Below are positions 1 through 64,000 of a stretch of DNA of 64,000 nucleotides, one piece after another. The notes beneath the pieces are model-generated. The model ran no database searches, had not been told where the DNA came from, and saw nothing but the letters and a program-made list of their open reading frames with translations. The stretch is taken from the NCBI RefSeq assembly GCF_005403045.1, contig NZ_BJCL01000005.1, positions 186,001 to 250,000 of the forward strand, written 5' to 3'. The first letter of the stretch is position 1. Every line of letters begins with the position of its first letter. The stretch comes from Pseudaquabacterium pictum (GTDB taxonomy: Bacteria > Pseudomonadota > Gammaproteobacteria > Burkholderiales > Burkholderiaceae_C). Position numbers and translations under genes: made by a program.

Positions 1-1764
1 GGGCGCATCGCCCGCCTGGAGACCACGGTGGTGCGCACCGAGGCCGAGGCGCTGCTGCTCGAAAACAACCTGATCAAGACGTTGAACCCGAAGTTCAACA
101 TCCTGTTCCGCGACGACAAGAGCTACCCGTACCTCAAGCTGCAGCGCCATCCGTTCCCGCGCATCGCCTACTACCGCGGCGCGGTGGACCGCAAGCACAC
201 CTACTTCGGCCCCTACCCGGGCGCCTGGGCGGTGAAGGAGACCATCCTGCTGCTGCAGAAGGCCTTCAAGCTGCGCACCTGCGAGGACACGGTATACGCC
301 AACCGCAGCCGGCCCTGCCTGCTGTACCAGATCCGCCGCTGCTCCGGCCCCTGCGTGGGCCTGATCACGCCGGAAGACTACGGCCGTGATGTCAGCAACG
401 CCGAGCGCTTCCTGCTCGGCGCCACCGATGAGGTGATCGGCACGCTGCAGGCGCAGATGATGGCCTATGCCGATGCGCTGGAGTTCGAGCGTGCCGCCGA
501 GGTGCGCAACCAGATCAGCGCGCTCAGCCGGGTGCTGCACCAGCAGAGCATGGAGGAGAGCAGCCTCACCTCGGTGCGCGACCGCGATGTCGACGTGCTG
601 GCCGTCAAGGTGCAGGGCGGCCGTGCCTGCGTCAACCTGGCGATGGTGCGTGGCGGCCGCCACCTTGGCGACCGCGCCTACTTTCCCGCCCATGTGGAAG
701 ACGCCGCTGCACTGACCGCCGACGAGGCCGAGGAGCGCAGCAGCGCGCTGACGGTGGAGCAGCAGGTGCTGGAAGCCTTCATCGCCCAGCACTACCTGGG
801 CGTGGCACCGCCCGGCCTGCTGGTGCTGAGCTGCCCGGTGGCGCCCGAGCTGCTGGCCGCGCTGGGCGAGCAGACCGGCAGCAGGATCACCGCCCAGCAC
901 CAGCCGCGGGAGCAGCGCAAGCTCTGGCTGGAGATGGCCGAGAAGGGCGCGCAGATCGCGCTGGCGCGGCTGCTGTCGGAAGAAGGCAGCCAGCGCGAGC
1001 GCACCCGCGCGCTGGTGGAGGCGCTGGACCTGGTGGTGGAAGACCTGGATGCGCTGCGCATCGAGTGCTTCGACATCAGCCACACCGCCGGTGAGGCCAC
1101 CCAGGCCAGCTGCGTGGTCTACGAGGGCCATGCGATGCGCCCCGCCGATTACCGCCGCTTCAACATCGACGGCATCACCGGCGGCGACGACTATGCCGCG
1201 ATGCGCCAGGTGCTGACCCGCCGCTATGCCAAGGTGGCCGAGGCCCGCGGCATCGCCCAGAAAGCCGGCGAGATGGCCGCCGATGCCGCCAACAGCGTGC
1301 TGCCCAAGGCCCTGCGCCTGCCCGACCTGGTGCTGGTGGACGGCGGCCGCGGCCAGGTGGCAATGGCGCGCGAGGTGTTCGCCGGCCTGGGGCTGGACCT
1401 GTCGCTGATCGTCGGCGTGGAAAAGGGCGAAGGCCGCAAGGTCGGCCTGGAAGAGCTGGTGTTTGCCGACGGCCGCGAGAAGGTCTACCTGGGCCATGAT
1501 TCGGCCGCGCTGATGCTGGTCGCGCAGATCCGTGACGAGGCCCATCGTTTCGCCATCACCGGCATGCGCGCCAAGCGCGCCAGCGTGCGCACCGGCGGCA
1601 GCAAGCTGGAAGACATCGCCGGCGTCGGCCCGAAGAAGCGCGCCAAGCTGCTGCAGCGCTTCGGCGGCATCCGCGGTGTGGCGGCAGCGAGTGTGGAAGA
1701 CCTGTGCAGCGTGGAAGGGGTGTCGCATGACCTGGCCGAGGCGATCTACCGTGCGCTGCACTGA
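1..1764 (+). CDS. uvrC: UvrABC excinuclease subunit C, 5' end missing
   Basis: UvrC makes both incisions around a DNA lesion in nucleotide excision repair, after UvrA/UvrB have loaded at the damage. The frame is open from base 1, so the gene begins before the window; 587 residues are visible of a family usually about 610-680 long. Only the end of the GIY-YIG nuclease domain is present, including the conserved Glu in TEAEALLLE and the Asn in [12 protein letters not shown] motif ([13 protein letters not shown]) that contacts UvrB follows near visible residue 160, then the RNase H-like 5' nuclease domain with FDISHTAGE and LVDGGRGQ, and C-terminal helix-hairpin-helix motifs ([13 protein letters not shown]). 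The stop lies just inside a REP-like repeat and overlaps the likely GTG start of the next gene by 14 bases. Identification is secure. Confidence 0.97.
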
Positions 1765-2374
1765 GCCCGCACTGCGGACGCCGGAAGGCGTTCGCAGGCT
1801 GGCGAAGGCCTGGCGGCGATACAAGCCGCCAGGCTCTGAGCCCGCACTGCGGACGCCGGAAGGCGTCCGCAGGCTGGCCTGCCTGGCTGGCGTGCTGCTG
1901 TGCGCCGGCTGCAGCCAGACGCCGGCACCGCCGGTGGCTGCGCCACCCGCGGCCACCGCGCCGCCGGTGGCAAGCACGGCGCAGCCGCCCGCCGCCCCGC
2001 CGGCCCAGGCCCAGCGCCCACCCGCGGCGCCGCCGCCCTGGCGCCATGCGCGTGACTGGGACGACTACCGCCACCAGGCCGCGCTGCGCATCCTGGCACT
2101 CAACCCCGACGGCACCTACACCGGCCCGGTGCACCAGCCGGCGCTGGCGATCCCGGTGCTGGAGGTCGAGCTGAACCGCGACGGCAGCGTGCGCCGCATC
2201 CAGGTGCTGCGCCGGCCCGGCCAGGCCACCGACACGGTGCAGCTGGCCATCGATGCGGTGCAGCGCGCGGCCCCGTTCGGCGCCGTCGGCCACCTGCCGC
2301 GGCCCTGGCGCTTCACCGAGACCTTCCTGTTCGACAACCAGCGCCGCTTCAAGCCGCGCACGCTGGACCTGTAG
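1751..2374 (+). CDS. Lipoprotein with TonB-like C-terminal domain
   Basis: Probable outer-envelope lipoprotein of about 207 residues. A lipobox (LCAGC) follows a short hydrophobic stretch, then comes a Pro/Ala-rich linker of about 50 residues and a C-terminal region ([20 protein letters not shown]) that resembles the TonB C-terminal fold. The start is uncertain: no ATG is in frame, and the nearest candidate is GTG 1751, preceded by GAGGCG and overlapping the end of uvrC. That start would put about 50 residues before the lipobox, including a 25-codon-spaced duplicated peptide ([14 protein letters not shown] twice) encoded by the repeat element at 1761-1878. The N-terminus may therefore have been remodelled by repeat insertion, or translation may begin at a non-standard codon after the repeat. 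Function is unknown; a role in envelope energy transduction is only a fold-level inference. Confidence 0.65.
1761..1878. repeat. REP-like element: two direct hairpin repeats flanking a third hairpin
   Basis: Two 43-base copies (1761-1803 and 1836-1878) differ at one base and are exactly 75 bases apart. Each copy contains an 11-bp stem closed by a GGAA tetraloop (1772-1782 with 1787-1797; 1847-1857 with 1862-1872; the first has one G-U pair). Between them lies another perfect 10-bp stem with a 7-base loop (1808-1817 with 1825-1834). Hairpins in direct repetition around an inverted repeat are typical of bacterial repetitive extragenic palindromes. The element contains the uvrC stop codon and stays open in the frame of the downstream lipoprotein. 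It may also act as a transcription terminator or mRNA stabiliser for uvrC, although no T-run follows. Confidence 0.75.
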
Positions 2375-2401
2375 CGTCAGCGGGCTGGCAGGGCCGTCCT
2401 G

Positions 2402-2407
2402 CACAAT
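2402..2407 (+). promoter_or_regulatory. -10-like hexamer for pgsA (leaderless spacing)
   Basis: CACAAT preceded by TG lies six bases before the pgsA ATG. No Shine-Dalgarno is visible between them, so a transcript from here would begin at or next to the start codon. There is no convincing -35 element. Confidence 0.35.
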
Positions 2408-2413
2408 GGCCCC

Positions 2414-2980
2414 ATGTTCCTCACGCTGCCGACACTGCTGACCTGGGCGCGCATCGTCGCCATCCCGCTGCTCGTCGGTGTGTTCTACCTGCCGCTGGAC
2501 GCCGCCACCCGCAACCTGGTGGCGTCGGTGATGTTCGTGGTCTTCGCGCTGACCGACTGGCTCGACGGCTGGCTGGCGCGCAAGCTGAACCAGACCTCGG
2601 CCTTCGGCGCCTTCCTCGATCCGGTGGCCGACAAGTTCCTGGTCTGTGCGGCCCTGCTGGTGCTGGTCGACCTGAGCCGGGTGCATGTGCTGGTGGCCCT
2701 GGTCATCATCGGCCGCGAGATCGCGATCTCGTCGCTGCGGGAATGGATGGCGCAAATCGGCGCCTCGCGCAGCGTGGCGGTGCACATGCTGGGCAAGCTG
2801 AAGACGGCCACGCAGATGACGGCCATCCCGTTCCTGCTCTACGACGGCGCGCTGTTCGGCGTCATCGACACCCGCATCTGGGGCACGGTGCTGATCCTGG
2901 TGGCCTGCGTGCTGACGATCTGGTCGATGGTGTACTACCTGCAACGCGCCTTGCCCGAGATCCGCGCCAAGGCCCGATGA
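2414..2980 (+). CDS. pgsA: CDP-diacylglycerol--glycerol-3-phosphate 3-phosphatidyltransferase
   Basis: Inner-membrane enzyme that condenses CDP-diacylglycerol with glycerol-3-phosphate to phosphatidylglycerol phosphate, the committed step to phosphatidylglycerol and cardiolipin. The 188-residue length is normal. The CDP-alcohol phosphotransferase signature D-x2-DG-x2-AR-x8-G-x3-D-x3-D is visible as DWLDGWLARKLNQT followed by GAFLDPVADK near residues 50-75. At least four hydrophobic segments surround it. The ATG chosen begins MFLTLPTLLTWARI, the typical N-terminus. A -10-like hexamer sits directly upstream, suggesting its own promoter. Its TGA overlaps the ATG of the next gene, so the two are probably translationally coupled. 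Confidence 0.95.
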   Translation: MFLTLPTLLTWARIVAIPLLVGVFYLPLDAATRNLVASVMFVVFALTDWLDGWLARKLNQTSAFGAFLDPVADKFLVCAALLVLVDLSRVHVLVALVIIGREIAISSLREWMAQIGASRSVAVHMLGKLKTATQMTAIPFLLYDGALFGVIDTRIWGTVLILVACVLTIWSMVYYLQRALPEIRAKAR

Positions 2981-3876
2981 GCGCCGCCGCCAGCGGCCGC
3001 CAGCTGGCCTGGCTGGCCGCGATGCCCTGGGTCTTCGTGGCGATCTGGAGCACCGGCTTCGTCGTCGCCCGGCTGGCCATGCCGCATGCGCCGCCGCTCA
3101 CCTTCCTCAGCTGGCGCTATGCCGCCTCGCTGCTGGCCTTTGCCGTGTGGATCGCGCTGGCCCGGGCGCCCTGGCCGCAGGGCCGGGCGCAGTGGGGCCA
3201 CCTGGCGGTCAGCGGCGTGCTGATGCATGCCGGCTACCTGGGCGGCGTGTGGGCTGCCGTGAAGCTGGGCATGCCGGCGGGCACCACGGCGCTGATCGTC
3301 GGGCTGCAGCCGCTGTTCACCGCGTTGTGGGTCAGCCGGGTGGCGGTGGCCGGGCAGCCGGCCGTCACCGCCACGCAGTGGGCCGGCCTGCTGCTGGGCC
3401 TGGCGGGGCTGGTCACCGTGGTCTGGCCCAAGCTCAACCTGGGCGAGGTGACGCCGGCCAACCTGGCGCTGGCGCTGCTGGCGCTGGTGTCCATCACCAC
3501 CGGCACCCTCTACCAGAAGCAACATGTGTTGCCAGCCGATGTGCGCACCGGCAACTTCGTGCAGATCGCCGCGGCGCTGGCGGTGTCGGCGCCGCTGGCC
3601 TGGCTGGAGCCGGGCACGCTGGTCTGGCATCCCGATCTGCTGGTGGCGCTGGCCTGGTCGGTGCTGGTGCTCACGCTGGGCGGCAGTTCGCTGCTGATGG
3701 TGCTGATCCAGCGCGGCGCGGCCACCCGCGTCACCAGCCTGCTGTACCTGGTGCCCCCCTGCACCGCGCTGCTGGCCTGGTGGCTGTTCGGCGAGCGCAT
3801 GGCCGCCTCCGGCTGGGCCGGCATGGCGCTGTGCGCCGTCGGCGTCGGGCTGGTGTTGCGGCCTCCATCGCGCTGA
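2977..3876 (+). CDS. EamA/DMT-family membrane transporter
   Basis: Drug/metabolite transporter superfamily protein of 299 residues with about ten predicted membrane helices in two EamA repeats (roughly residues 15-145 and 160-295). The N-terminal sequence WVFVAIWSTGFVVARLAMP is characteristic of the family. Members typically export amino acids, metabolites or purines; the substrate cannot be told from sequence. The start is the ATG overlapping the pgsA stop (ATGA), preferred over upstream in-frame starts lying inside pgsA. No regulator gene adjoins it. Confidence 0.9.
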   Translation: MSAAASGRQLAWLAAMPWVFVAIWSTGFVVARLAMPHAPPLTFLSWRYAASLLAFAVWIALARAPWPQGRAQWGHLAVSGVLMHAGYLGGVWAAVKLGMPAGTTALIVGLQPLFTALWVSRVAVAGQPAVTATQWAGLLLGLAGLVTVVWPKLNLGEVTPANLALALLALVSITTGTLYQKQHVLPADVRTGNFVQIAAALAVSAPLAWLEPGTLVWHPDLLVALAWSVLVLTLGGSSLLMVLIQRGAATRVTSLLYLVPPCTALLAWWLFGERMAASGWAGMALCAVGVGLVLRPPSR

Positions 3877-3987
3877 TGGCAGCTGCGGCTGCAAAGGATT
3901 TCACGCCGTCTGTCATCCCCGGGATTGCCATGCCTTCGAGCCCTGGGCTGGGGGGGTGTGAATCCACCTAAACTGCCCGGCGCGCGC

Positions 3988-4016
3988 TTGACACCGCCAG
4001 GGGTGGCCGCTGTAAT
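3988..4016 (+). promoter_or_regulatory. Sigma-70 promoter of the HU gene
   Basis: A perfect TTGACA (3988-3993) is followed by a 17-base spacer and TGTAAT (4011-4016), one of the best -35/-10 pairs in the window. Transcription would start near 4023, giving a 5' leader of about 120 bases before the GTG at 4146. The rest of the 269-base interval from 3877 shows nothing else I can support. Confidence 0.8.
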
Positions 4017-4145
4017 GAACCGCAGCCCATCCTTGATCCTGCGCCCGCCCATACAGTGTCCCGACAAGTGCCCGAGCACCCGCCGCAACACCAGCCGGCC
4101 GGCTCGAAGCGCACCAAAGAGACAGCACCGAGAGGGAGTGATTTC

Positions 4146-4418
4146 GTGAACAAAGCCGAGCTGATCGACCACATCGCCACGCAGGCGGACATTTCCAAAG
4201 CCGCCGCCACGCGGGCGCTGGAGGCGATGATCGGCGGCGTCAAGTCCACCCTCAAGAAGAACGGCAGCGTGTCCATCGTGGGCTTCGGCACCTTCGCCGT
4301 GACCAAGCGTGCCGCCCGCTCGGGCCGCAACCCGCGCACCGGCGCGGCGATCAAGATCAAGGCCGCCAAGGTGCCGAAGTTCCGACCCGGCAAGGGCCTG
4401 AAAGACGCACTGAACTGA
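4146..4418 (+). CDS. HU-family DNA-binding protein
   Basis: Small basic nucleoid protein of 90 residues, the normal HU length. It starts [11 protein letters not shown] (GTG start), has the helical dimerisation half, then [18 protein letters not shown], the beta-arm region with the RNP tip that intercalates in the DNA minor groove, and ends [14 protein letters not shown] dimers bend and compact DNA. GTG 4146 is chosen over an ATG 90 bases upstream because AGGGAG stands eight bases before it and the protein then matches the family N-terminus exactly. Its own strong promoter lies upstream. HU rather than IHF is favoured by overall similarity. Confidence 0.95.
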
Positions 4419-4477
4419 CGGCCTGGCAGGGGCACCGCCCAAGCGCGGCGCCCGGATGCCTGACAATGCCGGGTTGC

Positions 4478-4553
4478 GGGTGCTTAGCTCAGTTGGTAGA
4501 GCGGCGCCCTTACAAGGCGTAGGTCGGGGGTTCGAACCCCTCAGCACCCACCA
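4478..4553 (+). tRNA. tRNA-Val (anticodon TAC)
   Basis: The sequence folds into a cloverleaf: acceptor stem GGGTGCT with AGCACCC, D arm GCTC..GAGC, anticodon stem GCGCC/GGCGT around loop CTTACAA (anticodon TAC), T arm with TTCGAAC, and encoded ACCA at the 3' end. It reads GTA and related valine codons. A weak -10-like TGACAAT lies just upstream (4461-4467). Confidence 0.96.
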
Positions 4554-4625
4554 CCGCATCATCCGGCCACGCGGCTGCCGCAAGGCGTGCCATGGCGTTG
4601 TCAGTGCCCTCCCGAGGCTGTCACC

Positions 4626-6554
4626 ATGTTTGATTTCGTCCGCAAGCACAACCGGCTGTTCCTCGGCCTGATCCTGATCCTGATCCTGCCGTCGTTCGTG
4701 GTCTTCGGCATCCAGGGCTATTCGGGCATGACCGAAGGCGCCAATGCCGCGGTGGCCCATGTGAACGGGCAGAAGATCACCCAGGCCGAGTGGGATGCCT
4801 CGCACCAGGAGCAGGCGCAGCGTGTGCGCCAGCAGCGGCCCGAGATCGACCCCAAGCTGCTCGATTCGCCCGAGGCCCGCGCGCAGACGCTGGACGCCCT
4901 GGTGCGCGAGCGGGTGCTGGCCGTGGCCAGCGACAAGCTGCACATCGCCGTGAGCAACGAGCGGCTGCAGCGCCTGTTTGTCACCGACCCGCAGTTCGCG
5001 ATGCTGCGCAACGCCGACAACAGCATCAACAAGGACCTGATCTCCGCCCAGGGCATGAGCGTGGCTGCCTTCGAGCAGCGCCTGCGCCAGGACCTGACGC
5101 TGCAACAGGTGCAGGGCGGCATCACCGGCTCGGTGCTGGCCGCAGCCGCACCGGTGAACCAGGCGCTGGACGCGCTGCTGCAGCGCCGCGAGATCCGCTT
5201 CACCCGGTTCAATGCGCCCGACTACCTGGCCAAGGTGGCACCCACCGATGCCGACATCGAGGCCTACTACAAGCAGAACGAAGCCAGCTTCCGCGCACCC
5301 GAGCAGGCCAGCATCGAGTACGTGGTGCTCGACCTGGCGGTGCTGAAGAAGACCGTGGCCGTGCCCGAGGAAGACCTGCGCAAGTACTACACCGAGAACG
5401 CCAGCCGCTACACCGCGGCCGAAGAGCGCCGCGCCCGGCACATCCTGGTGCAGGCGGCCAAGGACGCACCGGCCGACGTCAAGCAGAAGGCCAAGGCCAA
5501 GGCCGATGGCCTGCTGGCCGAGGCGCGCAAGAACCCGGCGGGCTTTGCCGAACTGGCCAAGAAGAATTCCGACGACCCGGGCTCGGCGCCCAACGGCGGC
5601 GACCTCGACTTCTTCGGCCGTGGCGCGATGGTCAAGCCCTTCGAGGATGCCGCCTTCGCGATGAAGCCGGGCGAGATCAGCAACGTCGTCGAGTCCGACT
5701 TCGGCTACCACATCATCCAGCTGGAAGCGGTGCGCGGCGGCGAGAAGAAGCCGTTCGAGGCGGTGCGGGCGGCCATCGAGGAAGAAGTGCGCCAGCAGGG
5801 CGCCACCCAGAAGTGGGCCGAGGCGGCCGAGCAGTTCACCAACACCGTCTACGAGCAGGCCGACAGCCTGCAGCCGGTGATCGACAAGCTCAAGCTCGAG
5901 AAGAAGACGGCCACCGTGCGCCGCCAGCCGCTGCCCGGTGCCAGCGGCCCGCTGGTGTCGGCCAAGCTGCTGGATGCCGTCTTCGGCAACGACGCCATCA
6001 AGAACAAGCGCAACACCGACGCGGTCGAGACCGGCCCCAACCAGCTGACCTCGGCCCGTGTGCTGCAGCACCAGCCGGCCCGCACCCTGCCGCTGGCCGA
6101 GGTGCGCGACCAGGTGCGCCAGCGCCTGGTGGCCAGCCAGGCCGAAGCCCTGGCCCGCAAGGACGGCGAGGCCCGCCTGGCGCAGCTGAAGGCCGACCCG
6201 GCAAATGCAGCAACTGCGGGCAGCCTGACCGGCCCGGCGGTGGTCTCGCGCGCGCAGCCGGGCGACCTGTCGCGCACTGCGCTGGAAGCGGTGCTGGCCG
6301 CCGATGCGACCAAGCTGCCCGCGGTGGTGGGTGTCGCCCTGCCGGGCGAGGGCTACCTGGTGGCGCGCATCGACAAGCTGATGCCGCGTGACATCCAGCC
6401 CGAGGAGAACACCGCACTGAAGGGCCAGTACGCCCAGGCCTGGGCCCGTGCCGAGGCGGAGGCCTACTACCGGGCGCTGAGCACCCGCTACAAGGTCAGC
6501 AAGCAGGTGGATCCGGTGGCTGCCGCGGCGGCCGCCTCCGCGCCCAAGCCCTGA
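4626..6554 (+). CDS. ppiD: Periplasmic peptidyl-prolyl isomerase/chaperone PpiD
   Basis: Membrane-anchored periplasmic folding factor acting near the Sec translocon. The 642-residue protein starts [18 protein letters not shown], with one transmembrane anchor at about residues 12-34, followed by a SurA-like N-terminal chaperone region, a parvulin domain at about 265-365 ([35 protein letters not shown]), and a second degenerate domain to the C-terminus. The ATG at 4626 follows a GAGG-containing stretch; an in-frame ATG 39 bases upstream would add an unlikely N-terminal tail before the anchor. It lies between two tRNA genes. Length and order match the PpiD/SurA_N-3 family. Confidence 0.93.
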
Positions 6555-6570
6555 CCACAGCGCGCCGCGC

Positions 6571-6576
6571 TATACT
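6571..6576 (+). promoter_or_regulatory. -10 element of tRNA-His
   Basis: TATACT lies 12 bases before the mature tRNA 5' end, so transcription would start a few bases upstream of the tRNA. A CTGACC at 6551-6556 could be a poor -35, but its spacing is short. Confidence 0.5.
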
Positions 6577-6588
6577 CTCGGGCTCGAC

Positions 6589-6665
6589 GGTGGCTGTAGC
6601 TCAGTTGGTAGAGTCCCAGATTGTGATTCTGGTCGTCGTGGGTTCGAGTCCCATCAGCCACCCCA
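6589..6665 (+). tRNA. tRNA-His (anticodon GTG)
   Basis: The cloverleaf has acceptor GTGGCTG/CAGCCAC with the extra 5' G (G-1) opposite C73 that marks histidine tRNAs. The anticodon loop TTGTGAT gives anticodon GTG, the T arm contains TTCGAGT, and CCA is encoded. It is very similar to other proteobacterial histidine tRNAs. Confidence 0.97.
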
Positions 6666-6678
6666 GACATTGAACGCA

Positions 6679-6706
6679 CAACGGCCCTTCGGGGCCGTTG
6701 CTGTTT
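6679..6706 (+). terminator. Intrinsic terminator after tRNA-His
   Basis: A perfect 9-bp stem (6679-6687 with 6692-6700) closed by the stable TTCG tetraloop is followed by CTGTTT. It separates the plus-strand tRNA from the convergent acyl-CoA dehydrogenase gene. Confidence 0.8.
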
Positions 6707-6750
6707 GCAGGCCGGCCCCGGGGCGGTTGTCGGTGTTGCCTGGCGTGGCG

Positions 6751-8067
<1,317 letters not shown>

Positions 8068-8081
8068 CGTGGTCTCCCAGG

Positions 8082-8849
8082 TCAGCGGGCCAGCGACAGG
8101 CCGCCGTCGCAGTTCAGCGTCTGGCCGGCCATGTAGGCGGCCAGCGGCGAGGCCAGGAACAGCACCGCGCCGGCCATGTCCGCCGGCGTGCCCAGGCGGT
8201 GCATCGGGATGCTGGCCAGGGCGCCTTCCAGCCGTTTGGGGTTCTGTGTGGTGATCTTGGTCAGCTTGGTGTCGACCAGCCCCGGCGCCATGCCGTTGAC
8301 GCGGATGCCCTCGGGTGCCCAGGCCACGCCCAGGGTGCGCGCCAGGCTCATCGCGCCGGCCTTGGACGCGGCATAGGCCGGGTTGCCCACGTTCGAGCCG
8401 CCCAGCCCCGCGATCGAGCTGACGATGATCACCTTGCCACCTTCACGCCCCGCCGTGGGCAGCAGCGCCGGCTTGAAGCGGCGGCAGCAGTGCATCAGGC
8501 TGTCGAGGTTGACGGCCATCACCCGGTCCCAGCCGGCGCGTTCGAACTCGCCGCGCTTGTAGACCACCGTGCCCTGGCACAGCACCAGCACGTCCAGCGT
8601 GGCGCCGTCGCCGCCAGGCTGCGGCGCACGCTCGATCTGCTCGGGGTCGCCCACGTCGACGCTGGCGTAGTGCAGGCCGGTCAGGTCGGAGCCTTCCTCG
8701 CCGGCATAGTCGGCCGCGCTGGCCCGGGTGCCCCACACATGCACCTCGGCACCGCGCTGGCGGAAGGCATGGGCCACGCCATTGCCGATGCCGCTGGAGC
8801 CGCCCACGACCAGCACGCGCTGGCCACTGAAATCGGTGTCGGCTGTCAT
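8082..8849 (-). CDS. Short-chain dehydrogenase/reductase
   Basis: NAD(P)-dependent oxidoreductase of 255 residues with the complete classical SDR set: cofactor motif [13 protein letters not shown] at about residues 14-26, catalytic Ser in [14 protein letters not shown] catalytic pair at about 160, and the C-terminal NCDGGLSLA ending seen in FabG-like members. It is the upstream gene of a two-gene minus-strand unit with the acyl-CoA dehydrogenase. The 117 bases on its upstream side (8850-8966) contain a weak purine-rich ribosome-binding site and no promoter I can defend. The substrate is unknown. Confidence 0.92.
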
Positions 8850-8966
8850 GGCGGTCTCCTGGTGCGGCGGTCTGCGCGCGCTGTGGTGGTGGGATGCACG
8901 ATGCCCGCTGCACCACCGCGGCCACAGTCACACGCATGACATGGCCAGCCGACCGGCCGGCACGGC

Positions 8967-11228
8967 TCAGCGGGGCGGGGGCTCGCCGCTGCCCGGGCTG
9001 AGCGGCGCCTGCACGCTGCAGCGGATGCCCTGCGGCGTGCGCACCTCCCACCCCACCTGGCCGCCCAGCAGCTTCACCCGCTTGCGCACGCCGCCCAGGC
9101 CCAGGCCATGGGCCCAGGCCGCCGGCTGCTGGCCGATGCCGTCGTCGCTGACCTGCAGCGCCAGGCGGCCCCGGTCGAAGTGCACGCTGATCTCCACCTG
9201 GCTGGCCTGGGCGTGGGTGATGATGTTGTTGACCAGCTCGCGCAGCACCCGTGTCAGGCCCGACCACTGCACCGCCGTGAGGGTGATGTCGCGGTCGGCC
9301 GAGAAGCTCCAGTGCAGGCTGCAGCCGGCGGCGTTCAGGCGCTGGGTGATGTCGGCCTTCCACTCGGCCGCCGCATGCGACAGCCGCTGGTTGCCGGCCG
9401 CCAGGCCGCGGGTCAGCGTCTTCAGGTCCTGCAGCGTGTGGCGGATGTACTCCTCGATCTCTTCATTCGGCGCCTTGTACATCAGCGTCAGCAGCCGGGC
9501 GCCGATGTCGTCGTGCAGGTCTTGCGCGATGCGGGCGCGTTCCTCGGCGCGGCCATGCTCGACGGCGCGGTCGTAGGCGACGGCGCGGCCCAGCTGTTCC
9601 AGCAAACGCTCGCACAGCAGGCCATCGGCCTGGGTGAACAGTCGCCGGCCCTGCTGGGCATGGCGCAGCACCAGCGCGCCGCTGGGCTGGCCCGGCAACT
9701 GCGGCACCGGCACCACCAGGGTCGTGCCATCGGCTGCCACCCGCACCCGCGAGGCGCTGCGTTGGCTGCGCGCCACCTCCAGCGGATCGAACACCTCGCG
9801 CAGCAGCGTGCCCAGTTGCTGCACGGCCTCGTCCGGGGATTGCTCCAGCGCCCGCGCGGCGCGGTAGACGCTGTCGAACATGCGCTCGGCATTGCGCGGC
9901 CCGGGCCCGGCCAACTGCTGCAGCACCCAGGGCCGGGCCGCCAGGTACACGCCCAGCGACACCACCAGGGCCAGACCCAGGGCGGCCAACGGATGCAGGC
10001 CGAAGATCGCCAGGAACAGCAGCGTCAGCGAGGCCGCCACCGTGCTGACGCCGGCCAGCAGCGCAAATTCGCGCAGCACCTGGCGCGAGCGCGAGAGAAA
10101 CGGCCCCAGCATCAGCAGCGACGCCAGGAACACCGTCCAGGCCAGTGCGCCCAGGGCCGCCAGCGGGCCTGGGATGCGGCTCTCGTCGCCGGCCAGCGCC
10201 AGGGCCAGGCTCGACAGCAGCAGCGTGGCCGTGGCGGCCAGCACCAGGCGCTGCAGCAGCCGGGCCAGCGGGTGGCGCGGCTGCCCGCGCCGGCGCCGCA
10301 ACACCAGCGCGGCGGCCAGGCCGGCCAACAGCAGCACGCCCTGGGCCCACCACCACAGACCGGCCTGCTGGCCAACCAGCAGCCACACCAGGGTCGACAG
10401 CGCCACCGCCCAGGCCAGCGGCGCCAGCGGGCGGGACCAGGGGTGTCGACGCGGGTACAGCAGCAGCACATGCACCAGCCCGGCGGCGGTCACCAGATCC
10501 AGCGTCAGACGCCAGGCCAGGTCAGCCTGTTCCAGCCCCGCCGGCACGCCCAGGCCGGGCAGGCTGCCAGCGGCGATCAGCAGCAGGTTCAGGCACTGCG
10601 CCACGGCCAGCCCCATGTACAACTGGGCGGCGCGGCCCGGCTGGGCCAGCAGCGCCACCGCGGCCGCCAGGTACAGCGCCAGCGCCAGCGCACACACGGC
10701 CCAGCACAGCGCGCCCAGGCCACCCAGGCCACGCGGGCGCGGCGCCACCGCCAGTTGCAGGCCGCCGTCGAACTGCGCCAGCACCTGCGGCTGGCGCAGC
10801 GCCTGGCCCAGCCAGCTGCGCAGGGCCAACAGGTCCTGGCGCGCGGCGTCGTCGGCCACCCAGCGTGGAGAGTGGGGCAGCAGCGCGGGGCTGGCCGCCA
10901 GGCGGCGGCCATCGGGCAGCACCAGGGCCTGCAGCCGCTGGCCAGCGGCCGGCAGCGTTGCGGCATCGCTGCCGGCCAGCAGCGTCAGGCGGCCGCCGCC
11001 CGCGTCATGCAGGTGCAGCGGCAAGTGGGGTTCCGAGGCCAGCATCCGCAGCCACAGCGCCACCACCGCGGCGCCCAGCAAGCCCAGCCACAGCAGCCGG
11101 CGCACGCGGTCGGCAGGCGGATGGGGGCGCGTGCGCCGGCCGCCGCCGACAGCAGTGTCCACCCATTCGGAATCCGGGGGCGGCCCGGCGTCCGGGCCGG
11201 TGGTCGGCAGCGGCGCGACCACGGCCAT
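8967..11228 (-). CDS. Multi-pass membrane sensor histidine kinase (NarL/DegS-type)
   Basis: Sensor kinase of 753 residues. An N-terminal membrane segment is followed by an extracytoplasmic stretch of about 120 residues, then about eight further hydrophobic helices (roughly 165-435), a GAF-like region, and the kinase core. The core has the HisKA_3-type phosphoacceptor motif RIAQDLHDDIGARLL with His572, and an HATPase domain (RELVNNIITHAQAS, SDDGIG, GLGLGGVRKRV). That kinase type partners with LuxR/NarL response regulators, and exactly such a gene lies 14 bases upstream on the same strand. The membrane-embedded sensor suggests a hydrophobic or bilayer signal, but the ligand is unknown. Confidence 0.9.
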   Translation of the reverse strand: MAVVAPLPTTGPDAGPPPDSEWVDTAVGGGRRTRPHPPADRVRRLLWLGLLGAAVVALWLRMLASEPHLPLHLHDAGGGRLTLLAGSDAATLPAAGQRLQALVLPDGRRLAASPALLPHSPRWVADDAARQDLLALRSWLGQALRQPQVLAQFDGGLQLAVAPRPRGLGGLGALCWAVCALALALYLAAAVALLAQPGRAAQLYMGLAVAQCLNLLLIAAGSLPGLGVPAGLEQADLAWRLTLDLVTAAGLVHVLLLYPRRHPWSRPLAPLAWAVALSTLVWLLVGQQAGLWWWAQGVLLLAGLAAALVLRRRRGQPRHPLARLLQRLVLAATATLLLSSLALALAGDESRIPGPLAALGALAWTVFLASLLMLGPFLSRSRQVLREFALLAGVSTVAASLTLLFLAIFGLHPLAALGLALVVSLGVYLAARPWVLQQLAGPGPRNAERMFDSVYRAARALEQSPDEAVQQLGTLLREVFDPLEVARSQRSASRVRVAADGTTLVVPVPQLPGQPSGALVLRHAQQGRRLFTQADGLLCERLLEQLGRAVAYDRAVEHGRAEERARIAQDLHDDIGARLLTLMYKAPNEEIEEYIRHTLQDLKTLTRGLAAGNQRLSHAAAEWKADITQRLNAAGCSLHWSFSADRDITLTAVQWSGLTRVLRELVNNIITHAQASQVEISVHFDRGRLALQVSDDGIGQQPAAWAHGLGLGGVRKRVKLLGGQVGWEVRTPQGIRCSVQAPLSPGSGEPPPR

Positions 11229-11242
11229 CGCTCAGCCGGCGC

Positions 11243-11986
11243 TCACACCAGGCCCTGCTTGGTGGCCAGCACCGCCGCTTCTGCCCGGCTGGACACGTTG
11301 AGCTTCTTGTAGATGGACTTGATGTGGTCGTTGACGGTGAACCACTTGATGCCCATCAGGCTGGCGATCTCCTTGATCGTGAAGCCCTTGCTCAGGTAGG
11401 TGAGCACCTCGCTCTCGCGCGGGGTGAGGCGCTCGTGGTCGGGCACCTTGCCGATGGGCACCGGCGCGCTGGTGGTGCTGAGCAGGTCGGGCGAGGTGCT
11501 GAAGCCCGAATCGGGCGCGGCGCGGTCGGCCCGGCCGCCGGAGCGGAAATGCGTCAGCAACCGGCGGGCGATGGCCGGCGACAGCGGCGGCTGGCCGCGC
11601 ACGATCTTCTGCAATTCCTCCACCAGCACCTCGAAGCGGTCTTCCTTCAGCAGGTAGCCGTCGGCGCCGCACTGCAGTGCCGGGAACAGGTGGTCGTCGT
11701 CCGAGTACAGCGTGGTGACGATCTTGGTGGCCGGGTACTGGGTCAGCTCGGACAGCAGCTCCATGCCGTTGCCGTCGGGCAGTTCCAGGTCGACCAGGAT
11801 CAGCTTGAACGGATCGACGCCATGCAGCCCGCTGGCACCACCGGTCAGGCTGATCTGTGCACGCGCGCTCTCCAGGTCACCGGCTTCGGTGATGGCGATG
11901 GTGTCGCTGAAGCTTTCACGCACCACCCGGCACAGGAAACTGCGTGCAACCGGGTTGTCTTCGAGGATGAGGACCTTCACGGCCAT
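11243..11986 (-). CDS. LuxR/NarL-family response regulator
   Basis: DNA-binding response regulator of 247 residues: receiver domain with acidic pocket E9/D10 and predicted phosphoacceptor Asp66 (ILVDLELPDG), a linker of about 50 residues, and a LuxR-type helix-turn-helix (LTPRESEVLTYLSKGFT and IKWFTVNDHIKSIYKKLNV) at the C-terminus. It is the first gene of a two-gene unit with the histidine kinase just downstream, so it is almost certainly that kinase's partner. Targets are unknown. The 99-base interval upstream (11987-12085) is AT-richer than its surroundings but has no clear promoter. Confidence 0.93.
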   Translation of the reverse strand: MAVKVLILEDNPVARSFLCRVVRESFSDTIAITEAGDLESARAQISLTGGASGLHGVDPFKLILVDLELPDGNGMELLSELTQYPATKIVTTLYSDDDHLFPALQCGADGYLLKEDRFEVLVEELQKIVRGQPPLSPAIARRLLTHFRSGGRADRAAPDSGFSTSPDLLSTTSAPVPIGKVPDHERLTPRESEVLTYLSKGFTIKEIASLMGIKWFTVNDHIKSIYKKLNVSSRAEAAVLATKQGLV

Positions 11987-12085
11987 GGCTGGTTCTCCCG
12001 CTGCGCATGCTAGCGCAGAAGAATGGCCGGACGGTGGCCGTTCTCATCCCTGGCATGCAGGCCAGGCGCACGCTGACGACGTTTG

Positions 12086-13063
12086 TTACGGTTGCAGCAG
12101 CACCAGCTTGCCCACCACCTGGCGCGCGCCCATGCGGGCATAGGCGGCATGCAGGTCCGCCAGCGGCATGGTCTTGTCCATCACCGGGGTGACCTTGCCT
12201 TCGGCATACCACTGCGCCAGCTGCTGCAGGTCGCGCTGGAAGGCCTGCGGCTCGCGGCGCACGAAGTCGCCCCAGAACACGCCGACGATGGCCGCGCCCT
12301 TGAGCAGGCTCAGGTTCAGCGGCAGCGCCGGGATGCCGCCGCCGGCGAAGCCCACCACCAGGTAGCGGCCGCGCCAGGCGATGGAGCGGAACACCGGCTC
12401 GGCCAGGTCGCCGCCCACCGGGTCGTAGACCACGTCGGGGCCCTTGCCGCCGGTCAGTGCCTTCAGCGCGTCGCGGATGTTCTCGGTGCTGTAGTTGATG
12501 GTGGCGTCGGCGCCGATCTCCTTGCACAGCGCGCACTTGGCGTCGGTGGAGGCGGCGGCGATCACCCGGGCGCCGGCCGCCTTGGCGATCTGCACCGCTG
12601 CGGTGCCCACGCCGCCGGCCGCGCCGAGCACCAGCACCGTCTCGCCGGCCTTCAGCTGGCCGCGGTCCAGCAAGGCATGCTGGGTGGTGCCGTAGGTCAT
12701 CAGGAACGCCGCGCCGTGCTCGAAACTCATGCCCGCGGGCATGGGCACCAGTTTTTCGGCCGGCACCACCGCGTGGGTGCCGAAGCCGCCGGTGCCGCCG
12801 ATCACCATCACCCGGTCACCGGGCTTGACGTTGGCCACGCCGTCGCCCACCGCTTCCACCACGCCGGCGTATTCGCTGCCCGGCACGAAGGGCGGCGTGG
12901 GCTTGAACTGGTACTTGTTCTGGCAGATCAGGATGTCGGGGAAGTTCAGGCTCGACGCCTTCACTGCCACGCGGGCCTGGCCGGCGCCGGGCTCGGGGGT
13001 GGGCACTTCCTCCCATTGCAGGGCGTCGGTGCCGGTGGGGTTGTGGCAGATCCAGGCGTGCAT
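12086..13063 (-). CDS. NADPH:quinone oxidoreductase family protein (zinc-independent MDR)
   Basis: Medium-chain dehydrogenase/reductase of 325 residues. The N-terminal GroES-like domain contains [18 protein letters not shown]; the nucleotide-binding domain has [22 protein letters not shown] at about residues 145-165. The cysteine/histidine set of zinc alcohol dehydrogenases is absent, which points to the quinone reductase (QOR) branch that reduces quinones or activated alkenes with NADPH. The start is set at 13063, preceded by GGAATT, although the frame stays open far upstream because of antisense GC bias. It is divergent from surE across a 102-base gap. Confidence 0.92.
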
Positions 13064-13150
13064 GGGAATTCCTTTTTTGGGCTGTCGGCAAGGGTGTTGG
13101 ATGTTAGGCACGGCGGCTGCATCGCCCCCGTCGCCCGGGTGACGGGTGCC

Positions 13151-13156
13151 TACAAT
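13151..13156 (+). promoter_or_regulatory. -10 element of surE (near-leaderless)
   Basis: TACAAT ends nine bases before the surE ATG, so the predicted 5' leader is only two or three bases and no Shine-Dalgarno is present. No good -35 is visible. Confidence 0.45.
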
Positions 13157-13165
13157 CGCCAACCC

Positions 13166-13927
13166 ATGAAGATCCTGATCGCCAACGACGACGGCTACCT
13201 GGCCCCGGGCCTGGCCGCGCTGGTGCAGGCGGTGCAGGGCCTGGGCGACATCGAGGTGATCGCACCCGAGCAGAACGCCAGCGGCACCTCCAACGCGCTG
13301 ACATTGAACCGGCCGCTGCAGGTCTTCAGCGCCGGGCCCGGCCAGCCTGGGGTGCGCTTCATCAACGGCACGCCATCCGACTGCGTGCACGTGGCGATGA
13401 CCGGCCTGCTGGGCTACCGGCCCGATCTGGTGCTCTCGGGCATCAACCAGGGCGCCAACATGGGCGACGACACGCTCTACTCCGGGACCGTGGCCGCTGC
13501 GATGGAGGGTTACCTGTTCGGCGTGCCGGCCATCGCCTTCTCGCAGACCGAGAAGGGCTGGGCCCATCTGGACGCCGCCGGCCGGGTGGTGCGCCGCCTG
13601 GTGCAGCAGATCCTGGCCGACGGCCTGCCGGCCGAGCCCTTCCTGCTGAACGTGAACATCCCCAACCGCGCCGATGCCGATGCGCTGCCGCAGCAGGTCA
13701 CCCGGCTGGGCCGCCGCCATGCCAGCGAGCCGGTGATCCGCCAGACCAACCCGCGCGGCGAGCCGATCTACTGGATCGGCCCGGCCGGTGACGCCCGGGA
13801 GGCCGGCGCCGGCACCGATTTCCACGCCACCGCCAGCGGCTGCGTCTCGATCACGCCGCTGCAGGTCGACCTGACCGACCATGCCCGGCTGGGCCACTGG
13901 CGCACCCGGCTCGGGGGCGGCGCATGA
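13166..13927 (+). CDS. surE: 5'/3'-nucleotidase SurE
   Basis: Metal-dependent nucleotidase and exopolyphosphatase that hydrolyses nucleoside monophosphates under stress and in stationary phase. The 253-residue protein carries the family metal site: Asp8-Asp9 in NDDG, Ser39 in NASGTSN and Asn in [12 protein letters not shown], followed by [11 protein letters not shown]. The ATG immediately after a TACAAT element gives the canonical [11 protein letters not shown]-terminus. Its stop overlaps the ATG of pcm (ATGA), the classic surE-pcm-nlpD order, which in many proteobacteria continues to rpoS; rpoS is not here. Confidence 0.97.
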
Positions 13928-14760
13928 CGGCTGGCAGCGGCGGCGCCAGGCCGCCGCGTTTTCCGCTGGCGCTGGACCAGGTCGGCCGCAGTGCCAGTGC
14001 GCCCAAGCCGCGCGAGCCGCTGCGCCCGCAGCGCCACCTGCATGAAGCTGCCAAGGACGCCCGCGCCCGCCCTGCGCCGCAGGGTCTGGGGCTGGATTCG
14101 GCCCTGGTGCGCCAGCGCATGGTGCAGCGCCTGCGCGCCGAGGGCATCCGCTGCGAGCCGGTGTTTGCCGCGATGGAGCAGGTGCCGCGCCACCATTTCG
14201 TCGACACCGCGCTGGCCATCCAGGCCTACGAGGACACCAGCCTGCCGATCGGCCATGGCCAGACGATCTCCAAGCCGTCGGTGGTGGCCCGCATGATCGA
14301 GCTGCTGTTCGAGGGCCGCAGCGCGCGCGATGCCGGCCACCTGGGCCGCGCGCTGGAGGTGGGCACCGGCTGCGGCTACCAGACCGCGCTGCTGGCCCAG
14401 CTGGCCCGCCGGGTGGTGTCGATCGAGCGGCTGCGCCCGCTGTTCGACAAGGCCCAGACCAACCTGTCGGCCTGGCTGCCCCGCCGCGAGCTGGACCAGG
14501 TGCGCCTGGTGTTCGCCGACGGCATGCTGGGCCATCCGCCGAACGCACCCTACGACAGCCTGATCGCCGCCGCCGGCGGCGACGAGCTGCCGGCCGCCTG
14601 GCTGGACCAGCTGGCCGTGGGCGGCCGTCTGGTGGCGCCGATGCACCGCAGCGGCGGCCGCGGCCAGGTGCTGGTGGTGGTCGACCGGCGCGAGAGCGGC
14701 CTGGTGCGCACCGAGCACGAGGCGGTGCACTTCGTCCCCCTAAAATCAGGCACCGTTTGA
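13924..14760 (+). CDS. pcm: Protein-L-isoaspartate O-methyltransferase
   Basis: Cytoplasmic repair enzyme that methylates L-isoaspartyl residues in aged proteins using S-adenosylmethionine. The SAM-binding signature [19 protein letters not shown] is at about residues 140-158, with [21 protein letters not shown] after it. The N-terminal substrate region [17 protein letters not shown] starts only near residue 55. The 278-residue length exceeds the 205-220 typical of enterobacterial PCM by a basic, Pro/Ala-rich N-terminal extension, a feature of betaproteobacterial versions. Coupled to surE by a four-base overlap. Confidence 0.95.
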
Positions 14761-14786
14761 TCGGGCCACCGGCCCCGCCCGCCAAC

Positions 14787-15668
14787 ATGCATTCCACCGC
14801 CCGCCTGCCGAATCTGTTGTTGCTCTGCGGGCTGGTGTGGCTGGCTGGGTGTGCCGGCACGCAGAACAAGGCGCCGGTCGAGGAGCGCCAGCCCACCCGC
14901 CAGGCCGCCAAGCCGCTGCCGGCGCCGGTGGCCAGCACGCCGCCGCTGGCTGCTCCGGCCGATGCCGTGAAGGTGCTGCCCGGTGCCGAGAACGCCGGCA
15001 AGCCCGGCTACTACACCGTCAAGCCCGGCGACACGATGATCCGCATCGGCCTGGAGCAGGGCCAGAACTGGCGCGACATCGTGCGCTGGAACAGCATCGA
15101 GAACCCCAACCTGATCGAGGTGGGCCAGGTGCTGCGGGTGGTACCGCCGCAGGCCGACGCCACCGCCCTGGCGAGCCAGGCCGTGGCGCCAGCCAAGGTC
15201 GAGAGCAAGCCGCTGGATGCCAAGCCCGCCGCCGCCGCCTCCACCGCTGCCCCGGCACCGGCCGCAGTGGTGGCGCCGGCTGCCGCACCGGCCAACGACG
15301 ACGAGCCCGCCTGGGCCTGGCCGTCCGCCGGCTCGGTGCTGGCCGGCTTCGAGGAAGGCAAGCAGAAGGGCCTGGCCATCGCCGGCAAGGCGGGTGATCC
15401 GGTGCTGGCCGCCGCCGATGGCCGCGTGGTCTACGCTGGATCGGGGTTGCGCGGTTACGGCAACCTGGTCATCGTCAAGCACAACAACACCTACCTGACC
15501 GCCTACGCCCACAACCAGACCCTGCTGGTCAAGGAAGACCAGGCGGTGCGGCGGGGCCAGAAGATCGCCGAGATGGGCTCCAGCGATGCCGAGCGGGTGC
15601 AGCTGCACTTCGAGATCCGGCGCCAGGGCAAGCCGGTCGATCCGGCCAAGCTGCTGCCGGCGCGCTGA
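14787..15668 (+). CDS. nlpD: LysM/M23 lipoprotein, NlpD-type amidase activator
   Basis: Outer-membrane lipoprotein of 293 residues. The signal ends in a lipobox (LAGC at about residue 22). One LysM domain (YYTVKPGDTMIRIGL to VGQVLRV, about 72-115) binds peptidoglycan, and a C-terminal M23/LytM domain (about 185-290) reads GLAIAGKAGDPVLAAADGRV and LHFEIRRQGKPVDPAKLL. The zinc-ligand His expected before the Asp in active M23 enzymes is replaced (GLAIAGKAGD), as in NlpD/EnvC. It therefore probably activates cell-separation amidases rather than cutting peptidoglycan. ATG 14787 is chosen because it gives a normal lipoprotein signal; a TTG at 14757 would add ten residues. A TAAAAT at 14741-14746 may be its own -10. 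Confidence 0.93.
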   Translation: MHSTARLPNLLLLCGLVWLAGCAGTQNKAPVEERQPTRQAAKPLPAPVASTPPLAAPADAVKVLPGAENAGKPGYYTVKPGDTMIRIGLEQGQNWRDIVRWNSIENPNLIEVGQVLRVVPPQADATALASQAVAPAKVESKPLDAKPAAAASTAAPAPAAVVAPAAAPANDDEPAWAWPSAGSVLAGFEEGKQKGLAIAGKAGDPVLAAADGRVVYAGSGLRGYGNLVIVKHNNTYLTAYAHNQTLLVKEDQAVRRGQKIAEMGSSDAERVQLHFEIRRQGKPVDPAKLLPAR

Positions 15669-15790
15669 CCCCCGCGCCTGCCGTGCGGCCCGCCACCGGA
15701 TCAGCGTTTCCCTGATGCCTGGGGCGCCGGGGCGCCGCTAGCATGCGCGCAGGCGCCGCCACCCGGCGTGCGCACCGGAGACAACGCCCC

Positions 15791-16954
15791 ATGAAGATTG
15801 CATCCCTCACCCTGGCCGTGCTGGCCGCCGTCGGCATCGGTGCCGCGAACGCACAGACCCAGGGCGTCAGCAAGACCGAGATCGTCATCGGCACCATCCA
15901 GGACTTGTCCGGCCCGGTGGCGGCCTTCGGCAAGCAGTCGCGCAACGGCATGCAGCTGCGGGTGGACGAGATCAACGAGCAGGGTGGCATCGCTGGCCGC
16001 AAGCTCAAGCTGCTGGTGGAAGACGCCGGCTACGACCCCAAGCGCGCCGTGCTGGCCGCGCAGAAGCTGGTCAACCAGGACAGGATCTTCCTGATGGCCG
16101 GCCACATCGGCACCGCCCACAACAACGCGGCCATGCCGGTGCAGTTCGAGAAGAACGTCATCAACTTCCTGCCCATCACCGCTGCGCGCGAGATGTACGA
16201 GCCCTTCCACAAGCTGAAGTACTCGTTCGCCGCCACCTACTTCGACCAGATCCGCCTGGCCGCGCCCAAGCTGGCCAAGGACAAGGGCGTGAAGAAGCCC
16301 TGCACGATCTACCAGGACGATGAGTTCGGCCTGGAAGTGCTGCGCGGCGCCGAGGCGGGTCTCAAGACCGTGGGGCTGGAGCTGGCCGAGAAGACCAGCT
16401 ACAAGCGCGGCGCCACCGATTTCTCGTCGCAGGTGGCCCGCATGAAGGCCAGCGGCTGCGACATGGTGATCCTGGGCACCATCATCCGCGAGACCATCGG
16501 CACCATCGGTGAATCGCGCAAGACCGGCTTCAACCCGGTCTTCCTGGGCAGCAGCGCCAGCTACACCGATCTGATCCACAAGCTGGGTGGCAAGCCGATG
16601 GACGGCCTGTACGCCACGATGACGGCGCAGCACCCGTACCTGGACGAGGCCTCCCAGCCGATGCGCTTCTGGGCCAACAAGTACAAGACCAAGTTCAACG
16701 AGGACCCGACGGTCTTCTCGGTCTACGGCTACACCATCGTCGACCTGTTCGCCAAGGCAGCGCAGAAGGCCGGTGCCAACCTGACGACCGAGAGCTTCAT
16801 CAAGGCCATGGACACGCTGACGGTCGAGCCCGACATGTTCGGCTCGCCGCAGACCACCTTCACCGCCACCAAGCGGCTGGGCAACGACCTGTCGCGCGTG
16901 TCGCAGATCGTCGACGGCCGCTGGAAGGTGGTGGGCGACTACATCAAGCCGTGA
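15791..16954 (+). CDS. Branched-chain amino-acid-type ABC transporter substrate-binding protein (orphan)
   Basis: Periplasmic binding protein of 387 residues in the Leu/Ile/Val-binding (Peripla_BP_6) family. It has a clear signal peptide (MKIASLTLAVLAAVGIGAA, cleavage after ANA) and the family pattern KTEIVIGTIQDLSGPVAAFG followed by GGIAGRKLKLLVEDAGYDP. Betaproteobacteria carry many such receptors for amino acids, aromatic acids, urea or amides, so the ligand is not predictable. No permease or ATPase genes are adjacent, so it must borrow a transporter encoded elsewhere. ATG 15791 is chosen for the signal peptide. An intrinsic terminator follows 20 bases after the stop. Confidence 0.93.
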   Translation: MKIASLTLAVLAAVGIGAANAQTQGVSKTEIVIGTIQDLSGPVAAFGKQSRNGMQLRVDEINEQGGIAGRKLKLLVEDAGYDPKRAVLAAQKLVNQDRIFLMAGHIGTAHNNAAMPVQFEKNVINFLPITAAREMYEPFHKLKYSFAATYFDQIRLAAPKLAKDKGVKKPCTIYQDDEFGLEVLRGAEAGLKTVGLELAEKTSYKRGATDFSSQVARMKASGCDMVILGTIIRETIGTIGESRKTGFNPVFLGSSASYTDLIHKLGGKPMDGLYATMTAQHPYLDEASQPMRFWANKYKTKFNEDPTVFSVYGYTIVDLFAKAAQKAGANLTTESFIKAMDTLTVEPDMFGSPQTTFTATKRLGNDLSRVSQIVDGRWKVVGDYIKP

Positions 16955-16973
16955 TCCTGGCTCGTCCATGACC

Positions 16974-16997
16974 AGGCCGCCTGCGGGCGGCCTTTTT
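16974..16997 (+). terminator. Intrinsic terminator after the binding-protein gene
   Basis: An 8-bp perfect stem (16974-16981 with 16986-16993), TGCG loop and run of five T, closing the transcription unit of the periplasmic binding protein before rlmD. Confidence 0.88.
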
Positions 16998-17005
16998 CAT
17001 GCCCG

Positions 17006-17011
17006 GATAAT
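17006..17011 (+). promoter_or_regulatory. -10-like hexamer of rlmD (leaderless spacing)
   Basis: GATAAT ends six bases before the rlmD ATG, and no Shine-Dalgarno is visible. It lies just after the terminator at 16974-16997, so a promoter is needed here; the predicted +1 coincides with the start codon. Confidence 0.45.
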
Positions 17012-17017
17012 CGGCGG

Positions 17018-18379
17018 ATGACAACCAACAGTGAATGGCTGCAGGTCGAATCGCTCGACCTGGACGCCCAGGGCGTGGCCCGCAATGCCGAGGGCAAGGT
17101 GGTGTTCATCGAGGGCGCATTGCCCGGCGAGCAGGTGCAGGTGCGGGTGGGCCGCAGCAAGAACGCCTGGGAGCAGGGCGAGATGACGGCCCTGCGGCGC
17201 GAGAGTTCGCAGCGGGTGCGCCCCGGCTGCCCGCACTTCGGCCTGCACCCGGGCGCCTGCGGCGGCTGCAAGATGCAGCACCTGGATGCGGCGGCGCAGC
17301 TGGCCGTCAAGCAGCGGGTGCTGGAGGACAACCTGCAGCACCTGGCCAAGGTGCAGCCCGCGCAGTTGCTGCGCCCGATCCACGGCCCGGCATGGGGCTA
17401 CCGCTACCGCGCCCGGCTGTCGGTGCGGCATGTGGCCAAGAAGGGCACGGTGCTGATCGGCTTCCATGAGCGCAAGAGTCGCTACCTGGCCGACATGCAG
17501 GTCTGCCCGGTGCTGCCGCCCCACGTCAGCGCGATGTTGATGCCGCTGCGGGCGCTGATCGGCAGCATGGACCAGCGCGACCGCCTGCCGCAGATCGAAC
17601 TGGCCATCGGCCAGCGCACCGACGGCCTGGTCACGGCCCTGGTGCTGCGCCACCTGGAGCCGCTGACGGCCGCCGATGCCGATCGGCTGCGCACCTTTGC
17701 CGCCGACCACGGCGTGCAGTGGTGGCTGCAGCCCAAGGGCCCCGATACGGTGCACCTGCTGGACGCCGTCGGCCCCGAACTGGCCTACGCGCTCCCGGAA
17801 TACGGCATCACGATGCCGTTCAAGCCGACCGACTTCACCCAGGTGAATCACCCGATCAACAGCGTGCTGGTCGGCCGGGCGGTGCGCCTGCTCGATCCTG
17901 GCCCGGCCGAACGGGTGATCGACTGGTTCTGCGGCCTGGGCAACTTCACCCTGCCGCTGGCCACCCGCGCCGGCGCGGTGCTGGGCATCGAGGGCAGTGA
18001 AACGCTGGTGCAGCGTGCCCGCGACAACGCGGCGCGCAACGGACTGTCTGCCAAGACGCAGTTCGCCGCCCGCAACCTGTTCGAGCTGACCGCCGACGAC
18101 CTGGTGGCCCAGGGTGCGGCCGACAAGTGGCTGGTCGATCCGCCACGCGAAGGCGCGTTTGCGCTGGCCAAGGCGCTGGCCGACCTGCATGCCGAACCAC
18201 GGGAGGGCTGGCAGCCGCCGCAGCGGATCGTCTATGTCAGCTGCAACCCGGCCACGCTGGCGCGTGACGCTGGCCTGCTGGTGCACCAGGCCGGCTACCG
18301 CTGCGTGGCGGCGGGGGCGGTGAACATGTTCCCGCACACGGCGCATGTGGAGAGCATGGCGGTGTTCGAGCGGGCGTGA
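17018..18379 (+). CDS. rlmD: 23S rRNA (uracil-1939 C5)-methyltransferase RlmD
   Basis: Iron-sulfur RNA methyltransferase that makes m5U1939 in 23S rRNA. The 453-residue protein has an N-terminal TRAM domain (about 1-60), four cluster cysteines at Cys71, Cys81, Cys84 and Cys163 ([20 protein letters not shown]), a SAM-binding domain ([15 protein letters not shown] at about 305) and the catalytic-Cys motif [12 protein letters not shown] near 410. The complete Fe-S set separates it from TrmA. It is transcribed alone between two terminators, probably from the -10 immediately before its ATG. Confidence 0.96.
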
Positions 18380-18398
18380 CCCAGCCGCACCGGCCATG

Positions 18399-18424
18399 AA
18401 AAAAGGCTCCCGAGGGAGCCTTTC
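18399..18424. terminator. Bidirectional terminator between rlmD and the YccA-like gene
   Basis: A perfect 9-bp stem (18402-18410 with 18415-18423) around CGAG has an A-tract on the left and T-tract on the right, so it can serve both convergent genes. Confidence 0.85.
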
Positions 18425-18441
18425 CTGTGGGCGGTGACTGC

Positions 18442-19140
18442 TTATTCGCGTTCGCCGCCAGCGATGCCCAGGATGGCCAGCAGGCTCTGGAACACGTTGT
18501 AGATGCTCAGGTAGATCGACAGCGTGGCGCTGATGTAGTTGGTCTCGCCGCCGTCGATCACCCGCTTGATGTCGAACAGGATGAAGCCGGAGAAGATCAC
18601 GATGGCCAGCACCGACAACGTCATCATCAGGGCCGTGCTCTGCATGAAGATGTTGACGATGCCTGCAGCCAGCAGGATCAGCGCACCGACGAACAGGAAC
18701 TTGCCCATGCCCGTCAGGTCACGCTTGATCACCGTGGCCAGGGTGGCCATGCCGATGAACACCACGCCGGTGCCGGCAAAGGCGGTCATCACCAGCGATG
18801 TGCCGTTCTTGAAGCCCAGCACCACGGCCAGCATGCGTGCCAGCATCAGGCCCATGAAGAACGTGAAAGCCAGCAGCACGGGCACGCCGGCGGCCGAGTT
18901 CTTGGTCTTTTCGATGGCGAACATGAAACCGAAGGCGCCGGCCAGGAAGATGATGGCCGACAGGCCGTTGCCCAACGCGGCGGTGATGCCGGTGGACACG
19001 CCCACCCAGGCGCCCAGCACGGTGGGCACCATCGACAGCGCCAGCAACCAGTAGGTGTTGCGCAGGACGCGGTTGCGATCAGCGGCCAGCTTGCCCGCCG
19101 AGCCGAAGCCGGGCAGGGTTTGCAGGCGTTGTTCGTTCAT
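18442..19140 (-). CDS. Bax inhibitor-1/YccA family membrane protein
   Basis: Inner-membrane protein of 232 residues with seven predicted transmembrane helices filling residues 25-225, the layout of the BI-1/YccA family. In E. coli YccA interacts with and modulates the FtsH protease; other members are pH-dependent calcium leak channels. The start follows GGAGG (19145-19150 region, minus strand), a strong ribosome-binding site. A TAGAAT on the minus strand at 19192-19197 is a candidate -10, giving a leader of about 45 bases. ftsH is present at 26.7 kb, but the two are not co-transcribed. Confidence 0.92.
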   Translation of the reverse strand: MNEQRLQTLPGFGSAGKLAADRNRVLRNTYWLLALSMVPTVLGAWVGVSTGITAALGNGLSAIIFLAGAFGFMFAIEKTKNSAAGVPVLLAFTFFMGLMLARMLAVVLGFKNGTSLVMTAFAGTGVVFIGMATLATVIKRDLTGMGKFLFVGALILLAAGIVNIFMQSTALMMTLSVLAIVIFSGFILFDIKRVIDGGETNYISATLSIYLSIYNVFQSLLAILGIAGGERE

Positions 19141-19284
19141 GTGGAGACCTCCAAAAGGTTGTCAGGGATGCGGCTCTGATCCGCGGACGCATTCTAAGTT
19201 CCGCAGATGTGTCCGCACTGGGCGGGTGCCAATCACCCGGACGCGCTGGGGCACACTGCCGGATTTCCATTTTCGGAGCTTCCC

Positions 19285-19689
19285 ATGCAGACCAAATCCG
19301 TGTTGACCCTGTCCGACGTGCGCGCCATCGCCCAGGCCGCCGAAGCCGAGGCCCAGGCCAATGGCTGGGCGGTGACCATCGCCATCGTCGACGACGGCGG
19401 CCACCTGCTGTGGCTGCAGCGTCTGGACGGCGCCGCGCCGCTGTCGGCCCACATCGGCCCGGCCAAGGCCCGCACCGCGGCGCTGGGCCGGCGCGATAGC
19501 AAGGTCTACGAGGACATGATCAACCAGGGCCGCACCAGTTTCCTGAGCGCGCCCACCCTGGAAGGCATGCTCGAAGGCGGGGTGCCGATCCTGGTGGACG
19601 GCCAGTGCGTGGGCGCGGTGGGCGTCAGCGGCGTGAAGAGCAGCGAAGACGCGCAGATCGCCCGCGCCGGGATCGCTGCACTCGGCTGA
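19285..19689 (+). CDS. GlcG/HbpS-like small protein
   Basis: A 134-residue protein of the GlcG/HbpS family (DUF336). Sequence such as AVTIAIVDDGGHLLWLQRLDGA, AKARTAALGRR, and GGVPILVDGQCVGAVGVSG spans nearly the full domain. Family members bind haem or cobalamin-like cofactors or sit in glycolate loci; the function of isolated copies is poorly defined. ATG 19285 follows CGGAGC at a good distance. It is transcribed divergently from the YccA-like gene across 144 bases and ends 33 bases before the carA -10. Confidence 0.88.
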   Translation: MQTKSVLTLSDVRAIAQAAEAEAQANGWAVTIAIVDDGGHLLWLQRLDGAAPLSAHIGPAKARTAALGRRDSKVYEDMINQGRTSFLSAPTLEGMLEGGVPILVDGQCVGAVGVSGVKSSEDAQIARAGIAALG

Positions 19690-19722
19690 ACCTGGATCCG
19701 ATCGGGGCAAACCCGAACAGGC

Positions 19723-19728
19723 TATAAT
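19723..19728 (+). promoter_or_regulatory. -10 element of carAB
   Basis: A consensus TATAAT lies 33 bases after the preceding stop codon. Transcription would start near 19735, producing a leader of about 140 bases before the carA start. The -35 region is GC-rich and poor. Confidence 0.6.
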
Positions 19729-19734
19729 TCCGAG

Positions 19735-19875
19735 GTTTACCCGCCACCACCGCAGCCTAGCGAAACTCCTGCGAAGTTTCCCTCCGGACTTCCTGCCCAG
19801 GGCCTTGCCGACACCACGTCGGTGCGGCTCCATGCGAGCGGAGCTGGGCGTGCGCGACTTCCGGAGCCAATTCTC
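19735..19875 (+). promoter_or_regulatory. Structured 5' leader RNA of carAB that pairs with the carA ribosome-binding site
   Basis: The leader folds into nested helices that can be read directly. A first hairpin pairs 19762-19767 with 19775-19780 (7-base loop). An outer 7-bp perfect helix pairs 19782-19788 with 19860-19866. An inner helix pairs 19795-19800 with 19844-19849. Inside it are two hairpins: 19808-19812 with 19818-19822, and 19828-19831 with 19840-19843. The 3' strand of the outer helix contains the CCGGAG Shine-Dalgarno of carA, so closing the helix would hide the ribosome-binding site. This is the architecture of a translation-control riboswitch, T-box-like or protein-bound leader. 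What it senses is unknown; pyrimidine, arginine or purine supply are natural candidates for carAB. I do not recognise it as a named motif. Confidence 0.65.
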
Positions 19876-21040
19876 TTGCTGCCTGTTCTGCCCCCCGCAC
19901 TTCTCGCCCTTGCAGACGGCACGGTCTTCCAGGGCATCTCCATCGGCGCCGCCGGGTTCACCGTGGGCGAGGTGGTGTTCAACACCGCCCTCACCGGTTA
20001 CCAGGAAATCCTCACCGACCCCAGCTACTGCCGGCAGATCGTCACCCTGACGTATCCGCACATCGGCAGCTACGGTGTCAACGAGGAAGACGTCGAAGCC
20101 ACGAAGATCCATGCCGCCGGCCTGATCATCAAGGACCTGCCGGTGCGCATGTCCAACTTCCGCGCCACCAGCACGCTGGACGCCTACCTGCAGCGTGAAG
20201 GCACGGTGGCCATCGCCGGCATCGACACCCGACGGCTGACCCGGGTTCTGCGCACCAAGGGCGCGCAGAACGGCTGCATCACCAGCTTCGCAGCCGGTCA
20301 CAGCATCACCCAGGCCGACATCGACGCCGCCATCACCCGCGCCCAGGGCGCGCCCAGCATGGCCGGGCAGGACCTGGCTCAGGTGGTGTCGGTGAACCAA
20401 CCCTACGCCTGGTCCGAGACCGAATGGGCGCTGGGCAGCGGCCACGGCACCTTGTCGGACGCCCGCTTCCACGTCGTGGCCTACGACTTCGGCGTCAAGC
20501 GCAACATCCTGCGCATGCTGGCCAGCCGCGGCTGCCGCGTCACCGTGGTGCCGGCCCAGACGCCGGCTGCCGAGGTGCTGGCGCTGCGCCCCGACGGCAT
20601 CTTCCTGAGCAATGGCCCGGGTGACCCGGAACCCTGCGACTACGCCATCACCGCCGCCCGCACGCTGATCGACACCGGCATTCCCACCTTCGGCATCTGC
20701 CTGGGCCACCAGATCATGGCGCTGGCCTCGGGCGCCAAGACCTTCAAGATGAAGTTCGGCCACCACGGCGCCAACCATCCGGTGAAGGATCTCGACTCCG
20801 GCAGGGTATCGATCACCAGCCAGAACCACGGCTTCGCGGTCGACGAGACCAGCCTGCCGCCCAACCTGCGCCCCACCCACATCAGCCTGTTCGACAACAC
20901 GCTGCAGGGCCTGGCCCGCACCGACAAGCCCGCGTTCTGCTTCCAGGGCCACCCGGAAGCATCGCCCGGCCCGCACGACATCGCCTACCTGTTTGACCGC
21001 TTCACGACGCTCATGTCCGAAGTGAAGGCGGAGAAGAAGA

Positions 21041-21048
<8 letters not shown>
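19876..21048 (+). CDS. carA: Carbamoyl-phosphate synthase, small (glutaminase) subunit
   Basis: Hydrolyses glutamine and channels ammonia to CarB for carbamoyl phosphate, the shared precursor of arginine and pyrimidines. The 390-residue protein has an N-terminal CPSase domain ([16 protein letters not shown] onward) and a class I glutamine amidotransferase with nucleophile Cys275 ([12 protein letters not shown]) and the His/Glu pair in [11 protein letters not shown]. No suitable ATG exists at the homologous N-terminus; TTG 19876 is chosen because CGGAG stands nine bases upstream and the protein then starts like its relatives. A rare TTG start plus a sequestered ribosome-binding site suggests tight translational control. 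It overlaps carB by eight bases. Confidence 0.93.
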
Positions 21049-24334
<3,286 letters not shown>

Positions 24335-24351
24335 ACTCGCGCCCTCCCGTT

Positions 24352-24404
24352 CCGCCGCATTGGCACCCGGCCCTGGCCGGCGTCCAGCGCGGCGGATTTG
24401 TTTT
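24352..24404 (+). terminator. Hairpin terminator/attenuator between carB and greA
   Basis: An outer 7-bp stem (24352-24358 with 24389-24395) encloses a 5-bp GC hairpin (24367-24371 with 24376-24380) and is followed by ATTTGTTTTG. Position 18 bases after the carB stop fits a terminator or partial read-through signal. Confidence 0.6.
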
Positions 24405-24434
24405 GTCCGCTGTCATCGTCTGCAGGAGGCCCGC

Positions 24435-24911
24435 ATGGCCACCATCCCCCTCACCAAGCGCGGTGCCGAGAAGCTCAAGGAAGAGCTGCACCGGCTCAAG
24501 ACCGTGGAGCGCCACGCCGTGATCCAGGCGATCGCCGAGGCGCGTGCCCAGGGTGACCTGTCGGAGAACGCCGAGTACGAGGCGGCCAAGGACAAGCAGG
24601 GCTTCATCGAAGGCCGCATCCTCGAGATCGAGGGCAAGATGGCTGCTGCCCAGGTCATCGATCCCGCCGCGCTGGACGCCGGCGGCCGGGTGGTGTTCGG
24701 TGCCACCGTTGACCTGGAGGAAGAATCCTCCGGCCAGGAAGTCACCTACCAGATCGTCGGCGACGACGAGGCCGACCTGAAGCAGGGTCTGATCTCGATC
24801 AGTTCGCCCATTGCCCGGTCGATGATCGGCAAGGAAGCCGGCGACGTGGCCGAGGTGCAGGCGCCCGGTGGCGTGAAGCGCTACGAGATCGTCGAAGTCC
24901 GCTACATCTGA
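24435..24911 (+). CDS. greA: Transcription elongation factor GreA
   Basis: Enters the RNA polymerase secondary channel and stimulates cleavage of backtracked transcripts. The 158-residue length is canonical. The N-terminal coiled coil (about 8-75) carries the acidic tip [15 protein letters not shown], and the C-terminal FKBP-like domain includes [13 protein letters not shown] and ends [13 protein letters not shown] 24435 is preceded by AGGAGG at ideal distance. It lies downstream of carAB, as in many proteobacteria, and may be expressed partly by read-through. Confidence 0.98.
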
Positions 24912-24916
24912 CCGAG

Positions 24917-25360
24917 GTGCTGCTGGAACGCCTGCGCCGCCTGCTGCCCGGCCTGTGGGCGGGCATGTTGTTGTGCATCGCCGCCATCGCGGCGCCGGCG
25001 GCGTTTGCGCTGCTGGAGCGGCCGGTGGCCGGGCAGGTGGTGGGCTGGCTGTTCCAGCGCGAGGCCTGGACCAGCGTGGTGCTGGCCGTGTTGCTGTTGG
25101 CGATCGAACGGTCCCGTGCCCGGGCGGCAGCCGCGACGGGTCAGGGGTCGGTGTTGAGCACCGAGATCCTGCTGCTGCTGGGCACGGTGTTCTGCACCGT
25201 GGCGGGCTACTTTGCGCTGCAGCCGCTGATGGCCGCCGCACGCGCAGGGCAGGGCGCACTCAGCTTCGGGCAGCTGCATTTCATCAGCGTGGGGTTCTTC
25301 GTCGCCAAGCTGCTGTGCATCCTGGCGCTGGCCTGGCGGGCAGCTGGCGCCCGCCGCTGA
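24917..25360 (+). CDS. DUF4149-like membrane protein
   Basis: A 147-residue protein with about four hydrophobic helices (roughly 12-32, 48-66, 80-102, 122-142), resembling the DUF4149 family commonly found beside greA in Burkholderiales. It starts with GTG five bases after the greA stop, with CCGAGG as ribosome-binding site inside the greA end, so it is probably co-translated with greA. No catalytic motif is visible and function is unknown. Confidence 0.8.
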   Translation: MLLERLRRLLPGLWAGMLLCIAAIAAPAAFALLERPVAGQVVGWLFQREAWTSVVLAVLLLAIERSRARAAAATGQGSVLSTEILLLLGTVFCTVAGYFALQPLMAAARAGQGALSFGQLHFISVGFFVAKLLCILALAWRAAGARR

Positions 25361-25380
25361 TTTCAGTCAGCGGCCTTCTT
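25353..25380. terminator. Hairpin spanning two convergent stop codons
   Basis: An 8-bp perfect stem (25353-25360 with 25367-25374), loop of six, then CTTCTT. It covers the ends of the DUF4149-like gene and of yhbY, whose stop codons are only two bases apart. Confidence 0.55.
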
Positions 25381-25839
25381 CTTGACGCTGGTCACCCGCT
25401 TCTGCACCCGCTTGATTTCGCCGCCAGCGGTGACACGCTGGTTGCCGAACACGGTGATCTTCTTGATCTGCGCGCGCTGGCTGCCACTCTTGCTGAACTT
25501 GAGGATCTTCACCACCCGCGGGCCGGCGCCGCGGTCGTCACGCACCTCGGCCTTGGGCTTCTCGGGGATCGGGCGCCACAGCACCAGCAGCTTGCCGATG
25601 TGCTGCACCGGCGCGGCGTTCAGCCGGTCGGCCAGGCTGGCCAGCGCGGCTTCGCGGTCGGGGCGGCTGTCGGAGAACATGCGCACCTTGATCAGGCCGT
25701 GGGCCTTCAGCGCCAGGTCGGCTTCGCGCACGACGGCGTCGGTCAGACCCTGGTCGCCGATGAGCACGACCGGGTCCAGGTGGTGGGCGTCACCGCGTTT
25801 TTCTTTGCGTTGGGCGGGCGTCAGATGAATGGCAGGCAT
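25363..25839 (-). CDS. yhbY: YhbY/CRM-domain RNA-binding protein
   Basis: Ribosome-assembly factor of the CRS1-YhbY (CRM) family, which binds the pre-50S particle. The CRM domain fills about residues 5-98 and is recognisable from [31 protein letters not shown], in two parts the N-terminal [13 protein letters not shown] and the [12 protein letters not shown] loop, followed by LIKVRM. A Lys/Arg-rich C-terminal tail of about 60 residues ([24 protein letters not shown]) goes beyond the 97-residue E. coli protein. It diverges from rlmE, another 50S maturation gene, with only 20 bases between the two start codons. Confidence 0.9.
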
Positions 25840-25844
25840 CGCTC

Positions 25845-25850
25845 TATTAT
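25845..25850 (+). promoter_or_regulatory. -10-like hexamer of rlmE
   Basis: TATTAT ends nine bases before the rlmE ATG inside the 20-base gap separating two divergent start codons. No Shine-Dalgarno is present, so the mRNA would be nearly leaderless and the -35 would lie inside yhbY. Confidence 0.4.
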
Positions 25851-25859
25851 CTCCTCGTC

Positions 25860-26534
25860 ATGAAAATCGACTCCAAGAGCAAGAAGATCAACAAGGCGTG
25901 GGTCAACCAGCACGTCAACGACCCGTACGTCAAACTGGCCCAGCGGGAGGGTTACCGTGCCCGCGCCGCCTACAAGCTCAAGGAGATCGACGAGACGCTG
26001 GGGCTGGTCAAGCCCGGGCAAATCGTGGTCGATCTCGGGTCGGCGCCCGGTGCCTGGAGCCAGTACCTGCGGCGCCGCTTCGCACCGAAGACCGCCGGCA
26101 CCGGCGGTGCGGCGGTGGGCGAGCTGCTGGGCACCATCATTGCGCTGGACATCCTGCCGATGGAGCCGATCGAGGGCGTGTTGTTCATCCAGGGCGATTT
26201 CCGCGAGCAGGCGGTGGCCGACCAGCTGCACGCGGCGGTGGCCGGCCGGCCGGTTGATCTGGTGGTGTCGGACATGGCGCCCAACCTGTCGGGCATCGAG
26301 TCGGCCGATGCGGCGCGCATCGAGCACCTGGTGGAGCTGGGCCTGGATTTCGCCCGCGGGCATCTCAAGCCCGGTGGTGCGATGGTGGCCAAGGTCTTCC
26401 ACGGCAGCGGCTACGACCAGCTGGTGCAGCTGTTCAAGCAGCAGTTCCGGGTGGTCAAGCCGATCAAGCCCAAGGCCTCCCGCGACAAATCGGCGGAAAC
26501 CTTCCTGGTCGGCATGGGTCTCAAGGCCACTTGA
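25860..26534 (+). CDS. rlmE: 23S rRNA (uridine-2552 2'-O)-methyltransferase RlmE/FtsJ
   Basis: Heat-shock methyltransferase that modifies U2552 in the A-loop of 23S rRNA during 50S maturation. The 224-residue protein has SAM motif [13 protein letters not shown] near residue 58 and the K-D-K-E catalytic set: Lys in an early [10 protein letters not shown], Asp in [11 protein letters not shown], Lys in [10 protein letters not shown] and Glu in [10 protein letters not shown]. Placement directly before ftsH is the classical ftsJ-ftsH pairing. Translation starts without a visible Shine-Dalgarno, just after a TATTAT hexamer. Confidence 0.96.
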
Positions 26535-26619
26535 CCCAGCGCAGGAACCGGTGGGATCGCCCCAAATTCGTCCCGAATTCACCCTGTTCTCGGCAGGTGT
26601 CGGGCCCCTGGGCCCGGGG

Positions 26620-26647
26620 CTTGACTGGACTAGAATCAGCCCCATCT
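26620..26647 (+). promoter_or_regulatory. Sigma-32 (heat-shock) type promoter of ftsH
   Basis: CTTGACT (26620-26626), a 13-base spacer and CCCCATCT (26640-26647) match the RpoH pattern CTTGAAA - about 13 - CCCCATnT closely. It lies about 80 bases before the ftsH start. A separate TAGAAT at 26631-26636 could be a sigma-70 -10. FtsH is under RpoH control in E. coli, supporting the assignment. Confidence 0.65.
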
Positions 26648-26729
26648 GTTGTCAAGCCGGGTGGGTTCGCAGGCGCTGCGGGCGCATCCCGTTTCTTGAT
26701 TTGCAGAATGATTGGCTGAAGGAGCCGCG

Positions 26730-28646
26730 GTGAACAATCAATGGTTCTCGAAGGTCGCTGTCTGGCTGGTGATCGCACTCGTGCTGTTCACCGTGTTCAA
26801 GCAGTTCGACCGCGGGGTGTCTTCGGGTCAGGTGATCGGCTATTCCGAGTTCCTGGACGAAGTGGCGGCGCGCCGCATCAAGTCGGTGGTGTTGCAGGAA
26901 GGCCAGGGCGGCACCGAAATCATCGCGCTGACCACCGATGACAAGCGCATCCGTGCCACCGCCACCTACCTCGACCGCGGTCTGGTGGGTGATCTGCGCA
27001 ACAACAACATCAAATTCGACGTCAAGCCGCGTGAAGAGCCCTCGCTGCTGATGAGCCTGCTCGTTAGCTGGGGCCCGATGCTGCTGCTGATCGGCGTGTG
27101 GGTGTACTTCATGCGCCAGATGCAGGGCGGCGGCAAGGGCGGTGCCTTCAGCTTCGGCAAGAGCAAGGCCCGCATGCTGGACGAGGCCAACAACTCCACC
27201 ACCTTTGCCGACGTCGCCGGTTGCGACGAGGCCAAGGAGGAAGTGAAGGAACTGGTCGACTTCCTGAAGGACCCGCAGAAGTTCCAGAAGCTGGGCGGGC
27301 GCATCCCGCGCGGCGTGCTGCTGGTGGGCCCGCCCGGAACCGGCAAGACCCTGCTGGCCAAGGCCATCGCCGGTGAAGCCAAGGTGCCGTTTTTCAGCAT
27401 CTCGGGCTCCGACTTCGTCGAAATGTTCGTCGGCGTGGGTGCGGCCCGTGTGCGCGACATGTTCGAACAGGCCAAGAAGAGCGCGCCCTGCATCATCTTC
27501 GTCGACGAGATCGACGCAGTGGGCCGCCACCGCGGTGCCGGCCTGGGCGGCGGCAACGACGAACGCGAGCAGACGCTGAACCAGATGCTGGTCGAGATGG
27601 ACGGCTTCGAGACCAACCTCGGCGTGATCGTGATGGCGGCCACCAACCGGCCCGACATCCTGGACCCGGCCCTGCTGCGCCCCGGCCGCTTCGACCGCCA
27701 GGTGTATGTGACGCTGCCCGATGTGCGTGGCCGCGAGCAGATCCTGAATGTGCATATGCGCAAGGTGCCGATCGGCCAGGACATCCGTGCCGACATCCTG
27801 GCGCGCGGCACCCCGGGCTTCTCGGGTGCCGATCTGGCCAATCTGGTCAACGAAGCGGCATTGTTCGCCGCGCGCCGCAGCGGGCGCGTGGTGGAGATGG
27901 TCGACTTCGAGAAGGCCAAGGACAAGATCATGATGGGCCCCGAGCGGAAGTCCATGGTGATGCCCGAGGAAGAGCGCCGCAACACCGCCTACCACGAGGC
28001 TGGCCATGCCTTGGTGGCGCGCCTGATGCCCAAGACCGATCCGGTGCACAAGGTCACCGTCATTCCGCGCGGCCGTGCGCTGGGCGTGACGATGCAGCTG
28101 CCCGAGGGTGACCGCTACAGCATGGACAAAGAGCGCATGCTCTCCACCATCTCGGTGCTGTTCGGCGGCCGGATCGCGGAAGAAGTGTTCATGCACCAGA
28201 TGACCACCGGCGCCAGCAATGACTTCGAGCGCGCCACCGCCATCGCCCGCGACATGGTCACCCGCTACGGCATGACCGACGAGCTGGGTCCGATGGTCTA
28301 TGCCGAGAACGAGGGCGAGGTGTTCCTGGGCCGGTCGGTCACCAAGACGACCAGCATGTCGGAAGAGACGATGCGCAAGGTCGATTCGGTGATCCGCCGC
28401 ATCATCGACGAGCAGTACACCATCGCCCGCAAGCACATCGAGGACAACCAGGACAAGATGCACGCGATGGCCAAGGCGCTGCTCGAATGGGAAACCATCG
28501 ACGCCGACCAGATCGACGACATCATGGACGGCAAGCCGCCGCGCCCGCCCAAGGACTGGACACCCAACCCGCGCACCGGCGGTTCGGGCCCGGCCAGCGG
28601 TGGTGGCGCGGTCAACACCGACGGCGCACCGGCCACCGCAGCCTGA
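26730..28646 (+). CDS. ftsH: ATP-dependent zinc metalloprotease FtsH
   Basis: Membrane-anchored AAA+ protease that degrades misfolded membrane proteins and regulators such as sigma-32 and LpxC. Two transmembrane helices (about 8-24 and 107-128) flank a periplasmic domain. The AAA module has Walker A GPPGTGKT (200-207), Walker [10 protein letters not shown] and an arginine-finger region RPGRFDRQ. The zinc site is His422-Glu-x2-His426 (HEAGH). GTG 26730 is used because GAAGGA lies eight bases upstream and [12 protein letters not shown] matches the family N-terminus. The 638-residue length is normal. It probably has its own heat-shock promoter in the 195-base gap after rlmE. Confidence 0.98.
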
Positions 28647-28668
28647 CGCTGCGGCCGGCGACAGTGAC

Positions 28669-28693
28669 ACGGGGCCCTTGGGCCCCGTTCTCG
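28669..28693 (+). terminator. Terminator-like hairpin after ftsH
   Basis: A perfect 8-bp stem (28669-28676 with 28681-28688) with CTTG loop, followed by TCTCG rather than a strong T-run. It may cause partial termination before folP. Confidence 0.55.
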
Positions 28694-28726
28694 TTCCGGC
28701 CGAGACACCCACCGACGCCCCACGCC

Positions 28727-29590
28727 ATGCATTGGCAGACCACCCGCCACCGCATCGCCCTGGACCAGCCGTTGGTCATGGGCATCGTGAATGCCACGCC
28801 GGATTCGTTTTCCGACGGCGGCTTGCATGCCGATGCGCCATCGGCCCAGGCGCACTGCGAGCGCCTGGTGCGCGAGGGCGCGCACATCCTCGACATCGGT
28901 GGTGAATCCACCCGCCCGGGCGCCCGCACGCCCGACCTGGCGGAGGAACTGGCGCGGGTTCTGCCGGTGTTGCGCCATGCCGTCACCCTGGGCGTGCCGG
29001 TGTCGGTCGACACCAGCCGGCCCGAGGTGATGCGAGCGGCGCTCGACCTCGGCGTGGACATCATCAACGACGTGCGGTCGCTGGCCCGGCCCGGCGCGCT
29101 GGCGGTGGTGGCCGACCACCCGGCTTGCGGTGTGTGCCTGATGCACATGAACGGCGAGCCTGGCGTGATGCAGCGGGATCCGCACTACGACGGCGATGTG
29201 GTCGACAGCGTGGTGCACTGGCTGCGCGACAGGCGCGCCGCGGTGGTGGCCGCCGGCGTGGCCGCCGAGCGCATCACGCTGGATCCGGGCATCGGATTCG
29301 GCAAGACAGCGGCACACAATTGGGAATTGTTGCGCCGCCAGCATGTTTTGCTGGCCTTGGATCAGCCGTTGCTGGTCGGCTGGAGCCGAAAATCCACCCT
29401 GGGGCAGTTGACCGGGCGGCCGGTGGACGGCCGCCTGCCGGCCAGCCTGGCGGCGGCGCTGGCCGCCGTGCAGCGCGGTGCCAAGGTGGTGCGGGTGCAC
29501 GACGTGGCCGCCACCGTGGATGCACTGCAGGTCTGGGCGGCTGCCGGCCTGCCCGAGACAACATCAACACAGGGACAAGACAGACCATGA
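28727..29590 (+). CDS. folP: Dihydropteroate synthase
   Basis: Condenses p-aminobenzoate with the pterin pyrophosphate to give 7,8-dihydropteroate in folate synthesis; it is the sulfonamide target. The 287-residue TIM-barrel protein carries both family signatures, [15 protein letters not shown] near residue 19 and [13 protein letters not shown] near 55, plus DPGIGFGK near 190 and [12 protein letters not shown] 28727 gives [12 protein letters not shown], typical of the family. Stop and glmM start overlap (ATGA), the usual folP-glmM pairing that follows ftsH. Confidence 0.97.
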
Positions 29591-30918
29591 GCAGACGCTA
29601 CTTCGGCACCGACGGCATCCGCGGCACCGTGGGCCAGGCCCCGATCACGCCGGATTTCATGCTGCGCTTGGGTCATGCGGTCGGCCGCGTGCTGCGCCGC
29701 AGCATCAAGCGGCCGACCGTGCTGATCGGCAAGGACACCCGCATCTCGGGCTACATGATCGAAAGCGCGCTGGAGGCCGGCCTGGTGTCGGCCGGTGTCG
29801 ACACGCTGCTGACCGGCCCGCTGCCGACCCCGGGCGTGGCCTACCTGACCCGCGCGCTGCGGCTGGACCTGGGCGTGGTGATCAGCGCGTCGCACAACGC
29901 CTATCCCGACAACGGCATCAAGTTCTTCTCGGCCAAGGGCGAAAAGCTCCCGGATGACTGGGAGAAGGCAGTGGAAGCCGCGCTGGAGGAGACGCCGCAG
30001 TGGGCGGATTCGGCTTCGCTCGGCAAGGCCAGCCGGCTGCGCGATTCCCACGGCCGCTACATCGAGTTCTGCAAGTCCACCGTCGACAAGGACATGTCGC
30101 TGCGCGGACTGAAGGTGGTGGTGGATGCCGCCCACGGTGCGGCCTACCAGGTGGCGCCCGACGTGTTCCATGAACTTGGCGCCGAGGTGGTGGCCATCGG
30201 TTGTGCGCCCGACGGCACCAACATCAACGATGGCGTCGGCGCCACCGCGCCCCAGGCCCTGGTGGCCGCGGTGGCCCAGCACGGTGCCGACTATGGCGTG
30301 GCCCTGGATGGCGACGCCGACCGGCTGCAGCTGGTCGACCGCAGTGGCCGGTTGTTCAACGGTGACGAGCTGCTCTATGCGATGGTGGTGGACCGCCTGG
30401 CCCAAGGCCAGGCCGTGCCCGGCGCGGTGGGCACGCTGATGACCAACATGGCGGTGGAACTGGCGCTGCGCGCGCGCGGCGTGCCGCTGGTGCGTGCCAA
30501 GGTGGGCGACCGCTATGTGCTGGAGGAACTGGCCGCGCGCGGCTGGCTGCTGGGCGGGGAAGGCTCGGGCCACCTGCTGGCGCTGGACAAGCACACCACC
30601 GGCGACGGCATCGTCAGCGCGCTCCAGGTGCTGCAGGCCATCCAGCGCGCCCAGGCCTCGCTGGCCGACCTGCTGGCCGATGTGACGCTGTTTCCGCAGA
30701 CGCTGCTGAACGTGCGCCTGCCCAGCCTGGCTGGCTGGCAGGACAACCCGCACCTGGCAGCTGAAACCCGCCGGGTGGAGGCGGAGTTGGGCGACGCCGG
30801 CCGGGTGCTGATCCGCGCCTCGGGCACCGAACCGGTGCTGCGGGTGATGGTCGAATCACGTGATGCGGCCCAGGGCCGGGCACTGGCCGAGCGGCTGGTC
30901 GCGGCGTCCCGGCGCTGA
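29587..30918 (+). CDS. glmM: Phosphoglucosamine mutase
   Basis: Converts glucosamine-6-phosphate to glucosamine-1-phosphate for UDP-GlcNAc, the precursor of peptidoglycan and lipopolysaccharide. The 443-residue enzyme starts [13 protein letters not shown] and has the phosphoserine Ser102 in [13 protein letters not shown], the metal loop [13 protein letters not shown] near 240, the sugar-binding GEGSGHLL near 325, and the C-terminal phosphate site [14 protein letters not shown]. All four domains are present. Translationally coupled to folP. Confidence 0.98.
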
Positions 30919-30933
30919 GCGCCGCGCCGCCGT

Positions 30934-31016
30934 GTGACGGTGGCATGACAGGCTGATGCCCCGGCGGCTGGTTTGTGACAGTCGGTCATCGACTTGTCAC
31001 ATGCCCTGCCTACAGT
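30934..31016 (+). promoter_or_regulatory. pstS promoter with two oppositely oriented Pho boxes
   Basis: A direct Pho box (30983-31000; CGGTCAT-n4-TTGTCAC) ends ten bases before a TACAGT -10 (31011-31016), the spacing expected of a PhoB-activated promoter lacking a -35. A second, better box lies on the opposite strand at 30934-30951 (CTGTCAT-n4-CCGTCAC). Two boxes suggest strong, cooperative activation of the pst-pho operon under phosphate starvation. Confidence 0.75.
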
Positions 31017-31064
31017 GCTGGTTGTTGCCAAAACAGCCACTTCTGCACTGAAAGGCCCCTGCCC

Positions 31065-32111
31065 ATGACCACCAACCCGCTGCGCGCCACCCTGCTGGCG
31101 CTCTCCCTGACGTTGCCGATGGTGCCCGCCACGGTGCTGGCCCAGGATGTGACCGGTGCCGGCGCCACCTTCCCGGCGCCCGTGTACGCCAAGTGGGCCG
31201 ACGCCTACAACAAGGCCACCGGCGCCCGCATCAACTACCAGTCGGTCGGCTCCGGTGCCGGCATCCGCCAGATCAAGGCCAAGACGGTCGATTTCGGCGC
31301 CACCGACATGCCGCTGACCGACGAAGAGCTGGCCAAGGACGGCCTGCTGCAGTTCCCCACCGTGATCGGCGGCGTGGTGCCGGTGATCAACATCAAGGGC
31401 ATCGCCCCGGGCCAGGTCAAGCTGACCGGCGCCGTGCTGGGCGACATCTACCTGGGCAAGGTGACCAAGTGGAACGACGCCGCGCTGACCGCGCTGAACC
31501 CCGGCGTGCCGCTGCCTGATGCCGAGATCTCGGTGGTGCGCCGTGCCGACGGCTCGGGCACCAGCTTCATCTTCACCAACTACCTGAGCAAGGTGAACGC
31601 CGAGTGGAAGGCCAAGGTCGGCGAGGGCACGGCGGTGAACTGGCCGGTGGGCGCGGGCGGCAAGGGCAATGAAGGCGTGGCCGCCTTCGTGCAGCGCCTG
31701 CCCAACTCGATCGGCTATGTCGAGTACGCCTACGTCAAGCAGAACAAGATGACGTTCACGCTGATGCGCAACAAGGATGGTCAGTTCGTCGCGCCTGACG
31801 ACACCGCCTTCAAGGCCGCCGCCGCCGGTGCCGACTGGAACAAGACCTTCTACCAGATCACCACCGACCAGCCCGGAAAGACCGCCTGGCCGCTGACCAA
31901 CCCGACCTACATCCTGATGTACAAGACCCAGGACAAGCCGGCCAGCGGCTCCAACGCGCTGAAGTTCTTCGACTGGGCGTTCACCAACGGCGACAAGGCC
32001 GCCGACGACCTGGACTACGTGCCGCTGCCGGATTCGGTCAAGGCCCTGGTGCGCAAGCAGTGGGAAACCCAGATCAAGGATGCCGGCGGCAAGCCTGTGG
32101 CCTTCAAGTGA
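31065..32111 (+). CDS. pstS: Phosphate ABC transporter substrate-binding protein PstS
   Basis: Periplasmic high-affinity phosphate receptor of 348 residues with a signal peptide (about 1-26, ending VLAQ). Phosphate-binding sequence is visible in VTGAGATFPAPVYAKW, GSGAGIRQIKAKTVDFGATD and RRADGSGTSFIFTNYL. First gene of the pstSCAB-phoU-phoB-phoR operon and directly downstream of Pho boxes. ATG 31065 is chosen for the signal peptide; the frame is open upstream only by chance. Confidence 0.97.
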   Translation: MTTNPLRATLLALSLTLPMVPATVLAQDVTGAGATFPAPVYAKWADAYNKATGARINYQSVGSGAGIRQIKAKTVDFGATDMPLTDEELAKDGLLQFPTVIGGVVPVINIKGIAPGQVKLTGAVLGDIYLGKVTKWNDAALTALNPGVPLPDAEISVVRRADGSGTSFIFTNYLSKVNAEWKAKVGEGTAVNWPVGAGGKGNEGVAAFVQRLPNSIGYVEYAYVKQNKMTFTLMRNKDGQFVAPDDTAFKAAAAGADWNKTFYQITTDQPGKTAWPLTNPTYILMYKTQDKPASGSNALKFFDWAFTNGDKAADDLDYVPLPDSVKALVRKQWETQIKDAGGKPVAFK

Positions 32112-32174
32112 CGCCTGCGGGCTGACCGGGCGCAGCAGCAGCGCACTTCTCCCCTACAGTCGCGTGGAGCCACC

Positions 32175-33182
32175 GTGGCCGCAACCTTCCCCGCCAATCC
32201 AGCCACTGACCGCGTGACACCACAGCAGCAGCCCCCCCAGCGCCGCCGCGTCGCCCCCTGGGGTGACGCGTTGTTCTCTGGCCTGGCCCATGGCGCCGCC
32301 TGGCTCACCTTGGCCCTGATGGCCGGCATCATCGTCTCGCTGTTCGTTGGCGCGGCGCCGGCCATCCAGGAGTTCGGCCTGGGCTTCCTGTGGTCCACCG
32401 AATGGGATCCGGTCAAGGAGAAGTTCGGCGGCCTGGTGATGATCTACGGCACGCTGATGACGTCGTTCATCGCGCTGGTCATCGCCGTGCCGGTGAGCTT
32501 CGGCATCGCGCTGTTCCTCACCGAGATGTCGCCCGGCTGGCTGAAGCGGCCGCTGGGCATCGCCATCGAGCTGCTGGCGGCGGTGCCGTCCATCGTGTAC
32601 GGCATGTGGGGCCTGCTGGTGTTCAGCCCCATCCTCAGCACCTATGTGCAGCAGCCGCTGCAGAAGCTGCTCAAGGGCGTGCCCTTCCTGGAAACCCTGG
32701 TCTCCGGCGCGCCGGTGGGCATCGGCATCCTGTCGGCCGGCATCATCCTGGCGATCATGGTCATCCCGTTCATCGCGGCGGTGATGCGCGACGTGTTTGA
32801 GGTGACGCCACCGATGTTGAAGGAATCGGCCTACGGCCTGGGTGCCACCACCTGGGAGGTGGTGTCCAAGGTGGTGCTGCCGTACACCAAGACCGGCGTG
32901 GTCGGCGGCATCATGCTGGGGCTGGGCCGCGCGCTGGGCGAGACCATGGCGGTCACCTTCGTGATCGGCAACTTCAACCAGCTGGATTCGCTGTCGCTGT
33001 TCGAGGCTGCCAACAGCATCACCTCGGCACTGGCCAATGAATTTGCCGAAGCAGGCGAAGGTCTGCACCAGGCCTCGCTGATCTACCTCGGCCTGGTGCT
33101 GTTCTTCATCACCTTTGTCGTGCTCAGCCTGTCCAAGCTGCTGCTGACCCGCCTGCGCAAGAACGAGGGCACCCGCTCATGA
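32175..33182 (+). CDS. pstC: Phosphate ABC transporter permease PstC
   Basis: Inner-membrane permease of 335 residues. A hydrophilic N-terminal tail of about 40 residues is followed by six transmembrane helices and the ABC permease loop ([23 protein letters not shown] in the EAA region). It pairs with PstA as the membrane channel for phosphate. The start is GTG 32175, with GTGGAG before it. Its stop overlaps the ATG of pstA. Confidence 0.95.
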
Positions 33183-34063
33183 GCGTCAACGCCGCCGCCG
33201 CCTTCACGCCTGCCCAGCAGGCCAGCCGTCTGGCCATGCACCGCCGCCGCAAGGTGGTGAACGTGATCGCGCTCACCCTGTCGCTCAGCGCCATGGCCTT
33301 CGGCCTGTTCTGGCTGGTCTGGATCCTGATCGAGACCTTCCGTCTCGGTGTGGGCGGCCTGAACCTGGCGGTGTTCACCGAGATGACGCCGCCGCCGCAG
33401 GCCGAGGGCGGCCTGGCCAATGCGATCTTCGGCTCCATCACCATGGCCGGCCTGGCCACGCTGCTGGGCACGCCCATCGGCGTGATGGCCGGCATCTACC
33501 TGGCCGAATACGGCCAGAAGACCTGGCTGGGCGCCATCACCCGCTTCATCAACGACATCCTGTTGTCGGCGCCGTCGATCGTGATCGGCCTGTTCATCTA
33601 TGCCGCGGTGGTGGCGCAGGTCAAGAGCTTCTCCGGCTTTGCCGGCGTGCTGGCCCTGGCGCTGATCGTGATCCCGGTGGTCATCCGCCAGACCGAGAAC
33701 ATGCTCAGCCTGATCCCCAACGCCCTGCGCGAGGCCGCCTATGCGCTGGGCACGCCGAAGTGGAAGGTGATCTCGGCGGTGACGCTGAAGGCATCGCGGG
33801 CCGGCATCATCACCGGCATCATGCTGGCGGTGGCCCGCATCGCGGGCGAGACGGCACCGCTGCTGTTCACCGCGCTGTCCAACCAGTTCTGGACCAGCGA
33901 CCTGCGCGAGCCCATGGCCAGCCTGCCGGTGACGATCTTCAAGTTCGCGATGAGCCCGTATGAGAACTGGCAGAAGCTGGCCTGGGCCGGCGTCTTCCTG
34001 ATCACGCTGGGCGTGCTGGCACTGAACATCCTGGCCCGCGTGCTGTTCCGCAACAAGCACTGA
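33179..34063 (+). CDS. pstA: Phosphate ABC transporter permease PstA
   Basis: Second membrane subunit of the phosphate importer, 294 residues with six predicted helices. The EAA-type loop [21 protein letters not shown] that contacts the ATPase is at about residue 185, and [15 protein letters not shown] follows. The start overlaps the pstC stop (ATGA), so the two permeases are made in step. The N-terminal Ala/Gln-rich tail is slightly longer than in E. coli. Confidence 0.96.
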
Positions 34064-34090
34064 CCGGCTCCCGCACAAGGTTCGAAGACC

Positions 34091-34876
34091 ATGGATTCCT
34101 CCGTCTCCACCCCGATCACCGAGCGCGCCAAGATCTCGGTGCGCGATCTCAACTTCTACTACGGCGGCTTCCAGGCGCTGAAGAAGATCAACCTCGACCT
34201 GCCCGAGAAGAAGGTCACCGCCTTCATCGGCCCGTCGGGTTGCGGCAAGAGCACGCTGCTGCGCATCTTCAACCGCATGTTCGAGCTCTACCCCGAGCAG
34301 CGCGCCGAAGGCCAGATCCTGCTCGACGGCACCGACCTGCTGGACAAGAAGGTGGACGTGAGCCTGATCGGCGCCAAGGTGGGCATGGTGTTCCAGAAGC
34401 CGACGCCGTTCCCGATGTCGATCTACGACAACATCGCCTTCGGCGTGAAGCTGTTCGAGACCCTGCCGCGCATCGAGATGGACGAGCGGGTGGAATGGGC
34501 GCTGCGCAAGGCCGCGCTGTGGAACGAGGTCAAGGACAAGCTCGACCAGAGCGGCTCCGGCCTGTCCGGCGGCCAGCAGCAACGGCTGTGCATCGCCCGC
34601 GGCATCGCCATCAAGCCCGAGGTGCTGCTGCTCGATGAACCCTGCTCGGCACTCGACCCGATCTCCACCGGCAAGATCGAGGAATTGATCCACGAGCTGA
34701 AGAACGACTACACCGTGCTCATCGTCACCCACAACATGCAGCAGGCGGCGCGGTGCAGCGACTACACCGCCTACATGTACCTGGGCGACCTGATCGAGTT
34801 CGGCCCCACCAACGACGTGTTCACCAAGCCCAAGCGCAAGGACACCGAGGACTACATCACCGGCCGGTTCGGTTGA
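34091..34876 (+). CDS. pstB: Phosphate ABC transporter ATP-binding protein PstB
   Basis: ATPase of the Pst importer, 261 residues. Walker A is [15 protein letters not shown] at about 44-58, the ABC signature [15 protein letters not shown] at about 158, Walker [13 protein letters not shown] and the switch His in THNMQQAAR. The ending [11 protein letters not shown] is characteristic of PstB. With PstSCA and PhoU it also forms the phosphate-sensing complex that controls PhoR. Confidence 0.98.
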
Positions 34877-34893
34877 TTCGAGAGGCATCCAGC

Positions 34894-35601
34894 ATGACCG
34901 ACAAGCATCTGTCCACCCAGTTCGACAACGAGTTGTCCGGCATCTCCACGCGGGTGCTGGAGATGGGCGGCCTGGTGGAAAGCCAGGTGGCGCAGGCGGT
35001 CTACGCGCTGTCCACCTTCAGCGGCGACGTCGCCACCCAGGTGCTCAAGGCCGAGGAGCGCGTCAACCAGATGGAGATGGAGATCGACCGCGATCTGTCG
35101 ACCATCATCGCCCGGCGCCAGCCCACGGCGCGTGACCTGCGCCTGCTGATCGCCGTCTCCAAGACCATCGCCAACCTCGAGCGCATCGGCGACGAGGCGG
35201 CGCGCATCGCCCGCACGGTGCAGCGGCTGCTGAACTCGGGCGTGTCCAGCCGCATGCGCCTGCCGGTGGGCGACCTGACCTTCGAGTGCGAGCTGGCCAC
35301 CAAGCAGCTGCGCAAGGTGCTGGATGCCTTCGCCCGCCTGGACACCGATGCCGCGGTGGAAGTGCTGCGCCACGATGACCAGATCGACCAGGAGTTCGAC
35401 GGCCTGATGCGCAAGCTGATCACCTACATGATGGAAGACCCGCGCACCATCTCGTCGTCCATCGACCTGGTGTTCGTGGCCAAGGCCATCGAGCGGGTGG
35501 GCGACCATGCCAAGAACCTGGCCGAGCAGATCATCTACATCGTCAAGGGGACCGACGTGCGCCACAACCCGGTGGACACCGTCGAGAACCTGGTGCGCTG
35601 A
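34894..35601 (+). CDS. phoU: Phosphate signalling regulator PhoU
   Basis: Cytoplasmic metal-binding protein that links Pst transporter state to PhoR and keeps the Pho regulon off when phosphate is ample. The 235-residue protein consists of two three-helix bundles, with conserved acidic runs such as EMEIDRDLSTIIARRQPTAR-like sequence near residue 60 and DQIDQEFDGLMRKLITYM near 160. ATG 34894 has GAGAGG upstream. It lies between pstB and phoB, its standard place in this operon type. Confidence 0.96.
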   Translation: MTDKHLSTQFDNELSGISTRVLEMGGLVESQVAQAVYALSTFSGDVATQVLKAEERVNQMEMEIDRDLSTIIARRQPTARDLRLLIAVSKTIANLERIGDEAARIARTVQRLLNSGVSSRMRLPVGDLTFECELATKQLRKVLDAFARLDTDAAVEVLRHDDQIDQEFDGLMRKLITYMMEDPRTISSSIDLVFVAKAIERVGDHAKNLAEQIIYIVKGTDVRHNPVDTVENLVR

Positions 35602-35616
35602 GCGCAGGAGCGATCC

Positions 35617-36330
35617 ATGAGTCGAATCGTGGTGGTCGAGGATGAATCGGCGATTGCCGAGCTGATCGCGATCAACTTGCGCCATGCCGGGCATGAGGTG
35701 ACGCTGGCCGCCAGCGCCGAGCAGGCGCAGCGCGCCATCGATGCCGTGCTGCCGGACCTGGTGGTGCTGGACTGGATGCTGCCCGGCCAGAGCGGCCTGG
35801 CCCTGGCCCGGCAATGGCGGGCCAGCGAGCGCACCCGCGAGCTGCCCATCATCATGCTGACCGCCCGCAGCGAAGAGGCCGACAAGGTGGCCGGGCTGGA
35901 TGCCGGCGCCGATGACTACCTGAGCAAGCCGTTCTCGACCAACGAGCTGATGGCCCGCATCCGCGCGGTGCTGCGCCGCAAGGCGCCCGAGGCACTGGAG
36001 GACATGGTCGAGGTTGCCGGCCTGCGGCTCGACCCGGCCACCCGCCGCATCAGCCGCCGCACCGGCGCCGGCGAGGTCGACCTGAAGATGGGGCCGACCG
36101 AGTTCCGTCTGCTGCATTTCCTGATGACCCACCCCGAGCGGGTGCACAGCCGGGCCCAGCTGCTCGACCGCGTCTGGGGCGACCATGTGTTCATCGAAGA
36201 GCGCACGGAGGATGTGCATGTCAAGCGCCTGCGCGAGGCGCTGGCCCCGGCCCAGGCTGCGGGCATGATCGAGACGGTGCGCGGGGCCGGGTACCGCCTC
36301 ACCCAGCACGTCCCTGCGCTGCAGGCCTGA
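35617..36330 (+). CDS. phoB: Phosphate regulon response regulator PhoB
   Basis: OmpR-family activator of 237 residues that binds Pho boxes such as those before pstS. The receiver domain has acidic residues in VVEDESAI, phosphoacceptor Asp52 (VVLDWMLPG) and switch Lys in DYLSKPFSTNEL. The winged-helix domain (about 130-230) has LKMGPTEFRLLHFLM and RTEDVHVKRLREAL. Placement between phoU and phoR and presence of Pho boxes upstream of pstS indicate positive autoregulation of the whole operon. Confidence 0.96.
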   Translation: MSRIVVVEDESAIAELIAINLRHAGHEVTLAASAEQAQRAIDAVLPDLVVLDWMLPGQSGLALARQWRASERTRELPIIMLTARSEEADKVAGLDAGADDYLSKPFSTNELMARIRAVLRRKAPEALEDMVEVAGLRLDPATRRISRRTGAGEVDLKMGPTEFRLLHFLMTHPERVHSRAQLLDRVWGDHVFIEERTEDVHVKRLREALAPAQAAGMIETVRGAGYRLTQHVPALQA

Positions 36331-36354
36331 GGCCCGGCGCCTGCAGACCGCTTG

Positions 36355-37704
36355 ATGGCCTGGTTCCTGCCGCGCCTGCTGGCGTCGTTCCTGGCGCTCA
36401 CCCTGGGCGGCGCGCTGGGCGTGCTGGCCGGGGCGCTGCTGCGCTCGCCGGCCATCGGCGCCGTGGTGGGTGCCGGCTCGGCCGTGGGCATGGTGGTGCT
36501 GCGCGATGCACTGCATGCCGGCCGGCTGATGCGCTGGCTGCGCGACGGCCAGAACGGCGATGCGCCGCGCGATGCCGGCCTGTGGGGCGAGCTGGGTTAC
36601 CGCATCGAACGCGCGCTGCGCCAGCGCGAGCAGGCGCTGGCAGTCGAGCACCAGCGGCTGGCCGAGTTCCTGTCGGCCATCGAGGCCTCACCCAACGGCG
36701 TGCTGCTGCTGGATGCCGACGATCACATCGCCTGGTGCAGCGCCGTGGCGGCCGACCACCTGGACCTGGACGCCCAGCGCGACCTGCGCCAGCCGGTGAC
36801 CAACCTGGTGCGCATGCCGGCCTTCGTCGCCTACCTGCAGGACGGCGCCTGGCGCGAGCCCATCACCCTGGCCGCACCCGGCGGCCGCGGTACGCTGCAG
36901 GTGGTGGTGCGCGGCTACGGCGACCGACAGAAGCTGGTGATCACCCAGGACGTCACCGAACGCCTGCGCGCCGAGTCGATGCGGCGTGATTTCGTCGCCA
37001 ACGTCTCGCACGAGATCCGCACGCCACTGACCGTGCTGGCCGGTTTCGTCGAGACCATGGCCAGCCTGCCGCTGAGCGGTGCCGAGCGCGGCCGCGTCAT
37101 CACCCTGATGCAGCAGCAGACCGACCGCATGCAGGTGCTGGTGGCCGACCTGCTGCAGCTGGCCCAGCTGGAAGGCAGCCCGCGGCCGCCGGCCGACCGC
37201 TGGACGCCGCTGGGCCCGCTGCTGCAGCGCGCCGCCGACGACGCCCGTCGCCTGTCGGCCGGCCGGCACCTGGTGGCGGTGGACGCGCCCGAGGGCATCG
37301 ATCTGGCCGGTCTGGACACCGAGCTGCTCAGCGCGGTGGCCAACCTGGCCACCAATGCCGTGCGCTACACGCCAGCCGAGGGCCAGATCCACATCGGCTG
37401 GCGCCAGCGCCCCGACGGCCAGGGCGAGATCGAGGTGCGCGACACCGGCATCGGCATCGCCCGCGAGCACCTGCCGCGGCTGACCGAGCGCTTCTACCGC
37501 GTCGACGGCAGCCGCTCGCGCGACACTGGTGGCACCGGGCTCGGCCTGTCGATCGTCAAGCATGTGGTGCAGCGCCATGGCGGCTCGCTGGAGATCGACA
37601 GCGAGCCCGGCAAGGGCTCGCGCTTCCGGCTGCTGCTGCCCGCCGGCCGGGTGCGCCAGGCGGCTGCCGTGCCGCAGACCGGCGAGACGGCCGGCACGGC
37701 GTGA
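36355..37704 (+). CDS. phoR: Phosphate regulon sensor kinase PhoR
   Basis: Membrane histidine kinase of 449 residues that phosphorylates PhoB under phosphate limitation. Two N-terminal hydrophobic segments (about 5-50) form the anchor without a large periplasmic domain, followed by a PAS domain (about 100-205), HisKA with His219 (NVSHEIRTPLTVLAGFVETM) and an HATPase with DTGIGI and GLGLSIVKH. The PAS region is where signals from PhoU/PstB are thought to enter. ATG 36355 directly follows an in-frame TTG; the ATG is preferred. Confidence 0.95.
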   Translation: MAWFLPRLLASFLALTLGGALGVLAGALLRSPAIGAVVGAGSAVGMVVLRDALHAGRLMRWLRDGQNGDAPRDAGLWGELGYRIERALRQREQALAVEHQRLAEFLSAIEASPNGVLLLDADDHIAWCSAVAADHLDLDAQRDLRQPVTNLVRMPAFVAYLQDGAWREPITLAAPGGRGTLQVVVRGYGDRQKLVITQDVTERLRAESMRRDFVANVSHEIRTPLTVLAGFVETMASLPLSGAERGRVITLMQQQTDRMQVLVADLLQLAQLEGSPRPPADRWTPLGPLLQRAADDARRLSAGRHLVAVDAPEGIDLAGLDTELLSAVANLATNAVRYTPAEGQIHIGWRQRPDGQGEIEVRDTGIGIAREHLPRLTERFYRVDGSRSRDTGGTGLGLSIVKHVVQRHGGSLEIDSEPGKGSRFRLLLPAGRVRQAAAVPQTGETAGTA

Positions 37705-37714
37705 GCCGGGCGCC

Positions 37715-39400
37715 TCAGCCCGGGCTGCGGCGGAAGACCACCACCGCCTCGCTGCGGTCAGTCGGCCGACGCTCGCGGGCCACTTCCTGCCAGCCCAGGG
37801 CGCGCTGCGTGGCCGCCAGTGCGTTGCCGCGCGCCAGGTCGGGCCCGCGCAATGGCAGCACCAGCATCAGCACCGGGCAGCGCCCGCGGGCGGCACGCGG
37901 CGTGGCATCCACCCGGCGCTGGCCGTGGAACTCCAGCGCCGCCACCAGCGATGGCGGCCCCTGCGGCACGGCGATGCACTGTCCGTCAGGCACATGGCGC
38001 ACCAGCCGTTCGGCCAGCGGGCGGTTGCTGCGGCCGTAGTCCAGCAGCGGCAGCCACAGCGTCATCAGCAGCAGCCAGACCAGGGCCACACCACCGGCCG
38101 GCAGCACCACGCTCTTCCAGATCACCGCGCGGTGGCGGCCGGTGCGCCAGCGCACCAGGCCCAGCCAGGCCAGTGTGGCGGCGGCGGCCAGCACCAGGCC
38201 GGGCCACGACATCTGCGGCGCAAAGCCCGGCGCCAGGCGCAGCACCGTGCCCAGCGCCTTGGCCGGCGTGCCGGTCTGCATCGCGGCATAGAACACCCAG
38301 ACGATGGCGGCGCAGACACTGAAGAAGAACACCGACAGCCAGTCGATCGCCGCCGCACCGCTGCGCTGCAGCGTGGGCAGGGCGAAGGCGGCCAGCACCG
38401 CAATGCCGGGCAGGCCCAGCATCAGCGCGCGGTCGGACCCGTCCATCGCCACGCTGGTGACGCCCGCCACCAGCAGCACCAGCAGCGGAATCGCCAGGTG
38501 GCGCTGCGCCAGGTGGCGGCGCCATTGCCACACCGTCCACAGCGCCAGCGGCCAGGCCGGCCACAGGAACCACAGCAGCAGCCGCGCCAGCGAGCCGACG
38601 TCCAGCGCTGGTGCCACCCGCCAGGCCCAGGCGCCGGACGGCCAGGCCAGCAGCGCGGCCAGCACGGTGGCGGCAGCCAGCCAGGGCCGCAGTGCCCGCA
38701 GCCCGGCGTCGGCGCTGCGCCAGAACAGCAGCAAGGCGCCGACTCCCAAGGCCACGGCCATGGCGGGCGCGCCGCAGGCGGCCAGCAGTGGCAGCGCAGC
38801 CAGCACGCCCAGGCGGGCCGGCCACACCCGGTGTGGCGCCGCTGCCCAGGCCCACTGCAGGCCGGCCACCGCCGCCAGCTGGGCCAGCTCGGGCGTGGTC
38901 TGGTGGCCCAGCTGCAGCAGGCCCAGGGTGGCGATCAGCACCAGCAGGGCGCCGTCGGCCATCGCGCGGGCGTAGTCGACCGGCGAGGCCTCGCCGCCGA
39001 AGGCGAAGGGCAACGGCTGCGCCGCGTCGCTGCGCGCCAGGTGGAAGGTCGCGTACCACACCGCCACCAGCGTCAGTACCAGCAGGGCGGCGAAGGGCAG
39101 GCGGGCCGCCAGCGCCGGGTCCAGCCAGCCGCTGCCGGCGCGGATGGCCAGCGCGCCGATCCAGTGCGGCAGCAGCGCGGCATCGGTGGGCACGCCGCCC
39201 AGCGCGGGCGCCAGCCAGGGTGCGCGGCCTTCGGCGATCGACAGCATCTGGCCGAAGGCCACCAGTTCGGCGCCGCGCCAGGGATCGCGCCCGAACAGCC
39301 CCGGCAGCACATAGGCGGCGCAGAACAGCAGCAGCGCCAGCCGCGGCAGGCGGCGCACGGCGTCCTGCGTCACCAGGGCGGGGTTGGGCTTGGGCGTCAC
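37715..39400 (-). CDS. GT-C-like polytopic membrane glycosyltransferase, putative
   Basis: Inner-membrane protein of about 561 residues with at least ten hydrophobic helices and a smaller C-terminal soluble part. The first loop (FGRDPWRGAELVAFGQMLS, followed by PWLAPALGGVP) resembles the PMT/ArnT-type (GT39/GT83) loop that carries catalytic acidic residues in lipid-linked sugar transferases. That is a similarity of pattern, not proof. The start is set at GTG 39400: seven bases before it is TATCAT on the minus strand and there is no Shine-Dalgarno, again suggesting a leaderless mRNA. It runs convergent with phoR, ten bases away, and lies downstream of rpmE behind a terminator. Acceptor unknown. 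Confidence 0.65.
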   Translation of the reverse strand: MTPKPNPALVTQDAVRRLPRLALLLFCAAYVLPGLFGRDPWRGAELVAFGQMLSIAEGRAPWLAPALGGVPTDAALLPHWIGALAIRAGSGWLDPALAARLPFAALLVLTLVAVWYATFHLARSDAAQPLPFAFGGEASPVDYARAMADGALLVLIATLGLLQLGHQTTPELAQLAAVAGLQWAWAAAPHRVWPARLGVLAALPLLAACGAPAMAVALGVGALLLFWRSADAGLRALRPWLAAATVLAALLAWPSGAWAWRVAPALDVGSLARLLLWFLWPAWPLALWTVWQWRRHLAQRHLAIPLLVLLVAGVTSVAMDGSDRALMLGLPGIAVLAAFALPTLQRSGAAAIDWLSVFFFSVCAAIVWVFYAAMQTGTPAKALGTVLRLAPGFAPQMSWPGLVLAAAATLAWLGLVRWRTGRHRAVIWKSVVLPAGGVALVWLLLMTLWLPLLDYGRSNRPLAERLVRHVPDGQCIAVPQGPPSLVAALEFHGQRRVDATPRAARGRCPVLMLVLPLRGPDLARGNALAATQRALGWQEVARERRPTDRSEAVVVFRRSPG

Positions 39401-39430
39401 CGGGGCGATGATAGGAGACGGGCGGGCATG

Positions 39431-39453
39431 AAAAAGGGCAGCCTGGGCTGCCC
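39431..39453 (-). terminator. Intrinsic terminator of rpmE
   Basis: A 7-bp GC stem (39436-39442 with 39447-39453) with a CTGG loop is followed on the minus strand by five T residues. It separates rpmE from the downstream membrane-protein gene, which therefore needs its own promoter. Confidence 0.85.
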
Positions 39454-39506
39454 TGATCTGGGGCGCCGGCGCCTGATGGCCAGGCTGCCGGTGCCGCGGT
39501 GGCCGT

Positions 39507-39779
39507 TCAGGCCGCCGACTTCTTGTTGATGCCGAGGCTGGCGAACTTGTTGCGGAACTTCTCGACGCGGCCGCCCAGGCTGTCCACGCTCTTCTGCGTG
39601 CCGGTGTAGAACGGGTGGGTTTCGCTGGTGGTTTCCAGCTTGACCAGCGGCAGCTCACGGCCGTCGTCCATCTTCACGGTTTCCTTGGTGGCCACCGTCG
39701 AGCGGGTGACGAACTTGAAGCCGTTGGACAGGTCCACGAAGCACACTTCGCGGTAGTTGGGGTGGATGCCGTCTTTCAT
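39507..39779 (-). CDS. rpmE2: 50S ribosomal protein L31 type B (zinc-independent)
   Basis: L31 bridges the ribosomal subunits. This 90-residue copy begins MKDGIHPNYREVCFVDLSNG and ends KKSAA; the longer form and the absence of the CxxC zinc cysteines (one Cys only, residue 13) define the C-minus type B paralog. In many bacteria that form is induced by Zur under zinc starvation, but I see no clear Zur box. A consensus TATAAT on the minus strand (39856-39861) gives a leader of about 70 bases. Intrinsic terminator downstream. Confidence 0.95.
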   Translation of the reverse strand: MKDGIHPNYREVCFVDLSNGFKFVTRSTVATKETVKMDDGRELPLVKLETTSETHPFYTGTQKSVDSLGGRVEKFRNKFASLGINKKSAA

Positions 39780-39855
39780 GGGAAACCTTTGAGCGCTGAT
39801 TGCCGGAAGCCACGCTGCACCATGCAGCGCACTTTCCCGAAGCGGAAAACCGCGG

Positions 39856-39861
39856 ATTATA
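39856..39861 (-). promoter_or_regulatory. -10 element of rpmE
   Basis: A consensus TATAAT on the minus strand; transcription would start near 39849, 70 bases before the ATG. It lies between the rho terminator and the L31 gene. Confidence 0.55.
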
Positions 39862-39916
39862 TGCTGACTTGGGGAGGGCTCTCACGGCCTCGCAGAGCTC
39901 GGCCCGTCCGGCAGGC

Positions 39917-39944
39917 GAGAAACAGTCCGCAGGGACTGTTTCCC
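39917..39944 (-). terminator. Intrinsic terminator of rho
   Basis: A 10-bp perfect stem (39919-39928 with 39933-39942) around GCAG, followed on the minus strand by TCTCGCC. The stem itself ends in TTTC. It closes the rho transcription unit without needing Rho. Confidence 0.65.
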
Positions 39945-39952
39945 GTCCGGCC

Positions 39953-41218
39953 TCACCCACCGCGCCGCATCATGTCGAAGAAGTCCAGGTTGTTCTTGGT
40001 CTGCTTCATCTTGTCGAGCACGAACTCCATCGCCTCGATTTCGTCCATGTTGTAGAGCAGCTTGCGCAGGATCCAGGTCTTCTGCAGGATTTCCGGCTTC
40101 AGCAGCAGCTCTTCGCGGCGGGTGCCGGTCTTGTTGATCAGGATCGACGGGTACACCCGCTTCTCGGCCATGCGGCGGTCGAGGTGGATCTCGCAGTTGC
40201 CGGTGCCCTTGAACTCTTCGTAGATCACCTCGTCCATGCGGCTGCCGGTGTCGATCAGCGCGGTGCCGATGATGGTCAGCGAACCGCCTTCCTCCACGTT
40301 GCGCGCGGCGCCGAAGAACCGCTTGGGCCGCTGCAGCGCGTTGGCGTCCACGCCGCCGGTCAGCACCTTGCCGCTGCTGGGCAGCACGTTGTTGTAGGCG
40401 CGTGCCAGGCGGGTGATCGAGTCGAGCAGGATCACCACGTCCTTGCGCATCTCGACCAGGCGCTTGGCCCGCTCGATCACCATCTCGGCCACCTGCACGT
40501 GGCGGGCGGCGGGCTCGTCGAAGGTGGAGGAGATGACCTCGCCGCGCACGGTGCGGATCATCTCGGTCACTTCTTCCGGCCGCTCGTCGACCAGCAGCAC
40601 GATCAGGTGGATCTCGGGATGGTTGGCCACCAGGGCATGCGCCATGTGCTGCATCATCACCGTCTTGCCGGTCTTGGGCTGGGCCACCAGCAGCGCGCGC
40701 TGGCCTTTGCCGATCGGCGCGATCAGGTCGATGATGCGGCTGGTGACGTTGTCTTCGCCCTTGTAGTTGTCACGTTCCAGCTTGAACGGCTCTTTCGGGA
40801 AGAGCGGCGTCAAGTTCTCGAACATGATCTTGTGCTTGCTCTCCTCCGGCGTGACGCCGTTCACCCGGTCGACCTTGACCAGGGCGAAGTAGCGCTCGCC
40901 GTCCTTGGGCACCCGCACCTCGCCCTCGATCAGGTCGCCGGTGTGCAGGTTGAAGCGGCGGATTTGGCTGGGCGACAGGTAGATGTCGTCGGTGCTGGCC
41001 ATGTAGCTGGCCTCGATCGAGCGCAGGAAGCCGAAGCCGTCGGGCAGCACTTCCAGCACGCCATCGCCGAACACCTGCTCGCCAGCCTTGGCGCGCTTCT
41101 TCATGATGGCGAACATCAGCTCCTGCTTGCGCAGGCGGGCGACGTTGTCGATCTCCAGCGCCTCGCCCATCGTGATGAGTGCGGAGACGTGGAGCGCCTT
41201 CAGTTCGGAAAGATGCAT
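39953..41218 (-). CDS. rho: Transcription termination factor Rho
   Basis: Hexameric RNA-dependent ATPase that terminates transcription. The 421-residue length matches E. coli (419). The N-terminal RNA-binding region has [20 protein letters not shown] and GFGFLRS, the primary-site cold-shock-like fold; Walker A is [11 protein letters not shown] near residue 175, Walker [17 protein letters not shown], and the Q/R loops lie in [20 protein letters not shown]. The start is the ATG at 41218, though the frame is open well upstream by bias. It follows trxA on the same strand with a leader of almost 290 bases. Confidence 0.98.
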
Positions 41219-41512
41219 GGGTGGATCACCGGGAGGTGGTGGCAGCGCGCCGGGCCAGGGCTGTTTTGCCGGGTGATGCCAGGCCGCCACAGTGGCGACG
41301 CCGGCATCCGGGGGCCAACGGCCGGGCACGGCTGGCGCATGAACTGCCGCCATCGACCGGCCCTTGCGGAGCCGGCGGGGTTGTGTGCACGGGGGAGTGG
41401 CCGGACCCTCGCGCCGGGACCGGGTCAGGGACCCGCAGGCGAGGTGGCTTCAATCGTCCTGCCGCCGGCGCCTTGGAAGGCACGACGACCAACGACTCAA
41501 CGACAGATTATA
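41219..41512 (-). promoter_or_regulatory. rho promoter and long leader (longest gene-free stretch)
   Basis: A consensus TATAAT on the minus strand (41507-41512) overlaps the trxA stop codon, so rho can be transcribed from within the trxA end. The resulting leader is about 280 bases. Parts of it are C-rich and G-poor on the minus strand, as Rho-binding sites are, which would suit autogenous attenuation like that known for E. coli rho. A TTG-started frame (41226-41492) ends eight bases before rho, but it has no ribosome-binding site and I do not call it a gene. Nothing else is evident here. Confidence 0.45.
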
Positions 41513-41837
41513 GATGCGGCTCGATGAAAGCCGTCAGTTGGGCCTTGGACAGGGCGCCGACCTTGGTGGCGGCGAGCTGGCCGTCCTTGAACAGCATCAG
41601 GGTCGGGATGCCGCGGATGCCGAACTTGGCCGGCACTTCGCGGTTCTCGTCGACGTTCATCTTGGCGATCTGCAGACGGCTGCCAAATTCCTTGGCCGTC
41701 TCGTCGAGGATGGGCGCGATCATCTTGCAGGGGCCGCACCACTCGGCCCAGTAGTCCACCAGCACCGGGGTGCCCGACTTCAGCACATCGGCTTCGAAGG
41801 TGGCATCGGTGGTGTGCTTGATCAGGTCGCTGCTCAT
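41508..41837 (-). CDS. trxA: Thioredoxin
   Basis: Cytoplasmic disulfide reductase of 109 residues with active site Cys34-Gly-Pro-Cys37 ([13 protein letters not shown]), cis-Pro region [14 protein letters not shown] and typical end LTAFIEPHL. The ATG follows AGGAAC at seven bases. The trxA-rho order is conserved across many proteobacteria. The -10 of rho overlaps its stop codon. Confidence 0.98.
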
Positions 41838-42056
41838 TGTTGTTCCTAGGGGAGGCCGGGTCGAATGCCGGGGGGCGCCTGGCCCGCCCGCGCGCCGCTG
41901 CAGAAGCAGGGGCAGATTTTGGCACAAAGGGGTCTGGCGCGCGTTGCGCCGCCCCAGTGGCAGCCAGGGGGGAACTGTGCGGTCAAGGCCTGGCTGTTCC
42001 GGCCTTCCTGTCTGGCCGGTTTCGATCCAATCCAGCGAAACAACACGAGCAGTCGC

Positions 42057-43844
42057 ATGGCCGCACCACCGCCGCCCCGTTCCGCCGCCCAAGCCGTGCG
42101 CCACCTCGGCCGCTTTCAGCTGCTGCGGCTTCTGGGCAAGAGCGCCCGCAGCATGCTCTGGCTGGTGTCCGACCCGCGGGTTGGTCAGGAGATGGTGCTG
42201 ATGCTGCCCCGCACCCAGCCGGCCGATGCCGATGCGCTGCAACGCTGGCTGGAGGCCGCCCGCCGCGCTGCCCGCGTCGATCACCCTGGCCTGCAACCGG
42301 CCGTGGAGGTGGGCGAGCACGAGCGCTGGCCCTACATCGCCTACGACCGCGGCAACACGGTGACGCTGGCTGAGCGCCTGAGCAGCAAGGGCCTGCCCGG
42401 TGCCGAGCTGGTGCCCTGGATGCTGCAGGTGCTGCAAGGCCTGGCCTTCGCCCATGAGGCCGGCCTGGCCCACCATGATGTGCAGGCGGGCATGCTGGCC
42501 CTGTCGGAGAACGGCACCTGCACGCTGATGGGCCTGGGCGTGGTGTCGCCGGCCGACGCCGATGCCGCCAGCCTGCAGGCGCAGCGCCGCGCCGCCGAGC
42601 GTGATGTGTTGGGCCTGGGCCTGGTGCTGCACCATGCGCTGGCCGGCACCGCGCCGCTGGAGCAGGCCGACACCGGCGTGGTGATCGACCGCATGCCGCC
42701 GCTGGGCCGCGAGATCGTGCGCCTGCCCTGGACCGGCGCGCACCCGATCCCCGAACCGCTGCGCGCCATTGTCAACCGCGCCACCGACCGCCAGGAGCGC
42801 CAGCGCTACCGCAATGCCCGCACGCTGGAGCGTGCGCTCAGCGGCTGGCTGCGCACCGATGGCGAATCCAGCGGCGGCCCGATCATGCTGCTGCTCGACC
42901 GCATGCGCGCTGCCGGCCTGTTGCCGGCGATGCCCGGCGGCGCCAGCCGCGCGGCGCGCCTGGCCTCGCTGGAGCGCCAGCGCAGCACCGACCTGGCCGA
43001 GATCGTGATCCAGGATGTCGGCCTGACCTTCGAACTGCTGCGCAGCGTCAACGGCGGCAGCATGCGCACCACCATGGGCGGCGGCAACGGGCCGATCCTG
43101 ACGGCGCGCCGGGCCATCGAGATGATCGGCATCGACGGCGTGCGCCGCGTCGCCACCGCGATGCGGCCCTGGCCCGGGCCGCTGAACGAGGCCCATGCCA
43201 CCGAGCTGTCGGCCCTGCTGGACCGGGTGCGCCTGGCTGGCCGGGTGGCGCAGTGGCTGCGGCCGGCCGGCTACGACGCCGAGGTGGTCTTCCTGCTGGC
43301 CATGCTGCAGAGCCTGGGCCGGCTGGTGGTGCAGTACCACTTTCCGGAAGAGGCGGTGCAGATCCGCCGGCTGATGCAGCCGGCGCCGCCGGCCAAGGCC
43401 GGCGAGCCCGAGGACCCGGGCATGGGCGAGGAGGGCGCGTCCTTCGCGGTGCTGGGCGTGGACATCGACGCGCTGGGCGTGGCCGTGGCCCGCCACTGGG
43501 GCATGGACGACAGCGTGGTGCACATGGTCCGCCGCGTGCCGTGGACGGCACCGGTGCACAGCCCCGACGGCGACGACGACCTGCTGCGCCTGACCGCCAG
43601 CTGCGCCAACGAGGTGGTCGATGCGCGCAGCGTGCCGGCCCACCACCGCCTGGCCTGGCTGCAGCGGGTGGTGCAGCGCTACGGCCGCATCCTGGGCGTG
43701 ACGCTGCGCGACGTGCAGATGGCCGCCCAGGGCGTCTCGCCCTACGACGAACCTGCCGACCATGCCGCCGGCAGCGCGCCGCAGCCCGGCGCCGGCGCCG
43801 GAACGGCGTCTGCCGCCGGTCTGGCCACCGGGGCAGCGCCTTGA
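42057..43844 (+). CDS. Pseudokinase-HDOD protein
   Basis: A 595-residue protein. Residues 10-270 align in outline with a Ser/Thr kinase ([41 protein letters not shown]), but the catalytic loop reads AHHDVQAGM instead of HRDLKPxN and the metal motif reads MGLGV instead of DFG. It should therefore be catalytically dead. Residues 272-512 form an HDOD domain ([40 protein letters not shown]), a signalling domain related to HD phosphohydrolases. The C-terminus is low-complexity. It is translationally coupled to the next gene, an intact kinase with the same architecture, so it probably acts as scaffold or allosteric partner. ATG 42057 is chosen as the first before the kinase-like domain. Input and output are unknown. 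Confidence 0.82.
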
Positions 43845-46324
43845 CCCCGGCGGCCGGGGCGCAGTTCGGGCGCTACCGGCTGCTGTCGCCGCTGGGGCGT
43901 GGCGCCCAGGCCACGGTGTGGCGGGCGCATGACGAGCGCCTGGACCGCGCGGTCGCGCTGAAGCTGCTCAACCCCGAGGCCAGCCGGCCGCTGCCCGGCC
44001 AGCCGGCGCAGCACTGGCTGCAGGAGGCGCGGGCGGTCGGCCGCCTGGCACATCCGCACATCGTGCCGGTGTTCGATGCCGAGCAGATCGACGGCCAGGC
44101 CTGCCTGGTGTTCGAGCTGGTGACCGGCAGCACCCTGGCCGAACTGCTGCGCCAGCGCGGCCGGCTGCCCGCCCGCGACGCGGTGGAGCTGATGCTGGGC
44201 GTGGTGGACGCGCTGCGCGCGGCCCATGCGCAGAACATCGTGCACCGCGACCTGAAGCCGTCGAACATCCTGGTCGACGCCGACGGCCGGGCGCGTGTGA
44301 TGGACTTCGGCATCGCCGCGCGGCTGGATGCCGGCCCCGGCGACGCGGCCGATGCGCTGGCCGGCTGCATCGTCGGCACGCCGGGCTACCTGTCGCCCGA
44401 GGCCGCGGCCGCGGCGGCGCCATCGGGCCAGATGGATGTGTTCGCCGCCGGCCTGGTGCTGGCCGAGCTGCTGACCGGCGAACGGCTGCTGCCCGAGCGC
44501 GAGCCACGCGCCGCCCTGCGCCGCGTGCTGAGCGAGGACCTGCTGCTGCCCGAGGGCGCCGATGCCGACGACCGGCTGCGCGCCATCGTGCAGCGGGCCA
44601 TCGCCCGCGATCCGGCCGACCGCTACGACAGCGCCGCCAGCCTGCGCGATGCGCTGATGCAGTGGCTGGCGCCACCCGACGAGCCGCAGGCGGGCAGCGG
44701 CCACGGCACGCTGGACTTCCTGCTGCGGCGCATGCGCCACAAGAGCGACTTTCCGGCGCTGACCGGCCATGTGCTGCGCATCCAGCGCATGGCCAATTCC
44801 GACAGCGACTCGCTCAGCTCGCTCGCCGACGAGATCCTGAAGGACGTGGCGCTGACGCAGAAGCTGCTGCGCCTGGTCAACACCGCGCAGTACCGGCGCA
44901 ACGGCCACGGCGTGTCCACGGTGTCGCGGGCGGTGGCGCTGGTGGGCCTGGCGGGCATCCGCAACCTGGCGCTGTCGCTGGTGCTGGTCGAGCACATGAA
45001 GGACAAGGCCCATGCCCAGCGGCTGAAGGAGGAGTTCCTGCGCTCGATGCTGGCCGCGCAGCTGGCGCATGCCCTGTCGGCCGGCGCGCGCGATGCCGAG
45101 GAGGCCTTCCTCGGCGGCATGTTCTACAACCTCGGCAAGCTGCTGACCGAGTACTACTTTCCCGACGAGGCCGAGGCCATCCGCGCGCAGCTGCGGCTGA
45201 CGCCGGCACCGGCCGACAGCCGCAGCCACCCCGACCAGCTGGCCGACCGCGCTGCCCACATGGTGCTGGGCCTGGGCTTCGAGGCGCTGGGCATGGGCGT
45301 GGCCCGCCACTGGAGCCTGCCCGACAGCCTGCAGCGCTGCATGCGCCGTCCCGACGGCGTGCTGCCCGCGCAGTCGCTGGCCAGCGGTCCGGAGCGCCTG
45401 CGCTGGCTGGCCGTGGCCGCCAACGAGGTCTCCGATGCGCTCTGGTCGGCCGACGACGACAGCCTGCCACTGCGGCTGGAGGCGGTGGTGCAGCGCCATG
45501 GCCGCGTGCTGGGCCTGGCCTTGCCCGAGCTGCGCCGGGCCGTGGATGCCGCCCGCACGGTGATGGCCGAGATGGCGCCGGCCATGGGCCTGGTGCTGCC
45601 GCGCGGCAGCCGCGGGCAGCAGGTGCTGGACCAGGCGGCGCCGGCCGACCCGCCCGACACGCTGACGCCGCACCGGCTGGTGGCCACGCTGGGCGCGGCG
45701 GCAGCGGTGTCGCCGGCCGCGGCCGACCAGCCGACGGTGCGCCTGGTCGACACTCCCCCGCCCGGCCGGACGGCGGGCCCGACGGTGGTCGTCAGCGAGG
45801 TGCTGGCCGCCGGCATCCAGGACATCACCGACACCCTGGCCGGTGACAGCTTCCGCCTGAACGAGGTGCTGCGCATGGTGCTGGAGACCATGTACCGGGC
45901 ACTGGGCTTCCAGCGCATGGTGTTCTGCCTGCGTGATCCGGCCAGCGGCCGGCTGCATGGCCGCTTCGGCCTGGGCGACCGGGCCGCTGCGCTGAGCCCG
46001 CTGTTCCAGGTGCCGCTGCGCTGGCCGGCCAACCAGCCGCCTGACCTGTTCGGCGCGGTGTGCCTCAAGGGCAGCGACACGCTGATCGCCGACGCCCGCG
46101 CGCCGGCCATCGCGCAGCGGCTGCCGGCCTGGTACCGCCAGCAGGTGGATGCGCCGTCGTTCCTGCTGCTGCCGATGCAGATGAAGCAGGCGCCATTCGC
46201 GCTGATCTATGCCGACCAGGCGCAGGCCGGGGCCTTGCAGGTGGGGGACCGGGAACTGGCGCTGCTGCGCACGCTGCGCAACCAGGCGGTGATGGCGTTC
46301 CGGCAGGCCGCGCCGCAATCCTGA
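43841..46324 (+). CDS. Serine/threonine kinase-HDOD-GAF protein
   Basis: An 827-residue, three-domain signalling protein. The kinase (about 8-270) looks active: [19 protein letters not shown], catalytic Lys in [21 protein letters not shown] near 136 and DFGIAARL near 154. An HDOD domain covers about 290-530 ([39 protein letters not shown]), and a GAF-like sensor lies at about 655-823 ([20 protein letters not shown]). The start is TTG 43841, whose last two bases begin the upstream TGA (TTGA overlap), because sequence [14 protein letters not shown] leads straight into the kinase. A rare start and coupling suggest a fixed ratio with the pseudokinase. The HDOD cores of the two neighbours look paralogous. 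No transmembrane segment is seen. Confidence 0.85.
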
Positions 46325-46345
46325 GCGGCGGGTGAAGATGAGGGG

Positions 46346-46445
46346 GGTGACGAGCCTGACCCCGGCACTGGTCACAACGGTTGGGGCTGCTTCGTTCCCG
46401 ACCTGACCCGGTTGGCCGCGCTTCCATGCGGGGAGGCCCGTCACC
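46346..46445 (-). ncRNA. ffs: 4.5S signal recognition particle RNA
   Basis: The minus strand carries the SRP RNA signature GGGTCAGGTCGGGAACGAAG followed by CAGCC, the conserved Ffh-binding loop. The termini form a long hairpin: GGTGACGGGCCT at the 5' end pairs over 12 bp with AGGCTCGTCACC at the 3' end, followed by CCCCG/CGGGG, giving a rod of about 100 nt like other small bacterial SRP RNAs. A TACAAT on the minus strand at 46450-46455 provides a -10 at the right distance. Ends are estimated from the fold. It lies on the strand opposite to both flanking signalling genes. Confidence 0.9.
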
Positions 46446-46449
46446 GCGG

Positions 46450-46455
46450 ATTGTA
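46450..46455 (-). promoter_or_regulatory. -10 element of ffs
   Basis: TACAAT on the minus strand, four to six bases before the 5' end of the predicted SRP RNA. No clear -35. Confidence 0.5.
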
Positions 46456-46531
46456 GGTGAAGGCCTCCAGCGGCCCCGGTGGACGGGCGTGCACAATCCC
46501 GATTCACGTCAGTGCAGTCCCCGCAGCACGC

Positions 46532-47215
46532 ATGCTTCCCGCCACCTTGGCCCTCGTCGACGACGACGCCACCTTCAGCGAATACCTCGCGTCCTACCTC
46601 GCTGGCCGGGGCGTGGCGGTGCAGTGGTTCGCCGACAGCGACGACCTGCTGTGCAGCGCGCAGCCCTTCGGCTTCGACTTCTACGTGGTCGACCTGATGC
46701 TGCCCGGCATCGACGGCCTGAGCCTGATCCGCCTGCTGCGCCGGCGCTCGGACGCCGGCATGCTGGTGGTCTCGGGCAAGCTCGCCGACGATGTCTTCGA
46801 CCAGGTGATGCTGGCCGGTGCCGACATGCACCTGGCCAAGCCGGTCACCTTCGAGCAGGTGGCGCTGGCGGTGGCGGCGGTGTTCCGCCGCTCCGGCGGC
46901 AAGCGGGTGACGCAGGCCGCCTGGCGCCTGGATGAGGCCGCCCGCCGCCTGCTGGCGCCCGATGGCGCGGTGATCGAGCTGAGCCCCACCGATGCCAGCG
47001 TGCTGGCCTGCCTGCTGGAGGCCGATGGCGCCACCGTGGCCCGCGACACCCTGGCCCAGCGCCTGGGCCTGTCGCTCAACGAGGACCCGAACCTGCTGCA
47101 CGCCACCATCTACCGCCTGCGCCGCCGCATCGAGCGGGCCACGCCCGGGCTGGTGCCGCTGCAGTCGAAGTCCCGCGTGGGCTACGTGTTCCGCGCGCCG
47201 CTCGAGCCGGCCTGA
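46532..47215 (+). CDS. OmpR-family response regulator
   Basis: DNA-binding regulator of 227 residues. The receiver begins LALVDDDATFSEYL and has phosphoacceptor Asp54 (VVDLMLPGIDGLSL) and switch Lys in HLAKPVTFEQV. The winged-helix domain (about 130-222) contains IELSPTDASVLACLLE and ends KSRVGYVFRAPLE. Its last 34 bases overlap, antisense, the end of a convergent histidine kinase gene, so this regulator and one or both of the neighbouring kinases are likely partners. Targets are unknown. Confidence 0.9.
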   Translation: MLPATLALVDDDATFSEYLASYLAGRGVAVQWFADSDDLLCSAQPFGFDFYVVDLMLPGIDGLSLIRLLRRRSDAGMLVVSGKLADDVFDQVMLAGADMHLAKPVTFEQVALAVAAVFRRSGGKRVTQAAWRLDEAARRLLAPDGAVIELSPTDASVLACLLEADGATVARDTLAQRLGLSLNEDPNLLHATIYRLRRRIERATPGLVPLQSKSRVGYVFRAPLEPA

Positions 47216-48705
47216 GCCAGTTCGGGCTCGCCGCCGTCGCCCACCAGGGCGTCGGCCAGCGCGTCGTCCATGCCCCAGTCGTCGGCCGGCAGCGGAAACA
47301 CCAGCTGCGCGACGAAGCCGCGCGGCAACTCGTTGCCCAGCACCAGCTGGCCGCCGTGCAGATCCATCACCTGGCGCACCACGCTCAGCCCCAGGCGCCG
47401 GCGCGCCGGCTGACCGGGCGGCGGCGTCAGCAACTGGTCCGGCGCGATGCCGGGGCCGTCGTCGGCCACCAGCAGCCGCAGGCCGCCGCCGGCGGGCAAC
47501 TCGTCGATGCACAGCTGCACCTGCACGGCCGGCCCGCCATGGGCGAAGGCGTTGTTCAGCAGGTTGCGCAGCGCCAGCCGCACCAGGCCGGGTTCCACCT
47601 CCAGGCTGTCGACATCGGTGCGCCAGTCCACCGTCAGCCGGTCGAGCTGGCGTGCGCCCAGGTCGCCCAGCGTCAGCTCGACCAGGAAGTCCAGCGCCAC
47701 CTCCTGCCGCACCAGCGGCGTGCCGCGCGACAGCAGCGTGGCCGCGGCCAGGGTGTTGTCCAGCACCGAGCGCACATCGCCCAGCACCGTCTGCGCCTGC
47801 AGCAGCTGGGCGCGCACCTGGCCGGCGCTGGCGCCGCGCGGCTGGCGCAGCACCTGCACCGCATCCTGCATGGCCTGGCCGGCGCTCTGCAGCGGCTGGC
47901 GGATCTCGTGCGCCAGCATCTGCAGCAGGCTTTCGCGCTCCTCGGCCAGTTCGTCGCGCTGGGACAGCAGGGCCTGCAGCTCCTGCGCGGTCTGCTCGGC
48001 GGCCTCGCGGCTGGCGGTCTCGTCCATCTGCGCCTGGCGGGCCTGGAGCTCGGCACGGTGCAGGTCGTCCAGCACCATGCCCAGGCAGCCCAGGTTGCCG
48101 AACAGCGCGGCCAGCGCCGCGGCGCCGACCACCAGCCACCAGTCCCAGCGGCCGGCTGACGGCGGCGCGGCGGCGATGGCGAAGGCACGCAGCACCAGGG
48201 CGGCGGTCAGCAGCCACTCCGTCCAGGCCAGCCAGCGCCCGGTGCGGGCGCCGCTGCGGGTGCTGGCTTCCCAGGCATGTTGCCCGGTGATGGCGGTGCC
48301 CAGGATCAGCACCGCATTGGCATAGCTGGCGGCCACGCGCGGGTCGTCCGACTGCAGGCAGGCGGCCCAGCCCAGGCCCAGCGCCGCGGCCGCCACCGAC
48401 CAGCTGCCCAGGTGCAGCGGCCGGCCCATGTGGCGGCGCAGTGCCAGCAGCCGCAGCACCAGCCCGGCCAGCAGCAGCGCTGGCAGCCCGGCCTGCTGCA
48501 GCACCGCCGGCAGGTGCGGCGGCAGCGGATCGGCCAGGCCACCCAGGGCCAGGCAGGCGCCCAGCAGCAGCGTGCCTGCAGCCCACAGCTGCACCGCCTG
48601 CGCATGGCGCGGGCCGCGCAGCATCAGCCAGGCGGCGCAGGCCATCAGCAGGTGCAGCAGGCCCACGGTGGCGGTGGCCAGCTGCAGCACGAAATGCGCG
48701 GGCAT
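47182..48705 (-). CDS. Seven-helix membrane histidine kinase, copy 1
   Basis: Sensor kinase of 507 residues. About seven hydrophobic helices fill residues 5-215 without a large periplasmic loop. A coiled coil (about 218-260) leads to HisKA with phosphoacceptor His266 (LAHEIRQPLQSAG) and an HATPase domain with NLLNNAFAHGG, VADDGPGIAP and GLSVVRQVMDLHGG. The C-terminal 30 residues are encoded in the region overlapping the response regulator gene on the other strand. The next gene upstream is a paralog with the same design and the same His position. Signal unknown. Confidence 0.88.
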   Translation of the reverse strand: MPAHFVLQLATATVGLLHLLMACAAWLMLRGPRHAQAVQLWAAGTLLLGACLALGGLADPLPPHLPAVLQQAGLPALLLAGLVLRLLALRRHMGRPLHLGSWSVAAAALGLGWAACLQSDDPRVAASYANAVLILGTAITGQHAWEASTRSGARTGRWLAWTEWLLTAALVLRAFAIAAAPPSAGRWDWWLVVGAAALAALFGNLGCLGMVLDDLHRAELQARQAQMDETASREAAEQTAQELQALLSQRDELAEERESLLQMLAHEIRQPLQSAGQAMQDAVQVLRQPRGASAGQVRAQLLQAQTVLGDVRSVLDNTLAAATLLSRGTPLVRQEVALDFLVELTLGDLGARQLDRLTVDWRTDVDSLEVEPGLVRLALRNLLNNAFAHGGPAVQVQLCIDELPAGGGLRLLVADDGPGIAPDQLLTPPPGQPARRRLGLSVVRQVMDLHGGQLVLGNELPRGFVAQLVFPLPADDWGMDDALADALVGDGGEPELAQAGSSGARNT

Positions 48706-48715
48706 CGGTGCTGCC

Positions 48716-50176
48716 TCAGGCGGCGCGGGCCTGCGCCTGCTGCGGGAACACCAGCCGCGCCACCAGGCCGTGCGGCTGGCGCGGCTGCAGTTGCAGCGCG
48801 CCGCCGTGGCGGGCCATCACCTCGCGCACGATGTACAGGCCCAGGCCACGCGGCGCCGGTCGCTGGGCGCCGGGGCGCAGCGGCGTGCGTGCCGGCGCCG
48901 GCTGCCAGCCGGGCGGCGGGCCGACGCCGTCGTCGACGACGCTGAGCACCAGCGCCGGCGGCATGGCCTGGCGCTCGGCCTGGATCAGCACCGACACCGC
49001 CGGCCCGCCATGGCTGAAGGCATTGCGCAGCAGGTTGCGCAGCGCCAGCCGCACCAGGCCGGCTTCCAGCTCGGCGGTGTCGGGCAGGTCCTGCCAGTGC
49101 ACCCGCACCAGGCGGCGCTGGGCGTCGGGCAGATCGGCCAGGGCCTGCTGGATCAGCGGCATCAGCGGCGTGTCCGGCATGTACAGCGCATCGCCACCGC
49201 CCAGCAGGTTGGCGGCGGCCAGGGTGTTGTCCAGCACCGAGCGCACGTCGGTCAGCACGCCCTGGGCGCGCTGCAGGCGCTCGGCAGCCAGCGGCAGCAC
49301 GTCGCGGCGCGGCTCGTCGAGCACGGCGCGTGCGGCCTGCAACGCGCCGCTGGCGTTGTGCAGCGGCTGGCGGATCTCGTGGGCCAGCAGCTTCAGCAGG
49401 TGGTCGCGCTCGGCGGCCAGCTCGTCGCGCTGGTGCAGCAGGTCACGCAGGCTGGCGGCGCGGTCCTCGGCGGCGTCGCGGCGCAGCCGCTCGGCCCACT
49501 GCACCTCGATGGCGGCGCGCTCGGCGGCGCGGCTGCGGCCCAGCACCAGGCCCAGGTAGCCCAGGTTGCCGAACAGGGCCGTCACCACCGCCAGCGAGGC
49601 GGCCAGCGCCAGGTCCCAGCCGCTGCCGTTGCCGCCGGGCGGCACCCAGCCGGCCAGGCTGGCGGCGGTGCGTGCCACCACGGCCAGCGCCAGCAGGCAT
49701 TCGGCGGCCGCCAGGCCGTGGCCGAAGCGCGACCCCAGCACCTGGCCCACCGCCACCGCATGGCGGGCCAGCACCAGGGCGGCGCCGGCCAGCAGCAGTG
49801 CACTGACCGCCAGCACCACGGCCGGCGTCGCCACCAGCCCGGCCAGCTGGTGCACCGCACCGGCCCCCAGCCAGGCTGCCAGCGCCCGGCCCACCCGCAG
49901 CGGCCGGCCCAGCTCCCGCCGCAGCGCCAGGATGCGCAGCGCGAAGGCGCCCAGCAGGCTGTGGAAGGCCAGGTGGGCGCCCAGCCAGGGCGGCATCAGC
50001 GCGGCCAGGCCCAGCAGCACCATCGCCAGGCCGGCCAGCAGCGCGCCGCCCACCCACAGCGCCAGCGGCTGCGCCGGGTGGCGGCGCCGCAGCAGGGTCC
50101 ACAGGGTCAGCGCGAGCAGGCCGTACAGCACCCCCGCCACCAGGGCGATCAGCGGAAGCGGCGACAGCGGCGGCAT
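48716..50176 (-). CDS. Seven-helix membrane histidine kinase, copy 2
   Basis: Sensor kinase of 486 residues, paralogous to the gene ten bases downstream: seven hydrophobic helices (about 5-212), a coiled coil, HisKA with His266 in LAHEIRQPLHNASGAL, the shared VLTDVRSVLDNTLAAANLL, then HATPase motifs NLLRNAFSHGG, VDDGVGPPPG and GLYIVREVMARHGG. The identical residue number of the phosphoacceptor in both copies points to a tandem duplication. Together they could sense two related signals or heterodimerise. The ATG at 50176 is supported by the hydrophobic start MPPLSPLPLIALVAGVLYG. Confidence 0.88.
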   Translation of the reverse strand: MPPLSPLPLIALVAGVLYGLLALTLWTLLRRRHPAQPLALWVGGALLAGLAMVLLGLAALMPPWLGAHLAFHSLLGAFALRILALRRELGRPLRVGRALAAWLGAGAVHQLAGLVATPAVVLAVSALLLAGAALVLARHAVAVGQVLGSRFGHGLAAAECLLALAVVARTAASLAGWVPPGGNGSGWDLALAASLAVVTALFGNLGYLGLVLGRSRAAERAAIEVQWAERLRRDAAEDRAASLRDLLHQRDELAAERDHLLKLLAHEIRQPLHNASGALQAARAVLDEPRRDVLPLAAERLQRAQGVLTDVRSVLDNTLAAANLLGGGDALYMPDTPLMPLIQQALADLPDAQRRLVRVHWQDLPDTAELEAGLVRLALRNLLRNAFSHGGPAVSVLIQAERQAMPPALVLSVVDDGVGPPPGWQPAPARTPLRPGAQRPAPRGLGLYIVREVMARHGGALQLQPRQPHGLVARLVFPQQAQARAA

Positions 50177-50299
50177 GGTGGCATCGAGTCCCGGAACCGG
50201 CCGCTGGCAGCGTGGAGACAGCGGGCGCCGGCGCTGCGATTGTGATGGCTGCTGGCAGCTGGCCGGCAGGACCGCGCAGTGCCTGGCCGATGCAGCGGC

Positions 50300-51112
50300 T
50301 CAGCCGGCGGCGCGGCGGCGCGCCGCCGTGCCGCGCGGCGGCCGGGCGGCCGGGTTGGGCGCCTGGCAGTGCACCACCGTCGAACCGTCGTCCAGCACCT
50401 GCAGTTCGCCGGCACGGGTCAGCGCCATCATCACCCGGCTGACCATGGCCCGCGAGGCGCCGATCATGTCGGCGATGGCCTGGCGGCAGACGCGGCCGCG
50501 CACCACCGGCCGGCCGTCCCGCAGCTCGGCCAGATCCAGCAGCTGCTGCACCACGCAGCCGCGCACGTCGTGCAGCGCCAGCAGGGCGATGCGGCGGTTC
50601 TTGCGCCGCAGGCGCTGCACCGTCAGGCGCAGCAGTGCCTGCATCAGGGCCTGGGACTCCTGCAGGCAGTCGAGGAAGTCGTCCCGGCCGATCACCAGCA
50701 CCTCGCTGGGCAGGGTGCAGCGCACGGCGGCGTACTGCGGCTGGGCGTCGATGGCGCTCAGCTCGCCGAAGTGGTCGCCCGAGCGCAGCTGGTCCACCAG
50801 CAGCGAGCGGCCGCGCAGGTTGTGCCGCAGCACCTGGGCCTGGCCCTGCAAGAGCACGAACAGCCCCGCCTCTTGGCTTGCCTGGTCCACCACCATGGCA
50901 TGGCGGCCCAGACGGCGCAGCACCGCGCGCCGCGCCAGCAGGGCAAGCAGCTCGGGCTCCAGGTCATGGAACAGCGGCACGCCGCGCAGCATCTCCACGG
51001 TCACCGACGGCCGCGTGGTCGCCGGCGCTGCCGGCCTGGGCGCGGCCACCTGCACCGGCAGCACAGGGAGGAGGACGTCGCTGCGGTGGTCAGGAGCGCT
51101 GAGAAGGGTCAT
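50300..51112 (-). CDS. Crp/Fnr-family transcription regulator
   Basis: Regulator of 270 residues with an N-terminal cNMP-binding-like domain (about 40-155; GLFVLLQGQAQVLRHN, RSGDHFGELSAID) and a C-terminal winged helix (RQAIADMIGASRAMVSRVMM). The Arg/Ser phosphate-binding pair typical of Crp is not evident, and no cysteine cluster of Fnr type is present, so the effector is unknown. The first 30 residues are proline-rich linker-like sequence. It lies on the same strand, upstream of the paired histidine kinases, separated by 123 bases. An AT-rich, GATC-dense stretch precedes it. Confidence 0.9.
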   Translation of the reverse strand: MTLLSAPDHRSDVLLPVLPVQVAAPRPAAPATTRPSVTVEMLRGVPLFHDLEPELLALLARRAVLRRLGRHAMVVDQASQEAGLFVLLQGQAQVLRHNLRGRSLLVDQLRSGDHFGELSAIDAQPQYAAVRCTLPSEVLVIGRDDFLDCLQESQALMQALLRLTVQRLRRKNRRIALLALHDVRGCVVQQLLDLAELRDGRPVVRGRVCRQAIADMIGASRAMVSRVMMALTRAGELQVLDDGSTVVHCQAPNPAARPPRGTAARRRAAG

Positions 51113-51123
51113 GGCGTGGGCGG

Positions 51124-51162
51124 GCTGATCTCAGCAAGATCATATCTGATCATGCTGATCAG
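51124..51162. promoter_or_regulatory. GATC-dense AT-rich element upstream of the Crp/Fnr gene
   Basis: Four GATC tetramers at 51127, 51138, 51148 and 51157 are spaced 11, 10 and 9 bases apart, about one helical turn. Three are embedded in CTGATC, and the last two form an imperfect palindrome. The stretch is AT-rich against a very GC-rich background and ends 12 bases upstream of the start codon. It is a candidate operator, perhaps for autoregulation, or a methylation-sensitive site. Confidence 0.5.
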
Positions 51163-51218
51163 CGCGACGCGCAGGCAACCGTCCGGCGGGGCAGCCGAGG
51201 CTCAAAACGACCGGTGGA

Positions 51219-51236
51219 GCGCGCCTGCCGGCGCGC
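51219..51236 (-). terminator. Weak hairpin after the PurM-like gene
   Basis: A 7-bp GC stem (51219-51225 with 51230-51236) lies immediately after the stop on the minus strand. The nearest T-run is 14 bases further on, so termination would be inefficient. Confidence 0.35.
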
Positions 51237-51239
51237 GGA

Positions 51240-52367
51240 TCAGCGCAGCTGCAGCGCGTCGTCGCCGAAGCGCAGGCCCAGCGGCTCGATCAGCAGTTGC
51301 TTGGGGCCGGCCTCGACCGTGCCGGCCACGCGGGCGCCAATGCCCAGGCCCTGGGCGATGGCCACGGTGCGCTCGGCATCGCCGGGGGCGACGAACAGGG
51401 CAAAGCCGGCGCCCATGTTCAGCGTGCTGTAGGCCTCCTGGTCGTCCTGCTGGGCCTGCTGCTGGATGAAGCGCAGCACCGGCGGCACCGGCGGCACGGT
51501 GTGGATGCGGTAGGTGAAGGTTCCCGGGTGGCGCAGCAGCTTGCGCCAGCCATGGCCGGTGATGTTGGCGTTGTAGTGCGGCACGATGCCGGCCGCCCAC
51601 AGGGCCTCGGTCACCGGCGAGTACAGCACGGTGGGCGCCAGCAGGGCCTCGCCGTAGCTGAGGCCGGGCGCGATCTCGGTCAGGTAGCCCTGCGGCAGCC
51701 GCTCCACCAGCTTGCGGGCCAGGCTCAGGCCGTTGGCATGGATGCCGCTGGAATCGAGCAGCACGATGGCATCGCCGGCGGCCAGCCTGTCGCCCACGCT
51801 CAGCCGCTGCTTGGGGTTGACCAGGCCGGTGCAGCTGGCCGCCAGGTCGATGCGGCCGCCCTCGACGATGCCGGCCAGGGCCGGCGTCTCGCCGCCGCCC
51901 CAGGCCACGCCGCAGGTGTCGCAGGCGGCCTTCCAGCCGGCCACCAGCGCCTGCGCGCGGGTGGCGTCGCCAAACCAGTCCGATCCCCCGGCGGCCCAGT
52001 AGGCCTGCACCACCAGCGGTGTGGCGCCGACGGTGATCAGGTCGTTGACCGCCATCGCGATGGTGTCCTGGGCGATGCCGGCATACCAGCTGCGGCCGGT
52101 CAGCGCCGCCATCTCGTCGGCCACCAGGGCCTTGGAGCCCAGGCATTCGACGATGCTGGCGATGTAGAACGGCCCGACATCGACCACATAGGCCGATTCA
52201 CCGCGCGAGGCCGCCACTTCGGTGAAGCCATGCCCTGCCAGATGCCCGGCCGTGGCCGCGGCGGCGCGCTGGGCGCTGACCTTCAGCGGGTCGATCAGGT
52301 CGTAGTTGACGCCCGCTTGTTCGTAACTGAGGGTGCCGGGGCTGGAGGGGGCATGGTGGGAACTCAT
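51240..52367 (-). CDS. AIR synthase-related (PurM-like) protein
   Basis: A 375-residue protein of the PurM/ThiL/SelD ATP-binding superfamily. It opens like PurM (SYEQAGVNYDLIDPLKVSAQ) and has DVGPFYIASIVECLGSKALVADEM, WGGGETPALAGIV and the C-terminal STLNMGAGFALFV. However, the glycine-rich ATP-binding loop and several catalytic-region stretches differ from standard PurM, and the family is annotated as AIR synthase-related. It may be a second phosphoribosylformylglycinamidine cyclo-ligase or act on another substrate. It is transcribed divergently from dnaX across 82 bases. Confidence 0.75.
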   Translation of the reverse strand: MSSHHAPSSPGTLSYEQAGVNYDLIDPLKVSAQRAAAATAGHLAGHGFTEVAASRGESAYVVDVGPFYIASIVECLGSKALVADEMAALTGRSWYAGIAQDTIAMAVNDLITVGATPLVVQAYWAAGGSDWFGDATRAQALVAGWKAACDTCGVAWGGGETPALAGIVEGGRIDLAASCTGLVNPKQRLSVGDRLAAGDAIVLLDSSGIHANGLSLARKLVERLPQGYLTEIAPGLSYGEALLAPTVLYSPVTEALWAAGIVPHYNANITGHGWRKLLRHPGTFTYRIHTVPPVPPVLRFIQQQAQQDDQEAYSTLNMGAGFALFVAPGDAERTVAIAQGLGIGARVAGTVEAGPKQLLIEPLGLRFGDDALQLR

Positions 52368-52437
52368 GCCCGGGATTATCGGCGAGGCCCCGCGCCCGCC
52401 CGCCCCGCCGGCCCCCGGCCGGCCGGGGGGCGCCGCC

Positions 52438-52443
52438 TAGAAT
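52438..52443 (+). promoter_or_regulatory. -10-like hexamer of dnaX (leaderless spacing)
   Basis: TAGAAT ends exactly six bases before the dnaX ATG, with no Shine-Dalgarno in the very GC-rich upstream DNA. The predicted transcript starts at the start codon. No -35 can be made out. Confidence 0.45.
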
Positions 52444-52449
52444 GCCGTG

Positions 52450-54432
52450 ATGTCTCATGTCGTCCTGGCCCGCAAGTACCGGCCCCGCAGCTTTGCGCAG
52501 ATGGTGGGCCAGGCGCATGTGGTGCAGGCGCTCGGCAATGCGCTGAGCAGCGGGCGGCTGCACCATGCCTATCTGTTCACCGGCACGCGGGGCATCGGCA
52601 AGACCACGGTCAGCCGCATCCTGGCCAAGAGCCTGAACTGCACCGGCCCCGACGGCACCGGCGGTGTCACTGCCGCGCCCTGCGGCGTCTGCCAGGCCTG
52701 CACCGAGATCGATGCCGACCGCTACATCGACTACATCGAGCTCGACGCCGCCAGCAACCGCAGCATCGACGAGATCCGCGAGCTGATCGAGCGCGCCGCC
52801 TACAAGCCCAGCGTCGGCCGCTACAAGGTCTTCATGATCGACGAGGCGCACCAGCTCACCAAGGACGCCTTCAACGCCTTGCTGAAGACGCTGGAGGAGC
52901 CGCCCGAGTACCTGAAGTTCGTGCTGGCCACCACCGACCCCGAGAAGATGCTGCCCACGGTGCTCAGCCGCTGCCTGCAGTTCAACCTGCGGCCGATGGC
53001 ACCCGAGACCGTGGCCGCCCACCTGCAGCAGGTGCTGGCCGCCGAGGGCGTGGCCGCCGATGCCGGCGCCATCCGCCTGTTGTCGCGGGCGGCGCGCGGC
53101 TCGATGCGTGATGCGCTGTCGCTCACCGACCAGGCCATCGCCTTCGGCGCCGGCAGCCTGGCCGAGGACGGCGTGCGGGCGATGCTGGGCACGGTCGACC
53201 GCTCGCATGCCGCGGCGCTGGTGCAGGCCCTGGCCGGCCGCGACGGCCCCGCCGTGCTGGCGACGGTGGATGCCCTGCGCGGCATGGGCCTGTCGGCCGC
53301 CGGCACGCTGGAGGAGATGGCCGGCCTGCTGCAGCAGATGGCGGTGGAGCAGGCCGTGCCCGGCGCGCTGGACGATGCCGACCCGGACGCTGCCGGCGCC
53401 CGTGCCCTGGCCGCCCAGCTGCCGCCGGACGAGACCCAGCTGCTCTACAGCATCGTGGTGCATGGCCGGGTCGAACTGAGCCTGCTGTCCGATGAATACG
53501 CCGCGCTGACCATGGTGCTGCTGCGCCTGCTGGCCTTTCCGCCGGCCGGGCCGGCACCGGTGCCGGCCGGTGCGCCGCGTGCCGCGCCGCTGGTCGCTGC
53601 CCCGCGCGAGGCGCGCAGCACGGCGCCCGCACGGCCTTCAGCAGCGGCCTTGCCGGCGGTGCCGGCCGCGCCGCCGCCGCGGCCGGCACCGGCCACGCCA
53701 CCCGTGCTGCAGGCGCCAGCCGGGCCGGCTGTGGCTCCGCGCCCGGCCGCCCCACCGCCCGCACCCGCTGCTGCCCGCGCGCCTGCCCCGGCGCCCCGGC
53801 GCCTCACCGCCGAGGAGCCGCCGCCCTGGGCCGAAGAGGCGGTGCCGGACGACGACGGCGCGCAGGGCGCGTCCGATGCCGTCCTGCCACCGGACGAGCC
53901 GGTCGCCGACGCGCCGGTCATGGCCCGCCCGGTACCTGCCGCAGCCGCTGCGGTGGAGCCGGTGGCACCGCTGGTCACCACCCCGCTGGGTGACCGCTGG
54001 GCCGCGCTGGTGCGCCCGCTGGCCGCCGCCGGCAACCTGGTGGCCATGGTGCGTGAACTGGCCTGGCAGGCCGAGCTGCTGGCCGTGACCCCGGTCGACA
54101 GCGGCGGCCATCGCTGGCAGCTGCGGGTCGAGCGTGAGAGCCTGCGCAACCCCAGCCTGGCGGCCAAGCTGGCGGCCGCGCTGACCGAGGCCCTGGGCGA
54201 ACCCGCCCAGGTGGAGGTGGTGGCCGGCGTGGCGCAGGACGCCATCACCCGCCGCGACAACCACGCCCGCGAGACGGCCCAGCGCGCGGCCGAACAACTG
54301 ATCCAGGCCGACCCCGAGGTGCGCGCGCTGATGGCACAGTTCCGCACCGCCCGCCTCGTGCCGGGCTCGGTCAAACCCCTGGCCGCCGACGGCGGCGGTC
54401 CGCAATCCAACCCGAAGGCATCCCCACCATGA
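52450..54432 (+). CDS. dnaX: DNA polymerase III subunit gamma/tau
   Basis: Clamp-loader ATPase of 660 residues. The N-terminal AAA+ module starts [20 protein letters not shown], with Walker [10 protein letters not shown] (Lys51), the zinc module cysteines in [13 protein letters not shown]-box [10 protein letters not shown] and SRC (LSRCLQF). Domain III follows, then a proline/alanine-rich linker of about 150 residues (about 365-510) and the tau-specific C-terminal domain. I see no A-rich slippery site of the E. coli type, so a separate gamma product is not evident. Its stop overlaps the start of ybaB. Confidence 0.96.
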
Positions 54433-54755
54433 TGAAGAACCAACTGGCCGGCCTGATGAAGCAGGCCCAGGCCATGCAGGACAACCTGAAGAAGGCCCAG
54501 GACGAGCTCGCCACCATCGAGGTGACCGGCGAATCCGGCGCCGGTCTGGTCAAGGTGCAGATGACCTGCAAGCACGACGTGCGCCGCGTCACCATCGACC
54601 CCAGCCTGCTGGCCGACGACAAGGACATGCTGGAAGACCTGGTGGCCGCCGCCATCAACGACGCGGTGCGCCGCGTCGAGGCAACCACGCAGGAGAAGAT
54701 GGGCAAGCTCACCGCCGGGATGCCCAACATCCCCGGCATGAAGTTCCCGTTCTGA
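54429..54755 (+). CDS. ybaB: YbaB/EbfC nucleoid-associated protein
   Basis: Small homodimeric DNA-binding protein of 108 residues with the family core [22 protein letters not shown], in which MKQAQAMQ is diagnostic, then [21 protein letters not shown] and a Met/Pro-rich tail ([10 protein letters not shown]). Function is bound to nucleoid organisation and it is nearly always found between dnaX and recR. ATG 54429 overlaps the dnaX stop; a second ATG follows directly, so the start may be one codon later. Confidence 0.95.
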
Positions 54756-54762
54756 TCCCGCG

Positions 54763-55368
54763 GTGGCCGAGCGCAGCCTGGAAGGCCTGATCGACGCGCT
54801 GCGGCGGCTGCCCGGCGTGGGCCAGAAATCGGCGCAGCGCATGGCCTACCACCTGCTGCAGCATGACCGCGACGGCGCCCAGCGCCTGGCGCAGGCGCTG
54901 CAGACGGCCACGCTGGCGGTGCAGCACTGCCAGCGCTGCCACACCTTCACCGAAGAGGCGCTGTGTGCCACCTGCAGCGATGCGCAGCGCGATGCGCGCC
55001 AGCTGTTGGTGGTGGAAAGCCCGGCCGACCAGGCGGCGGTGGAGCGCAGCGGCAGCTACCGCGGCCTGTACTTCGTGCTGATGGGCCGGCTCAGCCCGCT
55101 CGATGGCATCGGCCTGGCCGACATCGGCGTGCACCCGCTGCTGGAGCGCGCGGCCGACGGCGTGGTGCAGGAGGTGATCCTGGCCACCGGCTTCTCGGCC
55201 GAGGGCGAGGCCACCGCCCATGTGCTGGCGCAGGCGCTGCGCAGCCTGCCGGGGCCCGGCGGCGCGCCGCTGACGGTCACCCGCCTGGCGCGTGGCGTGC
55301 CGGTGGGCAGCGAGCTGGAATACGTCGACCTGTCGACCCTGGCCCATGCGCTGAGCGACCGGCGCTGA
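54763..55368 (+). CDS. recR: Recombination mediator RecR
   Basis: Helps RecF and RecO load RecA at gaps. The 201-residue protein has a helix-hairpin-helix ([17 protein letters not shown]), a zinc site of Cys56, Cys59, Cys68 and Cys71 ([13 protein letters not shown]), a Toprim domain ([14 protein letters not shown] onward) and a Walker-like C-terminal region [12 protein letters not shown]. It starts with GTG seven bases after ybaB, with no strong Shine-Dalgarno, likely by coupling within dnaX-ybaB-recR. Confidence 0.96.
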
Positions 55369-55389
55369 GCGCCGGCGTCAGCCGCGTGC

Positions 55390-56985
55390 TCAGTTGGCCC
55401 GGGTGCGGGCGGTGGCGGCGGGCTTGCTCAGCCGCTTGGCGGCGCCGGCCTTGGCGGCCACCCGCGTGGGCTTGCTGGCCACCATCACCGTCACCGCCTG
55501 GCCCGGCTTGAAGCGCGCGCCCACGGCCACGTTGTTGAGCTGGGCCACCTGCTCGGGCCGCATGCGGAAGCGCTTGGCCACTGCGGCCACGCTGTCGCCC
55601 TTCTTGCCGGCCTTGAAGGTCTGGCGGCGCAGCGGCGGCACGTCGGGCGCCAGCGCCAGCATGGCGTTGTCGGCGATGTGCTCGGCCACGTCCTCGGTGC
55701 GGTGGGCACTGCGCGGCACCAGCAGGGTGGAGCCGGCCTTCACCAGCATGCCCTTGGGGATGTTGTTGACGCTGCGCAGCTGGGCCTCGTCCATGCCCAC
55801 CAGGCGGGCGGCCTCGGCCGGCTTCACCGTCTTCGGTGCCACCCAGGCCGTCCAGCTGGCCAGGTTGCCGCGGTGCTGGCGCAGCCCGCGCACGAACTGG
55901 CTGGCGTTGTCGTAGGGCAGCAGCACCTGCGGCGTGCCGGCAGCCAGGATCACCGGCTTGTTCATCTGCGGGTTGAGCTGCTTGAACTCGTCCAGCGGCA
56001 CACCGGCCAGGCGCGCCGCCAGGTCCAGGTCGATGTCGCGGTCCAGCGCCACCGACACGAAGTACGGGTGGTTCTGCAGCACCGGCAGGCGCAGGCCGAA
56101 GGCCTGCGGATTGGCGACGATGTTCTCCACCGCCTGCAGCTTGGGCAGGTAGTTGCGCGTCTCGTCGGGCATGCGCAGGCTGTCGTAGTCGGTGGGCAGG
56201 CCGGCGCGCTGGTTGCGGTCGATCGCGCGCTGCACGCTGCCCTGGCCCCAGTTGTACGCGGCCAGCGCCAACTGCCAGTCGCCGAACATGCCGTGCAGCA
56301 TCTGCAGGTAGTCGAGTGCGGCGCGGGTGGAGGCCAGCACGTCGCGGCGGTCGTCGCGGAAGACGTTCTGCCGCAGGTCGAAATCACGCCCGGTGCCGGG
56401 GATGAACTGCCACATGCCGGACGCCTTGGCGCTGCTCATGGCCTGCGGGTTGAAGGCGCTCTCGATGAAGGGCAGCAGGGCCAGCTCGGTGGGCAGGCCG
56501 CGGCGGTTCACTTCCTCGACGATGTGGAACAGGTAGCGGCCGCCGCGCTCGGTCATGCGCTGGACGTAGTCGGGTCGGCTGGCGTAGTACTGCTGCCATT
56601 TCTCGACCCGCTCGTTCTGGAGGTCAGGAATGGCCGTGCCCTGGCGAACCCGCGCCCAGAGATCGGTCTGGCTGCCGGGGGCGCCCAGGTCGAGCAGTTC
56701 GGTGGGGCGCAGCGGGTCGACGGCGATCGGGTCGGGCGTGGCCGGCTGTGGCACCACGTCGACCAGGGCTGGCGCTGCCGCGGGTGCCGGTGCGGCCACC
56801 GGCAACGGTGCCGGCTGGGCGGCCGCCACCTGGGCGGCGGCGATGGGGGCGGTGGCCGGCGTCTGCAGGCCGGGGCCAGTGGCGCAGGCACTGACCAGGG
56901 CGGCCAGCGCCAGCGGCAGCAGGCGCAGGCTCAGCCTTGCGGTCGGGTGGTGGGGCAGGGCCAGGCCGGCATGGGGCGGTGTCAT
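55390..56985 (-). CDS. mltD: Membrane-bound lytic murein transglycosylase D with LysM repeats
   Basis: Outer-membrane lipoprotein of 531 residues that cuts peptidoglycan glycan strands. The lipobox is VSAC (Cys34), followed by a Pro/Ala-rich linker and an SLT domain (about 120-330) with catalytic Glu175 in LLPFIESAFNP, GMWQFIPGTGRDF and LALAAYNWGQGSV. The C-terminal part has one degenerate (about 395-435) and one clearer LysM repeat (about 465-510, FKAGKKGDSVAAVAKRF), then a basic tail. The start overlaps the gloB stop by four bases. The Lys/Arg-rich C-terminal 30 residues are unusual for MltD. Confidence 0.93.
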   Translation of the reverse strand: MTPPHAGLALPHHPTARLSLRLLPLALAALVSACATGPGLQTPATAPIAAAQVAAAQPAPLPVAAPAPAAAPALVDVVPQPATPDPIAVDPLRPTELLDLGAPGSQTDLWARVRQGTAIPDLQNERVEKWQQYYASRPDYVQRMTERGGRYLFHIVEEVNRRGLPTELALLPFIESAFNPQAMSSAKASGMWQFIPGTGRDFDLRQNVFRDDRRDVLASTRAALDYLQMLHGMFGDWQLALAAYNWGQGSVQRAIDRNQRAGLPTDYDSLRMPDETRNYLPKLQAVENIVANPQAFGLRLPVLQNHPYFVSVALDRDIDLDLAARLAGVPLDEFKQLNPQMNKPVILAAGTPQVLLPYDNASQFVRGLRQHRGNLASWTAWVAPKTVKPAEAARLVGMDEAQLRSVNNIPKGMLVKAGSTLLVPRSAHRTEDVAEHIADNAMLALAPDVPPLRRQTFKAGKKGDSVAAVAKRFRMRPEQVAQLNNVAVGARFKPGQAVTVMVASKPTRVAAKAGAAKRLSKPAATARTRAN

Positions 56986-57755
56986 CGGAAATTGTTCTTC
57001 CATTCGCGCAGGGCGCCCAGCACCGCGGGCCCGCTGGGGTCGGCCGCCCCGCGGGACTGCGCGGCGGTGATCACGTCGGGCGCATCGCAGCGCATGAAGG
57101 GGTTGATCGCACGCTCTTGCGCGATGGTGGAGGGCAGGGTGGGCAGGCCGTCGGCGCGCAGGGCGCGGCAGGCCAGGGTGTAGCGCGCCAGCGCGGCATT
57201 GGCCGGCTCGACCGCCTGGGCGAACTTCAGGTTGCTCTCGGTGTACTCGTGGGCGCAGCACACCCGGGTGTCGCCGGGCAGGTCGGCCAGGCGGCCGAGC
57301 GACTGGTGCATCTGCGCCGGCGTGCCTTCGAACAGCCGGCCGCAACCGCCCGAGAACAGCGTGTCACCGCAGAACAGCACCGGCGCCTGGCCATCCTGCG
57401 CCGGCAGGAAATAGGCGATGTGGCCGGCGGTGTGGCCGGGCACGTCGATCACCTGGAACCGCAGACCCAACACCTCGACGCGGTCACCATCGGTCAGCGG
57501 CTGGAAGGGCTGGGGGATGGATTCGCGCGCCGGGCCGTAGACCGGGCCCTGCAGCCGCGGCCGCAACGCTGCCACGCCACCGACATGATCGGGGTGGTGG
57601 TGCGTCACTAGAATGGCGGCCAGCGCGAGGCCCTGGGCATCCAGCGCAGCTGCCACGGGTGCCGCATCACCCGGATCGACCACGATGGCCTGGCGGTCAT
57701 CGTGCAGCATCCAGATGTAGTTGTCGGTGAAGGCGGGCAGGGCTATCAGTTTCAT
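56982..57755 (-). CDS. gloB: Hydroxyacylglutathione hydrolase (glyoxalase II)
   Basis: Hydrolyses S-lactoylglutathione in methylglyoxal detoxification. The 257-residue metallo-beta-lactamase-fold enzyme has the metal motif His52-x-His54-x-Asp56-His57 (VTHHHPDHVGG), further ligands in VPGHTAGHIAYF and CAHEYTESNLKF, and the FCGDTLFSGGCGRLFEG region. ATG 57755 is preferred to a TTG three codons upstream. A TATAAT on the minus strand (57772-57777) gives a leader of about ten bases. Its ATG shares a CATG palindrome with the ATG of the divergent methyltransferase. Confidence 0.96.
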   Translation of the reverse strand: MKLIALPAFTDNYIWMLHDDRQAIVVDPGDAAPVAAALDAQGLALAAILVTHHHPDHVGGVAALRPRLQGPVYGPARESIPQPFQPLTDGDRVEVLGLRFQVIDVPGHTAGHIAYFLPAQDGQAPVLFCGDTLFSGGCGRLFEGTPAQMHQSLGRLADLPGDTRVCCAHEYTESNLKFAQAVEPANAALARYTLACRALRADGLPTLPSTIAQERAINPFMRCDAPDVITAAQSRGAADPSGPAVLGALREWKNNFR

Positions 57756-58632
57756 GACGCGCAATCCATCGATTATAGAGTTGGCCCAGTGGCTGCAGAG
57801 CCCGCCCGGCCGCTACCTGCTGGACTGGGAACAGGCCCAGCTGGACCGCACCGTGACCGACCTGTTCGGCTTCCATGCGCTGCAGCTGGGGCTGCCCGAT
57901 CTGGCCGGCCTGCGGGCCAACCGCATGCCGCACCGCTGGGTGGCCAGCGACAGCCTGCGCGCGCCCGAAGCCCTGCCGCTGCCGGTGGCCGATGATGCCC
58001 TGTCCACGCTGATGCCGATGGATGCCGGCAGCGCTTTGCATTGTGATTTCGATGCGCTGCCTTTTCCCAACCAGAGCTTGGACCTGGTGGTGCTGCCGCA
58101 CACGCTGGAGCTGGCGCGCGATCCGCACGACACCCTGCGCGAGGTGGAACGGGTGCTGGTGCCCGAGGGCCGCGTGGTCATCGTCGGCTTCAACCCGGCC
58201 AGCCTGTGGGGCCTGCGCCAGCATGCCGGCCACTGGCGCCAGCGCCTGGGCGGCCAGCGCCCGCTGTACCTGCCCAGCGCGGGCGAGTTCATCGGCTACC
58301 GCCGCGTGCGGGACTGGCTGCGCCTGCTGGGCTTCGAGGTCGAGCGTGGCCGCTTCGGCTGCTGGGCGCCGCCGCTGCGCTCGGAAGCCGGCCTGGCCCG
58401 CTTCGCCTGGATGGAGCAAGCCGGCCGCCGTGGCTGGCCGGTGCTGGGCGCGGTCTACATGGTCGAAGCCGTCAAGCGGGTGCGCGGCATGCGCCTGGTG
58501 GGCCTGGCCCGTCGGCAGAAGGTGGCCAAGCGGGCCGCTGCACCGGCGGTGGTGGCCAACCGCGGCACGCCACCGGCCTGGCGCCAGGGCTGGACCAATG
58601 CCGACGAGACACACACACAGGAGAACGACTGA
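57754..58632 (+). CDS. SAM-dependent methyltransferase-like protein
   Basis: A 292-residue class I methyltransferase-like protein (Methyltransf_11 type) that commonly sits between gloB and rnhA in proteobacteria. The glycine-rich SAM motif I is poorly preserved, while the later signature SLDLVVLPHTLELARDPHDTLREVERVLVPEGRVVI, seen in parts such as DLVVLPHTLEL and LREVERVLVPEGRVVIVGF, is strong. It may act on a small molecule or RNA; its target is unknown. The start codon overlaps that of gloB on the other strand (CATG), so its promoter must lie within gloB. The C-terminus is basic. Confidence 0.85.
   Translation: MTRNPSIIELAQWLQSPPGRYLLDWEQAQLDRTVTDLFGFHALQLGLPDLAGLRANRMPHRWVASDSLRAPEALPLPVADDALSTLMPMDAGSALHCDFDALPFPNQSLDLVVLPHTLELARDPHDTLREVERVLVPEGRVVIVGFNPASLWGLRQHAGHWRQRLGGQRPLYLPSAGEFIGYRRVRDWLRLLGFEVERGRFGCWAPPLRSEAGLARFAWMEQAGRRGWPVLGAVYMVEAVKRVRGMRLVGLARRQKVAKRAAAPAVVANRGTPPAWRQGWTNADETHTQEND
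57772..57777 (-). promoter_or_regulatory. -10 element of gloB inside the divergent gene
   Basis: Consensus TATAAT on the minus strand, about 17 bases upstream of the gloB ATG and inside the first codons of the methyltransferase gene. Transcription would start near 57765. Confidence 0.5.
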
Positions 58633-59097
58633 ATGCAAGACGACAGCCCGGCAGCGCCGGAACGCGTGGTGGTCTACACCGATGGCGCCTGCAAGGGCAA
58701 CCCCGGCCCGGGCGGCTGGGGTGCGTGGCTGCGCTGGGGCGCGCACGAGAAGGAGCTGTTCGGCGGCGAGGCTTCGACCACCAACAACCGCATGGAGCTG
58801 ACCGCGGTGATCGAGTCGCTGGCGCTGCTCAAGCGCCGCACGCCGGTGGCCATCTACACCGACAGCAGCTATGTGAAGGACGGCATCACCAGCTGGATCC
58901 ACGGCTGGAAGAAGCGCGGCTGGCGCACCGCCGACAACAAGCCGGTGAAGAACATCGAGCTGTGGCAGCGGCTGGACGCACTGGTGTCCAGCCACGATGT
59001 GCAGTGGCACTGGGTCAAGGGCCACTCGGGCGACCCGGGCAACGAGCGCGCCGACGCGCTGGCCAACCGCGGCGTCGACACCGTGCGGCTGCGCTGA
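58633..59097 (+). CDS. rnhA: Ribonuclease HI
   Basis: Degrades the RNA strand of RNA-DNA hybrids. The 154-residue enzyme has the four carboxylates Asp17 ([16 protein letters not shown]), Glu55 (RMELTAV), Asp77 ([10 protein letters not shown]) and Asp141 ([10 protein letters not shown]), and the active-site His131 in GHSGDPG. It starts directly after the TGA of the methyltransferase, with AGGAGA 11 bases upstream, so the two are one transcription unit. RNase HI next to gloB is a conserved proteobacterial arrangement. Confidence 0.97.
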
Positions 59098-59208
59098 GCT
59101 GCCGCCCCGCGGCCTGCACGGTCATCACCCCGCAGGCGGGTAGCCACGGGTGACAGCGGGGTCGGGGCGGCGCCGTTACATTCGAAGATTGACTTGACGC
59201 CAGGCCTG

Positions 59209-60468
59209 ATGAAAAAAGTGCACACCACCCTTGTCGTTGTGGCCCTGGCGGGCGCCGTGGCCGCGGCCTGGTGGCTGCAGAACCGCCCCGGTGGTGGCCT
59301 GCCCGGCATGGCGGCCACCGCGGCAGCGCCGGCCGCACGTGGTGCGTCCGGTGCCGGCGGCCCGCCGGGCGCAGGGGGCCCTGGCCAGGGCGGCCCGGTG
59401 CCTGTGGAGGCCGGCAAGGTCACCGTCGCCCGGCTGGAAGACGATGCCCAGGCGGTCGGCACGCTGCGCTCGAACCAGAGCGTGGTGGTGCGGCCCGAGG
59501 TCAGCGGCCGGGTGATCAAGCTGGGCTTTGCCGACGGCCAGCGGGTGCGCCGTGGCCAGTTGCTGGTGCAGCTGGACGACACCCTGCAGCAGGCCCAGCT
59601 GCAGCAGGCCGAGGCCCAGGCCAGCATCGCCCGCACCAACCTGCAGCGCAGCCGCGAACTGGTGGCGCAGAACTTCGTCAGCCAGAGCGCGGTCGACCAG
59701 AACGCCGCCGCGCTGGAGGTGGCCATGGCCCAGGTGGCGCTGGCCAAGGCCCAGGCGGCCCGGCTGCAGATCTACGCGCCCTTCGACGGCGTGACCGGCA
59801 TCAAGCTGGTGAACGTGGGCGACTACCTGAAGGACGGTGCCGACATCGTCAACCTGGAAGACGTGTCGTCGGTGTGGGTGGACTTCCGCCTGCCCGAGCG
59901 CTTTCTCAGCCGCACCCGGCCCGGCCAGCCGGTCGAGATCACGCTGGATGCACTGCCCGGCCGCAAGCTGCAGGCGGTGGTCGGCGCACTCGATTCCCAG
60001 CTGGATGCCAATGGCCGCTCGGTGCTGGTGCGGGCCAAGCTGGCCAATGGGGATGGCGTGCTGCGCAGCGGCATGTTCGCCCGCGCGCGGGTGGTGTTCT
60101 CGGTGCGTGAAGCCGCGCTGGTGGTGCCCGAGGAAGCGCTGGTGCCGCAGGGTGACAAGCAGTTCCTGGTCCAGCTGGTGCCAGGCGAGAAGGGCCTGGT
60201 GTCGAAGAGGCTGGAAGCCCGCATCGGCCAGCGCGCCGCCGGCAAGGTGGAGGTGCTGTCCGGCCTGGCCGAGGGCGACACCGTGGTGCTGGCCGGCCAG
60301 GCCCGGCTGATGCGCGCCGACGGCACGCCGGTGCGGGTGGTCGACCTCAACCGCCCGGGTGGCCGCGCTGGCCGGCCCGGCGGCGGCGCCTCGGCGCCGG
60401 CAGGGGCCGGATCGGCGCCTGGTGGTGCCGGCGGCCCGCCGGCGGCGCGCGCAGCCTCGGCTGCCTGA
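59209..60468 (+). CDS. RND efflux periplasmic adaptor (membrane fusion protein)
   Basis: A 419-residue AcrA/MdtA-type adaptor connecting an inner-membrane RND pump to an outer-membrane channel. An N-terminal membrane anchor (about 5-22; no lipobox) is followed by a Gly/Pro-rich linker, the biotinyl-lipoyl halves (RVRRGQLLVQLDDTLQQ), an alpha-hairpin with a short coiled coil, beta-barrel domain, and membrane-proximal domain. The C-terminal 50 residues are Gly/Ala/Pro-rich. ATG 59209 is preferred to TTG 59194. The pump gene follows 34 bases later; no outer-membrane factor is encoded nearby, so a shared TolC-like channel is likely. Confidence 0.93.
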   Translation: MKKVHTTLVVVALAGAVAAAWWLQNRPGGGLPGMAATAAAPAARGASGAGGPPGAGGPGQGGPVPVEAGKVTVARLEDDAQAVGTLRSNQSVVVRPEVSGRVIKLGFADGQRVRRGQLLVQLDDTLQQAQLQQAEAQASIARTNLQRSRELVAQNFVSQSAVDQNAAALEVAMAQVALAKAQAARLQIYAPFDGVTGIKLVNVGDYLKDGADIVNLEDVSSVWVDFRLPERFLSRTRPGQPVEITLDALPGRKLQAVVGALDSQLDANGRSVLVRAKLANGDGVLRSGMFARARVVFSVREAALVVPEEALVPQGDKQFLVQLVPGEKGLVSKRLEARIGQRAAGKVEVLSGLAEGDTVVLAGQARLMRADGTPVRVVDLNRPGGRAGRPGGGASAPAGAGSAPGGAGGPPAARAASAA

Positions 60469-60502
60469 CGGCCTCGCCAGCCCCACCCCGCCGGAGCCCG
60501 CC

Positions 60503-63500
60503 ATGAAGCTGTCCGAAATCTCGATCCGCCGGCCGGTGTTCGCCACCGTGCTGTCGCTGCTGCTGGTGCTGCTGGGCGCGGTGTCGTTCACCAAGCTGTC
60601 CACCCGCGAGTACCCGCGCATCGACGAGCCGGTGGTCAACGTCACCACCCGGCTGGCCGGTGCCTCGTCGGAGGTGATCGAGTCCCAGGTCACCAAGGTG
60701 GTCGAGGACTCCATCGCCGGGATCGACGGCATCGAGATCCTGACCTCGATCTCGCGCGCCGAGCAGAGCCAGATCACCGCCCGCTTCAAGCTCAGCAAGG
60801 ACCCGGACTCCGCCGCCGCCGATGTGCGCGACCGCGTCTCGCGGGTGCGCGCCCGCCTGCCCGACGCCATCGACGAGCCGGTGATCGCCAAGGTCGAGGC
60901 CGATGCCACGCCGGTGCTGTGGCTGACCTTCTCCACCGAGACCATGTCGCCGCTGCAGGTGACCGACCTGGTCAACCGCATCGTCAAGCCGCGGCTGCAG
61001 ACCGTGCCCGGCGTGGCCGATGTGCAGCTCAACGGCGACCGCAAGTACGCGATGCGGATCTGGCTCGATCCGGACAAGCTGAGCGCCTACCGCCTGACGG
61101 TGCAGGACGTGGAAGACGCGCTGCGCCGCCAGAACCTGGAGGTGCCGGCCGGCCGCATCGAGAGCCGGCAGCGTGAATTCAGCGTCACCGCCCGCACCGA
61201 CCTCAACACCGAGGCGCAGTTCGCCGAGGTGTCATTGAAGGCCGTCAACGGCTTCACCGTGCGGCTGAAGGACGTGGCCCGCATCGAGCAGGCCGCCGCC
61301 AGCGAGCGGTCGATCGTGCGCTTCAACGGCCGCCAGGCGATGAGCGTGGGCGTGATCCGCAATGCCACCGCCAACCCGCTGGACGTGGCCGGCGGCGTGC
61401 GCGACCTGCTGCCGCGCATCCAGCAGGAGCTGCCCGCCAGCGTGAAGGTGGAGGTGGCCAACGACAACTCGGTGTTCATCGCCCGGTCGATCGAATCGGT
61501 GTACCGCACGGTGGCCGAGTCGGTGGTGCTGGTGGCGCTGGTGGTGTTCGTCTTCCTGCGCACGCTGCGCGCCAGCATCATTCCGCTGGTCACCATCCCG
61601 GTCAGCCTGATCGGCACCTTCTCGCTGATGGCGCTGGCCGGGTTCTCGATCAACACGCTGACGCTGCTGTCGCTGGTGCTGGCCATCGGCCTGGTGGTGG
61701 ACGACGCCATCGTGGTGCTGGAGAACATCTACCGCCACATCGAGGAAGGACTGGAGCCGTTCCAGGCCGCGCTGAAGGGCGCCAAGGAGATTGGCTTCGC
61801 CGTGGTGGCGATGACGCTGACCCTGGCCGCGGTGTTCGCGCCGCTGGCCTTCACGCCCGGGCGCACCGGGCGGCTGTTCGTCGAATTTGCGCTGGCGCTG
61901 GCCGGTGCGGTGCTGGTGTCGGGCTTCGTCGCGCTGACGCTCACGCCGATGATGTGCAGCAAGCTGCTGAAGCACAACCCCACGCCCAACCGCTTCGACC
62001 GCGGCATGGAGCGGGTGCTGCTGGGCGTGAGCGCCGGCTACGGCAGCGCGCTGCGCTGGGTGCTGGGCCAGCGCTGGCTGGTGGTGCTGGTGATGCTGGC
62101 CTCGGGCGCGGGCAGCTGGTGGCTGTTCATCAACACCAAGAGCGAGCTGGCGCCGATGGAGGACCGCGGCGTCATCTTCACCAACATCAGCGCGCCCGAT
62201 GGGTCCACGCTGGAGTACACCGACCGCTACCTGCGCGTGGTCGAGAAGGCGGCGATGGACACGCCCGAGCTCGACCGCATCTTCATGTTCGCCGGCAACC
62301 CGTCGGTGGCCCAGGGCGCCGTGATCATGCGCTCGGTCGACTGGTCCGAGCGCAGCAAGAGCACGCAGCAGATCGCCCGCGAGCTGCAACCCAAGCTGGC
62401 CGGGCTGCCGGGCGTCACCGCCTTCCCGATCACCCCGCCCAGCCTGGGCCAGGGCTTCCGCGAGCGGCCGATCAACTATGTGATCGTCACCAGCGACAGC
62501 TACGAGAACCTGTCGCGGGTGGCGCAGCAGTTCCTGGCCGAGATGGCCAAGAACCCCGGCTTCGTGCAGCCCGACACCGACCTGCGGCTGAACAAGCCCG
62601 AGCTGTTCCTCGAGGTCGACCGCGACCGCGCGGCCGATGCCGGCGTGGCCGTCGACCAGGTGGCGCGCACGGTGGAGACCATGCTGGGTGGCCGCTCGGT
62701 CACCCGCTACAAGCGCGATGCCGAGCAGTACGACGTGATCGTGCAGACCGAGACCCGCGGCCGCACCCGGCCCGAGGACATCGACAAGCTGTTCGTGCGC
62801 GGCCGCAACGACGTGATGGTGCCGCTGTCCAGCCTGGTGAAGGTGCGTGAATCGGTGAGCCCGCGGGAGCTGAACCACTTCAACCAGCGCCGCTCGGTGT
62901 CGATCACGTCCAACCTGGCGCCGGGCTATGCCCTGGGCGATGCGCTGAAGTTCATGGACGAGACGGCGGCCAAGGTGCTCAAGCCGGGCTACGCCACCGA
63001 GCTCAACGGTGTCTCGCGCGAGTACCGCGCGTCCAGCGGCGCGCTGGGCCTGGTCTTCGTGCTGGCGCTGCTGTTCATCTTCCTGGTGCTGGCGGCGCAG
63101 TTCGAGAGCTTCGTCGACCCGCTCATCATCCTGCTGTCGGTGCCGCTGTCGATGGTGGGTGCGCTGGGGGCGATGCAGCTGACCGGCGGCACGCTCAACG
63201 TCTACAGCCAGATCGGCCTGATCACGCTGGTGGGCCTGATCACCAAGCACGGCATCCTGATCGTCGAGTTCGCCAACCAGCTGCGCCAGCAGGGCCGCAG
63301 CACCTTCGAGGCGGTGGTCGAGGGTGCCAGCCTGCGGCTGCGGCCGATCCTGATGACCACCGGCGCGATGGTGCTGGGCGCGCTGCCGCTGGCCCTGGCC
63401 ACCGGCGCGGGTGCCGAAAGCCGCCAGCAGATCGGCTGGGTGATCGTGGGCGGCATGTCGGTGGGCACGCTGCTGACGATCTTCGTGGTCCCCACGGTCT

Positions 63501-63607
63501 ACACCCTGTTCGCCCGCCGCCGTGTGCCCGGCGAGATCACCACGGTCGAGCGCGACGACACGCCGCCCGTCCTGCACGCCGTGCCGACCCAGGCCGGCGC
63601 CGACTGA
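60503..63607 (+). CDS. RND multidrug efflux pump permease
   Basis: Inner-membrane proton-driven pump of 1034 residues, HAE-1/HME-type RND fold with 12 helices and two large periplasmic loops. The start MKLSEISIRRPVFATVLSLLL and FTKLSTREYPRIDEPVVNV are typical. The proton-relay acidic pair is visible in TM4 (LVVDDAIVVLENIYRHIEEG) and Lys in TM10 (ITKHGILIVEFANQL). The family includes MdtB/C, MexF and AcrB; the substrate cannot be deduced. ATG 60503 follows CCGGAG. Together with the preceding adaptor it forms a two-gene efflux operon, closed by a strong hairpin. Confidence 0.95.
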   Translation: MKLSEISIRRPVFATVLSLLLVLLGAVSFTKLSTREYPRIDEPVVNVTTRLAGASSEVIESQVTKVVEDSIAGIDGIEILTSISRAEQSQITARFKLSKDPDSAAADVRDRVSRVRARLPDAIDEPVIAKVEADATPVLWLTFSTETMSPLQVTDLVNRIVKPRLQTVPGVADVQLNGDRKYAMRIWLDPDKLSAYRLTVQDVEDALRRQNLEVPAGRIESRQREFSVTARTDLNTEAQFAEVSLKAVNGFTVRLKDVARIEQAAASERSIVRFNGRQAMSVGVIRNATANPLDVAGGVRDLLPRIQQELPASVKVEVANDNSVFIARSIESVYRTVAESVVLVALVVFVFLRTLRASIIPLVTIPVSLIGTFSLMALAGFSINTLTLLSLVLAIGLVVDDAIVVLENIYRHIEEGLEPFQAALKGAKEIGFAVVAMTLTLAAVFAPLAFTPGRTGRLFVEFALALAGAVLVSGFVALTLTPMMCSKLLKHNPTPNRFDRGMERVLLGVSAGYGSALRWVLGQRWLVVLVMLASGAGSWWLFINTKSELAPMEDRGVIFTNISAPDGSTLEYTDRYLRVVEKAAMDTPELDRIFMFAGNPSVAQGAVIMRSVDWSERSKSTQQIARELQPKLAGLPGVTAFPITPPSLGQGFRERPINYVIVTSDSYENLSRVAQQFLAEMAKNPGFVQPDTDLRLNKPELFLEVDRDRAADAGVAVDQVARTVETMLGGRSVTRYKRDAEQYDVIVQTETRGRTRPEDIDKLFVRGRNDVMVPLSSLVKVRESVSPRELNHFNQRRSVSITSNLAPGYALGDALKFMDETAAKVLKPGYATELNGVSREYRASSGALGLVFVLALLFIFLVLAAQFESFVDPLIILLSVPLSMVGALGAMQLTGGTLNVYSQIGLITLVGLITKHGILIVEFANQLRQQGRSTFEAVVEGASLRLRPILMTTGAMVLGALPLALATGAGAESRQQIGWVIVGGMSVGTLLTIFVVPTVYTLFARRRVPGEITTVERDDTPPVLHAVPTQAGAD

Positions 63608-63608
63608 A

Positions 63609-63633
63609 TCAACGGCCTAAATGAGGCCGTTGA
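63609..63633. terminator. Perfect 10-bp hairpin between RND pump and moeA ends
   Basis: The arms 63609-63618 and 63624-63633 pair perfectly around AAATG. The left arm begins two bases after the pump stop codon, and the hairpin includes the moeA stop codon on the other strand. No T-run follows, so it may act as a bidirectional pausing or Rho-independent-like terminator. Confidence 0.55.
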
Positions 63634-64000
63634 AGGGGATCACGTCGACCAGGTCACCGGCGGCCACGCTGCCCTGGCCGTGGTGCAGCACCACCATGCC
63701 GTTGGCCTGGCTCATGCTGCGCAGGATGCCCGAGCCCTGGGCGCCGGTGATCTGCACCTGCCAGCGGCCGTCGGCCATCGGCGTCAGGATGCCGCGCTGG
63801 TACTCGGTGCGGCCCGGCTTCTTGCGCAGCGCCTCGGTGCTGACGGCGCGCAGCAGCGGCAGCGGCTGCGGCGTGGCGCCGCTCATCGCCAGCAGCGCAT
63901 CGCGCACGAAGGCGTAGAACGTCACCATCACCGCCACCGGGTTGCCGGGCAGGCCGAACAGCATGGCCGGCCTGGCCTGGCCGGGTGGCTGCAACCGGCC
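63617..64000 (-). CDS. moeA: Molybdopterin molybdotransferase MoeA, C-terminal part only
   Basis: Inserts molybdate into adenylylated molybdopterin in molybdenum cofactor synthesis. Only the last 127 residues are within the window; the gene continues past base 64000 upstream. Visible are the molybdate/molybdopterin loop FGLPGNPVAVMVTFYAFVRD and the C-terminal MoeA_C beta-barrel (GRTEYQRGILTP, SGILRSMSQANGMVVL) ending VDVIPFNGLI. Convergent with the RND operon, nine bases away. Confidence 0.94.
   Translation of the reverse strand, partial: GRLQPPGQARPAMLFGLPGNPVAVMVTFYAFVRDALLAMSGATPQPLPLLRAVSTEALRKKPGRTEYQRGILTPMADGRWQVQITGAQGSGILRSMSQANGMVVLHHGQGSVAAGDLVDVIPFNGLI

Follow-up and report, generated by a model that had tools for sequence, protein, structure and literature searches.

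The carAB operon of E. coli is controlled through tandem promoters, ArgR, PepA/PyrH and other DNA-level control, and in Bacillus and mycobacteria PyrR controls pyr leaders. The named RNA closest to the locus described here is the carA ncRNA motif (Rfam RF04192); where Brewer et al. 2021 treat the SRC-12-1 carA motif, they give 30 examples, rank it as a strong riboswitch candidate and describe an extended imperfect hairpin directly upstream of the ribosome-binding site (RBS), with little covariation support (PMC8632094). A stem-loop in the carA P32 leader of P. aeruginosa is needed for the pyrimidine response, according to the account of that leader in PMC4997734, and the E. coli carAB promoter P1 is described as starting with 5′-GUUUGC and stuttering with UTP, in the text on that promoter in PMC6245113. 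In addition, a listing in PMC5688073 places carA of B. cenocepacia among the genes with short 5′UTR transcripts. RF04192 was not found by name in the literature searched, and PMC11109978 contains no mention of carA, carbamoyl, Burkholderia or pyrimidine.

Here we analyzed the carAB leader in a stretch of 64,000 nucleotides from Pseudaquabacterium pictum, referred to as the window, together with carA leaders from its genus, its family and beyond. The features of the locus, all on the plus strand, are as follows.

19723..19728, +, the carAB promoter −10 hexamer TATAAT, read in the sequence
19734..19739, +, the predicted transcript start G(G)UUUA, with the putative start at G19735, from position-specific conservation
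19751..19761, +, the 5′ arm of helix P1, CGCA followed by GCCUAGC and forming part of a conserved YAGCG (arm-permutation tests, RNAalifold and AGCG placement)
19762..19780, +, the P2 hairpin GAAAC(...)GUUUC, 19762-19766 paired with 19776-19780 (alignments A5 and A7)
19781..19842, +, a C-rich apical region with a conserved CCGGA and variable length and sequence (alignments and C excess)
19843..19854, +, the 3′ arm of P1, GCUGGGC, a bulged G19850 and UGCG (same basis as the 5′ arm)
19864..19867, +, the carA Shine-Dalgarno (SD) sequence GGAG, 9 nt past P1 and 8 nt before the TTG (sequence)
19876..21048, +, carA, 390 aa, TTG start (open reading frame)
21041..24334, +, an open reading frame overlapping the end of carA, which we take to be carB from sequence similarity

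Counted from G19735, the leader runs for about 141 nt up to the TTG. No −35 consensus or full sigma-70 site was found in the carA promoter region by a promoter scan, and we take the whole leader to be transcribed on the basis of the −10, its fixed spacing to G-UUU and the listing of a Burkholderia carA among short-5′UTR genes. The original prediction had named the TATAAT and the TTG-started carA, and both hold in the sequence, the TTG start recurring in congeners. Upstream of the TTG, the carA frame stays open as far as GTG 19822, and an automatic caller could add 18 residues to CarA; conservation favors TTG 19876 as the probable start over GTG 19822. The SD GGAG is present in 20/20 genus leaders of alignment A7, in which each leader was cut at its own GGAG.

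CarA was found in 93 of 100 family genomes, and exclusion of G031, G093 and G003 (partial match) left 90 leaders, reduced to 89 by dropping L173, which has no recognizable SD. All 21 genomes of the genus encode CarA and gave 20 full leaders, L223 being without the carA start; these were aligned without structure. Two types of leader were picked out by pattern in the family and named sets: type A (25, the window's kind) and type B (56, Comamonas-like). Leaders of neither type were left out of the type-wise pairing, SD-accessibility, C-excess and loop-SD tests, while those from the family were kept in the 89-leader permutation and helix counts. Five leaders are repeated, each with one copy in the named and one in the unnamed sets (L012/L116, L015/L137, L028/L166, L029/L197 on the same contig, and L035/L192), and removal of the repeats leaves 24 distinct leaders of type A and 54 of type B; the SD-accessibility, C-excess, further-control and shuffled-loop figures include the repeats. 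In choosing the family −10, a bonus was given to a following G-Y-T motif.

In family carA leaders, helix P1 joins a 5′ strand about 15-48 nt from the −10 to one lying shortly before the SD. The window's P1 consists of 19751-19754 with 19851-19854 and 19755-19761 with 19843-19849, for 11 bp and one bulge (G19850). Pairing is stronger between cognate arms than between permuted ones in the 89 family leaders (z −12), in type A (25 leaders, z −5.0) and in type B (56 leaders, z −9.7), while mid-leader controls gave z +0.9 and +2.6, respectively. With identical leaders removed, the 24 and 54 remaining leaders gave z −5.0 and −9.4 (controls +0.8 and +2.5). Further controls, repeats included, gave z −1.3, −1.5, −0.3 and +3.6. 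The signal extends beyond the family, with z −4.3 for 20 leaders out of 23 loci, for which a T-rich start was required and L193 and L192 (no SD) and L031 (no −10) were skipped. When the competing 3′ arms were limited to the five non-identical ones most similar to the cognate, the cognate arm won in 18/24 (p 0.003) and 42/54 (p 2e-4) distinct leaders of types A and B. An unbroken helix of at least 7 bp between the 5′ and 3′ zones, which in some leaders may not be P1, is present in 66/89 family leaders (54 distinct sequences), with a permuted-arm expectation of 40 on average and 55 at most in 20,000 permutations; 5/89 have no 6-bp helix between the arm zones.

Given an unaided MAFFT alignment of 25 leaders, RNAalifold returned the P1 core and nothing else, and the core reappears in the genus alignment. 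It was not found by RNAalifold in the 58-leader alignment A2, which we put down to misaligned arms. Column-wise covariation was not significant in the genus MAFFT alignment, where one pair changed on both sides and 282/500 shuffles did as well or better, nor in alignment A6; a shift of the arms from row to row may be the reason. Thermodynamically, P1 has a predicted probability of about 0.19 in the window, and forcing it costs 1.8 kcal/mol. Taken together, the permutation tests show that P1 is under pairing constraint.

Enclosed by P1, the P2 hairpin is invariant in all 10 leaders of alignment A5 and mostly kept in the genus, and type A leaders carry P2, the conserved CCGGA and a variable hairpin region. 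A covariance model (R1) built from the 10 A5 leaders, all from other genera and none from the window's, matched 19729-19874 with 55.8 bits, the other two matches in the 6.1 Mb genome scoring 18.3 and 17.5 bits, so that the element appears to exist in one copy, linked to carA. A second model, R2, misses L001 and L087. R1 gave weak full-leader matches in 2/5 type B loci tried (L114 and L170, 20.4 and 17 bits) and low-scoring pieces in L109. Each model was also run on 160 genomes across the order, including four of the window's family, and strong matches among the 21 candidates scored per genome fell only within that family (G000 for R1; G192 and G232 for R2), and the family genome G148 was missed by both. 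Six weak matches elsewhere in the order (E 0.0017 to 0.045) lie at loci with no CarA match. Separately, the Burkholderia-like leaders L036, L043, L046, L051 and L187 are roughly 230-300 nt long, with P1-like arms and a much longer apical insert.

How does this leader relate to RF04192? The original prediction did not recognize the leader as a named riboswitch, and this holds for the window itself, whose carA leader has no Rfam match at the gathering threshold or at E≤5 and does not reach the RF04192 gathering threshold (100 bits), the sole Rfam match in the window up to E 5 being a 13-bit fragment inside a coding region; a named relative nevertheless exists in the RF04192 carA ncRNA motif. The RF04192 model had no match in the 100 family genomes, in 14 control genomes or, up to E 10, in 12 chosen loci. 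It does match the carA leaders L185 and L186 (162 and 203 bits) from G130 and G175, small genomes of the same order that we take as Polynucleobacter-like, and up to E 10 neither R1 nor R2 matches these two loci. In RF04192 the closing helix pairs CCCU(AGC)GCUU with GAGC AGGG adjoining the SD, and Burkholderia-/Oxalobacteraceae-like leaders have CACCCU/AGGGUG and CCGUAGC/GCUACGG helices in the equivalent place.

The window shares with RF04192 a position directly upstream of carA, starting just after a promoter (read from the −10 alone) and abutting the RBS, and a closing helix in which a CCYAGCG-type 5′ strand at a fixed −10 offset pairs with a strand beside the SD, the distance from the −10 to YAGCG being the same. 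AGCG lies 26-38 nt past the −10 in 17/20 genus, 33/79 family and 17/19 other crown leaders (16/18 without a repeat) and in 2/2 RF04192 loci, against shuffled expectations of 1.2, 3.6, 0.3 and 0.0; these counts required a T-rich start, hence the 79 family leaders. The corresponding count is 6/33 against 1.7 expected in the "other beta/gamma" group, which is a remainder group; a minimum of four of its leaders (L040, L042, L044 and L189) are Comamonadaceae- or family-like. There are also differences: AGC is a bulge in RF04192 and is paired in the window, the gap between P1 and the SD is 9 nt in the window and 3 nt in RF04192, and the apical parts look unrelated, the conserved apical imperfect-hairpin sequence of RF04192 not being seen by eye in alignments A1 and A7. 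Since the window does not reach RF04192 and our models miss L185 and L186, the evidence for kinship is the genomic location, the architecture and the YAGCG strand, from which we infer a diverged relative, filed as such and not as a member.

Our preferred reading, to which we assign a probability of about 0.55, is that the leader is a P1-closed cis-acting structured RNA, a diverged relative of the carA class, that gates expression and is joined by a UTP-sensitive layer. The carAB leader would be closed by the long-range helix P1, with its 3′ strand predicted to end 9 nt before the SD; the short conserved P2 hairpin and the C-rich apical region, which varies, would lie inside this helix. Most probably the leader is a diverged relative of a carA leader class spread across crown Burkholderiales, of which RF04192 (Polynucleobacter) would be the named branch. 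P1 would border the 30S site on its upstream side and gate carA translation, or alternatively control Rho access to the C-rich leader, and the signal could be pyrimidine or arginine status, relayed by a small molecule or by an RNA-binding protein. A further layer, distinct from P1, is probably provided by UTP-sensitive reiterative initiation at the conserved G-UUU.

An unlikely yet serious alternative is that P1 is a passive insulator that ties up the GC-rich leader, leaving the SD open and the mRNA stable, with no sensing. In type A (25 leaders) the mean unpaired probability of the SD is 0.46, against 0.26 with shuffled upstream sequence (p 1.2e-5), as expected if the leader simply kept the SD accessible, and the variable length and sequence of the apical region, along with the lack of a conserved unpaired core across lineages other than YAGCG, would agree with such a role. 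However, type B (56 leaders) shows no excess openness (0.25 versus 0.25 shuffled), and the SD of the window is exceptional in being predicted closed, with an unpaired probability of 0.02 (0.62 in the congener L087) and 0.02-0.12 per base even with P1 forced. Furthermore, the lineage-specific P2 and CCGGA and the position-locked YAGCG suggest recognition, which passive insulation does not explain.

Rather unlikely, in our judgment, is Rho-dependent attenuation, in which the C-rich leader loads Rho and P1 or a bound factor controls access. C exceeds G in 25/25 type A and 56/56 type B leaders, and C minus G for the first 91 nt of the leader is in the top 2.4% of the window, but the full 127-nt leader stands at the 11% level. 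No intrinsic terminator was found in the window by a terminator scan; a simple scan gave 0/20 in the genus leaders, which have no terminator hairpin with a U tract of the kind expected of an intrinsic attenuator. The short-5′UTR listing of B. cenocepacia carA also fits premature termination, although the paper, in the part dealing with such transcripts, explains them by processing or by attenuation that involves a terminator structure (PMC5688073).

The Pseudomonas carA leader resembles that of the window in being a structured RNA upstream of the same operon, and differs in the Rho-independent terminator described for it (PMC4997734, in the text on that leader), given the 0/20 in the window's genus. 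Elsewhere, the simple scan was positive in 5/88 family, 5/23 named Comamonadaceae-like and 1/22 other crown leaders, none of those shown being AGCGGGA-like, and a terminator-like hairpin, mostly of the AGCGGGA type, occurs in 19/53 remaining loci (18/52 distinct), mostly other beta/gamma. We observed AGCGGGA...UCCCGCU-type hairpins with a short U-rich tail in L029, L038, L048, L052, L057, L060-L062, L069, L082, L197 and others, and these hairpins upstream of beta/gamma carA are reminiscent of the Pseudomonas carA attenuator.

Control could also act at initiation only, through UTP-sensitive stuttering at G-UUU, with the RNA fold having no regulatory role. GTTT lies exactly 6 nt past the −10 in 20/20 genus, 37/88 family, 13/23 order-sample and 28/80 named-set leaders, with 4 occurrences in all at other offsets, and 73/88 family −10 hexamers have TTT at offset 7; the GTTT spacing count used neither the G-Y-T bonus nor the T-rich rule. 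The window has the sequence expected for UTP-sensitive reiterative initiation, with a predicted start at G19735 followed by UUU at a fixed −10 spacing, as in the E. coli promoter (PMC6245113, in its text on carAB), the likeness covering the start pattern alone. This suggests E. coli-like UTP-sensitive initiation as a separate lead for pyrimidine control. The G-TTT spacing (window 19734-19738) is also found in lineages of the order whose carA leaders are otherwise unrelated. As a complete account, control at initiation only is quite improbable, because it leaves the pairing constraint on P1 unexplained and the RF04192 loci lack G-UUU (0/3 hexamers), which is also a difference between them and the window.

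The original prediction was of a nested fold of five helices controlling CarA translation. The complementary stretches it listed, including the small hairpins, are present: CTCCGGA at 19782-19788, within the apical region, is the perfect complement of TCCGGAG at 19860-19866, which overlaps the SD at 19864-19867, and GCCCAG at 19795-19800 is complementary to CTGGGC at 19844-19849. They do not amount to a conserved structure or reach significance. Predicted folding is not stronger for the leader than for its dinucleotide shuffles (z −0.04 for 166 nt and −0.40 for 117 nt), and forcing the 7-bp stem, to which the prediction gives a probability of 0.04, costs 2.1 kcal/mol of ensemble energy. Among the 20 genus leaders it is complete in 4 (L001, L087 and L214, and L219 with a G-U pair), its U-A pair is broken in 16, and no pair is altered on both sides, so that the compensatory changes sought for this stem were absent; 83% of its cells do pair, and the CCGGA/UCCGG core is mostly kept. 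For the inner 6-bp stem, 72% of cells pair, the last pair is broken in 16/20 and covariation in the genus alignment is not above shuffles. This stem competes with P1 for the same 3′ bases, and P1 turns the outer stem into a crossing (pseudoknot) interaction.

Across types A and B, loop-SD complementarity showed no excess over permuted or shuffled loops, with low power in the permutation test because the SD hardly varies, and a loop-SD pseudoknot was rejected as a general feature. Pairing between the SD and the transcript's 5′ end, which RNAalifold suggested for the genus alignment and which also appeared in the window's fold when P1 was forced, is not supported either. In type A the 5′ ends form better pairings with the SDs of type B than with those of their own leaders, and in type B cognate pairs show no gain; this is weak evidence, as neither partner varies much. 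That the 7-bp stem masks the SD and opens upon a signal is thus very improbable, given a complete stem in 4/20 congeners with no compensatory change, no loop-SD signal, type A SDs more open than chance and an inner stem that competes with P1, against which stand the fully complementary arms of the window, L087 and L214 (and the G-U version in L219), the retained CCGGA/UCCGG core in most of the genus and the closed SD predicted for the window. What remains of the cis-acting claim is a conserved structured leader that probably acts in cis; the nested fold and a conserved SD-sequestering pairing, as an RBS-masking riboswitch would have, were not found.

Returning to the P1-closed leader RNA as the preferred reading, PyrR is the best candidate for a protein partner, as the genome encodes a PyrR-like protein and ArgR was not found in it. 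The PyrR-like gene lies beside pyrB (L224, G000:C6 around 126865-127242), a likeness to the PyrR-controlled pyr leaders, in an apparent YqgE/RuvX/pyrR/pyrB/dihydroorotase cluster, with names given by similarity; the Bacillus PyrR binding-loop consensus was not seen by eye. A search for ArgR (PF01316, E≤0.001) gave no match in the own genome and was positive in 9/14 control genomes, so the regulator that an ArgR-controlled car operon requires was not detected here.

A broader reading, which is tentative and somewhat short of even odds, is that a Burkholderiales-wide carA leader RNA has replaced the terminator-type pyrimidine attenuator of other proteobacteria and acts as a metabolite or PyrR switch on top of UTP-sensitive initiation, with no ArgR. 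As part of the same reading, this carA leader RNA would have gone unrecognized outside Polynucleobacter. In the window's genus, P1 may be joined by a loop-SD pseudoknot (CCGGA with UCCGG) that serves as the OFF lock.

The carA motif is a marginal candidate, and a constrained helix in the like place in a far larger and more diverse set of leaders would offer enough natural variation to hunt for ligands and probe the structure. For the biology of these bacteria, our findings suggest RNA control, and not control by ArgR, of the branch point that separates arginine from pyrimidine synthesis in at least this lineage of Burkholderiales, a large environmental order.
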